Source of the DNA: Candidatus Peregrinibacteria bacterium
Lineage (GTDB): Bacteria > Patescibacteriota > Gracilibacteria > UM-FILTER-43-11
Direction of reading: 5' to 3'
Assembly (NCBI GenBank): GCA_016932495.1
Contig: JAFGCR010000030.1
Span: 1-32,845, forward strand
DNA length: 32,845 nt
Shown here: positions 1-32,845 of the stretch, in pieces
How the letters are laid out: each line of letters starts with the position of its first letter
Position numbering within the stretch: the stretch's first letter is position 1
Program-made: the position numbers and the translations under genes
The notes under the pieces: generated by a model
What the model was told of the DNA's origin: nothing
Seen by the model: the letters and a program-made list of their open reading frames with translations, nothing else
Database searches by the model: none

Positions 1-166
1 CGCCGTCAGGCGACGGAAAGAACAGGGAAAAGATAAGAATTGAAGGGGTTGGATCTGCCGTATACCGGAGAATGGTTATTGGGCGGGATAAGCTAAAAAT
101 CATTAATAAAGCCCCCCGGCGTAAAGCCGGGGGGCCATCAACCACCAGTAAAACAAAGTCTTTCTC
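1..166. other. Left edge, non-coding
   Basis: No gene is visible. Bases 3-16 form a small hairpin (ccgtc/gacgg) that may belong to a gene outside the window. The rest holds the terminator of the large surface-protein gene. Confidence 0.5.
91..135 (-). terminator. Rho-independent terminator of the 1580-aa surface protein gene
   Basis: A perfect 10-bp GC stem (111-120 with 126-135) and a 5-nt loop. On the minus strand it is followed by a T-rich stretch (tttattaatgattttt), the classic intrinsic terminator layout, 32 bp after the stop codon of the gene. Confidence 0.85.
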
Positions 167-3100
167 CTAGAGGCTCTGAAGAGCCAGCTTTTTGCCGCGT
201 ACATAGCGGGCATGGCGGATGCCGATGCGGGATAAATAGGCCAGTCCGGCAATCAGCATAAGCAGTTCCATCCATCCCATCGGACCAGTCTGAGCCAGTT
301 CAAATCCGCGGCCGGGTTCAACCGTTGTCGACGGGCCGGCCATGATATAGACCAGGCTTTCATACGGCACCAGGCCTTCATATTCGCTTACCAGAGCGCG
401 GGTCAGGTTATGCACTGTGGTATTGACCGGCGCGCCGGCTTTCACCCGCAGACTGAAGTTTAAGGTCAGGACTTCGCCCGGGCGGAGCAGAGCCCGCTTC
501 CAGCTGAGCGACCTCCCGTTATCACTGGCGCCTATGGCGCTGGCGACTTCAAAGGCGTTACTGTCGTAATCGTGGTTAATAAACAGGTTGGTCAGGTCGG
601 TATCCGTTTTATTCGTCAGGGTCGCGATAAAGTTCACAACATCTCCTACCGCGGCCTCGGCGCGATCCGCGCGGACTTTGATATCGAGAATGAAGGAGTC
701 GCCCATAGACGGAATCGGATTATAGACCTGTTCGTCTTCCACGTTAGCCGGAATACGGCCTCCATAGATATAGGATTGGATCTTATCGCCGATACCGAGG
801 TACGTCAGGCCGTCCTGCATACGGGGCAGTTTACTGCCGAAACTGGTCAGTTCCAGGCCGTCGATGGCGGGATTAGGATTACTGCCGCTTTCTTGCACGA
901 GCACGTTATAAGTAAAGGTATAAGTCTCGCCCACTTTCACGCGGTCCACGATCATCAGTTCGCCGTTATTATCCCAGCGGGCGCCCACCAGATCATTCAC
1001 ATCGTCCGCGGTCAGGTCGCTTTTGCCTTCATCGAAGAAATGGTCGAATTTGATGTCGGCGGCCGAGACCTGGCCAAGGTTTTTAACAGTCACTTTATAG
1101 AACAGGCGGGTGCTCTTGTTTTCGGGGACGACCATCGCCATCGGTTTGCTGTCGGCATTCTGGTAGTTTACTCCGTCTCTTGAGACGAGTTTTTCGATTT
1201 CCAGTTTCATGTCACCCTTCTTAACAACATAGCTGCCTCCGCCTCCGCCGCCTCCGCTGGGCGTGCCTGGGTCAACGATCACTGTCTGGGCCGGTACGCT
1301 CACTACCGCCTGGGCGGTGAGGGGGCTGGCCAGGCCGGGGTAAGTAACGGATGCCGTGTTAATCATGCTGGTGCCCACGGCCGGGTTGTAACCCGGACCG
1401 GACACACCGGACATCAGGCGATAGGTAATGGTAGCGGTGCTGCCCACATTATCCAGAGCCACTTCAATCGCTTCTTCTTCCAGGTTCGGGTCAAGACTGC
1501 CGGTAGTGGCTCCGGTGCAGACCACGCCCGCACAGGTCGTGTCGCTCGGTCCGCCGGGGACAAAGACCATCACGCCTCCCTGAGTGCCGTTTACACGGCC
1601 GGTATTAGTAATGGTATCACGCACCGTGGCGGTAATGGAGCCGGGGATCGTCATATTGGTGCGGGCTACAGTGATGGTGTAATCCACCCACTGGCCGTCG
1701 CCGGTTACCTGCGCGGGATTTACGGTTTTAGTCACCGTCACTTCCGGCGGGATCACCGTGACGGACGCGCTGGCCGTGTTATCAGCCGGATTCGCGTCTG
1801 CTTCAATAGAAGTAATCGTCGCCGTGTTGTTGATCAGATCGCCATTCAGCAATCCCATGGCCACCACACCGGTATAGGTGAGGGTGAGGCCGGTGGCGCC
1901 GGGAGCCAGATTTCCGAGAGCACAGGTGATCTGGGCGCCGTCATCGGTACAATTCGGGTCGTTTAAAATAATGTTGGTCAGCCGGGTCTCGTCATAATTA
2001 TCCAGAATCGTTACCCCGGTAGCATTGCCGGCAGCGAGCGCGCCGTCGTTGCCATATCTCAGTGTGTAAGTCAGCGTTTGGCCGGGTTCGGTGGTGGCCA
2101 CGTTAACGCTTTTAGCTAAGGTTAAGTCAGGGTTGCTGACCACGTAATCGATGCGGTATTCCACCACGTCGTCCTGGGCCACGATCGTGTTGAGAGTGCT
2201 TTCCAGAACAATAACAGGGGAATAAGTCGTACCACCAGCGGTCACATTGCGGGCCACGAGGGTGTAAGCACCTGCCGGTTGCAGAAGCTGATCAAAATCA
2301 GCGGTCTGGAATACGTAGGCAGGGTTAGCATTATATAGAATGTCAAAATCACCAGGATTGGCAAACGCACCGCCTAAACCGTCTTCCAGGGTCACGACCA
2401 CACGGCCGGTGATAGGGGAAGCGGTGTAATCAATACGGTATTCGATCACTTCATCCTGAACATCCAAAGTATTGTCAGCGCTTTCCAGAACAATATTGGG
2501 TGCGTAAGTGGTACCGCCAACGGTCACCGGGCGGGCTGCCACGGTATAAACGCCAGCCGGTTCACCGGTCTGGTCAAAGTCGGCTATTAAGCCCGCGTGG
2601 GCCATAGCGCCGTCCAGAAGAATATCAAAGTCGCCTGCGTTACCGAACGCACCGCCTAAACCGTCTTCCAGAGTCACGACCACACGGCCGGTCACTGGAG
2701 GAGCGAGATAATCGATACGGTATTCCACCGTGTCGCCTTGCGCGGCAATCGCGTTGCTGGCGCTTTCCAGAATCACCGCAGGGGTATAAATGGTGCCGCC
2801 TACGGTTATATTTCGTGCCGTCAGTGTATAAACACCGGCAGGCTGAGAAGCCAGATTCACATCATCATTAAGCGCCGGATAAGTGAGAGCGCCGTTCCAT
2901 TCAATATCATAATCACCAGGATTGCCGAAGGCATTGCCGGCTCCGTCTTCCAGAGTCACGATCACATTACCGGTTACGGCTGCCGCCACATAATCGATGC
3001 GGAATTCAATGGTCTCATTCTGAGTGTCTAAAACATTGTCCGCGCTTTCTAAAGTAACAGCAGGCGCATAGGTCGTACCGCCCACAGTCACCGGACGGGC

Positions 3101-4909
3101 CGCGATTGTGTAGGTACCGGCCGGCTGAGTATTGTAGTTTACATCAAGCGTTTCAGTGTAAGTGACCGCGCCATTCAGCAGAATGTCGTAATCGCCGGGG
3201 TTGGCAAAGGCATTGCCCGCGCCGTCTTCTAAGGTCACCACCACATTACCGGTTATAGGATTGGTCGTGTATTCAATGCGGTATTCCACCGTGTCGCCCT
3301 GCACAGCGATGGTATCACTGACACTTTCGCGGACCACATTTGGGTTATAAGTGGTACCGCCGACCACCACGGGGCGTGCCGTAACCGTATACTGCCCGGC
3401 AGGCTGGTCGGTTAAGTTTGAATCAGCAGTCAGATTTGGGTAAGTCAGATTACCGTTCCATTCAATATCATAATCACCAGGATTGCCGAAGGCATTGCCG
3501 GCTCCGTCTTCCAGAGTCACGATCACATTACCGGTAACAGTAACAGGAGTATACGTCACCAAATACTGCACTTCATCATTCTGATTGACAATAGCGTTAC
3601 TGACACTTACCTGATTAACCGCAGGCGTGTAATCCACACCCGCCATATTCACGGTGCGGGCATTGATGGTGTACACACCGGCTGACTGGTTGAGTTCATC
3701 AAAAGTCTGGGTCTGGTTGGCATAAATCACACTTCCGTCTAAAAGAATGTCATAATCCGCGGAAGTAAACGCATTGCCCTGGTCATCTTCCACATGCACA
3801 ATAACACGGCCTGTGATAGTGGCGAGTGTGTAAACACCAGTCACGGTTTCGGTCTGGCCGGGGTTGATTGTAACGGTTGCTGTGGCTGGATTAGGCAGTT
3901 CATAGCCGCCCAGAGGCAGGAATTCAACTGTGTAAGAACCCTGTACCAGATCATCATGCTGGCTGTCACCCGTAAAGGGGCTTCCTGGCATCAGGTTAAG
4001 GTTGCCGTCATAAATATTGTAACTTCCCTGTTCAGGCGTCACATCCACGATCAGCGTTCCGCCTGCGCCCTGTACCGTGTAAATCCCTTCAACCGTCACG
4101 GTCTGACCGAGGTTTACGGTTTCGGTTACAGTGGCCGGGTTCGGCAGGTCGTAACCGGCTAATGGCAGAAATTCCACCGTGTAAGACCCCTGCGGCAGGT
4201 CGTCGAACTGAGTATCGCCCGTAAAAGGGCTGCCGGCCATAAGGGCCAGGTTTCCGTCATAAACATTATAGCTGCCTGTATTCGGCGTCACATCCACGAT
4301 CAGCGTTCCGCCGGCGCCTTGTACCGTATACACGCCATTGATGGTCGTGGTCTGGTTCGGGACCACCGCTTCCGTCACGGTGGCCGGGTTCGGCAGGTTA
4401 TAGCCTGCCAGCGGCAGAAATTCTACGGTATAAGAGCCTTGGGGCATATTGCCAAAAAGCTGATCACCGGCATAAGGGCTTCCGGCAATCAGGTTCAGGT
4501 TTCCGTCATACAGATTGTAGGTTCCGTTATTGGGAGTCACATTTACAGCAAGGGTGCCTCCGGTCGGCGGGTCATTGGTATAAATACCCACCACCTCTTC
4601 ATCATCGCCGTCAAACAAAGTGACGGTTTCCGTGCCGGGAGTATTGGCGTAACCGGCTAACGGCAGAAATTCCACCGTATAAGACCCCTGAGGCATTCCC
4701 ATAAAGATCTGGTTGCCGGCATAAGGGCTCCCTGGGATGAGGTTGATGTTGCCGTCATAAATATTATAACTGGCCTGAGCCGGCACCACGCTTACCCGAA
4801 GGGTAGCGCCCGCGGCATGGGCCATATTTAAAAACGGCAAAACCGTTAATGCCAATACCGACACAGCGGTCAGTTTAGCCATAAAACGTTTGAACTTTTG
4901 TGCAATCAT
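167..4909 (-). CDS. Giant repeat-containing surface protein with LAQTG sortase-type tail
   Basis: A 1580-aa secreted protein. Residues 1-32 are a signal peptide (cleavage likely after AHA). Residues 34-364 are four tandem ~83-aa repeats (motifs YDGNLNL and QGSYTVEFLPLAGY). Residues 365-926 are six tandem ~94-aa repeats (motifs GNVIVTLEDG, PAGVYT, VEYRIDY). Residues about 927-1055 resemble a DUF11 domain (LAKSVN start, DNTASASVTV end), with a second DUF11-like part to about 1190. A run of seven Gly (1219-1225) leads to two more beta-rich regions. LAQTG at 1538-1542 is followed by a hydrophobic segment and a basic tail, as in substrates of LAXTG (class E) sortases. I infer a wall-anchored adhesin or S-layer-associated stalk; no enzyme motif is seen. 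No SD precedes the ATG, as is usual for ordinary genes in this window. A short C-terminal tail anchor without sortase processing is the alternative. Confidence 0.9.
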   Translation of the reverse strand: MIAQKFKRFMAKLTAVSVLALTVLPFLNMAHAAGATLRVSVVPAQASYNIYDGNINLIPGSPYAGNQIFMGMPQGSYTVEFLPLAGYANTPGTETVTLFDGDDEEVVGIYTNDPPTGGTLAVNVTPNNGTYNLYDGNLNLIAGSPYAGDQLFGNMPQGSYTVEFLPLAGYNLPNPATVTEAVVPNQTTTINGVYTVQGAGGTLIVDVTPNTGSYNVYDGNLALMAGSPFTGDTQFDDLPQGSYTVEFLPLAGYDLPNPATVTETVNLGQTVTVEGIYTVQGAGGTLIVDVTPEQGSYNIYDGNLNLMPGSPFTGDSQHDDLVQGSYTVEFLPLGGYELPNPATATVTINPGQTETVTGVYTLATITGRVIVHVEDDQGNAFTSADYDILLDGSVIYANQTQTFDELNQSAGVYTINARTVNMAGVDYTPAVNQVSVSNAIVNQNDEVQYLVTYTPVTVTGNVIVTLEDGAGNAFGNPGDYDIEWNGNLTYPNLTADSNLTDQPAGQYTVTARPVVVGGTTYNPNVVRESVSDTIAVQGDTVEYRIEYTTNPITGNVVVTLEDGAGNAFANPGDYDILLNGAVTYTETLDVNYNTQPAGTYTIAARPVTVGGTTYAPAVTLESADNVLDTQNETIEFRIDYVAAAVTGNVIVTLEDGAGNAFGNPGDYDIEWNGALTYPALNDDVNLASQPAGVYTLTARNITVGGTIYTPAVILESASNAIAAQGDTVEYRIDYLAPPVTGRVVVTLEDGLGGAFGNAGDFDILLDGAMAHAGLIADFDQTGEPAGVYTVAARPVTVGGTTYAPNIVLESADNTLDVQDEVIEYRIDYTASPITGRVVVTLEDGLGGAFANPGDFDILYNANPAYVFQTADFDQLLQPAGAYTLVARNVTAGGTTYSPVIVLESTLNTIVAQDDVVEYRIDYVVSNPDLTLAKSVNVATTEPGQTLTYTLRYGNDGALAAGNATGVTILDNYDETRLTNIILNDPNCTDDGAQITCALGNLAPGATGLTLTYTGVVAMGLLNGDLINNTATITSIEADANPADNTASASVTVIPPEVTVTKTVNPAQVTGDGQWVDYTITVARTNMTIPGSITATVRDTITNTGRVNGTQGGVMVFVPGGPSDTTCAGVVCTGATTGSLDPNLEEEAIEVALDNVGSTATITYRLMSGVSGPGYNPAVGTSMINTASVTYPGLASPLTAQAVVSVPAQTVIVDPGTPSGGGGGGGSYVVKKGDMKLEIEKLVSRDGVNYQNADSKPMAMVVPENKSTRLFYKVTVKNLGQVSAADIKFDHFFDEGKSDLTADDVNDLVGARWDNNGELMIVDRVKVGETYTFTYNVLVQESGSNPNPAIDGLELTSFGSKLPRMQDGLTYLGIGDKIQSYIYGGRIPANVEDEQVYNPIPSMGDSFILDIKVRADRAEAAVGDVVNFIATLTNKTDTDLTNLFINHDYDSNAFEVASAIGASDNGRSLSWKRALLRPGEVLTLNFSLRVKAGAPVNTTVHNLTRALVSEYEGLVPYESLVYIMAGPSTTVEPGRGFELAQTGPMGWMELLMLIAGLAYLSRIGIRHARYVRGKKLALQSL
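2132..3817 (-). repeat. Six tandem ~280-bp coding repeats in the surface protein gene
   Basis: Codes for residues 365-926. The repeats differ in sequence, but 2892-2974 and 3453-3535 are identical over 83 bp (second and fourth repeats), which points to recent exchange between them. The upstream block 3818-4810 codes for the other repeat type, four copies of about 249 bp. Confidence 0.9.
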
Positions 4910-4944
4910 ATTGACGGAAGTTAATTGCGAATAAAATGGATATT

Positions 4945-4993
4945 AAAATAAAAACAAACACGGATTCGGATGAAGTGAGTTTGTTTTTATTTT
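4945..4993 (-). other. AT-rich hairpin in the 5' leader of the surface protein gene
   Basis: Perfect 15-bp inverted repeat (4945-4959 and 4979-4993, aaaataaaaacaaac and its complement) around a 19-nt loop, about 35 bp before the start codon. Possibly a leader stem affecting mRNA stability or translation; function unknown. Confidence 0.6.
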
Positions 4994-5053
4994 TCCCTTG
5001 TTTAAGCCGTAAATCAGCTTGTTACAAGGGTGATTTTATAAGGGTTGGAGTTC

Positions 5054-5082
5054 AATCTATATAATATTTGACTTTTTGTCAA
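5054..5082 (-). promoter_or_regulatory. Promoter of the 1580-aa surface protein gene
   Basis: TTGACA (-35) lies at 5077-5082 on the minus strand. The -10 is less clear: TAGATT at 17 bp or TATAGA at 15 bp spacing, in a TATATTATATAGATT stretch. It predicts a leader of about 140 nt. Confidence 0.6.
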
Positions 5083-5136
5083 GAATATTTTTTAGATTTT
5101 TTTTCCTTATATATAAATAGGTATAAGTAGTGGGTC

Positions 5137-5165
5137 AAGTCCGGACTCCATTGGAGTCCGGACTT
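5137..5165. repeat. 29-bp palindrome
   Basis: The 14-bp arm aagtccggactcca is followed by one central base and its exact complement. It has no T-run on either side, so it is not a standard intrinsic terminator; it may be an operator or the end of the upstream transcript. Confidence 0.6.
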
Positions 5166-5328
5166 TGGGGGGACTTACGCTCCTCAAAGTATTATCGGAA
5201 TAATACGCTGGGGAACGTCCTGCAAAGCGGTTAGGCAGTGCAGGACTATTTGAAAGTGTGAGCTTCGCTTCAGCAGGTTAGTGCGAAGGAGAAGCAATCA
5301 CGTGCTCATCACTGTAAGTGGCGGGGTG

Positions 5329-5359
5329 CCCCGGGGCGGCGATGTTCGCCGCCCCGGGG
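5329..5359 (-). terminator. Strong GC hairpin after the lipoprotein gene
   Basis: Perfect 13-bp stem (ccccggggcggcg, loop atgtt) starting 15 bp beyond the stop codon. The stem is very stable but no U-tract follows on the minus strand, so it may protect the mRNA 3' end rather than terminate. Confidence 0.5.
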
Positions 5360-5374
5360 GCTTGGTAGTGGGGA

Positions 5375-6730
5375 CTACTGGCACTCGGGCCCGCGGTCCC
5401 AGTTGGCGGGGCTGCCGCCCATCGAGGAGTCGATGGCGCGCCCGTGGAACTCGACGCTGTGGCCGCTGGCCGTCAGGGTGACGACTTCGCAGCCGGCTTC
5501 GGAGCCGGCAGTCATCTGCGAGCAGTCGGCGGGGACGACCACGCGGTCGACCATGCCCTCGTGCGCACAGGTGAAGCTGCCGGGAGCCAGCAGTTCGAGC
5601 TTGTTGTTCGTCATCTGCCACACGCTGAGGCTGAGCGGCAGGGGCTCGGGGTCACCCAGGAACACGGTGAAGGTCACGATGCCGGCGGTGCCCAGGTAGA
5701 GGTCACCCTCGTTCAGGGCGACGTCCGGCTGCAGGAACACCGTGAGGTTCGGAACCTCGGCGCCTTCGATCTTGATGACGGCGGTGCGGAACATCTTGTA
5801 TCCGTCCGCCGCGATGTCGAACTGCAGGTCGAGGCGCTTCGGGAGTCCGACGAAGGTGAAGCACCCCACGGACTGGCGGGGCTCGTTGAGACCCTGCATC
5901 ACCTCGGTCACGGTGACCGAGGGGAAGGTGCCGTCGTAGGCGTAGGGGCAGATGTTGACCCGACCGTTCATGTCGGGGTCGATGGGATCGTCCGGATCGT
6001 GCGCGTTGCGGATCGCCTGGCGGGCGGCTTCGAGAGCTTTGTGAGCCCGCGTGATGGCGGCCTGCAGGGCGCCCTTGGCCGTGGTGGCGTTGGTGATGAC
6101 CGCCGCGTCGATGTCGTCCCGTCCCTCCGCCTTGTTGAGGGCGGCGGACAGAGCGTTGAACGCGGTGGTTGCGGTCACGAGGGCCGCTTCTACGGCGCCG
6201 ATGTCCTCGACCAAGACGGTCTCATCCACGATGTCAGCGATGAAGCTGACGGTGTCGTTCTCGAGGGTCTGGCTGGCGCCGTTGAGCTCACCAACCGCGG
6301 TGTTGCCGTCGGCGGTGAGGGTCGGCAGGTGCAGGTCCTCGGGCGGGATGGTGATGTCGCCGCCGTCCTTCGGGGCGAAGGTGCAGTTGACGGTGACGGT
6401 CTCGCCGGGGATGACGAAGACATCGGTCTTGCGGTCCGGCAGGAGCGCGTCGGCGTCCCCCGGGGTGCAGTTCACGATGTAGATGTACTCGTACGGCAGG
6501 GCCGCGAACAGGGCCTCGTTGCCGCTCATCACGGGGGTCACGGCGAAGGTGACGTTGTCGGCGGTCGAGAGGGCCGCGGAGCCCGGGTGGCTCATCACGA
6601 CCTTCAGGTCGCCGACCGTGTTGGTCGAGCCGGTGTGGTTCTCCTTGCCGCAGGCGGCGAGGGAGAGGATGAACAGGATCAGGGTAGCCGTGAGGCCATA
6701 GGTCTTCAGGTTCTGGTATGCCTTTTTCAT
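5375..6730 (-). CDS. GC-rich secreted lipoprotein, function unknown
   Basis: A 451-aa protein. The second of two in-frame ATGs is chosen because AGGAGG (6739-6744) is 8 nt before it but only 2 nt before the first. Residues 1-26 are a lipoprotein signal peptide with lipobox LAAC (Cys27). Residues about 30-145 look beta-rich with two Cys, about 150-250 is Ala-rich and helical, and a DPDDPIDPD linker leads to a beta-rich C-terminal part with several Cys that could form disulfides. I recognise no family. Base composition is strongly GC-rich, and codons end mostly in G or C, unlike the host genes. It follows the beta-barrel gene by 118 bp on the same strand and probably shares its transcript, since no promoter is evident in the gap. 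It is likely a membrane-anchored partner of the neighbouring GC-rich surface proteins. Confidence 0.8.
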   Translation of the reverse strand: MKKAYQNLKTYGLTATLILFILSLAACGKENHTGSTNTVGDLKVVMSHPGSAALSTADNVTFAVTPVMSGNEALFAALPYEYIYIVNCTPGDADALLPDRKTDVFVIPGETVTVNCTFAPKDGGDITIPPEDLHLPTLTADGNTAVGELNGASQTLENDTVSFIADIVDETVLVEDIGAVEAALVTATTAFNALSAALNKAEGRDDIDAAVITNATTAKGALQAAITRAHKALEAARQAIRNAHDPDDPIDPDMNGRVNICPYAYDGTFPSVTVTEVMQGLNEPRQSVGCFTFVGLPKRLDLQFDIAADGYKMFRTAVIKIEGAEVPNLTVFLQPDVALNEGDLYLGTAGIVTFTVFLGDPEPLPLSLSVWQMTNNKLELLAPGSFTCAHEGMVDRVVVPADCSQMTAGSEAGCEVVTLTASGHSVEFHGRAIDSSMGGSPANWDRGPECQ

Positions 6731-6783
6731 CGGCATTTCCTCCTATTTGGAATTTCGTTGTTAGCACAGAAACAGGTGGACGA

Positions 6784-6804
6784 ACGGGGGAGTCGGCCCC
6801 CCGT
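6784..6804 (-). terminator. Hairpin between the beta-barrel and lipoprotein genes
   Basis: A 7-bp stem acggggg/cccccgt with a 7-nt loop, about 45 bp after the beta-barrel gene stop. The following bases on the minus strand are only weakly T-rich, so it may attenuate rather than fully stop transcription into the lipoprotein gene. Confidence 0.4.
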
Positions 6805-6848
6805 CCATCCGAGACAGACGAAGGGGGCCGCTCCCCAGTTGTATAGCG

Positions 6849-8750
6849 CTAGAACCGGAGGCCCAGAAGCACTCGGAACATGGGGCCGTCCGGGTTGATC
6901 GGCTCTCCGCCGGTGAAGTTCGTGGGGGCACCGTCCAGCGAGAAATGCTTCCCGCCTTCGAGTGCGACGAACAGGGCGTCGAGCCCGGTCAGCTCCAGAC
7001 CGCCCAGGAGGCCCCACCCATCAGGGTTGGGCTGTCCGTAGGCGCGGAAGTACGCGCTGACCCAGCCGAACAGGTTGAGGCCCACTCGGCCACCCGCCTG
7101 AAAGACGGAATGGTCGACGAGGACACTCTCGCCGTCGGACCGGCTGTCGTACACCAAGGTCTCGCGGTGGGCCAGCTCCATGTGGAAGCCGGCGAACAGG
7201 GTGAGCTCGCTGATGATGTTCCACTCGAGATCGAGACCGAGGATCCCACCGATGGTGAAACCTTCGTGCTCGACGGTGCCCGAGATTCCGCGGAAGCTCT
7301 GGGTGTGGCTGCCGTTGAAGCCGGCGTAGGTGATGCCGGCGTACAGGTTGACGTAGCTGGGCAGCAGCGGCTTGCCGTCGTGGGTGAACCAGGCCGTGAC
7401 CGTGGAGTTACCCACGTGACCGTGGTTGAACTTGCTGAGGCGGGTCTCCACTTCGGGACACTTGGTGTCGGAGCACTTGGGCTCCGGGCAGTCGCTGTTG
7501 ATGCCAGCCACCTCGTTGAACTTGTCGGTGGGCAGGGCGCTGAAGAAGCGGGCCAGCTGGAACAGGCGTTCCTCGTCGTTGCCGGCCTTCTTCGCGTTGT
7601 CCACGAAGGGGCTGAGCTGGGTCTTGGTCGGCTCGTCGAGGGAGGCGAGGGTGTCCTCGGCCTTCTTGAGGAGGGTCTTGACGGCATCGCCGTCGAAGGC
7701 CCACTGGTTGTCCTTGATGAGCTTCTGCAGGTCACCGAGAGCGGCGGCGAGTTCTCCGCGCGCCTTCTCGATCTGCTCCGGTGTGCCGGAGGTCGAAAGG
7801 GCGTGGAGTTCGCCCAGTTTCTGGTTGTACAGGTCGCGGGCCGCGTTGATGGCTGCGTCCTGGCCGCGCTTGCCGTTCATGGCGTTGCGCAGGGCGTTCT
7901 CCCAGCCGTTCTCCGCGTTCTTGATGCGGACGGCGAAGTCACCCTGCATGTCGCGGAACACGCGGTCGTAGGCGTTGAGGACGTTGAGCACGGCCTCGGT
8001 AGCGCCGATGGCGATGGTGAACTGCCCCTTGGTCTTGCGGGCCTTGTTCTTGTTCTCCATGACGCCCAGGGCCGCCTTGCCGTCCTCCATTGCGGAGGTG
8101 TTCTGCGGAATGAGATCGGCGAGACGGTTGAACATGGCGCGGACGACGTCGAGAAGCTCGACGTTCACCCCGCGCAGGGCCAGGAGCTGGCCCTGGAGGG
8201 GGTCGGCCTTGAGGACCGGCTTGGTCTTGTCGGCGACCTTGCCCTTGTCCGCGGGGGACGCGGAGCACCTGTTGAGTTCCAGGCCGTTGTCGGCGAAGTC
8301 GGCCGGCGAGCACTGGTGAGCGGCCAGGTCCGCGACGAGCTTGTCGCGGTTGGCGTTCTGCCAGTCGCAGTCGCTGGCCTTGGCGCCCAGCCATGCCTTG
8401 AGCAAGGTGTCTTCGTTCAGCATGGGGGCCTTCTTGCAGGCCTTGCTGGCGATCTTGCCCTTGTCCGCGGGAGCGGGGGGATTGTTGCATGCGCTGAAGT
8501 CGGCCTTGAAGTCGGCAGGTGTGCAGCCGGCGTCGGACAGGGCCTTGTCGACCGCGGCCTTGTTGGCCAGGTAGGGGGTGCAGTAGTCGCCCTTCTTGGT
8601 GACGGACACCAGTACCGTCTGGGCGCTGGCGTCGCTCAGGACATCACGCTTGTTGCAGGTGCCCTGCTGCGCGAACACGGGGTTGGTTGAGAACAGGACG
8701 GCGGCCACCATGGCCGCCACGGCGAACAACAGCTTGGTCGTCTGTGCCAT
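6849..8750 (-). CDS. GC-rich secreted Cys-repeat / coiled-coil / putative beta-barrel protein
   Basis: A 633-aa protein from the ATG preceded by GAGGAGG (8759-8765) at 8 nt; the same frame is open 22 codons further up to another SD-led ATG at 8816. Residues 1-27 are a signal peptide (VFA|QQ). Two related segments (about 57-105 and 128-178) share the pattern C, about 18 residues, CxPADF, then C and PADKGK. Residues about 180-420 are charged and helical. A CPEPKCSDTKC cluster precedes residues 442-633, which alternate glycine/aromatic beta-strands and end in RVLLGLRF. A C-terminal Phe on a last strand is the hallmark of outer-membrane beta-barrels assembled by BamA. I infer an 8-stranded OmpA-like barrel, which is odd beside SLH and sortase-type proteins. 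No enzyme motif is seen. The alternative is a beta-sandwich surface domain. Confidence 0.8.
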   Translation of the reverse strand: MAQTTKLLFAVAAMVAAVLFSTNPVFAQQGTCNKRDVLSDASAQTVLVSVTKKGDYCTPYLANKAAVDKALSDAGCTPADFKADFSACNNPPAPADKGKIASKACKKAPMLNEDTLLKAWLGAKASDCDWQNANRDKLVADLAAHQCSPADFADNGLELNRCSASPADKGKVADKTKPVLKADPLQGQLLALRGVNVELLDVVRAMFNRLADLIPQNTSAMEDGKAALGVMENKNKARKTKGQFTIAIGATEAVLNVLNAYDRVFRDMQGDFAVRIKNAENGWENALRNAMNGKRGQDAAINAARDLYNQKLGELHALSTSGTPEQIEKARGELAAALGDLQKLIKDNQWAFDGDAVKTLLKKAEDTLASLDEPTKTQLSPFVDNAKKAGNDEERLFQLARFFSALPTDKFNEVAGINSDCPEPKCSDTKCPEVETRLSKFNHGHVGNSTVTAWFTHDGKPLLPSYVNLYAGITYAGFNGSHTQSFRGISGTVEHEGFTIGGILGLDLEWNIISELTLFAGFHMELAHRETLVYDSRSDGESVLVDHSVFQAGGRVGLNLFGWVSAYFRAYGQPNPDGWGLLGGLELTGLDALFVALEGGKHFSLDGAPTNFTGGEPINPDGPMFRVLLGLRF

Positions 8751-8849
8751 TTTCGTGGCCTCCTCTTTCAGGTTACGGGTTCGGTTCGAGACAGAGAACT
8801 TCAGGTTCCGGGTCATTTCGATTCATACCTCCTTCCTCCGTACCGGAGG
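8748..8849 (-). promoter_or_regulatory. Tandem-SD leader of the beta-barrel gene
   Basis: On the minus strand the order is: a 6-bp hairpin (8835-8849, cctccg/cggagg), directly adjoining AAGGAGGT (8827-8834), ATG1 at 8816 after 10 nt, 22 sense codons, GAGGAGG (8759-8765), then ATG2 at 8750 opening the signal peptide. ATG1 and ATG2 are in the same frame. The stretch around the first SD and ATG1 closely matches that of the gene at 12436-13137. Confidence 0.7.
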
Positions 8850-9439
8850 ATGTTAGGATGCACCCTCCGATACGGAATCGGGAGCGTGCGAGTTCAAAAC
8901 TTGTATGTGAACTAACTAACTTTGTCTGGTTAGCAGAGTTTAGGCCTGTTAGTTTTGAACTTAATCAATTCCTGAACTCGTTTCAGGATCTCACCAGCAA
9001 TCAGAACCCCGGAGAGACTCTGAAACAAGTTCAGAGATTAAATTCGGGGTTTGTCAGGATGGATTGGGATGAGAAATCTACAAGACTAAACTCTGCTAAC
9101 CAGCAGGAAGTACGAAATGCTGTTTCTGTGTAGTGTTAGGGCAATACCCCTGAGGGTAGCCCTGTAATGGTTTAATAGGGAAACGCTCTCCTTTTGCAAA
9201 AATCTTCTCTCAGACTTTCGCTAAAGCTTCGTCCGATTCGCAGATTTTCACATCGGAGTCCTCACTTCATTTCGGACGCCCATTTGGTTGTCCTCATTCC
9301 GTTCGGACCGCGTTTCTCGCTACTTACAGTAATGAGTTTTTAAAGATCATCTAAACATGAGAGGACTTCCTGCCCTTACCCTCAAAACCAATGGTTTTCA
9401 GGGGGAAGCAGGAAGCGGTCTACGATGTTTAGGTTCCCA
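8850..9439 (-). promoter_or_regulatory. Long structured 5' leader of the beta-barrel gene
   Basis: About 590 bp without a convincing gene, lying between promoter and first SD. It holds an 18-bp perfect inverted repeat (8926-8943 and 9086-9103), inside and around it smaller pairs (agttcaaaact/agttttgaact near 8890 and 8950; ctgaactcgtttcag near 8972 and its near-complement near 9020), a hairpin at 9138-9163 (agggc...gccct), and a long imperfect hairpin at 9366-9415 framed by ctaaacat/atgtttag. I recognise no known riboswitch. Confidence 0.5.
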
Positions 9440-9468
9440 ATTTTATAACAAATAATTAAAAATGTCAA
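9440..9468 (-). promoter_or_regulatory. Promoter of the beta-barrel/lipoprotein transcript
   Basis: On the minus strand TTGACA (9463-9468), exactly 17 bp, TAAAAT (9440-9445). A 28-bp AT palindrome lies 4 bp upstream. Predicted 5' leader is about 680 nt to the signal-peptide ATG. Confidence 0.75.
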
Positions 9469-9472
9469 GGCT

Positions 9473-9500
9473 TTTTATATAAATTATAATTTATATAAAA
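9473..9500. repeat. 28-bp perfect AT palindrome upstream of the -35 box
   Basis: The sequence is fully self-complementary (arms ttttatataaatta/taatttatataaaa). Its position just upstream of TTGACA suits an UP-element or an operator for a dimeric regulator. Confidence 0.6.
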
Positions 9501-9506
9501 CCCATC

Positions 9507-9546
9507 AAAAAACCCCTTCGGGACCTGAAGGCCGGAAAGGGGTTTT
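9507..9546 (-). terminator. Terminator of the small lipoprotein gene
   Basis: The stem aaaacccctt/aaggggtttt encloses an 18-nt loop that can pair further. On the minus strand it is followed by ttttgatggg and it lies about 60 bp after the gene stop. Confidence 0.65.
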
Positions 9547-9604
9547 GAAGGTTTAAAAAATCGAATGGTTAGCGCCTGCCTTTAGATCGGCGGACACCAT
9601 TTTG

Positions 9605-10144
9605 TTATTTTTTCTCGCGATTTCTAGCATGGGCACAGCGGACATAACGCCCATTTGCCATTCGTGGAACGTAAGGAGCGGGAGCATTTATACCGCTGGC
9701 ATCACCACTGACGAGTTTTGTCTTAAGTGTGCCGCCGACCATTTTTTCAACCAGGACACGTACTTTGGGATTGCGAAAAGCTTCCATAAAAACACGTCGT
9801 GCTTTAGCAGCTGCTTTATCCCCGGCTCTGCCAGCGTCTATCCCTGATTCAGCACATTCAATAACCGTTTCATCGTCCTGAAGGCCGTTGTACGGATAAG
9901 CATCCGGCTTTAAGCCGGAATCGATGGCATGTTTCATGCGGATACCTTTCATGACCGCGTCAACATCATTGCGGGCCGCGGCCGCGGCAATAAAAGCCTG
10001 AATATCGTCGCTGCCTTTAAGCGATTCAGCGCCTTTTAAATTTCCGGCGCCGCCGGCACAGGCCTGAAGCAGGAATGCCAGGAGTGCGGTGGAAGAAAGT
10101 GCGCCGATGGACTTTCTATCCGGAGAGTTCTTAGGTTTTTTCAT
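9605..10144 (-). CDS. Small lipoprotein, function unknown
   Basis: A 179-aa protein with a lipoprotein signal peptide (basic MKKPKNSPDRK start, hydrophobic stretch, lipobox LQAC with Cys29). The mature part is helical and basic toward the C-terminus (KAAAKARRVFMEAFRNPKVRVLVEK), with one pair of later Cys and a hydrophilic end; no domain is recognised. It sits between GC-rich genes but itself has host-like composition and no SD, so it marks the surrounding region as genuine host sequence. It has its own promoter and terminator and is probably monocistronic. Confidence 0.8.
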   Translation of the reverse strand: MKKPKNSPDRKSIGALSSTALLAFLLQACAGGAGNLKGAESLKGSDDIQAFIAAAAARNDVDAVMKGIRMKHAIDSGLKPDAYPYNGLQDDETVIECAESGIDAGRAGDKAAAKARRVFMEAFRNPKVRVLVEKMVGGTLKTKLVSGDASGINAPAPYVPRMANGRYVRCAHARNREKK

Positions 10145-10180
10145 AATGATTTATAATGATAAAAATAAAATTGAGAACGT

Positions 10181-10209
10181 ATTTTAAAACATATAATTAT
10201 TTTTGTCAA
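10181..10209 (-). promoter_or_regulatory. Promoter of the small lipoprotein gene
   Basis: On the minus strand TTGACA (10204-10209), 17 bp, TAAAAT (10181-10186), giving a short leader of about 30 nt. Confidence 0.75.
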
Positions 10210-10259
10210 TACTTTTTTAAAAAATAAAAAATAATCACAGAAATAATTAAAGAAAAGGT

Positions 10260-10291
10260 GCCCCCGCCGTGCGCATGCGCACGGCGGGGGC
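10260..10291 (-). terminator. 32-bp GC palindrome, terminator of the 485-aa membrane protein gene
   Basis: Fully self-complementary (arm gcccccgccgtgcgca). It starts 25 bp after the stop codon and on the minus strand is followed by a T-rich stretch (ccttttctttaattattt), consistent with intrinsic termination. Confidence 0.7.
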
Positions 10292-10316
10292 GGGGAAGGG
10301 TTCTTCTCCTTTCTAG

Positions 10317-11774
10317 CTAGTGGTCTTCGTCGAGGCCGGCCAGGAGACGGTCCCGTTCTTGGGCCTCGTCGCGGCAGGTCTCGTGGACCCGCCGCTCCAG
10401 CTCTAGGGCCTGGAGCTGGGCGGGATCCGCGGCTTCACCCTGGGCCTTCATGACCTCGATCTGAGGGGTGAGGTGTTCGATGGCCGCCTGATGTCTGGCT
10501 ATGATGTCCGCAAAGAGCTCGCGGCTCTGCTCCCGGACCAGCTCTGGTTTGAGCGCCGCGATCACGGCGTCCAGCAGGGGCTCGGGGGGCACTTCGAGCG
10601 CTTCCTCGAAGTCGGTGCGGGACACCATGGTGGCGCCGAGCTTGGCGATCACCGCCTTCATGAAGGGGTGATCGGGGTGGAGGAATCCACCTTCATCCGA
10701 GCTGGTGAGCCTGTCAAGCAGCTTGGCCTCAAGGGCCTCGAAGCTCGCGGCATCCACCGGCGGGAGTGGGGGGACTTCGCCGTCTGATGGGGTAGGACTG
10801 ACACCAGTCGGGGCGCCGGGACCCTTCGGGGGGGTCTTCTTGCCCTTCTTCTTCCGCTTGATGAGGAAGATGATGAGGGCGATGAGAGCCAGCAGAATCA
10901 GCGGGATGCCGATCACACCGACCCAGCCGAGAATAGCCAGGGCGTAGGCGAACCAGTCCGGACACTCCTCGTTGCCACCCTTCTTCAGGACCCACGGGTC
11001 GTTGGGGCTGAGCTCGTCGCGCAGGTACTCGGGGCAGTTCAGGCAGACACAGAGTTCCGGGAACTCCGGGATCTCCGTGCTTACCTTCTCGCTGATGTCC
11101 GCGGGGCAGGTGTCGGCGAAGCCGTCCTCACTGGGGTGGAGCTTCGTCTGGTGGTAGGCGTTCCAGCGCTTGGCCTTTTCGTAGGCCTCGCGGTCCTTCT
11201 CACGCTGGAGTGCGGCCAGACGTCTGGCTTCGTCGTCATGCCGCTTTTTGGCAGCGGCCAGTTCGTCTCTGGTCATGCAGGTCTTGTCGACGTTCTGGCC
11301 GGCGACCACGAACTTGCCGGCGAGTTCCTTCTCGTCGCACTCACAGTGCAGCTTGTCCGCTGTCTCGTGCGTGCCAGAGGGGCAGCCGCACTTGTCGGAG
11401 GTGGCGTCCTTCTTGGCCACCTTTTTACCCAGCAGAGCGCAGGGTTCCATGGTGGCTACGACCACGACGCCCTTGCAGGTGAACTCCTCCGGAATGGCGG
11501 CGACAGTCTTCTTGCAGCTGTTGAGCATGGTGGAGTCGCCCAGGTAGCCGTTGCAGTCCGAGCGGGCGAACACCTTCTGATCCGCGGCGTTGGCGTTGAG
11601 CCAGCTCTTGAGCTGGCAGTTGGTGCCGCAGTCGCCGCCGGGGCACTGCGCGGCCTTCTTGATCAGGTCGTTGGCCTTGGGGGCCTTGGGGAAGTCGGGC
11701 GGTCCGGCCCAGGCGGTGGCAGTCAGGCCCAGCAGGGCCATGACCACGGTGAGCAACAGGATTCTCCGTGCCAT
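10317..11774 (-). CDS. GC-rich single-pass membrane protein with six-cysteine ectodomain
   Basis: A 485-aa protein from the ATG preceded by AAGGAGA (11782-11788) at 7 nt; the frame stays open 17 codons upstream to another SD-led ATG at 11825. Residues 1-23 are a signal peptide (AWA|GPP). Residues 27-100 are a six-Cys domain (Cys 44, 49, 53, 74, 87, 100; motifs APKANDLI, CPGGDC, FARSDCNGYLG) shared with the protein at 12436-13137. A second Cys-rich part follows (112-166), then a charged helix (about 168-205), more Cys (223-271), a transmembrane segment (about 275-305) and a KRKKKGKK stop-transfer. The predicted cytoplasmic tail (about 310-485) is Pro-rich, then helical. This topology suits a receptor or envelope-spanning scaffold. 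The family is unknown to me. Codon use is strongly GC-ending. Confidence 0.82.
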   Translation of the reverse strand: MARRILLLTVVMALLGLTATAWAGPPDFPKAPKANDLIKKAAQCPGGDCGTNCQLKSWLNANAADQKVFARSDCNGYLGDSTMLNSCKKTVAAIPEEFTCKGVVVVATMEPCALLGKKVAKKDATSDKCGCPSGTHETADKLHCECDEKELAGKFVVAGQNVDKTCMTRDELAAAKKRHDDEARRLAALQREKDREAYEKAKRWNAYHQTKLHPSEDGFADTCPADISEKVSTEIPEFPELCVCLNCPEYLRDELSPNDPWVLKKGGNEECPDWFAYALAILGWVGVIGIPLILLALIALIIFLIKRKKKGKKTPPKGPGAPTGVSPTPSDGEVPPLPPVDAASFEALEAKLLDRLTSSDEGGFLHPDHPFMKAVIAKLGATMVSRTDFEEALEVPPEPLLDAVIAALKPELVREQSRELFADIIARHQAAIEHLTPQIEVMKAQGEAADPAQLQALELERRVHETCRDEAQERDRLLAGLDEDH

Positions 11775-11872
11775 GACTGTTTCTCCTTTCGTACCTCTAA
11801 ACGGTTTCTGGTTCGTTCTAAGCATTCGTTAACCTCCTTCCCCGCGATGGGGGAGTGAACTCCCCTGCGGGG
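11772..11872 (-). promoter_or_regulatory. Tandem-SD leader of the 485-aa membrane protein gene
   Basis: On the minus strand: a hairpin (11840-11872; ccccgc/gcgggg plus inner ggggag/ctcccc with tgaa loop) touches AAGGAGGT (11832-11839). ATG1 follows at 11825 after 6 nt, then 17 codons in frame, AAGGAGA, and ATG2 at 11774. The order is the same as in the beta-barrel gene leader. Confidence 0.7.
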
Positions 11873-12246
11873 AGGGGATTTTTAGAAAACGGCTGACAAG
11901 CCGGATCCATTCCCTAAAAATAGGGAACAAATACGGCTTGTCAGTATTTCTGTTAAGCTAGAAAAAAGTGTACAGTTTATAAAACACCCAAAAACCATCG
12001 TCTCTTTTTAAAAAAAGAGCGGCTGATTTTATTGAATGATCATAAGTGTACTAAACCCTTCTTGTAAAAGATCATATCCCGCTCATAAGAGAGCCGGGAT
12101 TCCGATGATGTCACTTAGCCAAAAAAACGCAAGTATTAAAAGCTCAAAAGCTTATTGAACATTGCGCGTTGTGTCCGCCCGGTGATGGGGGATTAGGTTG
12201 GTTCGAACCAAAGGTTTTTGACTTAAATGACAAAAGTCGGATTGCA
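11873..12246 (-). promoter_or_regulatory. Long 5' leader of the 485-aa membrane protein gene
   Basis: About 370 bp without a gene. It contains a two-tier hairpin (11893-11944: ctgacaagccg/cggcttgtcag outside, ttcccta/tagggaa inside), an AT hairpin near 12002-12018, and a 14-bp palindrome ttggttcgaaccaa (12198-12211) close to the predicted transcription start. Confidence 0.5.
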
Positions 12247-12275
12247 ATTGTAGATTATTTTATAAAATTTGTCAA
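12247..12275 (-). promoter_or_regulatory. Promoter of the 485-aa membrane protein gene
   Basis: On the minus strand TTGACA (12270-12275), 17 bp, TACAAT (12247-12252). Predicted leader is about 465 nt to the signal-peptide ATG. Confidence 0.75.
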
Positions 12276-12279
12276 GTTT

Positions 12280-12318
12280 AAAAAACAAACAACAAAAAAG
12301 CCCTCCTGATAAGGAGGG
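12280..12318 (-). terminator. Terminator of the 233-aa membrane protein gene
   Basis: Stem ccctcc/ggaggg (12301-12306/12313-12318), followed on the minus strand by a run of T (cttttttgttgtttgtt). It lies upstream of the next promoter, separating the two transcripts. Confidence 0.8.
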
Positions 12319-12435
12319 GCCGACTCACCGAAGCCCTGAGTAAGATCGAAGGGCGGAGGTGAGACGGGGGAGGTTTAAAGAAACCCCCGCTCCGATACAA
12401 GACCGGAGCGGGGGCGCGCGGGCAGAGGGGAACGA
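12319..12435 (-). other. Structured 3' UTR of the 233-aa membrane protein gene
   Basis: Contains an 11-bp GC hairpin (12384-12394/12404-12414, cccccgctccg) just after the stop codon and a weaker two-part fold (ctcacc...ggtgag with gccct...agggc, about 12324-12363) before the terminator. Confidence 0.5.
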
Positions 12436-13137
12436 CTACTTCTTCTTGTCCTTCGGGGGCGGGGAGATGAGCTTCTTGAGCGTGGGGCCGAGCCACGGCC
12501 AGGCCGTGTAGAGTGTCAGGAGCAGGTTGAGGATGAGCAGGAAGATGATCAGGCGCCGGGGGGCGTCGGGCCTGGCCTTCAGCTCGTCGATCGACTGTTT
12601 GAGCTTGTTGATGGATGCCGTGTGACTCTCAACATCTTTCCTCGTGGCGACTCGATCCCAAAGGGCGTGCTTGAACGTTTCGAACTTCTCTTTGTCCAGA
12701 CACTCGGTGCTGGCCGCGGCGGGTGGATCGGGTTTGTCGACCTTGCCGTTGTCGGCGGGCTTGTCGGCCGGCTTCTTGCCCGGCTTCTTGCCGTTGCCAG
12801 TGTCGGCCACATGGGGCGGCTTCTTACCGCCTCTCTTGCACTTGAACTTCTCAGGAATGGCGGCGACCGCCTGCTTGCACTTGTCGAGCAGGTCGGTGCC
12901 CAGGTACCCGTTGCAGTCCGAGCGGGCGAAGACCTTCTGGTCGGCCACATTGGCGTTCAGCCACTGGGCCAGCCTGCAGTCGTCGCCGCAGTCGCCGCCG
13001 GGGCACTTGGCGGCCTTCTGGATCAGGTCGTTGGCCTTGGGGGCCTTCTCGAAGCTGAGCCCTTCGGCGTGGACGGGGATCGAGATCCCCAGGAACAGGA
13101 TGGCCGCCAGCGCGGCCAGGGTCGTGTGCCATTTCAT
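12436..13137 (-). CDS. GC-rich membrane-anchored protein with six-cysteine ectodomain (paralogue)
   Basis: A 233-aa protein from the ATG preceded by AAGGAGGT (13142-13149) at 4 nt; upstream the frame continues 12 codons to a second SD-led ATG at 13173. Residues 1-24 are a signal peptide (VHA|EG). Residues 29-100 are the six-Cys domain (Cys 45, 50, 54, 75, 87, 100), closely matching the 10317-11774 protein (for example FARSDCNGYLG and VAAIPE). A Lys/Pro/Asp-rich linker (about 101-145), a helical segment with heptad character (about 148-190), a transmembrane helix (about 196-213) and a basic tail ending KDKKK follow. It is a minimal version of its neighbour: same ectodomain, almost no cytoplasmic part. 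Lysine is nearly always AAG, unlike the AAA-rich host genes. Its function is unknown. Confidence 0.82.
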   Translation of the reverse strand: MKWHTTLAALAAILFLGISIPVHAEGLSFEKAPKANDLIQKAAKCPGGDCGDDCRLAQWLNANVADQKVFARSDCNGYLGTDLLDKCKQAVAAIPEKFKCKRGGKKPPHVADTGNGKKPGKKPADKPADNGKVDKPDPPAAASTECLDKEKFETFKHALWDRVATRKDVESHTASINKLKQSIDELKARPDAPRRLIIFLLILNLLLTLYTAWPWLGPTLKKLISPPPKDKKK

Positions 13138-13235
13138 GGCAACCTCCTTCTTTCGGTTAAAGTTCGGGGTCATTTGATTCGTACCTCCTTCCTCCCTCGT
13201 CGGGTGGATAAGCGCTCCGACGAAGGTGTCGGGAG
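13135..13235 (-). promoter_or_regulatory. Tandem-SD leader of the 233-aa membrane protein gene
   Basis: On the minus strand: a hairpin (13192-13235; tcgtcgg/ccgacga inside ctccc/gggag) sits one base from AAGGAGGT (13183-13190). ATG1 follows at 13173 after 9 nt, then 12 codons in frame, AAGGAGGT (13142-13149), and ATG2 at 13137. Bases around the first SD and ATG1 nearly match those before the beta-barrel gene. Confidence 0.7.
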
Positions 13236-13251
13236 ACGCTGAAGCGTGATT

Positions 13252-13314
13252 GTTAGTGCAGGTGCAAGTTTCAAGTCTCAGGGGTGGGAAGCTTGCACTT
13301 GCACTTGCACTAAC
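13252..13314 (-). repeat. Inverted repeat in the leader of the 233-aa membrane protein gene
   Basis: The arm gttagtgcaggtgcaag (13252-13268) pairs with 13298-13314 with one mismatch. The right arm also carries an extra tandem copy of ttgcac, so several pairings are possible. Confidence 0.6.
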
Positions 13315-13636
13315 TTTAGTAGTCGTTGATTTGCTTTGATCTTCCAAAAGCGTCTGACCCGGTAAACCGGACAAAACAGCCCATTGGTTGTAAAGCTTAT
13401 CAAATCAATAGGGTCCGATGTACATCGGACTCACTACTTGTCCCTCTGCTATAAAAGAACATAACGGGCATAAAGGCCCTTACCCAATCACTGGATACAC
13501 GGATTGGTCGTAAATTGTATATAATTTTAGCGATTTTGTCAAGTCATTTCAGTCTTGAGAGACAATTGATGTTTTTAGCCGAATCACCTACAATTAGACC
13601 ACCGATTAGGCCCCAATTAGGTCACCCATCAGTAGT
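13315..13636. promoter_or_regulatory. Divergent intergenic region before aroD
   Basis: Holds the minus-strand promoter TTGACA (13537-13542), 17 bp, TACAAT (13514-13519) for the 233-aa membrane protein (leader about 370 nt), and in that leader an 18-bp perfect palindrome gtccgatgtacatcggac (13413-13430). Near aroD, attag-containing units recur at about 11 bp (13590-13630), a faint echo of the phased arrays further right. No clear aroD promoter was found. Confidence 0.65.
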
Positions 13637-14326
13637 ATGCTCATCTGTACCCCGGTTCAGGAAAAAACGCAGGAGAAAGCCAATAAAAGGCTCCAGGAGC
13701 TTAAAAACAAGGCTGATTTGGCGGAAGTATGGATCGATCAGATCAGGGATTTGGATTTAAGAACGCTTATAGGTAAGGCCGCCTTACCTTTGGTAGTCGT
13801 CTGCAAAAAACCCGCTGAAAAGGGCGCTTTCAGGGGTTCCTGGGCTGATGTGGCCGTTCAGCTGGAAAACGCGTGCAAATTTGGAGCTGAATACGTGGAT
13901 ATTCCCTTTAATATGCCGAAAAATCTGAGTAAAAAAGTTGTTCATTCCTCCACTTCGGTCGGAATAAAAAAGAAAACCAAAATCATCATTTCACACCACG
14001 ATTTCAGAAAAACCCCTTCTTCCCAGTGGATGCTCAAAACCGCCCGTGCCATGAAAAAAAGCGGTGCGGATATCGTTAAAATAGCCGTGATGGCCCGTTC
14101 TCTGGAAGATACTTTTAACCTGATCTGCCTGGCTCAGCGCCTGCAGGCTGAAAAAATCCCCCATATTCTGATCGCCATGGGGAAAGGTGGGGTTTTAAGC
14201 CGGATCATCACCCCTTTTCTGGGCGGGACCATCATGTTTGCCCCCCTCAAAGCCTCCCGGGCCACCGCCAGCGGTCAATTGACGGTTGCGGAGCTTAAGA
14301 AAGCATGGAGTTTGATTAAAAAATAG
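13637..14326 (+). CDS. aroD: Type I 3-dehydroquinate dehydratase
   Basis: A 229-aa protein, normal size for the class I family, which dehydrates 3-dehydroquinate to 3-dehydroshikimate in the shikimate pathway through a Schiff-base lysine. Visible family motifs: N-terminal strand LICTPV, ADLAEVWID (normally ADLVELRLD), SHHDF with the catalytic His, ADIVKIAVMA with the Schiff-base Lys, MGKGGVLSRI, and C-terminal ASRATASGQLTVAEL matching the substrate lid (usually APGQ). The start ATG is set by the first beta-strand; no SD is present. It is followed by a phased 11-bp repeat array and then ychF. No other shikimate genes lie nearby. Confidence 0.88.
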   Translation: MLICTPVQEKTQEKANKRLQELKNKADLAEVWIDQIRDLDLRTLIGKAALPLVVVCKKPAEKGAFRGSWADVAVQLENACKFGAEYVDIPFNMPKNLSKKVVHSSTSVGIKKKTKIIISHHDFRKTPSSQWMLKTARAMKKSGADIVKIAVMARSLEDTFNLICLAQRLQAEKIPHILIAMGKGGVLSRIITPFLGGTIMFAPLKASRATASGQLTVAELKKAWSLIKK

Positions 14327-14327
14327 C

Positions 14328-14448
14328 CCGGATAGATAGCGAATTGACTTCGAATTGACATCGGATAGACACCGATTTACAGTCAATACGCAGTCCATTC
14401 GCAGTCCATTCGCAGTCCATTCGCAGTCCATTCGATATCCATACGAAA
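14328..14448. repeat. Array of eleven 11-bp units with dyad symmetry
   Basis: Starting one base after the aroD stop and ending one base before the ychF ATG, the gap divides exactly into eleven 11-bp units. The early units resemble tcgaattgaca or tcggatagaca. The later ones are tccattcgcag (three exact copies, 14394-14426) and relatives, which are reverse complements of the first type. The RNA could fold into a long hairpin with an 11-nt register. Confidence 0.85.
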
Positions 14449-14449
14449 T

Positions 14450-15544
14450 ATGAGCTTAAAAATCGGCATCGTCGGCCTTCCGAATGTGGGAAAATCCACC
14501 CTTTTCAACGCGCTGACCCGCAGTAAGGGGGCTCAGGCGGCCAATTACCCCTTCTGCACCATCGATCCGAATATCGGCGTGGTGGAAGTGCCAGATGAAC
14601 GTTTAGACCGTCTGGCTGGCCTGGTAAAGCCCCAGAACGTCATTCCGGCGGTGGTGGAATTTGTGGATATCGCGGGGCTTGTGAAAGGCGCGTCGGAGGG
14701 GGAAGGACTGGGCAATAAGTTTCTGGCTAATATCCGCGAGTGCCACGCGATCGCCCAGGTCATCCGGTTTTTCGAAGATCCGGACATCGCCCATGTGCAT
14801 GGCGGCATCAACCCGAAACTGGATATGGACGTGATCCACCTGGAACTCATCCTGGCGGATCTGGATACCGTAAGCCGGCGGCTTTCGGAGACCGAAAAAA
14901 AGGCCAAATCCGGAGACAAAGAACTCATCACCCAGGTCGGCATGCTGAACCAGCTGAAAAATCATCTGGAAGCGGAGAAACTGGCCATCAATCTGGACTT
15001 TACGGAAAAGGAGCAGGAATTCATCAGAGACCTCCACCTGCTCACCAACAAACCTTTTATTTACATCGCCAACCTTAAAGAGGAGGCGCTGGCTGGTTTT
15101 GATACGGAGAAGGCCAAAAAAGACCTCGGTTTAGGTTCTCATGAGCAGATCCTGCCCATTTCCGCCAAGGTGGAAGAGGACCTGGTCGGGTTCAATCCGC
15201 AGGAAGCGGATGAATATCTGAAAGAACTGGGCCTCACAGAATCGGGTCTGAACGCCTTCATCCGGACCGCTTACCGCCTCTTGGGGCTGATGACGTTCTT
15301 CACAGCCGGGCCCAAAGAAGTCCGCGCCTGGACAGTTAAAAAAGGCGCCAGAGCCCCTCAGGCCGCGGGAGTGATTCACACGGATTTTGAAAAAGGGTTT
15401 ATCAAAGCCGAGACCATCAGCTATGATGATTTTGTGGCCTGTAAAGGGGAACAGGAAGCCCGCGACAAAGGAAAACTGCGCATGGAAGGAAAAGAATATG
15501 TGGTGCAGGACGGGGATGTGATGCATTTCAAATTCAATGTTTGA
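14450..15544 (+). CDS. ychF: Redox-regulated ATPase YchF (Obg-like)
   Basis: A 364-aa protein, the usual length. YchF/OLA1 is a TRAFAC P-loop protein that prefers ATP, binds ribosomes and is tied to stress responses. Seen here: G1 GLPNVGKS, switch II DIAGLVKGAS, the NLKE motif (NxxE in place of NKxD, which explains ATP preference), a coiled-coil insert (about 128-200) and a C-terminal TGS-like domain (FFTAGPKEVRAWTV ... VIHTDFEKGFIKAE). The start ATG is in aaatATG context without SD. It ends in TGA, showing that UGA is read as stop here. Confidence 0.95.
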   Translation: MSLKIGIVGLPNVGKSTLFNALTRSKGAQAANYPFCTIDPNIGVVEVPDERLDRLAGLVKPQNVIPAVVEFVDIAGLVKGASEGEGLGNKFLANIRECHAIAQVIRFFEDPDIAHVHGGINPKLDMDVIHLELILADLDTVSRRLSETEKKAKSGDKELITQVGMLNQLKNHLEAEKLAINLDFTEKEQEFIRDLHLLTNKPFIYIANLKEEALAGFDTEKAKKDLGLGSHEQILPISAKVEEDLVGFNPQEADEYLKELGLTESGLNAFIRTAYRLLGLMTFFTAGPKEVRAWTVKKGARAPQAAGVIHTDFEKGFIKAETISYDDFVACKGEQEARDKGKLRMEGKEYVVQDGDVMHFKFNV

Positions 15545-15686
15545 ATTTGAAATGAAATTCTAAATCCGAAGCACGAAATCCGAAATAATATCAAATGTTC
15601 AAAGTTCAGATTCACAAAACGTTTGGAACATTTGTCATTTGAGTTTAGAATTTATTTCGAATTTCGAATTTAGAATTTCGAGTTTT
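15545..15686. repeat. Degenerate AT-rich repeats with dyad symmetry between ychF and glgP
   Basis: Units such as atttcgaatttcgaattt and gaaattctaaatccgaa recur. The second half, reverse-complemented, aligns with the first half (gaaattctaaat.cgaa, then caaatgttc.aa). The whole gap could form a long imperfect hairpin. An open frame runs through it, but it is not part of glgP. Confidence 0.7.
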
Positions 15687-17360
15687 ATGCCAAAAGAAAT
15701 CAAAACAGCTACGTCATCCAACAGTGTGAAAATAGCATATTTCAGCATGGAGATCGCCCTGAAGTCCGAGATGCCCAATTACGCGGGCGGGCTGGGAGTG
15801 CTGGCTGCGGATATTTTAAAATCCTGCGCGGACCTGGCTGCGCCCGTATGCGGAGTGAGCCTGATGTACCATGTCAGCGAAGACTCCCAGTATGCGTTTA
15901 AGCCGGGGCAGGAATTTAAAAAACGTCCGGAAACCGTTCAGATGCATATCGAAGACCGCTTGGTCACCATCGGCGTCTGGGAATATGTTCTGCAGGGCGA
16001 AAAAGGGAAAGTGTCCGTCTATTTTTTAGACACGAATTTTCCGGAAAATAAGCGCTGGGACAGGGACATCACCAAAGACCTGTACGCGTCGGACCGCTAC
16101 ACCCGTCTGTGTCAGGAAGCGATTTTAGGCATCGGGGGCGTGCGGATGCTGAGGGAACTGGGACTCAATGATATTGAGACCTTTCATATGAATGAAGGTC
16201 ACGCGGCTCTTCTTACCCTGTCACTTTTAAAAGAAAATGAGTTTATTGATGAGCCGGTCAGAAAACTGTGCGCGTTTACCACTCATACGCCGGTGCCCGC
16301 CGGCCATGACCACTTTGATTACAAACTAGTCCATCAGGTGCTGGGGCAGAAGGTGCCATGGCACATCAAAAAACTCGCCGGCAATGACGACCTCAATATG
16401 ACCCGGCTGGCTTTATCATTAAGCCGTAAAGTAAACGGGGTGGCCCGCAAACACGCGCAGGTCTGCAATCAGATGTTCCCGGAGTACACGTTTCAGGCGG
16501 TCACCAACGGCATCCATGTTAAAACGTGGGCCGGCCAGAGTATGGCTAAACTTTTTGATAAAGAACTGCCCGGCTGGGTACAGGATCCTGGAAAACTGAA
16601 AGAAGCCGTCAAACTGCCGGACCAGGCGCTTTTGGAAGCCCACAATACGGGCAAAAAGGTGCTGATCGACCACATCAACAACAATCCCGATTTTTTCCCG
16701 ATTCCGTCTGCCGGACTGGAGGACGGCGACCTGTTTGATATGGATACCCTCACCATCACGTTCGCGCGGCGGTTTGTGTCATACAAAAGACCACTTCTGA
16801 TCTTTAACGATCTGGAGCGCCTGCGTGATCTGGGGTATGAAAAACTCCAGCTGGTCTTTGCCGGCCCGTATCATCCCGACAACCACTATGCCATGGAGAT
16901 CTTAAACCAGCTGAGCCATTACGGGCATAGCCTGCGGGGGCAGGTCAAAGTGGCTATTTGTTCGGATTACAATCTGGCCACGGCCCAGTATCTGGTACGG
17001 GGAACGGATGTGTGGCTCAATAATCCCCAGCCTCCCATGGAAGCCAGCGGGACCAGCGGGATGAAAGCCGCGTTAAACGCCGCCCTCAATCTGTCGATTT
17101 TAGATGGCTGGTGGATCGAGGGATATGAACAGGATCCGAAAAGCGGATGGGCGTTTGGCCAGGAGCCTTCCGCAATCATCCAGCCCCGTGAAGACAGGGT
17201 GGATGCTGACGCGCTTTATAACGCGCTGGAAGACGTGATCGACTGTTATTACAACCGGAAAGATGAATGGATGGAACGCATGAAGCACGCCATTGCCCTG
17301 GGCGCTTATTTTAATACCCACCGTTGTGTGGAGGAATATATGGAGAAAATGTGGAGCTAG
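15687..17360 (+). CDS. glgP: Alpha-glucan (glycogen) phosphorylase
   Basis: A 557-aa protein of the short alpha-glucan phosphorylase family, which releases glucose-1-phosphate from glycogen or maltodextrin using pyridoxal phosphate. The start MPKEIK is chosen because the open frame upstream is only repeat sequence. Motifs: AYFSMEIAL and NYAGGLGVLAADILKS near the N-terminus, HMNEGHAAL, TTHTPVPAGHDHF, AVTNGIHVKTWA, RRFVSYKRP, and EASGTSGMKAALNAALNLSI, which carries the PLP lysine. The protein is shorter than E. coli GlgP because the N-terminal regulatory part is missing, as is normal for this subfamily. With galU (24322-25122) it suggests storage-glucan or glycan metabolism. Confidence 0.93.
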   Translation: MPKEIKTATSSNSVKIAYFSMEIALKSEMPNYAGGLGVLAADILKSCADLAAPVCGVSLMYHVSEDSQYAFKPGQEFKKRPETVQMHIEDRLVTIGVWEYVLQGEKGKVSVYFLDTNFPENKRWDRDITKDLYASDRYTRLCQEAILGIGGVRMLRELGLNDIETFHMNEGHAALLTLSLLKENEFIDEPVRKLCAFTTHTPVPAGHDHFDYKLVHQVLGQKVPWHIKKLAGNDDLNMTRLALSLSRKVNGVARKHAQVCNQMFPEYTFQAVTNGIHVKTWAGQSMAKLFDKELPGWVQDPGKLKEAVKLPDQALLEAHNTGKKVLIDHINNNPDFFPIPSAGLEDGDLFDMDTLTITFARRFVSYKRPLLIFNDLERLRDLGYEKLQLVFAGPYHPDNHYAMEILNQLSHYGHSLRGQVKVAICSDYNLATAQYLVRGTDVWLNNPQPPMEASGTSGMKAALNAALNLSILDGWWIEGYEQDPKSGWAFGQEPSAIIQPREDRVDADALYNALEDVIDCYYNRKDEWMERMKHAIALGAYFNTHRCVEEYMEKMWS

Positions 17361-17448
17361 CCGAATGGACTTCGAATAGATATCGGATAGACATCGAATT
17401 GACTAGTCCATCTGAAGTCCATCCGAAGTCAATACGATGTCAATACGA
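17361..17448. repeat. Array of eight 11-bp units, 4+4 mirror arrangement
   Basis: Begins at the first base after the glgP stop. Four units of type tcgaattgact (17361-17404) are followed by four of the complementary type agtccatccga (17405-17448), with the symmetry centre exactly at 17404/17405. Four bases later the next gene starts. Units are related to those of the array at 14328-14448. Confidence 0.88.
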
Positions 17449-17452
17449 AACT

Positions 17453-17779
17453 ATGCAAACAAGAAAAAACCCCATCACCATCAATGAAGGCTTCACCTGC
17501 CTGAAATGTAAGATGGACGTCAAACCCCACCCCGAAGGCAGCTGCCGGAACCACTGCCCGTACTGCCTGTGGTCTCTGCATGTGGATTTGGATGTGCCCG
17601 GCGATCGCCTGTCGGAATGCCAGGGATTGATGAAGCCGGTGGGGATCGAGATCAATAAGAAAAAAGGCGTCCGGATTATCCATGTGTGCCAGGCGTGCGG
17701 GTTAAAAAATTACAACCGCTCCGCCCCGGATGACAACTGGGACCTCATCTGCCAGCTCAGCCGTATTCCACAGGAATAG
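17453..17779 (+). CDS. RNHCP domain protein
   Basis: A 108-aa protein. The start is placed at MQTRKN because the open frame upstream is glgP tail plus repeat array. It has Cys pairs that look zinc-binding (FTCLKCKMD, CRNHCPYC, CQACG). The CRNHCPYCLWSLHVD stretch matches the RNHCP family, named from this motif, whose biochemical role is not established. It lies between glgP and the SLH esterase on the same strand. A nucleic-acid or protein-binding zinc ribbon is a reasonable guess only. Confidence 0.8.
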   Translation: MQTRKNPITINEGFTCLKCKMDVKPHPEGSCRNHCPYCLWSLHVDLDVPGDRLSECQGLMKPVGIEINKKKGVRIIHVCQACGLKNYNRSAPDDNWDLICQLSRIPQE

Positions 17780-17809
17780 TGTAACGTTTTCCGGATTCAT
17801 CCGTTTTAA

Positions 17810-17850
17810 ACTAATAACCAGAGCTGGTCTCTGCAGCGCTGGTCATTAGT
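17810..17850 (+). other. Hairpin before the SLH esterase gene
   Basis: A 12-bp stem with one mismatch (actaataaccag and ctggtcattagt, 17810-17821/17839-17850) around a 17-nt loop. No T-run follows. It could end the upstream transcript or act in the esterase leader. Confidence 0.45.
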
Positions 17851-17869
17851 CACTTAAAAATTCGTTATC

Positions 17870-19258
17870 ATGATGAATCGCTCAAAGCTCAAAAGCACCC
17901 TGACAGCCTTTCTCGTTTTTTTGGTGACCCTGGGATGGCCGGCTGAAACAGGGGAAGCGCAGGTGATTTTTTCAGACGCCGAAGGCTATCCGTACGAAGA
18001 AAGCATCGAGTTTTTGTATAACCGCGGGGTGGTGCAGGGTTATCCTGACGGCAGTTTCGGGCCGGATCGCGAGATCAATCGCGCCGAGATCATGAAGATT
18101 ATTCTGGAAGCCAGTTATGAAGGGGAGATCGGCCACCGGCTGAACTGTTTTCCGGATGTGCGCGGAGACTGGTACGCCAAATATGTCTGTCTGGCCAAAG
18201 AGGAGGGGATCATAGAAGGGTACTCAGACGGCCGGTTCCGGCCGGATCAGAACGTGAACATGGCCGAGGCATTGAAAATGGGAATCGAAAGTTTCCCGGT
18301 GAGCGTCGGTTCTGCCAGTAACCCCTGGTATCAGAAATACATCGATTTTGCGCACGATAACAATATTTTTTCCCGTTACAGCGTTCTGCCCCAGAAGAAC
18401 ATGACCCGTGGTGAGATGGCTTACCTCATCCACCAGCTGATGCTGGACAAGGAAAACATCAAAAAATTCACCGGTGTCCACGACAGTCGGTCGCCTGGAT
18501 GCGGAAAAACACCTCCCGCCCCCACTCCGACTAGTTCGGTGGTAGATGGGCTCATCCGCCATTACATCACGGTGATTCCTTCCGGCTACAAAAAAGACAT
18601 ACCCATCGATCTGGTCTTTGCCTTCCATGGCCGCACCAATCCCAATACCATGGTGCGCACGTATTACAATGTGGAAGAGGCCTCGAAGGGAAAAGCGATT
18701 TTTATCTACCCGGCAGGACTCCCGGAAGCAGGGCCGTCCCGTAGCTGGAGTAACCCTGGAGACCGGTCAGATCAATTGCGTGATTTTGAATTGTTTGACC
18801 AGCTGCTGGAGGAATTTTCCAATAATTACTGCATCGACACGGACCATGTGTATGTGGTCGGCCACTCACTTGGAGCCTGGTTCACCAATTCGCTTTCCTG
18901 CGCCCGCGGAAATGTGATCCGCGCCATCGGCAGTGTGGGCGGAGGCACCACCATCAACAACTGCACCGGCCCGGTGGCGGCGCTCGTGATGCATAATCCC
19001 AAAGACAACCTGACCGCCTTCAGCCAGGGGGAGATGGCGCGTAACCAGCTGGTCAGCCAGAACCAATGCAGTTTAAACACTGTGGCAAGCGCGCCGAACG
19101 GCTATAACTGCGTGGCGTACCAGAACTGCAATACTATCGCCCCGACAGTCTGGTGTCCGCATAACGATGACACTGAATACGGCGGCGCTTATTACCCCCA
19201 CACCTGGCCGGACGGGGCCGGCGCGGCCATCTGGCAGTTTTTTGAGAGTTTAGATTAA
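17870..19258 (+). CDS. SLH-anchored esterase (PHB depolymerase / feruloyl esterase-like)
   Basis: A 462-aa secreted protein with two possible ATGs (17870, 17873) and a signal peptide to about residue 30. Three SLH domains follow (about 34-82, 92-141, 150-192; hallmarks GVVQGYPDGSFGPD...INRAE and IIEGYSDGRFRPD), which in other bacteria bind secondary cell-wall polymers. A TPPAPTPTSS linker leads to an alpha/beta-hydrolase domain (about 225-462) of the PHB-depolymerase/CE1 type: oxyanion FHG (252-254), nucleophile elbow GHSLG (Ser333), likely Asp379 and His444 (YYPHTWP). It should sit on the cell surface and cut an ester in a polymer or glycan; the substrate cannot be told. Its stop is 15 bp from that of the convergent gene. 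Confidence 0.9.
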   Translation: MMNRSKLKSTLTAFLVFLVTLGWPAETGEAQVIFSDAEGYPYEESIEFLYNRGVVQGYPDGSFGPDREINRAEIMKIILEASYEGEIGHRLNCFPDVRGDWYAKYVCLAKEEGIIEGYSDGRFRPDQNVNMAEALKMGIESFPVSVGSASNPWYQKYIDFAHDNNIFSRYSVLPQKNMTRGEMAYLIHQLMLDKENIKKFTGVHDSRSPGCGKTPPAPTPTSSVVDGLIRHYITVIPSGYKKDIPIDLVFAFHGRTNPNTMVRTYYNVEEASKGKAIFIYPAGLPEAGPSRSWSNPGDRSDQLRDFELFDQLLEEFSNNYCIDTDHVYVVGHSLGAWFTNSLSCARGNVIRAIGSVGGGTTINNCTGPVAALVMHNPKDNLTAFSQGEMARNQLVSQNQCSLNTVASAPNGYNCVAYQNCNTIAPTVWCPHNDDTEYGGAYYPHTWPDGAGAAIWQFFESLD

Positions 19259-19273
19259 GACGAAGGGGGCTTA

Positions 19274-19606
19274 TTATTGGAGATAATCTGATAACTTCTT
19301 AATAAGTTTTTTTGTTAACAGGATCAAGAGTTTGTAAGCGATTGTGAGTGCGGCCAAATTTGCCAATAAATAAGTTGATAACACAGCCCGGCCACAGCCC
19401 GACGGACAGTCTCCTGACTTTTCAAGATAGGTAAATGGAATTCCGTTCGCCCACCACGGTCTTGACGGAGTACCTACAACGGGTGATCCGGATACAGGAT
19501 CTATATAATCCACAGCAAATTCACCAAGAATAAAAAGGATAACCAATGTTGAAACTGCGAATAAAAATGGCCAGCCCAATGATTTAAGATATTTTTTAAT
19601 CTTCAT
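19274..19606 (-). CDS. Small two-helix membrane protein
   Basis: A 110-aa protein. The start MKIKKY is chosen because the frame further upstream runs through tRNA genes. Transmembrane segments lie at about 10-30 (LFAVSTLVILFILGEF) and 76-95 (LLANLAALTIAYKLLILL), joined by a loop with a DCPSGCG Cys pair and flanked by a basic C-terminus (TKKLIKKL). No family is recognised. It begins 7 bp after the tRNA-Gly gene and may be co-transcribed with the tRNAs. Confidence 0.6.
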   Translation of the reverse strand: MKIKKYLKSLGWPFLFAVSTLVILFILGEFAVDYIDPVSGSPVVGTPSRPWWANGIPFTYLEKSGDCPSGCGRAVLSTYLLANLAALTIAYKLLILLTKKLIKKLSDYLQ

Positions 19607-19613
19607 AATTTTT

Positions 19614-19687
19614 TGGAGCGGGTAACGGGAGTCGAACCCGTCTCTCAGCCTTGGGAAGGCTGCATAATACCGATATACTATACCCGC
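19614..19687 (-). tRNA. tRNA-Gly (CCC)
   Basis: On the minus strand the acceptor GCGGGTA pairs with TACCCGC, the T-arm is ACGGG-TTCGACT-CCCGT, the anticodon stem CAGCC/GGCTG encloses loop TTCCCAA (anticodon CCC, reads GGG), and the 3' end carries an encoded CCA. Confidence 0.9.
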
Positions 19688-19706
19688 AAAAACCCCGGAG
19701 GGTTCT

Positions 19707-19783
19707 TGGAGCGGGTGAAGGGGCTCGAACCCTCGACCTTCTCCATGGCAAGGAGACGCTCTAGCCAACTGAGCTACACCCGC
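19707..19783 (-). tRNA. tRNA-Gly (GCC)
   Basis: On the minus strand the acceptor GCGGGTG pairs with CACCCGC, the D-arm is AGCTCAGTTGGCTAGAGC, the anticodon stem TCTCC/GGAGA encloses TTGCCAT (anticodon GCC, reads GGC/GGU), the T-arm contains GGGTTCGAACCC, and CCA is encoded. A mini hairpin (aaccc...ggggttttt) separates it from the second tRNA-Gly. Confidence 0.95.
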
Positions 19784-19803
19784 TTATTTCAAATAGCGAA
19801 AAA

Positions 19804-19831
19804 AGTTTAGCAAATTGTCATGAAAATGCAA
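19804..19831 (-). promoter_or_regulatory. Promoter of the tRNA-Gly pair
   Basis: On the minus strand TTGCAT (19826-19831), 16 bp, TAAACT (19804-19809), about 20 bp before the first tRNA. Confidence 0.55.
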
Positions 19832-19844
19832 ACTGTTTTTTATC

Positions 19845-20321
19845 TCAAAAAAACGAACCGATATAGTTGGGCGACGCGTCTTCAACGCCGTCATATTTTT
19901 TAAGCGCTTCAGAAATAATATCTTCCGACTCATCAATGGCAACAGTCAGCACAGCGCCATTCGGGCCGATCGTCCGTCCGAATGTGATGAGATCTTCTTT
20001 CAGATCATAATCCGGCGGCAACATGCCGGCATCGACCATTTCTCGGACGACAATGGGGGCGAGTTCATCGGAAGCTTGTTTAACCAGTTGCAAGGCTTTT
20101 TTGGCGTCGGCTTCGATATCGAGATTAATCTTATTGTCATCGAACTCAATCAGAACTTCACCTAAAACCCAGCCGAGCTCTCTGCCTCTTTCGGTTACTT
20201 CCCGTTTATCATAATCCGTGCGCGTGGGGAGTTTGAACGGCTGATGGTAAGTTTTGTATAAATACAATCCGCCAGCAGCAAGCAGGAGTGTCGCGATGAT
20301 GATAATTAATGCTTTTTTCAT
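19845..20321 (-). CDS. Membrane-anchored protein resembling a stand-alone subtilase prodomain
   Basis: A 158-aa protein with an N-terminal hydrophobic anchor (about 4-22). The soluble part has two blocks like the beta-alpha-beta halves of subtilisin-type propeptides: GEVLIEFDD early, then VLTVAIDESEDIISEALKKYDGVEDASPNYI at the end, where family members commonly show VeyaePNYi. No protease domain follows. It could be a membrane-tethered inhibitor or folding helper for a subtilase encoded elsewhere; this is inference from motif likeness. Its ATG is 4 bp after the recO stop, so it is in the recO operon. Confidence 0.6.
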   Translation of the reverse strand: MKKALIIIIATLLLAAGGLYLYKTYHQPFKLPTRTDYDKREVTERGRELGWVLGEVLIEFDDNKINLDIEADAKKALQLVKQASDELAPIVVREMVDAGMLPPDYDLKEDLITFGRTIGPNGAVLTVAIDESEDIISEALKKYDGVEDASPNYIGSFF

Positions 20322-20325
20322 TGTA

Positions 20326-21060
20326 TTAAGCCTTCAGAAACGCCTCCGATTTCAGCGGGCTGCTTAAGAGGTTCTCTAAAATACTCTGCAGCCAGATCCA
20401 GACAGACTGACTGTCCTCTTCTTTTACGCTCACTCTCAGGGTATCTGGCAGAGGATACTGCTGCATAAAATTCACCCATTTAATTAGCGGAACGGAAAGC
20501 GGCCGGTCGGCGGGCGACTGGCAGTCGGGGCAGAGCAGGTGGCCGTCGGTGGCATGCAGGCAGATCGGATCGTCCAGATTCAAAGAAGCATCGCAGATAC
20601 CGCATTTATTCCAGGGGGACAAAAACCCGGTGAAGGTTAGAAGTTTGATGAGATAGGCATGGAGGATGGTTTCCAGCCGGTCGGTTTTTTGAAGATGGTA
20701 AAGGGTTTCTTGGAGCAGGGGGTAAGCCCCTTCAGCCTGCTGGCCGGACGGGATCAGGCGGTTGGTGAGCTCGGCCAGATAGAAAAGAATGCGGTGCCGT
20801 CCAACGTTTTTTTCTTCCGGATAGGCTTTGATCAGATCCGCCTCATCCAGATAATGGAGTTCCCGCCCTGCAGAACCGCTCAGATCGATTTCATTAAAAA
20901 GTTCCAGCCGCCCGCAGAATTTGCTTTTGAGCCGCCGTGCCCCTTTGGCTAAAAGGTCTATTTTGCCGTAATCATCCGTCAGTACGGTCACAATCCGGTC
21001 CGCTTCGCCGAAATCACATTTGCGGATGACAATACCGGTAGTTTTGATTTGTTTTTTCAT
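20326..21060 (-). CDS. recO: DNA repair protein RecO
   Basis: A 244-aa protein of normal size. RecO loads RecA onto SSB-coated DNA with RecR in the RecFOR pathway and anneals strands. The N-terminal OB-fold is seen (TTGIVIRKCDFGEADRIVTVLTDDYGKIDLLAKGAR, read in two parts), followed by a helical middle and a Cys4 zinc motif (CGIC and CPDC). A dyad array separates it from ftsX upstream; the next gene follows by 4 bp. There is no SD. Confidence 0.93.
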   Translation of the reverse strand: MKKQIKTTGIVIRKCDFGEADRIVTVLTDDYGKIDLLAKGARRLKSKFCGRLELFNEIDLSGSAGRELHYLDEADLIKAYPEEKNVGRHRILFYLAELTNRLIPSGQQAEGAYPLLQETLYHLQKTDRLETILHAYLIKLLTFTGFLSPWNKCGICDASLNLDDPICLHATDGHLLCPDCQSPADRPLSVPLIKWVNFMQQYPLPDTLRVSVKEEDSQSVWIWLQSILENLLSSPLKSEAFLKA

Positions 21061-21072
21061 AATCGTTTCCCG

Positions 21073-21119
21073 GTCTCGTGTCTTGTGTCTCGCAAGTCAC
21101 GAGTCACTAGGCACGAGAC
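21073..21119. repeat. 7-bp-period array with dyad symmetry between ftsX and recO
   Basis: The 20-base left arm (21073-21092, gtctcgtgtcttgtgtctcg) matches the complement of 21100-21119 at 17 of 20 positions, with a 7-base loop. Both arms are built from the unit gtctcgt. It fills most of the gap. Confidence 0.8.
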
Positions 21120-21120
21120 G

Positions 21121-22104
21121 CTAAAAAGAGAATCTTTTTCTTAAATAAAGTTCGATCGCCATAAAGCTACTCACTAAGCCCACTAATACTACCCCGACAA
21201 ACTGCCAGCCGAACGTGAACCAGAAGTTGTCTTCAAAATGGAGCAGGATGGCATCTAAGCCCACCAGCAGGCTTTCATTGCTGATGACACCGAGCAGATT
21301 TTTGCTCAAATAAAGCAAAGTCAGCTGGGAAAGGATGGTGCTCAGGAGTAGGGCGAAGACCGCGTACATGACCCCTTCAAACAGAAAACCTCCGCGGATG
21401 TAACCGGTGTTGGCGCCCACCAGCCGCATGATATTGATCTCGTGGCGATGGGTGTGGATGCTCAGGTTGATGCTGTTTAAAATGATCAGCACGGCTACGA
21501 CCGCGAAAATCAGATTCAGCCAGAAACCGATTCCCCGGATGAACTGGGTGATGTTCAGGATTTTCTCATTCCGGCTTTTTTGCTCCGTGTCGCTTTTTAC
21601 TTTTTCCTGATTGACGATACGGGAGAACTCATTATTTTCCAGAAACGCGATGATCCGGTCATTCGCGCCCACATCACGCCCCACGATCCGCACCACGTCG
21701 GGCAGGGGATTCTGGAGGCTGTTCCGCTCCAGAAAGGCGATCACATTGGGATACTTTTGGCCGAAACTCTGAAGCGCTTCGGCTTTACTGATGTAAATCA
21801 CGTCACTCACATCGGGTGACTGCCTTAAGCGATTAACAAGAGTTTGGATACTGTAATTTTCCACTCCCGGCAGGATCTCGACCCGGATATCCACTTTTTT
21901 GCCCACTGCCTGGATTACCGAATCGCTGGCGTAGCTTAAAGCCAGGATCAGGTTAAACACAAAAAACATCAGGGCGATGATAAGGGTGGTGGCTACCGTA
22001 AGGAGTTTGTTGCGCATTAAATTATGCCACCCGTTTTTAAGCATACGGCCGAACCCGATCCACCTTTTTTTGAAGCCATCTTTTTTAGACCCTAAAAGCC
22101 CCAT
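21121..22104 (-). CDS. ftsX: Cell division protein FtsX
   Basis: A 327-aa membrane protein. FtsX pairs with the ATPase FtsE and in Gram-positives activates peptidoglycan hydrolases at the septum. Seen: a first transmembrane helix (about 35-58), a large extracytoplasmic domain (about 60-190, with DVSDVIYISKAEAL and an LPDVVRI segment), then three helices (about 200-222, 245-270, 300-322) with the conserved cytoplasmic loop HRHEINIMRLVGA. No ftsE is next to it, although the two are usually adjacent. A -10 TATAAT lies at 22131-22136 on the minus strand, with no good -35. Confidence 0.92.
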   Translation of the reverse strand: MGLLGSKKDGFKKRWIGFGRMLKNGWHNLMRNKLLTVATTLIIALMFFVFNLILALSYASDSVIQAVGKKVDIRVEILPGVENYSIQTLVNRLRQSPDVSDVIYISKAEALQSFGQKYPNVIAFLERNSLQNPLPDVVRIVGRDVGANDRIIAFLENNEFSRIVNQEKVKSDTEQKSRNEKILNITQFIRGIGFWLNLIFAVVAVLIILNSINLSIHTHRHEINIMRLVGANTGYIRGGFLFEGVMYAVFALLLSTILSQLTLLYLSKNLLGVISNESLLVGLDAILLHFEDNFWFTFGWQFVGVVLVGLVSSFMAIELYLRKRFSF

Positions 22105-22130
22105 TTGGTTTTATTTTTTATGTTGATTCG

Positions 22131-22136
22131 ATTATA
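22131..22136 (-). promoter_or_regulatory. -10 element upstream of ftsX
   Basis: TATAAT on the minus strand, 27 bp before the ftsX ATG; the -35 hexamer at the right distance (TTATAA) is poor. Confidence 0.45.
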
Positions 22137-22178
22137 CCTTAATTCCGATTAATTATAAATTTTAAATAATTCAATTTT

Positions 22179-22234
22179 TCTGAAGGCGCGATTTCGCAAT
22201 CGCGCCGGCGCGGATTATTATCCGCGCCTTCAGA
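22179..22234. repeat. Perfect three-way-junction (cloverleaf) element
   Basis: The outer stem tctgaa/ttcaga (22179-22184/22229-22234) encloses two directly abutting hairpins of 22 nt each: 22185-22206 (ggcgcgatt, loop tcgc) and 22207-22228 (ggcgcggat, loop tatt). Both have perfect 9-bp stems and 4-nt loops. It lies in an otherwise AT-rich gap. It looks like a REP-type or small transposable palindrome. Confidence 0.8.
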
Positions 22235-22261
22235 GTGAATGGTTATTATTTTATTTAAAAT

Positions 22262-22657
22262 TTATTTAAGGAGACTCGATTTATATTTTTCCGGCTGATA
22301 CGGTTTTAAACGGACTACCCGGATGTGGGGAAATTTCAGTTTCAGGATTTGGGTATCCGCTTTTTGGTCATATCCCAGGCCGATCACATCCGGCTTATGG
22401 TCGATGATACATTGGTAAAAATTATCCTTATGCCCCAGAAGGACTTTATCGATGAATTTGATCTTACTGAGCGCTTCATACCGTTCCCGTTCTTTGTGTT
22501 TGGGCGGACGGCATTTCATCCGCTCGACATTGGAATCGCGCGCGACCACAATATAGACCTTATCCCCAAGTGCTTTAAGCTGCCGGAAAAAATCCAGATG
22601 ACCCTCGTGGATCCCGTCGAACGTGCCGAAGCCCATTACTTTAACAACCTTTGACAT
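22262..22657 (-). CDS. Cytidylyltransferase-superfamily nucleotidyltransferase (FAD synthase RibL / TagD-like)
   Basis: A 131-aa protein. The start MSKVVKV is chosen over an ATG 7 codons upstream, which lies in repeat sequence. The fold signature GTFDGIHEGHLDFF holds the HxGH nucleotide-binding motif (HEGH). Then come VARDSNVERMKCRPPKHKERER and DVIGLGYDQ, typical of archaeal-type FAD synthases (RibL) and glycerol-3-phosphate cytidylyltransferases. It transfers a nucleotide from CTP or ATP to a phosphorylated acceptor. The RDxNVxRxK...PP signature leans to FAD synthase. It lies between a TPR gene and ftsX on the same strand. Confidence 0.8.
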   Translation of the reverse strand: MSKVVKVMGFGTFDGIHEGHLDFFRQLKALGDKVYIVVARDSNVERMKCRPPKHKERERYEALSKIKFIDKVLLGHKDNFYQCIIDHKPDVIGLGYDQKADTQILKLKFPHIRVVRLKPYQPEKYKSSLLK

Positions 22658-22726
22658 GTGACCTTTGACATTTAACATCTAAAAAACAAGTCAATTGTCA
22701 AATGTCAGGTGTCAATTGTCAAATGT
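22658..22726. repeat. Degenerate tgtcaaat repeats with dyad symmetry
   Basis: The units tgacattt and caattgtcaaatgtca recur on both orientations either side of ctaaaaaacaag, so the gap can fold back on itself. Confidence 0.6.
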
Positions 22727-23383
22727 TTAGTTAAATGATTTCCGCTGCGGGGTCCGTTTTTTAGCAGGAAAGGACAGGGTGGAATAACGTTCGCTGAATC
22801 CTTTGGCTGCCTGATAGCATTCCTGGATGCGTTTGTTGTCGGGGTCGATCTCCATCGCTTTTTTTAACAGCTCGACCGCTTTATTGAAATTCTTGGTCTG
22901 CAGATAGCAGATGCCCAGATCGCATAAGGTAAGGCTGTTGTCGGGGTCAAGGTTGAGCGCACGCTCCAGAACGATGATGCCCTGGGTGCGTTTACCGGTA
23001 TTGAAAGTGGACCAGCCCAGGCAGCGGAGGATCTCAGGATTATTAGGGTGAAGGGCGTTGGCTTTTTTTAAGTGCTCGACCGCCTGTTCCCATTTTTGCT
23101 GATGGGAGACTAAAAAGCCGAGAATATAATGCCCGGTATAACTTTCTTTATCCAGCTTAAGAGCCCGTATGGCTGCCTTTTCCGCCCGGTCGAACTGATC
23201 GAGGCTGACATAATTATCGGCGATCTCCTCTAAAGCGGCCACACAGTTTGGGTCTTCGATCAGAAGCTTTTCAGCGGCGCTGATGGATTTTTCATGTTCC
23301 CCGCTCAGTTTGAGCGTTTCAATGTTTTCCAGCGCGTCGAGGATATGGGCCGGATATTTGGATTCATCAGGATCAGACAGCAT
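22727..23383 (-). CDS. TPR-repeat protein
   Basis: A 218-aa soluble protein with about four to five tetratricopeptide repeats between residues about 20 and 190 (for example FDRAEKAAIRALKLDKE, WEQAVEHLKKANALHPNN, GIIVLERALNLDPDN, FNKAVELLKKAMEIDPDN), then a basic tail (PAKKRTPQRKS). TPR arrays bind protein partners; no catalytic part is seen and no signal peptide is present. It is driven by a promoter just upstream and possibly heads the ftsX/recO gene run. Confidence 0.88.
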   Translation of the reverse strand: MLSDPDESKYPAHILDALENIETLKLSGEHEKSISAAEKLLIEDPNCVAALEEIADNYVSLDQFDRAEKAAIRALKLDKESYTGHYILGFLVSHQQKWEQAVEHLKKANALHPNNPEILRCLGWSTFNTGKRTQGIIVLERALNLDPDNSLTLCDLGICYLQTKNFNKAVELLKKAMEIDPDNKRIQECYQAAKGFSERYSTLSFPAKKRTPQRKSFN

Positions 23384-23409
23384 ATTTAAATGAATTAAGT
23401 TGTTACTTC

Positions 23410-23438
23410 AGTATACCTTATTTTACTCTGATTCTCAA
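23410..23438 (-). promoter_or_regulatory. Promoter of the TPR gene
   Basis: On the minus strand TTGAGA (23433-23438), 17 bp, TATACT (23410-23415), about 20-25 nt before the likely transcript start and 27 bp from the ATG. Confidence 0.7.
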
Positions 23439-23496
23439 GGTTATTATACCAAAAAAACAGAGACGATTTTACACAAACGTCGTTTAATTATAATTT

Positions 23497-24264
23497 TTAC
23501 GGCGTTTTGGCCAGAAGCCGGTCGATTTCCCCGATAAAAAAACGAAGCAGTTCATTGGCTTTTTCAATGTCTTCCGGCAGGGTTCTTGCCTGGCCACAAA
23601 ATTTAGGATCAGGATCGGGCTCTCTGTCATGCAGGGATCGGATGAGTCTTAAGACCTCATTGGTTTTACGCTTAAATTCTTCACTTTTCAACTCCTTAGG
23701 AAGGTCGCAATCGAAACCTTGTGTATCAGCAACTAAACCTTGAAACCAATTCCATTGGCATTTGTATTTAACGCCTCCCGTCGCAACGAATGTTTCAGGT
23801 ATCTCATCAATAAAATCATCCAAAAGAGACTGCATTCTATCTCTGTATTGTCGCAACCGGACAGGGAGCAGAAGCCGGTCGATTTTTTCCAGAAAATACT
23901 GGATTAATTCTTCACCTTTCCTGATGTCTTCCAGTGTCGTCAGCCGCCGTTCGGTTTCCGGATCCGTGACCCGCATCTGAAGATCGTAGGTCAATTGATC
24001 TGCTTCCGATACACGCCTTCGGAATTCCTCAGTTTTCAGTTCATCGGGGATATAATGGGTCAGTTGGCTGGTAATGCCGGATATATTGTTGAACCACGCG
24101 ATCTGACATTTAGCTTTTAATGGCGGTCCCGAAATAATTTCACCAGGAATCCCTGCAGGCATATGTAAAAGCGGCTCAAGCCAGCGCCTCATTCTTTTTA
24201 AGACTTCAATCAATTCAGGAGAAATATCCTGTTTGTCGAGTTTGCCAGGTGATTCCATAGACAT
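23497..24264 (-). CDS. Unknown protein made of two tandem ~120-aa copies
   Basis: A 255-aa protein, apparently cytoplasmic. Residues about 18-128 and 129-252 are diverged copies. Each has R.RR.LEPLL or RDRMQSLLDDF at the start, KC.(I/W).WF, then a P.ELK.EEF(R/K)R(R/K) segment, a DPE/DPDP motif and a final helix (GEELIQYFLEKIDRLL and NELLRFFIGEIDRLL). No family is recognised and no catalytic motif is evident. It precedes the TPR gene by 113 bp and follows galU by 57 bp on the same strand. Confidence 0.75.
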   Translation of the reverse strand: MSMESPGKLDKQDISPELIEVLKRMRRWLEPLLHMPAGIPGEIISGPPLKAKCQIAWFNNISGITSQLTHYIPDELKTEEFRRRVSEADQLTYDLQMRVTDPETERRLTTLEDIRKGEELIQYFLEKIDRLLLPVRLRQYRDRMQSLLDDFIDEIPETFVATGGVKYKCQWNWFQGLVADTQGFDCDLPKELKSEEFKRKTNEVLRLIRSLHDREPDPDPKFCGQARTLPEDIEKANELLRFFIGEIDRLLAKTP

Positions 24265-24321
24265 ATTAAAAAAGGGTATCTTTTTACCATATAAAATACC
24301 TCAGGGCAAGCCTATACCTAA

Positions 24322-25122
24322 TTATAAGAAAGCATTCGCAGCCGCCGCCAGGCCGCCCGGATGACCGGTATCAAAACGCTCTCCTTCGATTTCCACCGCC
24401 CAGATTTTCTGATCTTCCTGCAGTTTTATAAAACCGTCGATCAGCCGTTTTTCACCGCCCTTTCCGTTCCCCGCTTTTTTTAGGGCATCGAAGATCTCCG
24501 GCGGGCACACATATTTGCCGATAATGCCGAGGTCGCTCGGCGCCTCTTCAGGGCGGGGTTTTTCTATCATGCCCAGCACCTCATAGAGCCGGCCCTGCTG
24601 TCTGCCGGGTTTGATGATGCCGTACAGCTCGCTTTTTTCTTTCGGGATCCGTTCTACGGCCAGCACGCTTTCCCCTTTAAAATGATCGATAAGCTGTTTG
24701 GCGGCCGGGATATCGCTTTTGACAATATCGTCCCCGAAAAGCACCAGGAAGGGCTCATTGCCCACCGCTTCTTCCGCCATCAGGATGGCATGACCGTCTC
24801 CCAGGGGTTTGTTCTGATAGACAAAGGTGAACTGGGCAGTCTTGTGGATTGGCCTCACTTTTTCCAGCAGGTCCTGTCTTCCTTTTTCCTCCAAAAAAAT
24901 CTCGAGTTCAGGGTGATGAGAAAAGTGGTCTTTAATGAGCTCCTTTCCCTTGGAGATGACAAAAATGACCTCTTCGATCCCGCTTAAAACCGCTTCTTCC
25001 ACCAAATACTGGATGACCGGCTTATCTACAATGGGAAGCAGTTCTTTGGGGACGACTTTGGTGGCCGGCAGAAATCGGGTGCCCATACCCGCGACAGGCA
25101 GGACGGCTTTTCTTATCTTCAT
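24322..25122 (-). CDS. galU: UTP-glucose-1-phosphate uridylyltransferase
   Basis: A 266-aa protein that makes UDP-glucose from UTP and glucose-1-phosphate for glycan and envelope synthesis. Motifs: KAVLPVAGMGTRFLPATKVVPKE (nucleotide-binding loop, read in two parts), LLPIVDKPVIQYLVEEA, PLGDGHAI, FGDDI metal-binding Asp pair, GIIKPG, MIEKP, and GERFDTGHPGG. It is slightly shorter than the typical 290-300 aa, mainly at the C-terminus. There is no SD (attATG). It may link to glgP, which yields glucose-1-phosphate. Confidence 0.93.
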   Translation of the reverse strand: MKIRKAVLPVAGMGTRFLPATKVVPKELLPIVDKPVIQYLVEEAVLSGIEEVIFVISKGKELIKDHFSHHPELEIFLEEKGRQDLLEKVRPIHKTAQFTFVYQNKPLGDGHAILMAEEAVGNEPFLVLFGDDIVKSDIPAAKQLIDHFKGESVLAVERIPKEKSELYGIIKPGRQQGRLYEVLGMIEKPRPEEAPSDLGIIGKYVCPPEIFDALKKAGNGKGGEKRLIDGFIKLQEDQKIWAVEIEGERFDTGHPGGLAAAANAFL

Positions 25123-25189
25123 AATAATCAGGTTGTAGTGAGTAGTACGTAGTGAGTAGTGGCTATAGACTACGTACTACTCATTCTCA
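25123..25189. repeat. gtagt repeats with dyad symmetry between hsp20 and galU
   Basis: gagtagtacgtagt (25140-25153) pairs perfectly with 25169-25182. Further imperfect copies of agtgagtagt lie on both sides. The gap is almost entirely this element. Confidence 0.75.
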
Positions 25190-25624
25190 CTAGCTTTTAA
25201 TTTTCACAATCCTCATCCGAATAGCGCTTCGTTTCGGGATCCGGATATAAAGCACATGGTCTTTTTGGGTAGCTTCGATCTTCTGGGAATCCACATTGGC
25301 AGGCAGGATGACCGACCGGCTGAACCGCCCCCAGAAACATTCCTGAACGTAGTAATCCCGTTTTTTAAAATCAAAATCACTCAGATCCGTCTGACGCTCA
25401 CCCCGTATGGTGAGGACGTCATTCGTCACGATGACTTCCGTCTTATCCAAATCGACTCCGGCAATCGGCGTGATGACCAGGATCTCTTTTTCATTTTCCA
25501 GGATATCGATGGGCAATTGCCCGAAGCCTTCCGGAGACTGGGAAAGCGCGCTGGCATCACTCACCTCCACCTCTTTCGAGGCGGGAATGACATGAGTGGG
25601 CGGTTTGATCTGAACGTGTTTCAT
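25190..25624 (-). CDS. Small heat-shock protein, Hsp20 family
   Basis: A 144-aa protein. The start MKHVQIK is chosen because codons upstream in the open frame are repeat sequence. An alpha-crystallin domain lies at about 37-135 (LPIDILENEKEILVITPIAGVD, read in two parts, then LTIRGER, YVQECFWGRFSRSVILP and the end strand HVLYIRIPK). Such proteins hold unfolding proteins in soluble oligomers without ATP. The C-terminal IxI motif is not clear (MRIVKIKS). It sits directly downstream of ftsH, a plausible proteostasis pair. Confidence 0.9.
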   Translation of the reverse strand: MKHVQIKPPTHVIPASKEVEVSDASALSQSPEGFGQLPIDILENEKEILVITPIAGVDLDKTEVIVTNDVLTIRGERQTDLSDFDFKKRDYYVQECFWGRFSRSVILPANVDSQKIEATQKDHVLYIRIPKRSAIRMRIVKIKS

Positions 25625-25625
25625 A

Positions 25626-25696
25626 TTGTGATTCGTGTCTCGTGTCTTGTGTCTCGTGTCCGATAAACTCACGAGTCACGAATCACGAGTCACGAT
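25626..25696. repeat. 7-bp-period array with dyad symmetry between ftsH and hsp20
   Basis: The unit gtctcgt recurs about four to five times (25631-25660), then the complementary unit acgagtc or acgaatc recurs four times (25669-25695). The unit is the same as in the array at 21073-21119, 4.5 kb away. Confidence 0.82.
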
Positions 25697-25699
25697 GGG

Positions 25700-27574
25700 T
25701 TATTTTTTAGCCTTCTTGGTTTTTGAAAAGAATTTATCAAATTCCTCTTTGTTTAGCACTTCCTTTTTCAGGAGGGCGGCGGCGATTTTGTCCATCAGGG
25801 GCTTATTGCCTTCGATGAGCTTAGTGGTCCGCTGTTCAGCCTCTTTGATAATCTTGCCGATGGCTTCATCGATCTTGGCGGCCATTTCCTCGCTGTAATT
25901 TTTAGAAAAACCTACATCTGTCCCCATAAAATTCCCGGTGCTTTTATCCCCGAAGATCATCAGGCCCAGTTCGGGGCTCATGCCATAATCCGTGACCATG
26001 GCGCGGGCGATCGTGGTGGCGCGCTGAAGGTCGCTGCTGGCGCCCGTCGTCACTTCGCCGAAAAAGACCTTTTCCGCCACATAACCGCCGAGCAGAGAGC
26101 ATATCTCATCTTTGAATTTAGAAACGGATTTTAAGTGCACATCCTCTTCCGGCATGGCCCAGGTCACGCCCAGCGCCATTCCGCGGGGGATGATGGTGAC
26201 TTTGTGGATCGGATCGCATTTAGGCAGAAGTTTGCCCACCAGCGCATGGCCCACTTCGTGGTAGGCAGTGATCTTTTTTTCTTCTTCGGAAAGCCGGCGG
26301 GATTTCTTTTCCGGCCCCAGTCCCACCTTTTCCACCGCCATTTCAAGGTCCTGTTGGCTGACGGATTTCCGGTTTTTCTTGCCGGCCAGAAGCGCGGCTT
26401 CATTGACCAGGTTCTCCAGGTCCGCTCCGGAGAATCCCGGTGTTTGCTGAGCGATTTTTCTTAAGTCCGTTTTCTTATCCATAGGTTTATCACGCACATG
26501 GACCTTCAGGATATCTTCCCGTTCATTCAGGTTGGGCATGTCGATGATCACGCGGCGGTCAAAACGGCCGGGGCGGGTCAGTGCCACATCTAAAATATCG
26601 GGCCGGTTGGTAGCGGCCATCACGATGACGTTGGTCTCTTTCTCAAATCCGTCCATTTCCGTCAGAATCTGGTTTAAGGTCTGTTCCCGTTCATCATGCC
26701 CGCCGCCCAGGCCGAATCCGCGCTGACGGCCGACCGCATCGATCTCGTCAATGAAAATAATACAGGGGGCGTTGCGTTTGGCTTTCTGAAAAAGGTCGCG
26801 CACACGGCTGGCGCCCACGCCCACAAACATCTCGACAAATTCGGAACCGGAAATGCTGAAGAAAGGAACGTTGGCTTCGCCGGCTACGGCCCGTGCAAGT
26901 AAGGTCTTCCCGGTGCCGGGCGCGCCGACCAGCATGACCCCGCGGGGGATCTTAGCACCCATTTTGGTGTATTTTTTCGGGTTTTTTAAAAAGTCCACCA
27001 CTTCCACCAACTCCTCTTTGGATTCTTCCATACCGGCCACGTCTTTAAAGGTCGTCTTTTTTTTGCCGTTGCCCGAGTAAACGCGTGCCTGGGATTTGCC
27101 GAAGGAAAACGCGCTGTTTGCCCCCTTGCCCAGCTGTTTAGCCATAAAGACGATCAGGGCGATAAACAGGATGATCGGCAGCCAGCCGGAGATCACATTC
27201 AGCCAGAAGGCGGCCGCTTCGGTGCTGATAGCTTTGATCTCGGTAGGATTCTCAGGGTCGCTGAAACCCAGGTCCTTCAGGCTTTCACCTTCCGGCCGGA
27301 CCGCGTAATACGTTTTTTTGTTCTTGTCAGTCGCGTAGATCTTGCTGTTTTTGATCTCGAGTTCCGAAAAACGCTGATCCTGGTAATAGGCGACCATCTG
27401 GCTGATCGGGATCTCCTCCGCTCGCTTGTCTTCCGTGGCCCCCTGAGGATTGAAAAGATAATAGACCACCGTTAAGATCAGGGCGATCAGAAGAACATAC
27501 CCTAAACTATTGCTCCGCCGTGGAGGCTGGAACTGGGGATGCTGATGGGGAGGCTGGGGAGGCATTTGTGGCAT
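25700..27574 (-). CDS. ftsH: ATP-dependent zinc metalloprotease FtsH
   Basis: A 624-aa membrane protease of normal length that degrades membrane and regulatory proteins. Order: an unusual Pro/His/Gln-rich cytoplasmic start (residues 1-20), TM1 (about 25-41), a small extracytoplasmic domain, TM2 (about 124-146), AAA+ module with Walker A GAPGTGKT (217-224), Walker B IIFIDEID (272-279) and the SRH arginines (RPGRFDRR), then zinc motif HEVGH (439-443) and the family's downstream SSDLQRAT Asp region. The start aaatATG has no SD. Confidence 0.96.
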
Positions 27575-27793
27575 ATTTTTGATGGTTTAGTCGCTTATTA
27601 ACTTTACCTTATTTTTTGTCTGGAATTCAATTGAAAACTTGAAAATTTGACGTACATTTTTGCTATTTTTACCTTCTCTGCCAGATCAACAGTAATGCCG
27701 ACAAACTTGAAAACTTTTTGTTATTTGTTTTATTCAGGGAAAAGAGCTTTCAGGTTTCCAAGTTTTCACAATTATTTAAAATACAGCTGATTC
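27575..27793. other. 219-bp gap between serS and ftsH
   Basis: No gene. It has several related stretches in both orientations (aattgaaaacttgaaaatttg at the left, ccaagttttcacaatt at the right), which could pair over about 130 bp. No clear promoter for ftsH was found. Confidence 0.45.
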
Positions 27794-29065
27794 CTAGTCT
27801 TTAGGTTTAATCTCTTTCAGCCCTCCCATAAAAGGACGTAATACTTCCGGTACTGTCACGGTTCCGTCTTTTTTCTGGTTGTTTTCCAGAAGCGCGATAA
27901 GTGTGCGGGTGGAAGCCATAGCCGTTCCGTTTAGCGTGTGCAAAAGATGGGTACCGTCCTCATCTTTAAACCGGATGCCGCCCCGCCGGGCCTGAAAATC
28001 CGTGCAGTTGGAGCAGGACGTCAGTTCCCGGTATTTTTTCTGAGTCGGGATCCATACCTCACAGTCATACTTTTTGGCCGCGGGTGCGCCCAGGTCTCCG
28101 CCGCAGATATTCACCACCTGATAGGGGAGTTTCAGCTCCTGCAGAATCTCCTCTTCAATGCTGAGCAGAAATTCATGTTCTTCCCAGGATTTTTCCGGAT
28201 GACAGAAGGAAAACATTTCGAGTTTATCGAATTGATGGACCCGCAGAATTCCCCGTGTGTCTTTGCCGTAACTGCCGGCCTCGCGCCGGAAACAGCTGGA
28301 AAAACCAACATACCGTTTGGGCAATTCTTCCGCCCTGAGAGCTTTAAACATATGCAGGCCCGACAGCGGCACTTCTGAGGTGCCGACCAGAAACAGATTG
28401 TCGTCGTCAGGATTGACGGAATAGATCTCATTCCGGTCTGCCGGGAAAAAGCCGGTGGCGTACATCATCTCTTCTTTAACGAGCATCGGGACAGTGACCG
28501 GCGTAAAGCCTTTGCTGACGTATTTCTGGAGCAGCCATTGGATGAGCGCGAATTCCAGCAAAACCGCCTCGTTTTTAAGGTAATAAAAACGCGCCCCGCT
28601 CACCTTGGCGGCGGTTTCCGTATCGATCAGATCGAGAAGCGCGCCCAGTTCCAGATGGTCTTTCGGCGTAAAGGAAAAGGTCGGTTTCTTCCCCACAGTC
28701 CGTACGACCTCATTCTCGTTTTCATCTTTGCCTTCCGGCACGCTTTCGTGCGGGGGATTGGGGAGCTGATCGGTCAGCGCTTTAAGTTGAACAAATAATT
28801 TGTTCAACTCTTCTTCGGTTTTATCCAGCTGGCTGTCCAGCGTTTTCATTTCCGCGATCTTGCTCTGGCGCTGATCCGGCGGAAGCGTGGGGATCTGTTT
28901 GGAAACCGCGTTTTTTTCAGCGCGGAAATTTTCCACTTTCTGAAGAAGGTCCCGGTACTCCTCATCCAGTTTCAGAACCGCCGGAATATCCACATCCACC
29001 TGTTTTTTGGCAAAGCCTTTGGCATATAGCTCCTGGTTTTCACGGAGCGCTTTAAGGTCGATCAT
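27794..29065 (-). CDS. serS: Seryl-tRNA synthetase
   Basis: A 423-aa class II aminoacyl-tRNA synthetase that charges tRNA-Ser. The N-terminal coiled-coil arm for the tRNA long variable arm lies at about 30-100. The catalytic core shows motif 2 (FSSCFRREAGSYGKDTRG), the RVHQFDKLEMF segment, LTSCSNCTDFQARR and motif 3 (TLNGTAMASTRTLIALLE). The start tataATG has no SD. Confidence 0.96.
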   Translation of the reverse strand: MIDLKALRENQELYAKGFAKKQVDVDIPAVLKLDEEYRDLLQKVENFRAEKNAVSKQIPTLPPDQRQSKIAEMKTLDSQLDKTEEELNKLFVQLKALTDQLPNPPHESVPEGKDENENEVVRTVGKKPTFSFTPKDHLELGALLDLIDTETAAKVSGARFYYLKNEAVLLEFALIQWLLQKYVSKGFTPVTVPMLVKEEMMYATGFFPADRNEIYSVNPDDDNLFLVGTSEVPLSGLHMFKALRAEELPKRYVGFSSCFRREAGSYGKDTRGILRVHQFDKLEMFSFCHPEKSWEEHEFLLSIEEEILQELKLPYQVVNICGGDLGAPAAKKYDCEVWIPTQKKYRELTSCSNCTDFQARRGGIRFKDEDGTHLLHTLNGTAMASTRTLIALLENNQKKDGTVTVPEVLRPFMGGLKEIKPKD

Positions 29066-29218
29066 TATAAAAGGACTAAGAACTAAGGACTAAGCGAGTA
29101 ATCAGCGTTCGTCAGAAAAGATACCTAAAAAGCGCAGTGCTGGCAAGGAGGGTTTAGATTTGACAAAATACAAAATAGTATATAAAATGACCTCCTTTGC
29201 CATCTAATTTGGATAAAC
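29066..29218. promoter_or_regulatory. Divergent gap between serS and the dGTPase gene, with promoter
   Basis: For the plus-strand gene: TTGACA (29160-29165), 17 bp, TAAAAT (29183-29188), about 30 bp before the ATG. Near serS, actaag/ggactaag units are repeated in tandem (29073-29094). Confidence 0.75.
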
Positions 29219-30703
29219 ATGCCCCTTAAGAAACCTGATGACATCCGCAGCGATGAACTGACCGCTGGGGAGATTAAAGATATCTGCAGAGAAATCGGAG
29301 CCCGCAATCTTGGAAAGGAAAAAAATCCGTCTGAATATGCCACCAGTAACGCGGAGGCCGAACGCCCTCATGGGCCGGATGAACCGCGCCGGACCGCTTA
29401 TGGTTACGAGTATGCTCGTGATCCTTTCCGTGAAGACTGTGAGCGGATCGTATACAGCAAGGCGTCTGAACGGATGTGGGGGAAGACCCAGATGATCCCG
29501 ATTCCTCAGCGAGCGCACATCACCAACAGGGGCATTCATACGGACCGCGTTTCCCAGACAGCTCGTTCCATTGCGCGCGAGCTTGGGATGAACGAGGATT
29601 TAACAGAGGCGATCGGCCGCGGACATGACCTGGGCCATCCGCCGCTGGGCCATCAGGGCGAAGTGCTTCTTACCACCGCACTGTTTTCAGCGCTGGCAAA
29701 AGCTAAAAATGAAGACGGGGAGGTCAGGGAATTGCTGGAATTACTGGGTGAGGACCGGCAGAATCTGCTGAAAATCCTCGGCATGTTTAAGCATAATATT
29801 CAGGGCCTTAATGTCGTGGACCGTATAGAAAGCAGAAGGGGATTTCCTGCGGCCGGCCTGAATCTGACCAATCATGTGCGGCATGGTATTATATCGCATG
29901 ACGGAGAAAAGGACGTTTACAGAGTAAAGCCGAGGCTGGGTATCAAAGGTGAAGCCATCGAAGAGGATATTAAAGGATACCGGCAGAGGATCATAGAAGC
30001 GTCGGCATTGTTGGATTTTGCAGGGGATTTGCGTGACGCGAATGACGGTGAAATTAAAATCGCTGTAGCTCAAATAATTAACAGAGTCCATAAGGGGGAT
30101 GGGGATAAGGAAAAGGGGGTCACGATCACGCCGGTAACGATGGAAGGGGGGATAATCATGATGGTCGATGTCCTGCAGTATGTGGGGGAAGACCTGGAAG
30201 ACCTGATCAGTTTAGGAGTCGTTGAGCGCAAACATATTCCACCGGAAATAGTCCAGGTGTTAGGCAATAATGGTTCGGATATCATCCATACCTTATTATC
30301 CGATCTGGTGGTGCATAGTTATGGACAGGGTCATCTCTGCTATAGCGAAAAAGTCGCTGATGCTCTGCAGAAACTCAAACGGGATTTTTTATATAAGTAT
30401 TACTATAAAGTGAATTCCTGGGTGGAAGCAGAAGCACAGGATCCCCGTATCGCGAAACACGCGGGCAATCTGCAGGAGCGGATGAATTATTTATTCCGGA
30501 AATATTTAAAAGCATTAAGGTATACCTATAAACACCCTGGTTGCCAGATCGTTGCGGGGTATATGGACGGTCGGGATATGCATGATTATTATGCGAAAAT
30601 GAGTCTGGGATATCCTGTCAGCATGTGCCAGACGGTCGTGGATTATATTGCCGGTTTCACTGACCAGTTCTTCTTTGAGGAATCCGGAAAACTGGATGAA
30701 TAG
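29219..30703 (+). CDS. dgt: dGTP triphosphohydrolase-like HD-domain protein
   Basis: A 494-aa protein of the dGTPase/SAMHD1-like HD family, which removes triphosphate from deoxynucleotides and controls dNTP pools. Motifs: RAHITNRGIHTDRVSQTARS holds the first metal His, GHDLGHPPLGHQGE is the HD signature region, and GLNLTNHVRHGIISHDGE matches the family GLNLTyeVReGIlkH. A long helical C-terminal half includes further family-like VVDYIAGFTDQF (usually V.DYIAGMTD). It has a clean TTGACA-N17-TAAAAT promoter and a short leader. Its TAG stop directly abuts the stop of the opposing gene. Confidence 0.88.
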   Translation: MPLKKPDDIRSDELTAGEIKDICREIGARNLGKEKNPSEYATSNAEAERPHGPDEPRRTAYGYEYARDPFREDCERIVYSKASERMWGKTQMIPIPQRAHITNRGIHTDRVSQTARSIARELGMNEDLTEAIGRGHDLGHPPLGHQGEVLLTTALFSALAKAKNEDGEVRELLELLGEDRQNLLKILGMFKHNIQGLNVVDRIESRRGFPAAGLNLTNHVRHGIISHDGEKDVYRVKPRLGIKGEAIEEDIKGYRQRIIEASALLDFAGDLRDANDGEIKIAVAQIINRVHKGDGDKEKGVTITPVTMEGGIIMMVDVLQYVGEDLEDLISLGVVERKHIPPEIVQVLGNNGSDIIHTLLSDLVVHSYGQGHLCYSEKVADALQKLKRDFLYKYYYKVNSWVEAEAQDPRIAKHAGNLQERMNYLFRKYLKALRYTYKHPGCQIVAGYMDGRDMHDYYAKMSLGYPVSMCQTVVDYIAGFTDQFFFEESGKLDE

Positions 30704-30994
30704 CTAAGCGGTCAGCCGGATCAGCTTCACACTGTCCCGCCCCCCGCTGACGATCTGGCTATCGGAAAGCCCCAGGTTCTTTTTTAGGAATTTTAAAAGC
30801 TCCGCGTTGGCCGCGCCGCGGACCGGCTGAGCGGCTACTTTTATCTTATACGTTCCGTCTTCCATTTGATCCGCGATCTCGGTTTTCGGCGCCTTGCTCT
30901 GAACTTTCACCTTTATATATAAAGGGTTCTTTTTTTGGAGCTCGCCGATGATTTGTTGAATAAAAAATTTGTTCAAAAATTGGTCATTGGTCAT
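30704..30994 (-). CDS. DUF167 (YggU) family protein
   Basis: A 96-aa protein. Residues about 24-96 carry the family pattern VKVQSKAPKTEI, YKIKVAAQPVRGAANAELLKFL, SDSQIVSGGRDSVKLIRL. The role of the family is not known. The only in-frame ATG before the domain lies inside a tggtcatt repeat at 30980-30994, which gives an N-terminus of uncertain truth (MTNDQF). It lies 12 bp after trmD and is probably co-transcribed. Confidence 0.85.
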   Translation of the reverse strand: MTNDQFLNKFFIQQIIGELQKKNPLYIKVKVQSKAPKTEIADQMEDGTYKIKVAAQPVRGAANAELLKFLKKNLGLSDSQIVSGGRDSVKLIRLTA

Positions 30995-31006
30995 TGGAAT
31001 TGGTCA

Positions 31007-31657
31007 TTATTTACAATGATTTTTGCGCCATTTCTCAATTTCCGCGTGATGTCCGTTAAGCAATACTTCCGGAACTTTCATTCCGCGGAATTCAGCGGGC
31101 TTGGTGTAATGCGGATACTCTTTTTTCCGCCCGAGTTTTTTCGAAAAAGTCTCCTCCTCGTGAGAGGCTTCTTTTCCAATCGCGCCGGGCACCAGACGGC
31201 TTATGGCGTCCACCATTACCATCGCGGCCAGTTCCCCGCCGGACAAAACATAATCACCGATCGAGATTTCCTGGTCCACCAATGCATCAATAACCCGTTG
31301 ATCAATGCCTTCATAATGGCCGCAAAGCAGGATTAGTTGAGTAAATTTTATACTCAACTTTTCCACCTTTGTTTGTGTAAGCCTTTGGCCTTTTGGCGTC
31401 ATATAAATAACCGGTGCTTTGGGCGCTTTTTTCTTCACGGCCTCAATACAGTCAAAAAGCGGCTGGGGGGTAAACACCATGCCCGCTCCGCCCCCGTACG
31501 GCGTGTCATCCACCTTCCGATGTTTATCCTCACTGTAATCGCGGATGTCGTGGATCTTGATTGTGATCACTCCCTTTCCCTGTGCCTTCTTTAAAATGGA
31601 TTCGTTTAGGAATCCTTTAAACATTTCCGGGAAAATTGTCAGTATATGAAAAGTCAA
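31007..31657 (-). CDS. trmD: tRNA (guanine-N1)-methyltransferase
   Basis: A 216-aa SPOUT methyltransferase that forms m1G37 in tRNAs reading CNN and some other codons, preventing +1 frameshifting. Seen: FHILTIFPEMF N-terminus, DDTPYGGGAGM, LLCGHYEGIDQRV (knot and SAM site), SIGDYVLSGGELAAMVM and the C-terminal KPAEFRGMKVPEVLLNGHHAEIEKWR (read in two parts). It starts with TTG; no ATG is available because an in-frame TGA lies two codons upstream. The start lies in gtcaaatgtcagg repeats. It is slightly short (family about 230-250) but complete in motifs. Confidence 0.93.
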   Translation of the reverse strand: MTFHILTIFPEMFKGFLNESILKKAQGKGVITIKIHDIRDYSEDKHRKVDDTPYGGGAGMVFTPQPLFDCIEAVKKKAPKAPVIYMTPKGQRLTQTKVEKLSIKFTQLILLCGHYEGIDQRVIDALVDQEISIGDYVLSGGELAAMVMVDAISRLVPGAIGKEASHEEETFSKKLGRKKEYPHYTKPAEFRGMKVPEVLLNGHHAEIEKWRKNHCK

Positions 31658-31692
31658 ATGTCAGGCGTTAAGTGTCAAATGTCAGGTGTTTA
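31650..31692. repeat. Tandem gtcaaatgtcagg repeats between trmD and the membrane protein gene
   Basis: Two direct copies of gtcaaatgtcagg(c/t)gtt. They contain the TTG start of trmD and code for the last residues (HLTFDT) of the membrane protein upstream. The same words occur in the gap at 22658-22726. Confidence 0.7.
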
Positions 31693-32387
31693 TAGCCCAA
31701 GTCTTTTTCCAGATAAAGAAGCAGGGCGTAATTGAAAAGCACAATGCCGAAAAGTTCACATATTTCTTCCATACTTTGCGCCATCCGGAACCAGAAGTAA
31801 TGGGTATGTAAATTCTGCAGGTAGTTTGATGCGACCTCTAACCCCAATGCCCCTGTTACAAAAATGAGAGCCGCGACAAAAAATAACTGTTTGGTTTTTT
31901 TGGGCAGATGAAGCAAAAATTTTAAAAAGGCATAAGCAAAGATCAGCACCACCGGAATTCCGATCAGGAACCACGCGTTTTTTGCCTCAAAAAACCAACG
32001 ATCTCCGGGCAGATAGCGGGAAAGGATAAACGCAAGGCTTTCATGGATCTGTGCCGTTTCATCGATGGCCATGATCAGGAAGATGATCGCCAGCCATTTC
32101 CAATGCCGGTAAAAACGATCTCCGGATTGTTTTTTAGAATAGGCGATTATGGCCAGAAGCACGCTGGAGATCAGCAAGGCCAAAGAGGAAAACCAGGCCA
32201 CAAAATTGGCTTCTCCGTTAAAATGCAGAAAGGCTTCGATGGTACTGAAAACAGGATTGCTGATTAAAAAAGAAAAATTGATTTTCAGTACAACAATACC
32301 AATCGTAGCCAAAAACAAGCCGATAATCACCCATGAAAAAAATTGAGTGATCTGTCCGCGGAAACGGGAGATGGATAATGAAGTCAT
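31668..32387 (-). CDS. Multi-pass membrane protein with DExxxxHE and EExxE motifs
   Basis: A 239-aa protein with about six transmembrane helices (about 17-35, 62-82, 95-110, 137-158, 168-185, 214-228). Acidic and His residues in or next to helices (AIDETAQIHESL and SMEEICELFG) look like a buried metal or proton site. I do not recognise the family with confidence. It precedes trmD on the same strand with 10 bp between, so it shares its transcript. An extended -10 (TGTTATACT) lies near 32413 on the minus strand. Confidence 0.75.
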   Translation of the reverse strand: MTSLSISRFRGQITQFFSWVIIGLFLATIGIVVLKINFSFLISNPVFSTIEAFLHFNGEANFVAWFSSLALLISSVLLAIIAYSKKQSGDRFYRHWKWLAIIFLIMAIDETAQIHESLAFILSRYLPGDRWFFEAKNAWFLIGIPVVLIFAYAFLKFLLHLPKKTKQLFFVAALIFVTGALGLEVASNYLQNLHTHYFWFRMAQSMEEICELFGIVLFNYALLLYLEKDLGYKHLTFDT

Positions 32388-32515
32388 CGGTTATTTAATT
32401 ATGATTGATTTCAGTATAACAGAAACCGATCAATTATTTTTTATAAAATGTTTTGCATTGATACCTATATCTATATTAAAATATATCAGTAAATAAAAAT
32501 ATAATTATCAAAAAA
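32388..32515. other. Divergent AT-rich gap
   Basis: Very AT-rich and non-coding. It may hold a minus-strand extended -10 TGTTATACT (near 32413) and, for the plus gene, TTGCAT followed by TAAAAT near 32476. Neither is certain. Confidence 0.4.
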
Positions 32516-32845
32516 ATGAAAAAATTGAACCGCTTTGTCGCAAAGTGTGCCATGGTGCTGCTTTTGCTGACTTTTTTATTGCCCGCTATTAACTGGGGGC
32601 AGTTTTTATCTAATTTAACCCCAGTGGCTTTTGCTGTTCCTGCCTGTGCGGATATTCCGGATCAGCCGACTTGTGATGGCTATGCTCCGGCCTGTTATTG
32701 GGATGGCTCTTGTCAAACCAACGAGTGCGGTGATGGTGTTGAAGGCGGGCCTGGGGAAGAATGCGATGACGGTAACTCTGATCCCGATGACGGCTGCAGT
32801 GAATACTGTTTGGTCGAGTACTGTGGCGACAGCATCCAGCAGGCA
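32516..32845 (+). CDS. Secreted Cys-rich repeat protein, 5' part only
   Basis: The first 110 codons; the gene runs off the right edge. Residues 1-40 form a long signal peptide (basic MKKLNRFVAK, hydrophobic LLLLTFLLP, AFA|VPA). The mature start has paired Cys (CADIPDQPTC, CYWDGSC), then ECGDGVEGGPGEECDDGNSD...DDGC, the pattern of Myxococcus cysteine-rich / DUF4215-type repeats, with the next repeat starting YCGDSI. Such repeats are common in large surface proteins of Myxococcota and many CPR genomes. There is no SD. Confidence 0.85.
   Translation, partial: MKKLNRFVAKCAMVLLLLTFLLPAINWGQFLSNLTPVAFAVPACADIPDQPTCDGYAPACYWDGSCQTNECGDGVEGGPGEECDDGNSDPDDGCSEYCLVEYCGDSIQQA

Follow-up and report, generated by a model that had tools for sequence, protein, structure and literature searches.

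Two tandem in-frame translation starts precede the signal peptide in the cell-wall-protein (cwp/MWP) operon leader of Bacillus brevis 47. The S holin of phage lambda has a dual start with an upstream stem-loop, its net positive addition delaying translocation of the long form, and stabilising leaders of the aprE type carry a 5' hairpin with a strong Shine-Dalgarno sequence (SD). N-terminal proteoform pairs from alternative in-frame starts have been seen experimentally in Salmonella (PMC11005335). The boxA/Nus-factor leaders of the rrn kind include the boxA of the suhB 5' UTR, and the boxA consensus lies near GYTCTTTAANA (PMC5725501). Here we analyse three leaders in a stretch of 32,845 nucleotides ("the window") from a Candidatus Peregrinibacteria contig (JAFGCR010000030.1). 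A sequence-only reading of this window had pointed out a shared hairpin/SD1-ATG1/SD2-ATG2 order on three genes and knew of no described equivalent. The order is present at genes A, B and C and recurs in relatives; the claim of novelty was wrong, as the B. brevis 47 operon and lambda S both have dual in-frame starts. Judged from its sequence, the leader appears to be a conserved novel form of the known dual-start and boxA kinds.

Layout at genes A, B and C

All three genes lie on the (-) strand, as do the features listed below, and show in one frame a hairpin, SD1, ATG1, a run of open codons, SD2, ATG2 and a signal peptide. Read from ATG2, gene A (6849..8750) encodes a signal peptide, a Cys-rich N-terminal region and a barrel-like C-terminal domain, while genes B (10317..11774) and C (12436..13137) each encode a signal peptide, a Cys-rich domain common to the two and a C-terminal TM anchor. 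SD1 is AAGGAGGT at each gene (A, 8827..8834; B, 11832..11839; C, 13183..13190), and the gaps of 10, 6 and 9 nt to ATG1 at 8816, 11825 and 13173 agree with the 6-10 nt originally given. The 12-22 stop-free in-frame codons described there are likewise found, as extensions of 22 codons in A (MTRNLKFSVSNRTRNLKEEATK, 8751..8816), 17 in B (MLRTNQKPFRGTKGETV, 11775..11825) and 12 in C (MTPNFNRKKEVA, 13138..13173). SD2, which is GAGGAGG in A (8759..8765), AAGGAG in B (11783..11788) and AAGGAGGT in C (13142..13149), precedes ATG2 at 8750, 11774 and 13137, respectively. The near identity of the SD1/ATG1 surroundings noticed at two genes holds for A and C (GAGGAAGGAGGTAYGAATCRAAATG). Translational coupling, one of the roles first suggested, is unlikely in its usual form, because no stop or overlap separates ATG1 from ATG2 and the frames are fused.

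The hairpin had been placed 0-1 nt from SD1, and this needs correction to 0 nt in B, 2 nt in A and 4 nt in C; purines between the hairpin arm and SD1 are able to lengthen the stem in A and C. In gene A the hairpin (8837..8876) is kept in the homologue A' (CCGTATCGGAG/CTCCGATACGG), and in gene B a two-tier hairpin touches SD1 (11840..11872), its outer stem changing from CCCCGC/GCGGGG to CCCCGT/ACGGGG in B' and C'. The hairpin of gene C lies at 13195..13226. A hairpin stands against SD1 in most loci of the family, with none near SD1 in G003. In predicted folds, SD1 pairs with a CCUCC-type foot in 8 of the 13 folded loci, being mostly paired in A, A', B, B', C, C', G012a and G012b and free in G010a and G010b. 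Such predicted pairing could mean that ATG1 is rarely used. It also bears on the earlier suggestion of a standby site, since SD1 may serve in that way or be gated.

Recurrence of the dual start and its extensions

The dual-start layout was found at 14 loci in seven genomes and six genera of one family of uncultured Peregrinibacteria. A search of relatives supplied the other 11 loci, spread over six additional genomes, namely all three syntenic homologues (A', B' and C') in a genome of the same genus and eight loci in five other genera. Among the SD-ATGs upstream of ATG2, the strongest is in frame and stop-free at 14 out of 14 loci, and each of the two starts has its own SD, of a strength that varies among loci. 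Stops between ATG1 and ATG2, which the sequence-only reading would have counted against its proposal, occur in none of the 11 homologues and other leader-bearing genes. The chance that 12 distinct extensions are all in frame and open is about 10^-9 (10^-5.7 for the frame alone), where the 12 are not fully independent (A/A', the G010 pair and the G012 pair are related), the loci were mostly found through a 5' RNA domain or protein homology, and reading by eye preceded the rule of the strongest SD-ATG. As a control for rarity, we sampled stretches of the same genome containing 271 ORFs, including A, B and C. Only seven of these ORFs have an ATG with an SD match of at least seven bases; two in-frame SD-ATGs 8-35 codons apart were seen at A, B and C and at three weak or doubtful places, and a convincing dual-start layout at none of the 268 other sampled ORFs. 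A pattern scan of GTDB genomes returned three leader-bearing genomes, along with matches in Vagococcus and Labilibaculum that we judged to be chance, and a pattern scan of viral sequences gave no match. That the layout reflects chance or a reader's choice of favourable cases could be argued from a window that offers just three genes and from strong SDs that ease ATG matches, but the 11 further loci, the probability of about 10^-9 and the rarity of the layout elsewhere in the genome leave this a negligible prospect, already refuted in practice by the cross-genome comparison.

The extensions are 12-35 residues long and mostly unrelated, with no conserved sequence or hydropathy (GRAVY -1.9 to +0.6), and all carry a net charge of +1 to +5. 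The A' extension (MNLNLNSKFSKRTRNPKEAT) differs from that of A by two 3-nt gaps that keep the frame, and in G002 one identical extension precedes two different mature proteins, one of them a lipoprotein. All 14 loci have, downstream of ATG2, either a cleavage site of the signal peptide or a lipobox; since both starts lie upstream of it, both should yield the same mature protein, which weakens the earlier suggestion of two protein forms. The long form might still be a product in its own right, with a signal peptide that the extension masks or slows, leaving part of the protein inside or inserted differently, as for lambda S, where net positive additions are the type of change that delays the long form. 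This is very doubtful, given that the sequence, length and hydropathy of the extensions are all unconserved, and that they precede unrelated proteins, lipoproteins included, with the cleavage site or lipobox unaffected.

If ATG1 were instead the only real start, the protein would have a long hydrophilic n-region and SD2 would be a by-product of Lys-Glu or Gly-Glu codons before the hydrophobic core. At most loci SD1 is indeed stronger than SD2, every extension is stop-free and in frame, and its net positive charge fits an n-region. We nevertheless consider this unlikely, because at all 13 loci measured SD2 stands at an acceptable 4-8 nt (as a weaker TGGAGA in G009) before an ATG2 that opens a standard short signal peptide, and because SD1 is often predicted to be paired. 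Moreover, AAGGAG is read AAA GGA GAA (KGE) in B and B' and AAG GAG (KE) at other loci, so that SD2 and not the peptide is conserved. The opposite possibility, that ATG2 is the only productive start, that the hairpin and SD1 form a standby or mRNA-protecting site and that the open extension is tolerated, draws on the pairing of SD1 in 8 of 13 folded loci and on the likeness to stabilising leaders such as aprE. It seems rather improbable: for standby alone, an ATG at a distance of 5-10 nt would be superfluous, as would the open in-frame extension seen in 12 out of 12 cases.

Promoters, 5' RNA domain and boxA

Near-consensus sigma70 promoters, missed in the first reading, lie 335-615 nt upstream of ATG1: TTGACA-17-TAAAAT for gene A (9440..9468; 11/12 consensus, expected start ~9433) and TTGACA-17-TACAAT for genes B (12247..12275) and C (13514..13542). 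With promoters at 9468, 12275 and 13542, the primary transcript does not begin with the SD1 hairpin. No promoter-like site lies between SD1 and SD2, the place where a transcription start had been named as contrary to the proposal. The leader up to ATG1 is unusually long, at 280-620 nt, and has both a structured domain and a boxA of the rRNA type in its first 50-180 nt. The comparison supports a shared, selected leader with a dual start, of which the first reading had seen only the 3' end.

The A-type 5' RNA domain (9335..9438), with P1 CUAAACA/UGUUUAG, P2 and P3, has homologues in nine loci. Fourteen pairs show two-sided (compensatory) changes over the homologues, and 86% of cells are paired versus at most 54% in slid controls, in an alignment that was fitted to the model. 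Rfam returned no match for the leader at gathering or lax thresholds. Three loci (G002:C42, G013:C88 and G000:C19) have a single start after the same 5' domain, which makes the domain and the dual start separable modules; as to homologues lacking SD1/ATG1, these single-start loci do lack them, but they are different genes. A supposed leader core, AGTAGYGAG...CCCTATTGA, was discarded as a dispersed repeat that is absent from B and present in other intergenic places, and a weak model match in G097 falls in unrelated sequence.

With a PWM derived from the rrn boxA sequences of the class and applied to the first 240 nt of each leader, we found the conserved motif to be the best match in 18 of 19 leaders; none was found by PWM in the G000:C19 leader. 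The boxA of leader A (TGATCTTTAAAAAC, 9336..9349) is the best PWM match and that of leader C (TGTTCTTTTATAGC, 13448..13461) aligns with those of G010a and C', each being equalled in 0/300 shuffles. In leader B (TGATCTTTTACAAG, 12061..12074) the match is weak alone (34/300 shuffles), as it is in G009 and G012b, and aligns with the boxA of B' and C'. The leader motifs are near-matches to GYTCTTTAANA, with A usual at position 2. A related boxA is present in rrn leaders of the family; in the two genomes compared, the leader and its own rrn boxA agree at 13/14 positions in G003 (TGTTCATTAACAAC vs TGTTCATTAACAGC) and at 11/14 in G010b, whereas a search for the rrn leader of the window's own genome did not recover it. 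The conserved ATGATCTTTWACAACT could alternatively be a leader-peptide uORF (MIFYNSL...) controlling downstream translation, and several leaders are readable as M-I-F/I-Y/N-N-S. This is distinctly improbable, as the ATG is absent in G012b (AAGATC) and G000:C19 (ACGATC), length and end are variable, no SD is properly spaced, and rrn leaders carry a related motif; the leader-peptide reading of ATGATCTTTTACAACT was dropped on the loss of the ATG at these two loci. NusB is encoded in 14 of 14 genomes, whereas Rho gave no match over the cut-off in the 14 genomes (in G000, no match of any kind). Because Rho was not detected, we ruled out Rho antitermination as the role of boxA; its target would then be pausing, intrinsic termination or RNA folding.

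A proposed expression leader and its relation to known systems

The best explanation, to which we give an even chance, is a conserved leader that serves the expression of exported proteins, with boxA, tandem and partly gated starts, and a disposable n-region. The long leader, with its structured domain and boxA, begins at a near-consensus sigma70 promoter; NusB and NusE (S10) would bind this boxA and, as they do on rRNA, alter RNA polymerase so that it transcribes the structured leader and the gene quickly and processively. Ribosomes would load at both SD1-ATG1 and SD2-ATG2. With the frames fused, those loaded at SD1 would pass over SD2-ATG2 and produce a preprotein that differs only by 12-35 additional, net positive n-region residues, and signal peptidase would remove these, so that both starts supply one mature protein. 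Ribosomes crossing SD2 in another frame would lower output, which would be why selection preserves the frame of the extension and keeps it clear of stops while leaving its sequence otherwise free. Opening or closing of the SD1 hairpin would tune total output. Extensions that differ and yet stay in frame, open and net positive favour tandem gated initiation over two functional forms. The leader thus probably boosts or buffers the output of one and the same secreted protein. With slightly less assurance, we propose a family-wide Peregrinibacteria cassette that joins a new structured RNA family, an rRNA-type boxA and a hairpin-gated in-frame start pair. In it, boxA would influence how fast the polymerase moves or how the RNA folds, independently of Rho, and the gate would determine the amounts of disposable n-region and of protein.

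If true, this would show how a CPR lineage with a reduced genome, apparently without Rho, drives its exported proteins, would extend the Nus-factor boxA from rRNA to surface-protein genes and would contribute a structured leader RNA that Rfam does not contain. It would also caution that gene callers may annotate these N-termini 12-35 residues too far upstream or overlook the module, and the 14 natural replicates would allow a test of why in-frame starts are found in tandem before signal peptides, a long-standing question.

Among known systems, the cwp leader of B. brevis 47 shares two SD-ATG units in one frame, ~20-30 codons apart, in front of an abundant exported protein with a Sec signal peptide. 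It belongs to another phylum and differs in sequence, and the Peregrinibacteria leaders add boxA, a conserved 5' RNA domain and the SD1 hairpin, in a design that stands at many unrelated exported proteins. In lambda S, too, a hairpin just 5' of the SD divides initiation between two in-frame starts, one of which gives a positively charged N-terminal addition, but there two codons separate the starts and the two products oppose each other in function, whereas here the starts are 12-35 codons apart, with two SDs and cleavable signal peptides. Like the rrn and suhB leaders (PMC5725501), these leaders have a boxA-like TGWTCWTTNACAAC soon after the promoter, resembling the rrn boxA of the family, in genomes with NusB; unlike them, they carry it on genes for exported proteins, joined to a dual-start module, and without detected Rho there is no Rho antitermination. 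The Salmonella proteoforms (PMC11005335) likewise come from one gene with two in-frame starts; they are scattered single genes, whereas the Peregrinibacteria pair belongs to a repeated leader design.

Dual starts before three signal-peptide genes

We found the order described in the sequence-only reading on the three minus-strand signal-peptide genes described, A, B and C: a hairpin, an upstream start (SD1-ATG1) and a downstream start at the signal peptide (SD2-ATG2), with a slight correction to the hairpin-SD1 distance. In ~330 kb of the same genome, only 7 of 271 ORFs have an SD match of at least 7 bases before an ATG, and in-frame SD-ATG pairs are limited to A, B, C and three weak or doubtful places. 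Across the 1.175 Mb genome, AAGGAGGT-N4-12-ATG matches only 16 times, five of them inside the window. ATG1 was uniformly taken as the strongest SD-ATG from the expected transcript start to ATG2. By this rule, the extension (the codons between ATG1 and ATG2) spans 12 to 35 codons. Two of the features that had been named as incompatible with the leader were not seen: the extension is in frame and stop-free at 14/14 dual loci, and a promoter scan of A, B and C found no promoter-like site between SD1 and SD2. For 12 distinct extensions to be in frame and open, dinucleotide shuffles give P ~10^-9 (frame alone, 10^-5.7), which overstates the evidence somewhat because the 12 are not fully independent. 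The paralogues in G010 and in G012 share a nearly identical hairpin-SD1 cassette and have different extensions; in the G002 pair, the mature proteins differ and the extension is identical.

In the predicted folds, a pyrimidine foot of the hairpin pairs with SD1 at A, B, C, their homologues A', B' and C' in G001, and both G012 paralogues (mean unpaired probability of SD1, 0.02-0.28), and SD1 is unpaired in both G010 paralogues. No hairpin was found near SD1 in G003. From B to B', both sides of the outer stem changed (CCCCGC/GCGGGG to CCCCGT/ACGGGG). The pairing at eight loci and this two-sided change suggest that the hairpin is kept and that it often, though not at every locus, would gate SD1.

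Long leaders with a candidate boxA

Promoters (TTGACA-17-TAAAAT/TACAAT, 11/12 consensus) lie at 9468, 12275 and 13542, with expected 5' UTRs up to ATG1 of 617 (A), 415 (B) and 334 nt (C); the module first described is present, but the whole leader is far longer. The structured RNA domain in the leader of gene A (A-type; window 9438-9335, minus strand) has 14 pairs with two-sided changes, and 86% of its alignment cells pair against at most 54% with slid partners, figures that lean towards the model because the alignment was fitted to it. Its 3' end is TGATCTTTWACAAC; B- and C-type leaders have different 5' parts and a TGATCTTTWACAAC-type motif at the corresponding place. With a matrix built on five boxA sites that lie in 16S rRNA leaders from this class, this motif is the top site in 18/19 leaders (in G003, TGTTCATTAACAAC versus TGTTCATTAACAGC upstream of its own 16S gene). 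The boxA consensus GYTCTTTAANA is gammaproteobacterial (PMC5725501). Among 14 genomes tested (G000-G009, G018-G021), all encode NusB and none has Rho over the family cut-off; we therefore infer a Rho-independent role, the only one left for boxA here.

Spread of the leaders and dispersed repeats

Leader copies in GTDB belong to Candidatus Peregrinibacteria fen_1329 (G002) and two Patescibacteria records (G010, G001). In G001, of the same genus, all three homologues are syntenic, carry the same promoters and retain the hairpin-SD1-ATG1-SD2-ATG2 order; G010 has two genes with a dual-start leader. When 288 genomes of the class were scanned with a covariance model built on the 5' domain, leaders were confined to this Peregrinibacteria family, with just one weak, unrelated match besides. 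Dual starts among the leaders so found precede two genes each in G002 and G012, and a second model added loci in G009 and G003; copies in G005 and G008 are interrupted by contig ends. A single start follows the 5' domain at G002:C42, G013:C88 and G000:C19. Strong SDs and TTGACA promoters also precede the single-start genes G000:C18 (L005), G000:C19 (L127) and G000:C42 (L067), which are GC-rich for the most part.

We also observed a dispersed, MITE-like repeat, AAGTAGYGAG-(hairpin or ~150 nt of hairpins)-CCCTATTGAACCAGCACAG, at window 9325-9159 and 13439-13404 (minus strand) and in L064-L069, L074 and L075, which had no match in an Rfam search. It is present in the leaders of A, A', B', C' and C, with B an empty site, and at other intergenic sites in both orientations relative to genes. 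A palindrome, AAGTCCGGACTCC-NNN-GGAGTCCGGACTT, occurs at L023 9448-9476 and has many copies in G001; G007 contains matching pieces of it, and it is also present at window 5133-5165.

Exported products and relation to known leaders

Gene A (window 6849-8816) and A' (L023 7520-9304) encode proteins with 54% N-terminal and ~70% C-terminal identity and unrelated middles; by this comparison, the gene A product is a mosaic. Its C-terminal domain (window 6852-7529, minus strand) comprises some nine long beta strands and ends in LGLRF. The best PDB matches of its low-confidence structure model (pLDDT 56) are outer-membrane barrels (OmpA, porins), none with E <0.001. CPR bacteria have been proposed to be without an outer membrane (PMC6744442), and a barrel-like domain, as modelled, would be unexpected in them.

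At every dual locus, ATG2 is followed by a signal peptide with an AxA-type end or lipobox (read by eye); because this lies in the region after ATG2, both starts should yield a single mature product. Two protein forms were among the earlier proposals; the two in-frame starts hold, but a disposable n-region (the N-terminal part of the signal peptide) appears to fit better than a second functional form, since unrelated extension sequences are all in frame, open and net positive. With ATG1 in frame, ribosomes loaded at SD1 would be productive rather than obstruct SD2.

The claim that the leader has no described equivalent fails for its parts, since boxA leaders have been described and so have in-frame dual starts that precede signal peptides, and stands for their combination, which is apparently new. 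The RNA domain of the combined leader has no counterpart in Rfam. To our knowledge, from the open-licence literature searched, a leader that joins boxA to a dual start and recurs on unrelated exported proteins is new.

Follow-up and report, generated by a model that had tools for sequence, protein, structure and literature searches.

Palindromic arrays of short tandem units between genes of a Patescibacteria genome as putative intercistronic stems with exchangeable sequence

The gap between a GlgP-like carbohydrate phosphorylase gene and an RNHCP-domain protein gene is filled, in the analysed window (a stretch of 32,845 nucleotides, contig 45 of a 1,175,011-base (1.18-Mb) Patescibacteria genome of 98% completeness), by a quasi-palindrome of eight tandem 11-bp units. 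Comparison with related genomes revealed that the persistent property at such boundaries is the palindrome, its position and its length, which was beyond what the first-pass annotation could see from a single window. We tentatively favour the explanation that the arrays specify an intercistronic stem in the transcript, the structure and length of which are under selection while the units turn over, over a neutral mutational product and over a sequence-specific binding site.

Inspection of the sequence established that the array is real. The GlgP-like gene (15687..17360, plus strand, Pfam PF00343; its open frame runs from a TTG at 15639, the gene caller preferring the ATG at 15687) ends with the TAG stop codon at 17358–17360, which is directly adjoined by unit 1. 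The left arm (17361..17404, plus strand) is composed of four 11-bp units of the type TCGAATNGACN, in the order CCGAATGGACT, TCGAATAGATA, TCGGATAGACA and TCGAATTGACT, and the right arm (17405..17448, plus strand) of four units of the type NGTCNATNCGA, in the order AGTCCATCTGA, AGTCCATCCGA, AGTCAATACGA and TGTCAATACGA, which are complementary in register to the left arm. The centre of the array lies exactly at the junction of units 4 and 5. Only four bases, AACT (17449..17452, plus strand), separate the right arm from the start codon of the RNHCP-domain gene (17453..17779, plus strand, Pfam PF12647, ATG at 17453), and a T run is absent; the gap 17361–17452 consists of the eight units plus 4 bp. 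The identity at lag 11 amounts to 24/33 positions in the left and 29/33 in the right arm (shuffles: mean about 8.6, maximum 20), and 31 of the 44 arm positions are complementary (20,000 shuffles: mean 11.0, maximum 24), so that neither symmetry nor periodicity is due to chance. The coordinates, the 4+4 register and the filling of the gap up to 4 bp before the ATG had been correctly read in the first-pass annotation; the mirror symmetry described there as exact is so for the unit register and inexact for the sequence. A second palindromic 11-mer array of the window (14329..14445, plus strand), between the genes of a type I 3-dehydroquinase and a YchF-type GTPase, contains the same units tcgaattgac and tcggatagaca in a different copy number and order, again as described.

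Throughout the genome, a two-unit 11-mer pattern gave 39 forward and 32 reverse matches, compared to none for the reversed control, and these matches group into about 20 arrays. They precede unrelated genes, among them those of SecA, an ATPase F subunit, a T2SS F protein and a nucleotidyltransferase, which rules against gene-specific regulation and bears out the earlier suggestion of a repeated element type rather than a gene-specific site. Most 11-mer arrays start 0–5 nt past a stop codon and end 4–6 nt before an ATG, according to gene calls on draft genomes by a small in-house script instead of a standard annotator. The commonest copy number is 4+4, which is also found in several arrays of G016, a different genus; one-armed arrays exist as well. 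In two-armed arrays the left type is always ahead of the right type. Core positions inside the unit are strongly conserved, the mismatch positions are fixed, and the first variable position, read along transcription, is A in 53 of 62 left units and T in none, A or C being favoured in the right units. This polarity follows transcription in 15 of 17 co-directional arrays (p=0.002), and the same polarity was found in five of six G016 arrays whose right end has an ATG, one being a tie (orientation taken from the ATG by eye). Shine-Dalgarno-like sites are rare ahead of the genes of this genome. Another 11-bp unit family (TTGTGGGGCGA-like) was encountered at L046 17926–17976 and L050 1536–1586, once within a called gene.

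The organisation is not restricted to 11-mers. The intergenic lag spectrum of 364 kb of this genome peaks at 7, 11, 8 and 12 and their multiples, shuffles being essentially signal-free and coding sequence carrying little signal. In this genome, its congener G001, G002, G012 and G033 taken together, stop-to-start gaps are filled alike by palindromes of 7-, 8-, 9- and 12-bp units, which makes helical phasing an unlikely cause of the 11-bp period. The median palindrome arm is 26–33 bp across the well-sampled unit lengths. In the window, 7-mer palindromic arrays on the minus strand fill the FtsX–RecO gap (21061..21120) and the entire stop-to-start gap that follows the FtsH gene (25625..25699), and two further ones are located at 22637..22726 and 25123..25189. 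The sampled parts of G003, which belongs to the same family as this genome, and of G019 showed no such arrays, nor did 50 kb of E. coli. Array palindromes occupy 42/155 co-directional, 7/38 divergent and 2/21 convergent gaps in this genome and 57/239, 12/65 and 4/40, respectively, in G001; the co-directional excess over divergent gaps is not significant in either genome singly (p about 0.08). Very short gaps of about 30–40 bp (L042 3696–5193 and similar) contain runs of A/T-rich heptamers that have a single arm and reach up to the start codon.

The same boundary in relatives, whose comparison the first-pass annotation had proposed, carries unrelated palindromes and not the conserved unique sequence that would have pointed to a gene-specific site. 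The GlgP-like protein is 88% identical to that of G001, a Patescibacteria MAG, and the glgP–RNHCP boundary there holds an 11-mer palindrome of other sequence (TTCAATNGGNC); the corresponding palindrome is a 7-mer in G002 and a 12-mer in G013. Replacements at other boundaries are from 7 to 8, 7 to 9, 8 to 7 and 11 to 12; the congener thus has 9-mer palindromes in place of the arrays at 21061..21120 and 25123..25189 and an 8-mer palindrome in place of that at 22637..22726. In two 11-to-12 replacements the outer ends are retained, namely ACCGAATAG and an ACGAA motif ahead of the start, and a start-proximal motif CAATACGAA is common to 11-mers and 12-mers in two species. Some arrays are plainly conserved by descent, and one boundary shared with the congener has 4+3 units here versus 3+6 there. 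The previously suggested rebuilding by slippage and inversion is consistent with this variation in unit number across species. However, a constant arm order and a polarity that tracks transcription make inversion unnecessary, and slippage alone is insufficient because unit family and period are replaced at the same boundary. In G016 (L070), the gap past the GlgP-like gene contains several copies of a 12-bp direct repeat, ACCTGATAAACC, running into an N-masked stretch. Elsewhere in the window, a 221-bp stretch (22065–22285) spanning the end of the FtsX gene, a gap and the end of the next gene is fully identical to L039 of the congener, with flanks of about 86% identity, as would result from recent exchange or strong constraint, and does not score above the cut-off of any Rfam family.

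Sixty-seven of the 127 gaps syntenic with the congener align not clearly better than shuffles. Within this unalignable set both gaps are palindromic in 29 cases, only one in 8 and 9, respectively, and neither in 21 (p=1.5e-4), and the length-corrected Spearman coefficient for palindromicity is 0.40. After adding a local-alignment filter, 38 gaps were left, for which the agreement gave p=2e-4 at a threshold of 13 and 1e-5 at 12, was not significant at 11, 14 or 15, and reached p=0.033 in a length-stratified permutation. We read the agreement across species as real yet threshold-sensitive, several tests having been run at more than one threshold. Where palindromic gaps can be aligned, paired sites have a substitution rate of 0.101, compared to 0.172 outside the arms (p=4e-6) and 0.215 at arm sites that are mismatched. 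Single changes at mismatches create a pair in 21 of 32 cases, one third being expected, and double changes keep the pair in 7 of 12, which alone is not significant (p=0.12). Quasi-palindrome correction could produce such pairing numbers, but fixed mismatch positions as in the 11-mer units are not among its predictions.

On this basis we propose a scenario for the arrays as intercistronic stems. A gap between co-directional genes would hold a quasi-palindrome of tandem short units, and the transcript over the junction is predicted to form one long imperfect stem extending from just past the stop to just before the next start. In analogy to what has been proposed for intercistronic REP hairpins, this stem might serve as punctuation between cistrons, insulating either translation or decay. 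As each left unit can pair with each right unit, the stem would survive the gain and loss of units, and the unit family at a boundary may change through slippage and copying from other arrays. Selection would then presumably act on stem structure and length (arms of about 25–45 bp) for a role in mRNA punctuation, the units being mere building material. Such a stem is supported by the stop-to-start anatomy and its recurrence with 7-, 8-, 9- and 12-mers, the modal 4+4 copy number in two genera, the median arm length of 26–33 bp, the unit swaps at the same boundary, the agreement in palindromicity, the slowness of change at paired sites, the polarity and the rarity of Shine-Dalgarno-like sites. 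The threshold dependence of the agreement, which loses significance at scores of 14 or more, the lack of a significant co-directional excess and the one-armed arrays count against it, as does the predicted folding. Due to the polarity of the arrays, folding is poorer for the sense RNA than for the antisense strand, with a mean difference of 5.5 kcal/mol for the 11-mers; the mRNA stem is therefore not optimised for stability, and an optimum of sense-strand RNA stability is contradicted for the 11-mers.

More hesitantly, we consider it possible that the arrays represent an unnamed class of intercistronic element, widespread in part of the Patescibacteria, in which palindrome position and length are selected at particular gene boundaries and whole sequence, unit and period are swapped through copying from one array to another. 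Inheritance in such a non-coding element would apply to the architecture and not to the sequence. Many boundaries in streamlined genomes would then carry a structural element which is invisible to sequence conservation, because the letters turn over and the shape stays, and which would clearly exemplify the conservation of a structure independent of its sequence. It would also bear on the separation of cistrons in bacteria with few Shine-Dalgarno sites.

The main rival, which we regard as less likely than the stem, is a neutral mutational origin, in which slippage makes the units, template switching or quasi-palindrome correction copies the arm, and the gaps fill up to the gene ends because coding sequence is intolerant, without any function. 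Fast turnover, varied periods, changing copy numbers and one-armed arrays agree with such a process, and correction would give the same restoration of pairs at mismatches. However, correction would not be expected to yield fixed mismatch positions or a transcription-linked polarity, and the preference for 4+4 in two genera, the persistence of palindromicity at particular gaps after complete sequence replacement and the absence of arrays from the sampled part of the same-family genome G003 likewise speak against it. If it nevertheless applied, a strong, clade-restricted mutational process would build palindromic tandem arrays at gene ends.

Recognition of the units by a sequence-specific RNA- or DNA-binding regulator at the ribosome-binding region is appreciably less probable. 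It has been proposed for the closest published case, the TAACTGA heptamers before start codons in Beggiatoaceae (PMC4679880), which as direct repeats are known from Beggiatoaceae, Cyanobacteria and Bacteroidetes (MacGregor 2015, PMC4679880). Those repeats resemble the present arrays as short tandem intergenic units just upstream of the starts of functionally unrelated genes, in genomes with few Shine-Dalgarno sites and with a strain-specific distribution (PMC4679880), and the position of the right arm close to the ATG in most 11-mer arrays corresponds to their proximity to start codons. They are based on one unit, repeated directly in all but a single case, related heptamers being rare as direct repeats (PMC4679880). 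In contrast, the arrays described here are two-armed and inverted, comprise several unit families and periods (7, 8, 9, 11 and 12 bp), fill stop-to-start gaps and exchange their units at the same boundary. The strongly conserved core positions of the 11-mers, the start-proximal motif shared by 11-mers and 12-mers in two species and the rarity of Shine-Dalgarno sites would suit a regulator; a swap of units and periods at one gene would be intolerable for a sequence-specific site, and the downstream genes are unrelated.

Spread of the arrays as REP-like mobile palindromes by RAYT (Y1) transposases appears very improbable. REP sequences are 20–40-bp unit palindromes with a terminal tetranucleotide tag (GTAG or CGTC) and are often linked to RAYT genes (PMC3733652); like the arrays, these REP/BIME elements are palindromes repeated outside genes, frequently in the space between two genes, and are plausibly transcribed (PMC3733652). 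The palindromes reported here differ in being built of tandem short units, their ends coincide with gene ends and read CCGAAT and TACGAA, and a GTAG or CGTC tag was not seen at their foot. Four Y1_Tnp matches exist in this genome (RAYT-like open frames on contigs C14, C33, C6 and C23; L153, L154, L155 and L054) as well as in the congener, and the 11-mer family is patchy among close genera, as transposition might predict. However, no periodic array lies within 230 bp of any of the four Y1 genes of this genome, and arrays are present in G004, G021 and G022, where Y1 was not found, so that Y1 presence is mismatched with array presence across genomes.

A role in transcription termination or as promoter-leader elements is equally improbable. 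In its favour, a normal hairpin-plus-T-run and a -10-like hexamer precede one 11-mer array and its 12-mer orthologue (L054 11746–11895), and another array (L048) comes after TATAAT. However, the arrays are not followed by a T run, as the G+C-rich stem of an intrinsic terminator would be, convergent gaps, in which terminators would be expected, contain the fewest array palindromes, and -10-like hexamers with five or more matches were found upstream of 9/25 arrays, compared to 34/166 control stops. With this enrichment not being clear, a promoter embedded at the stop codon is confined to single suggestive cases.

Two further systems invite comparison. The STRR heptanucleotide repeats of cyanobacteria are short intergenic 7-bp tandem units known as direct repeats, and we know of no palindromic gap-filling organisation among them. 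Integron attC sites, which have a defined polarity and conserved R and L boxes, likewise place an imperfect palindrome between a stop codon and the following gene. The arrays differ from them in their repeated units and in their location within a conserved housekeeping gene order instead of cassettes, and an attC core was not seen by eye. A scan of plasmids gave no match, and no known Rfam RNA family matched above the gathering score. The 11-mer and 12-mer patterns match viral contigs, but no unit cluster there is a gap-filling palindrome, which disfavours viral carriage. A literature search, with most subscription journals outside it, found no prior reports of such arrays in Patescibacteria. 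The three-unit 11-mer pattern was detected in 4 of 353 genomes of the class, all of one family and patchy among close genera; the unit families therefore rise and fall fast. As an independent observation in the same class, G046 (L120–L122) is only 15% coding with TGA as a stop, which suggests that TGA is read as an amino acid in this genome.
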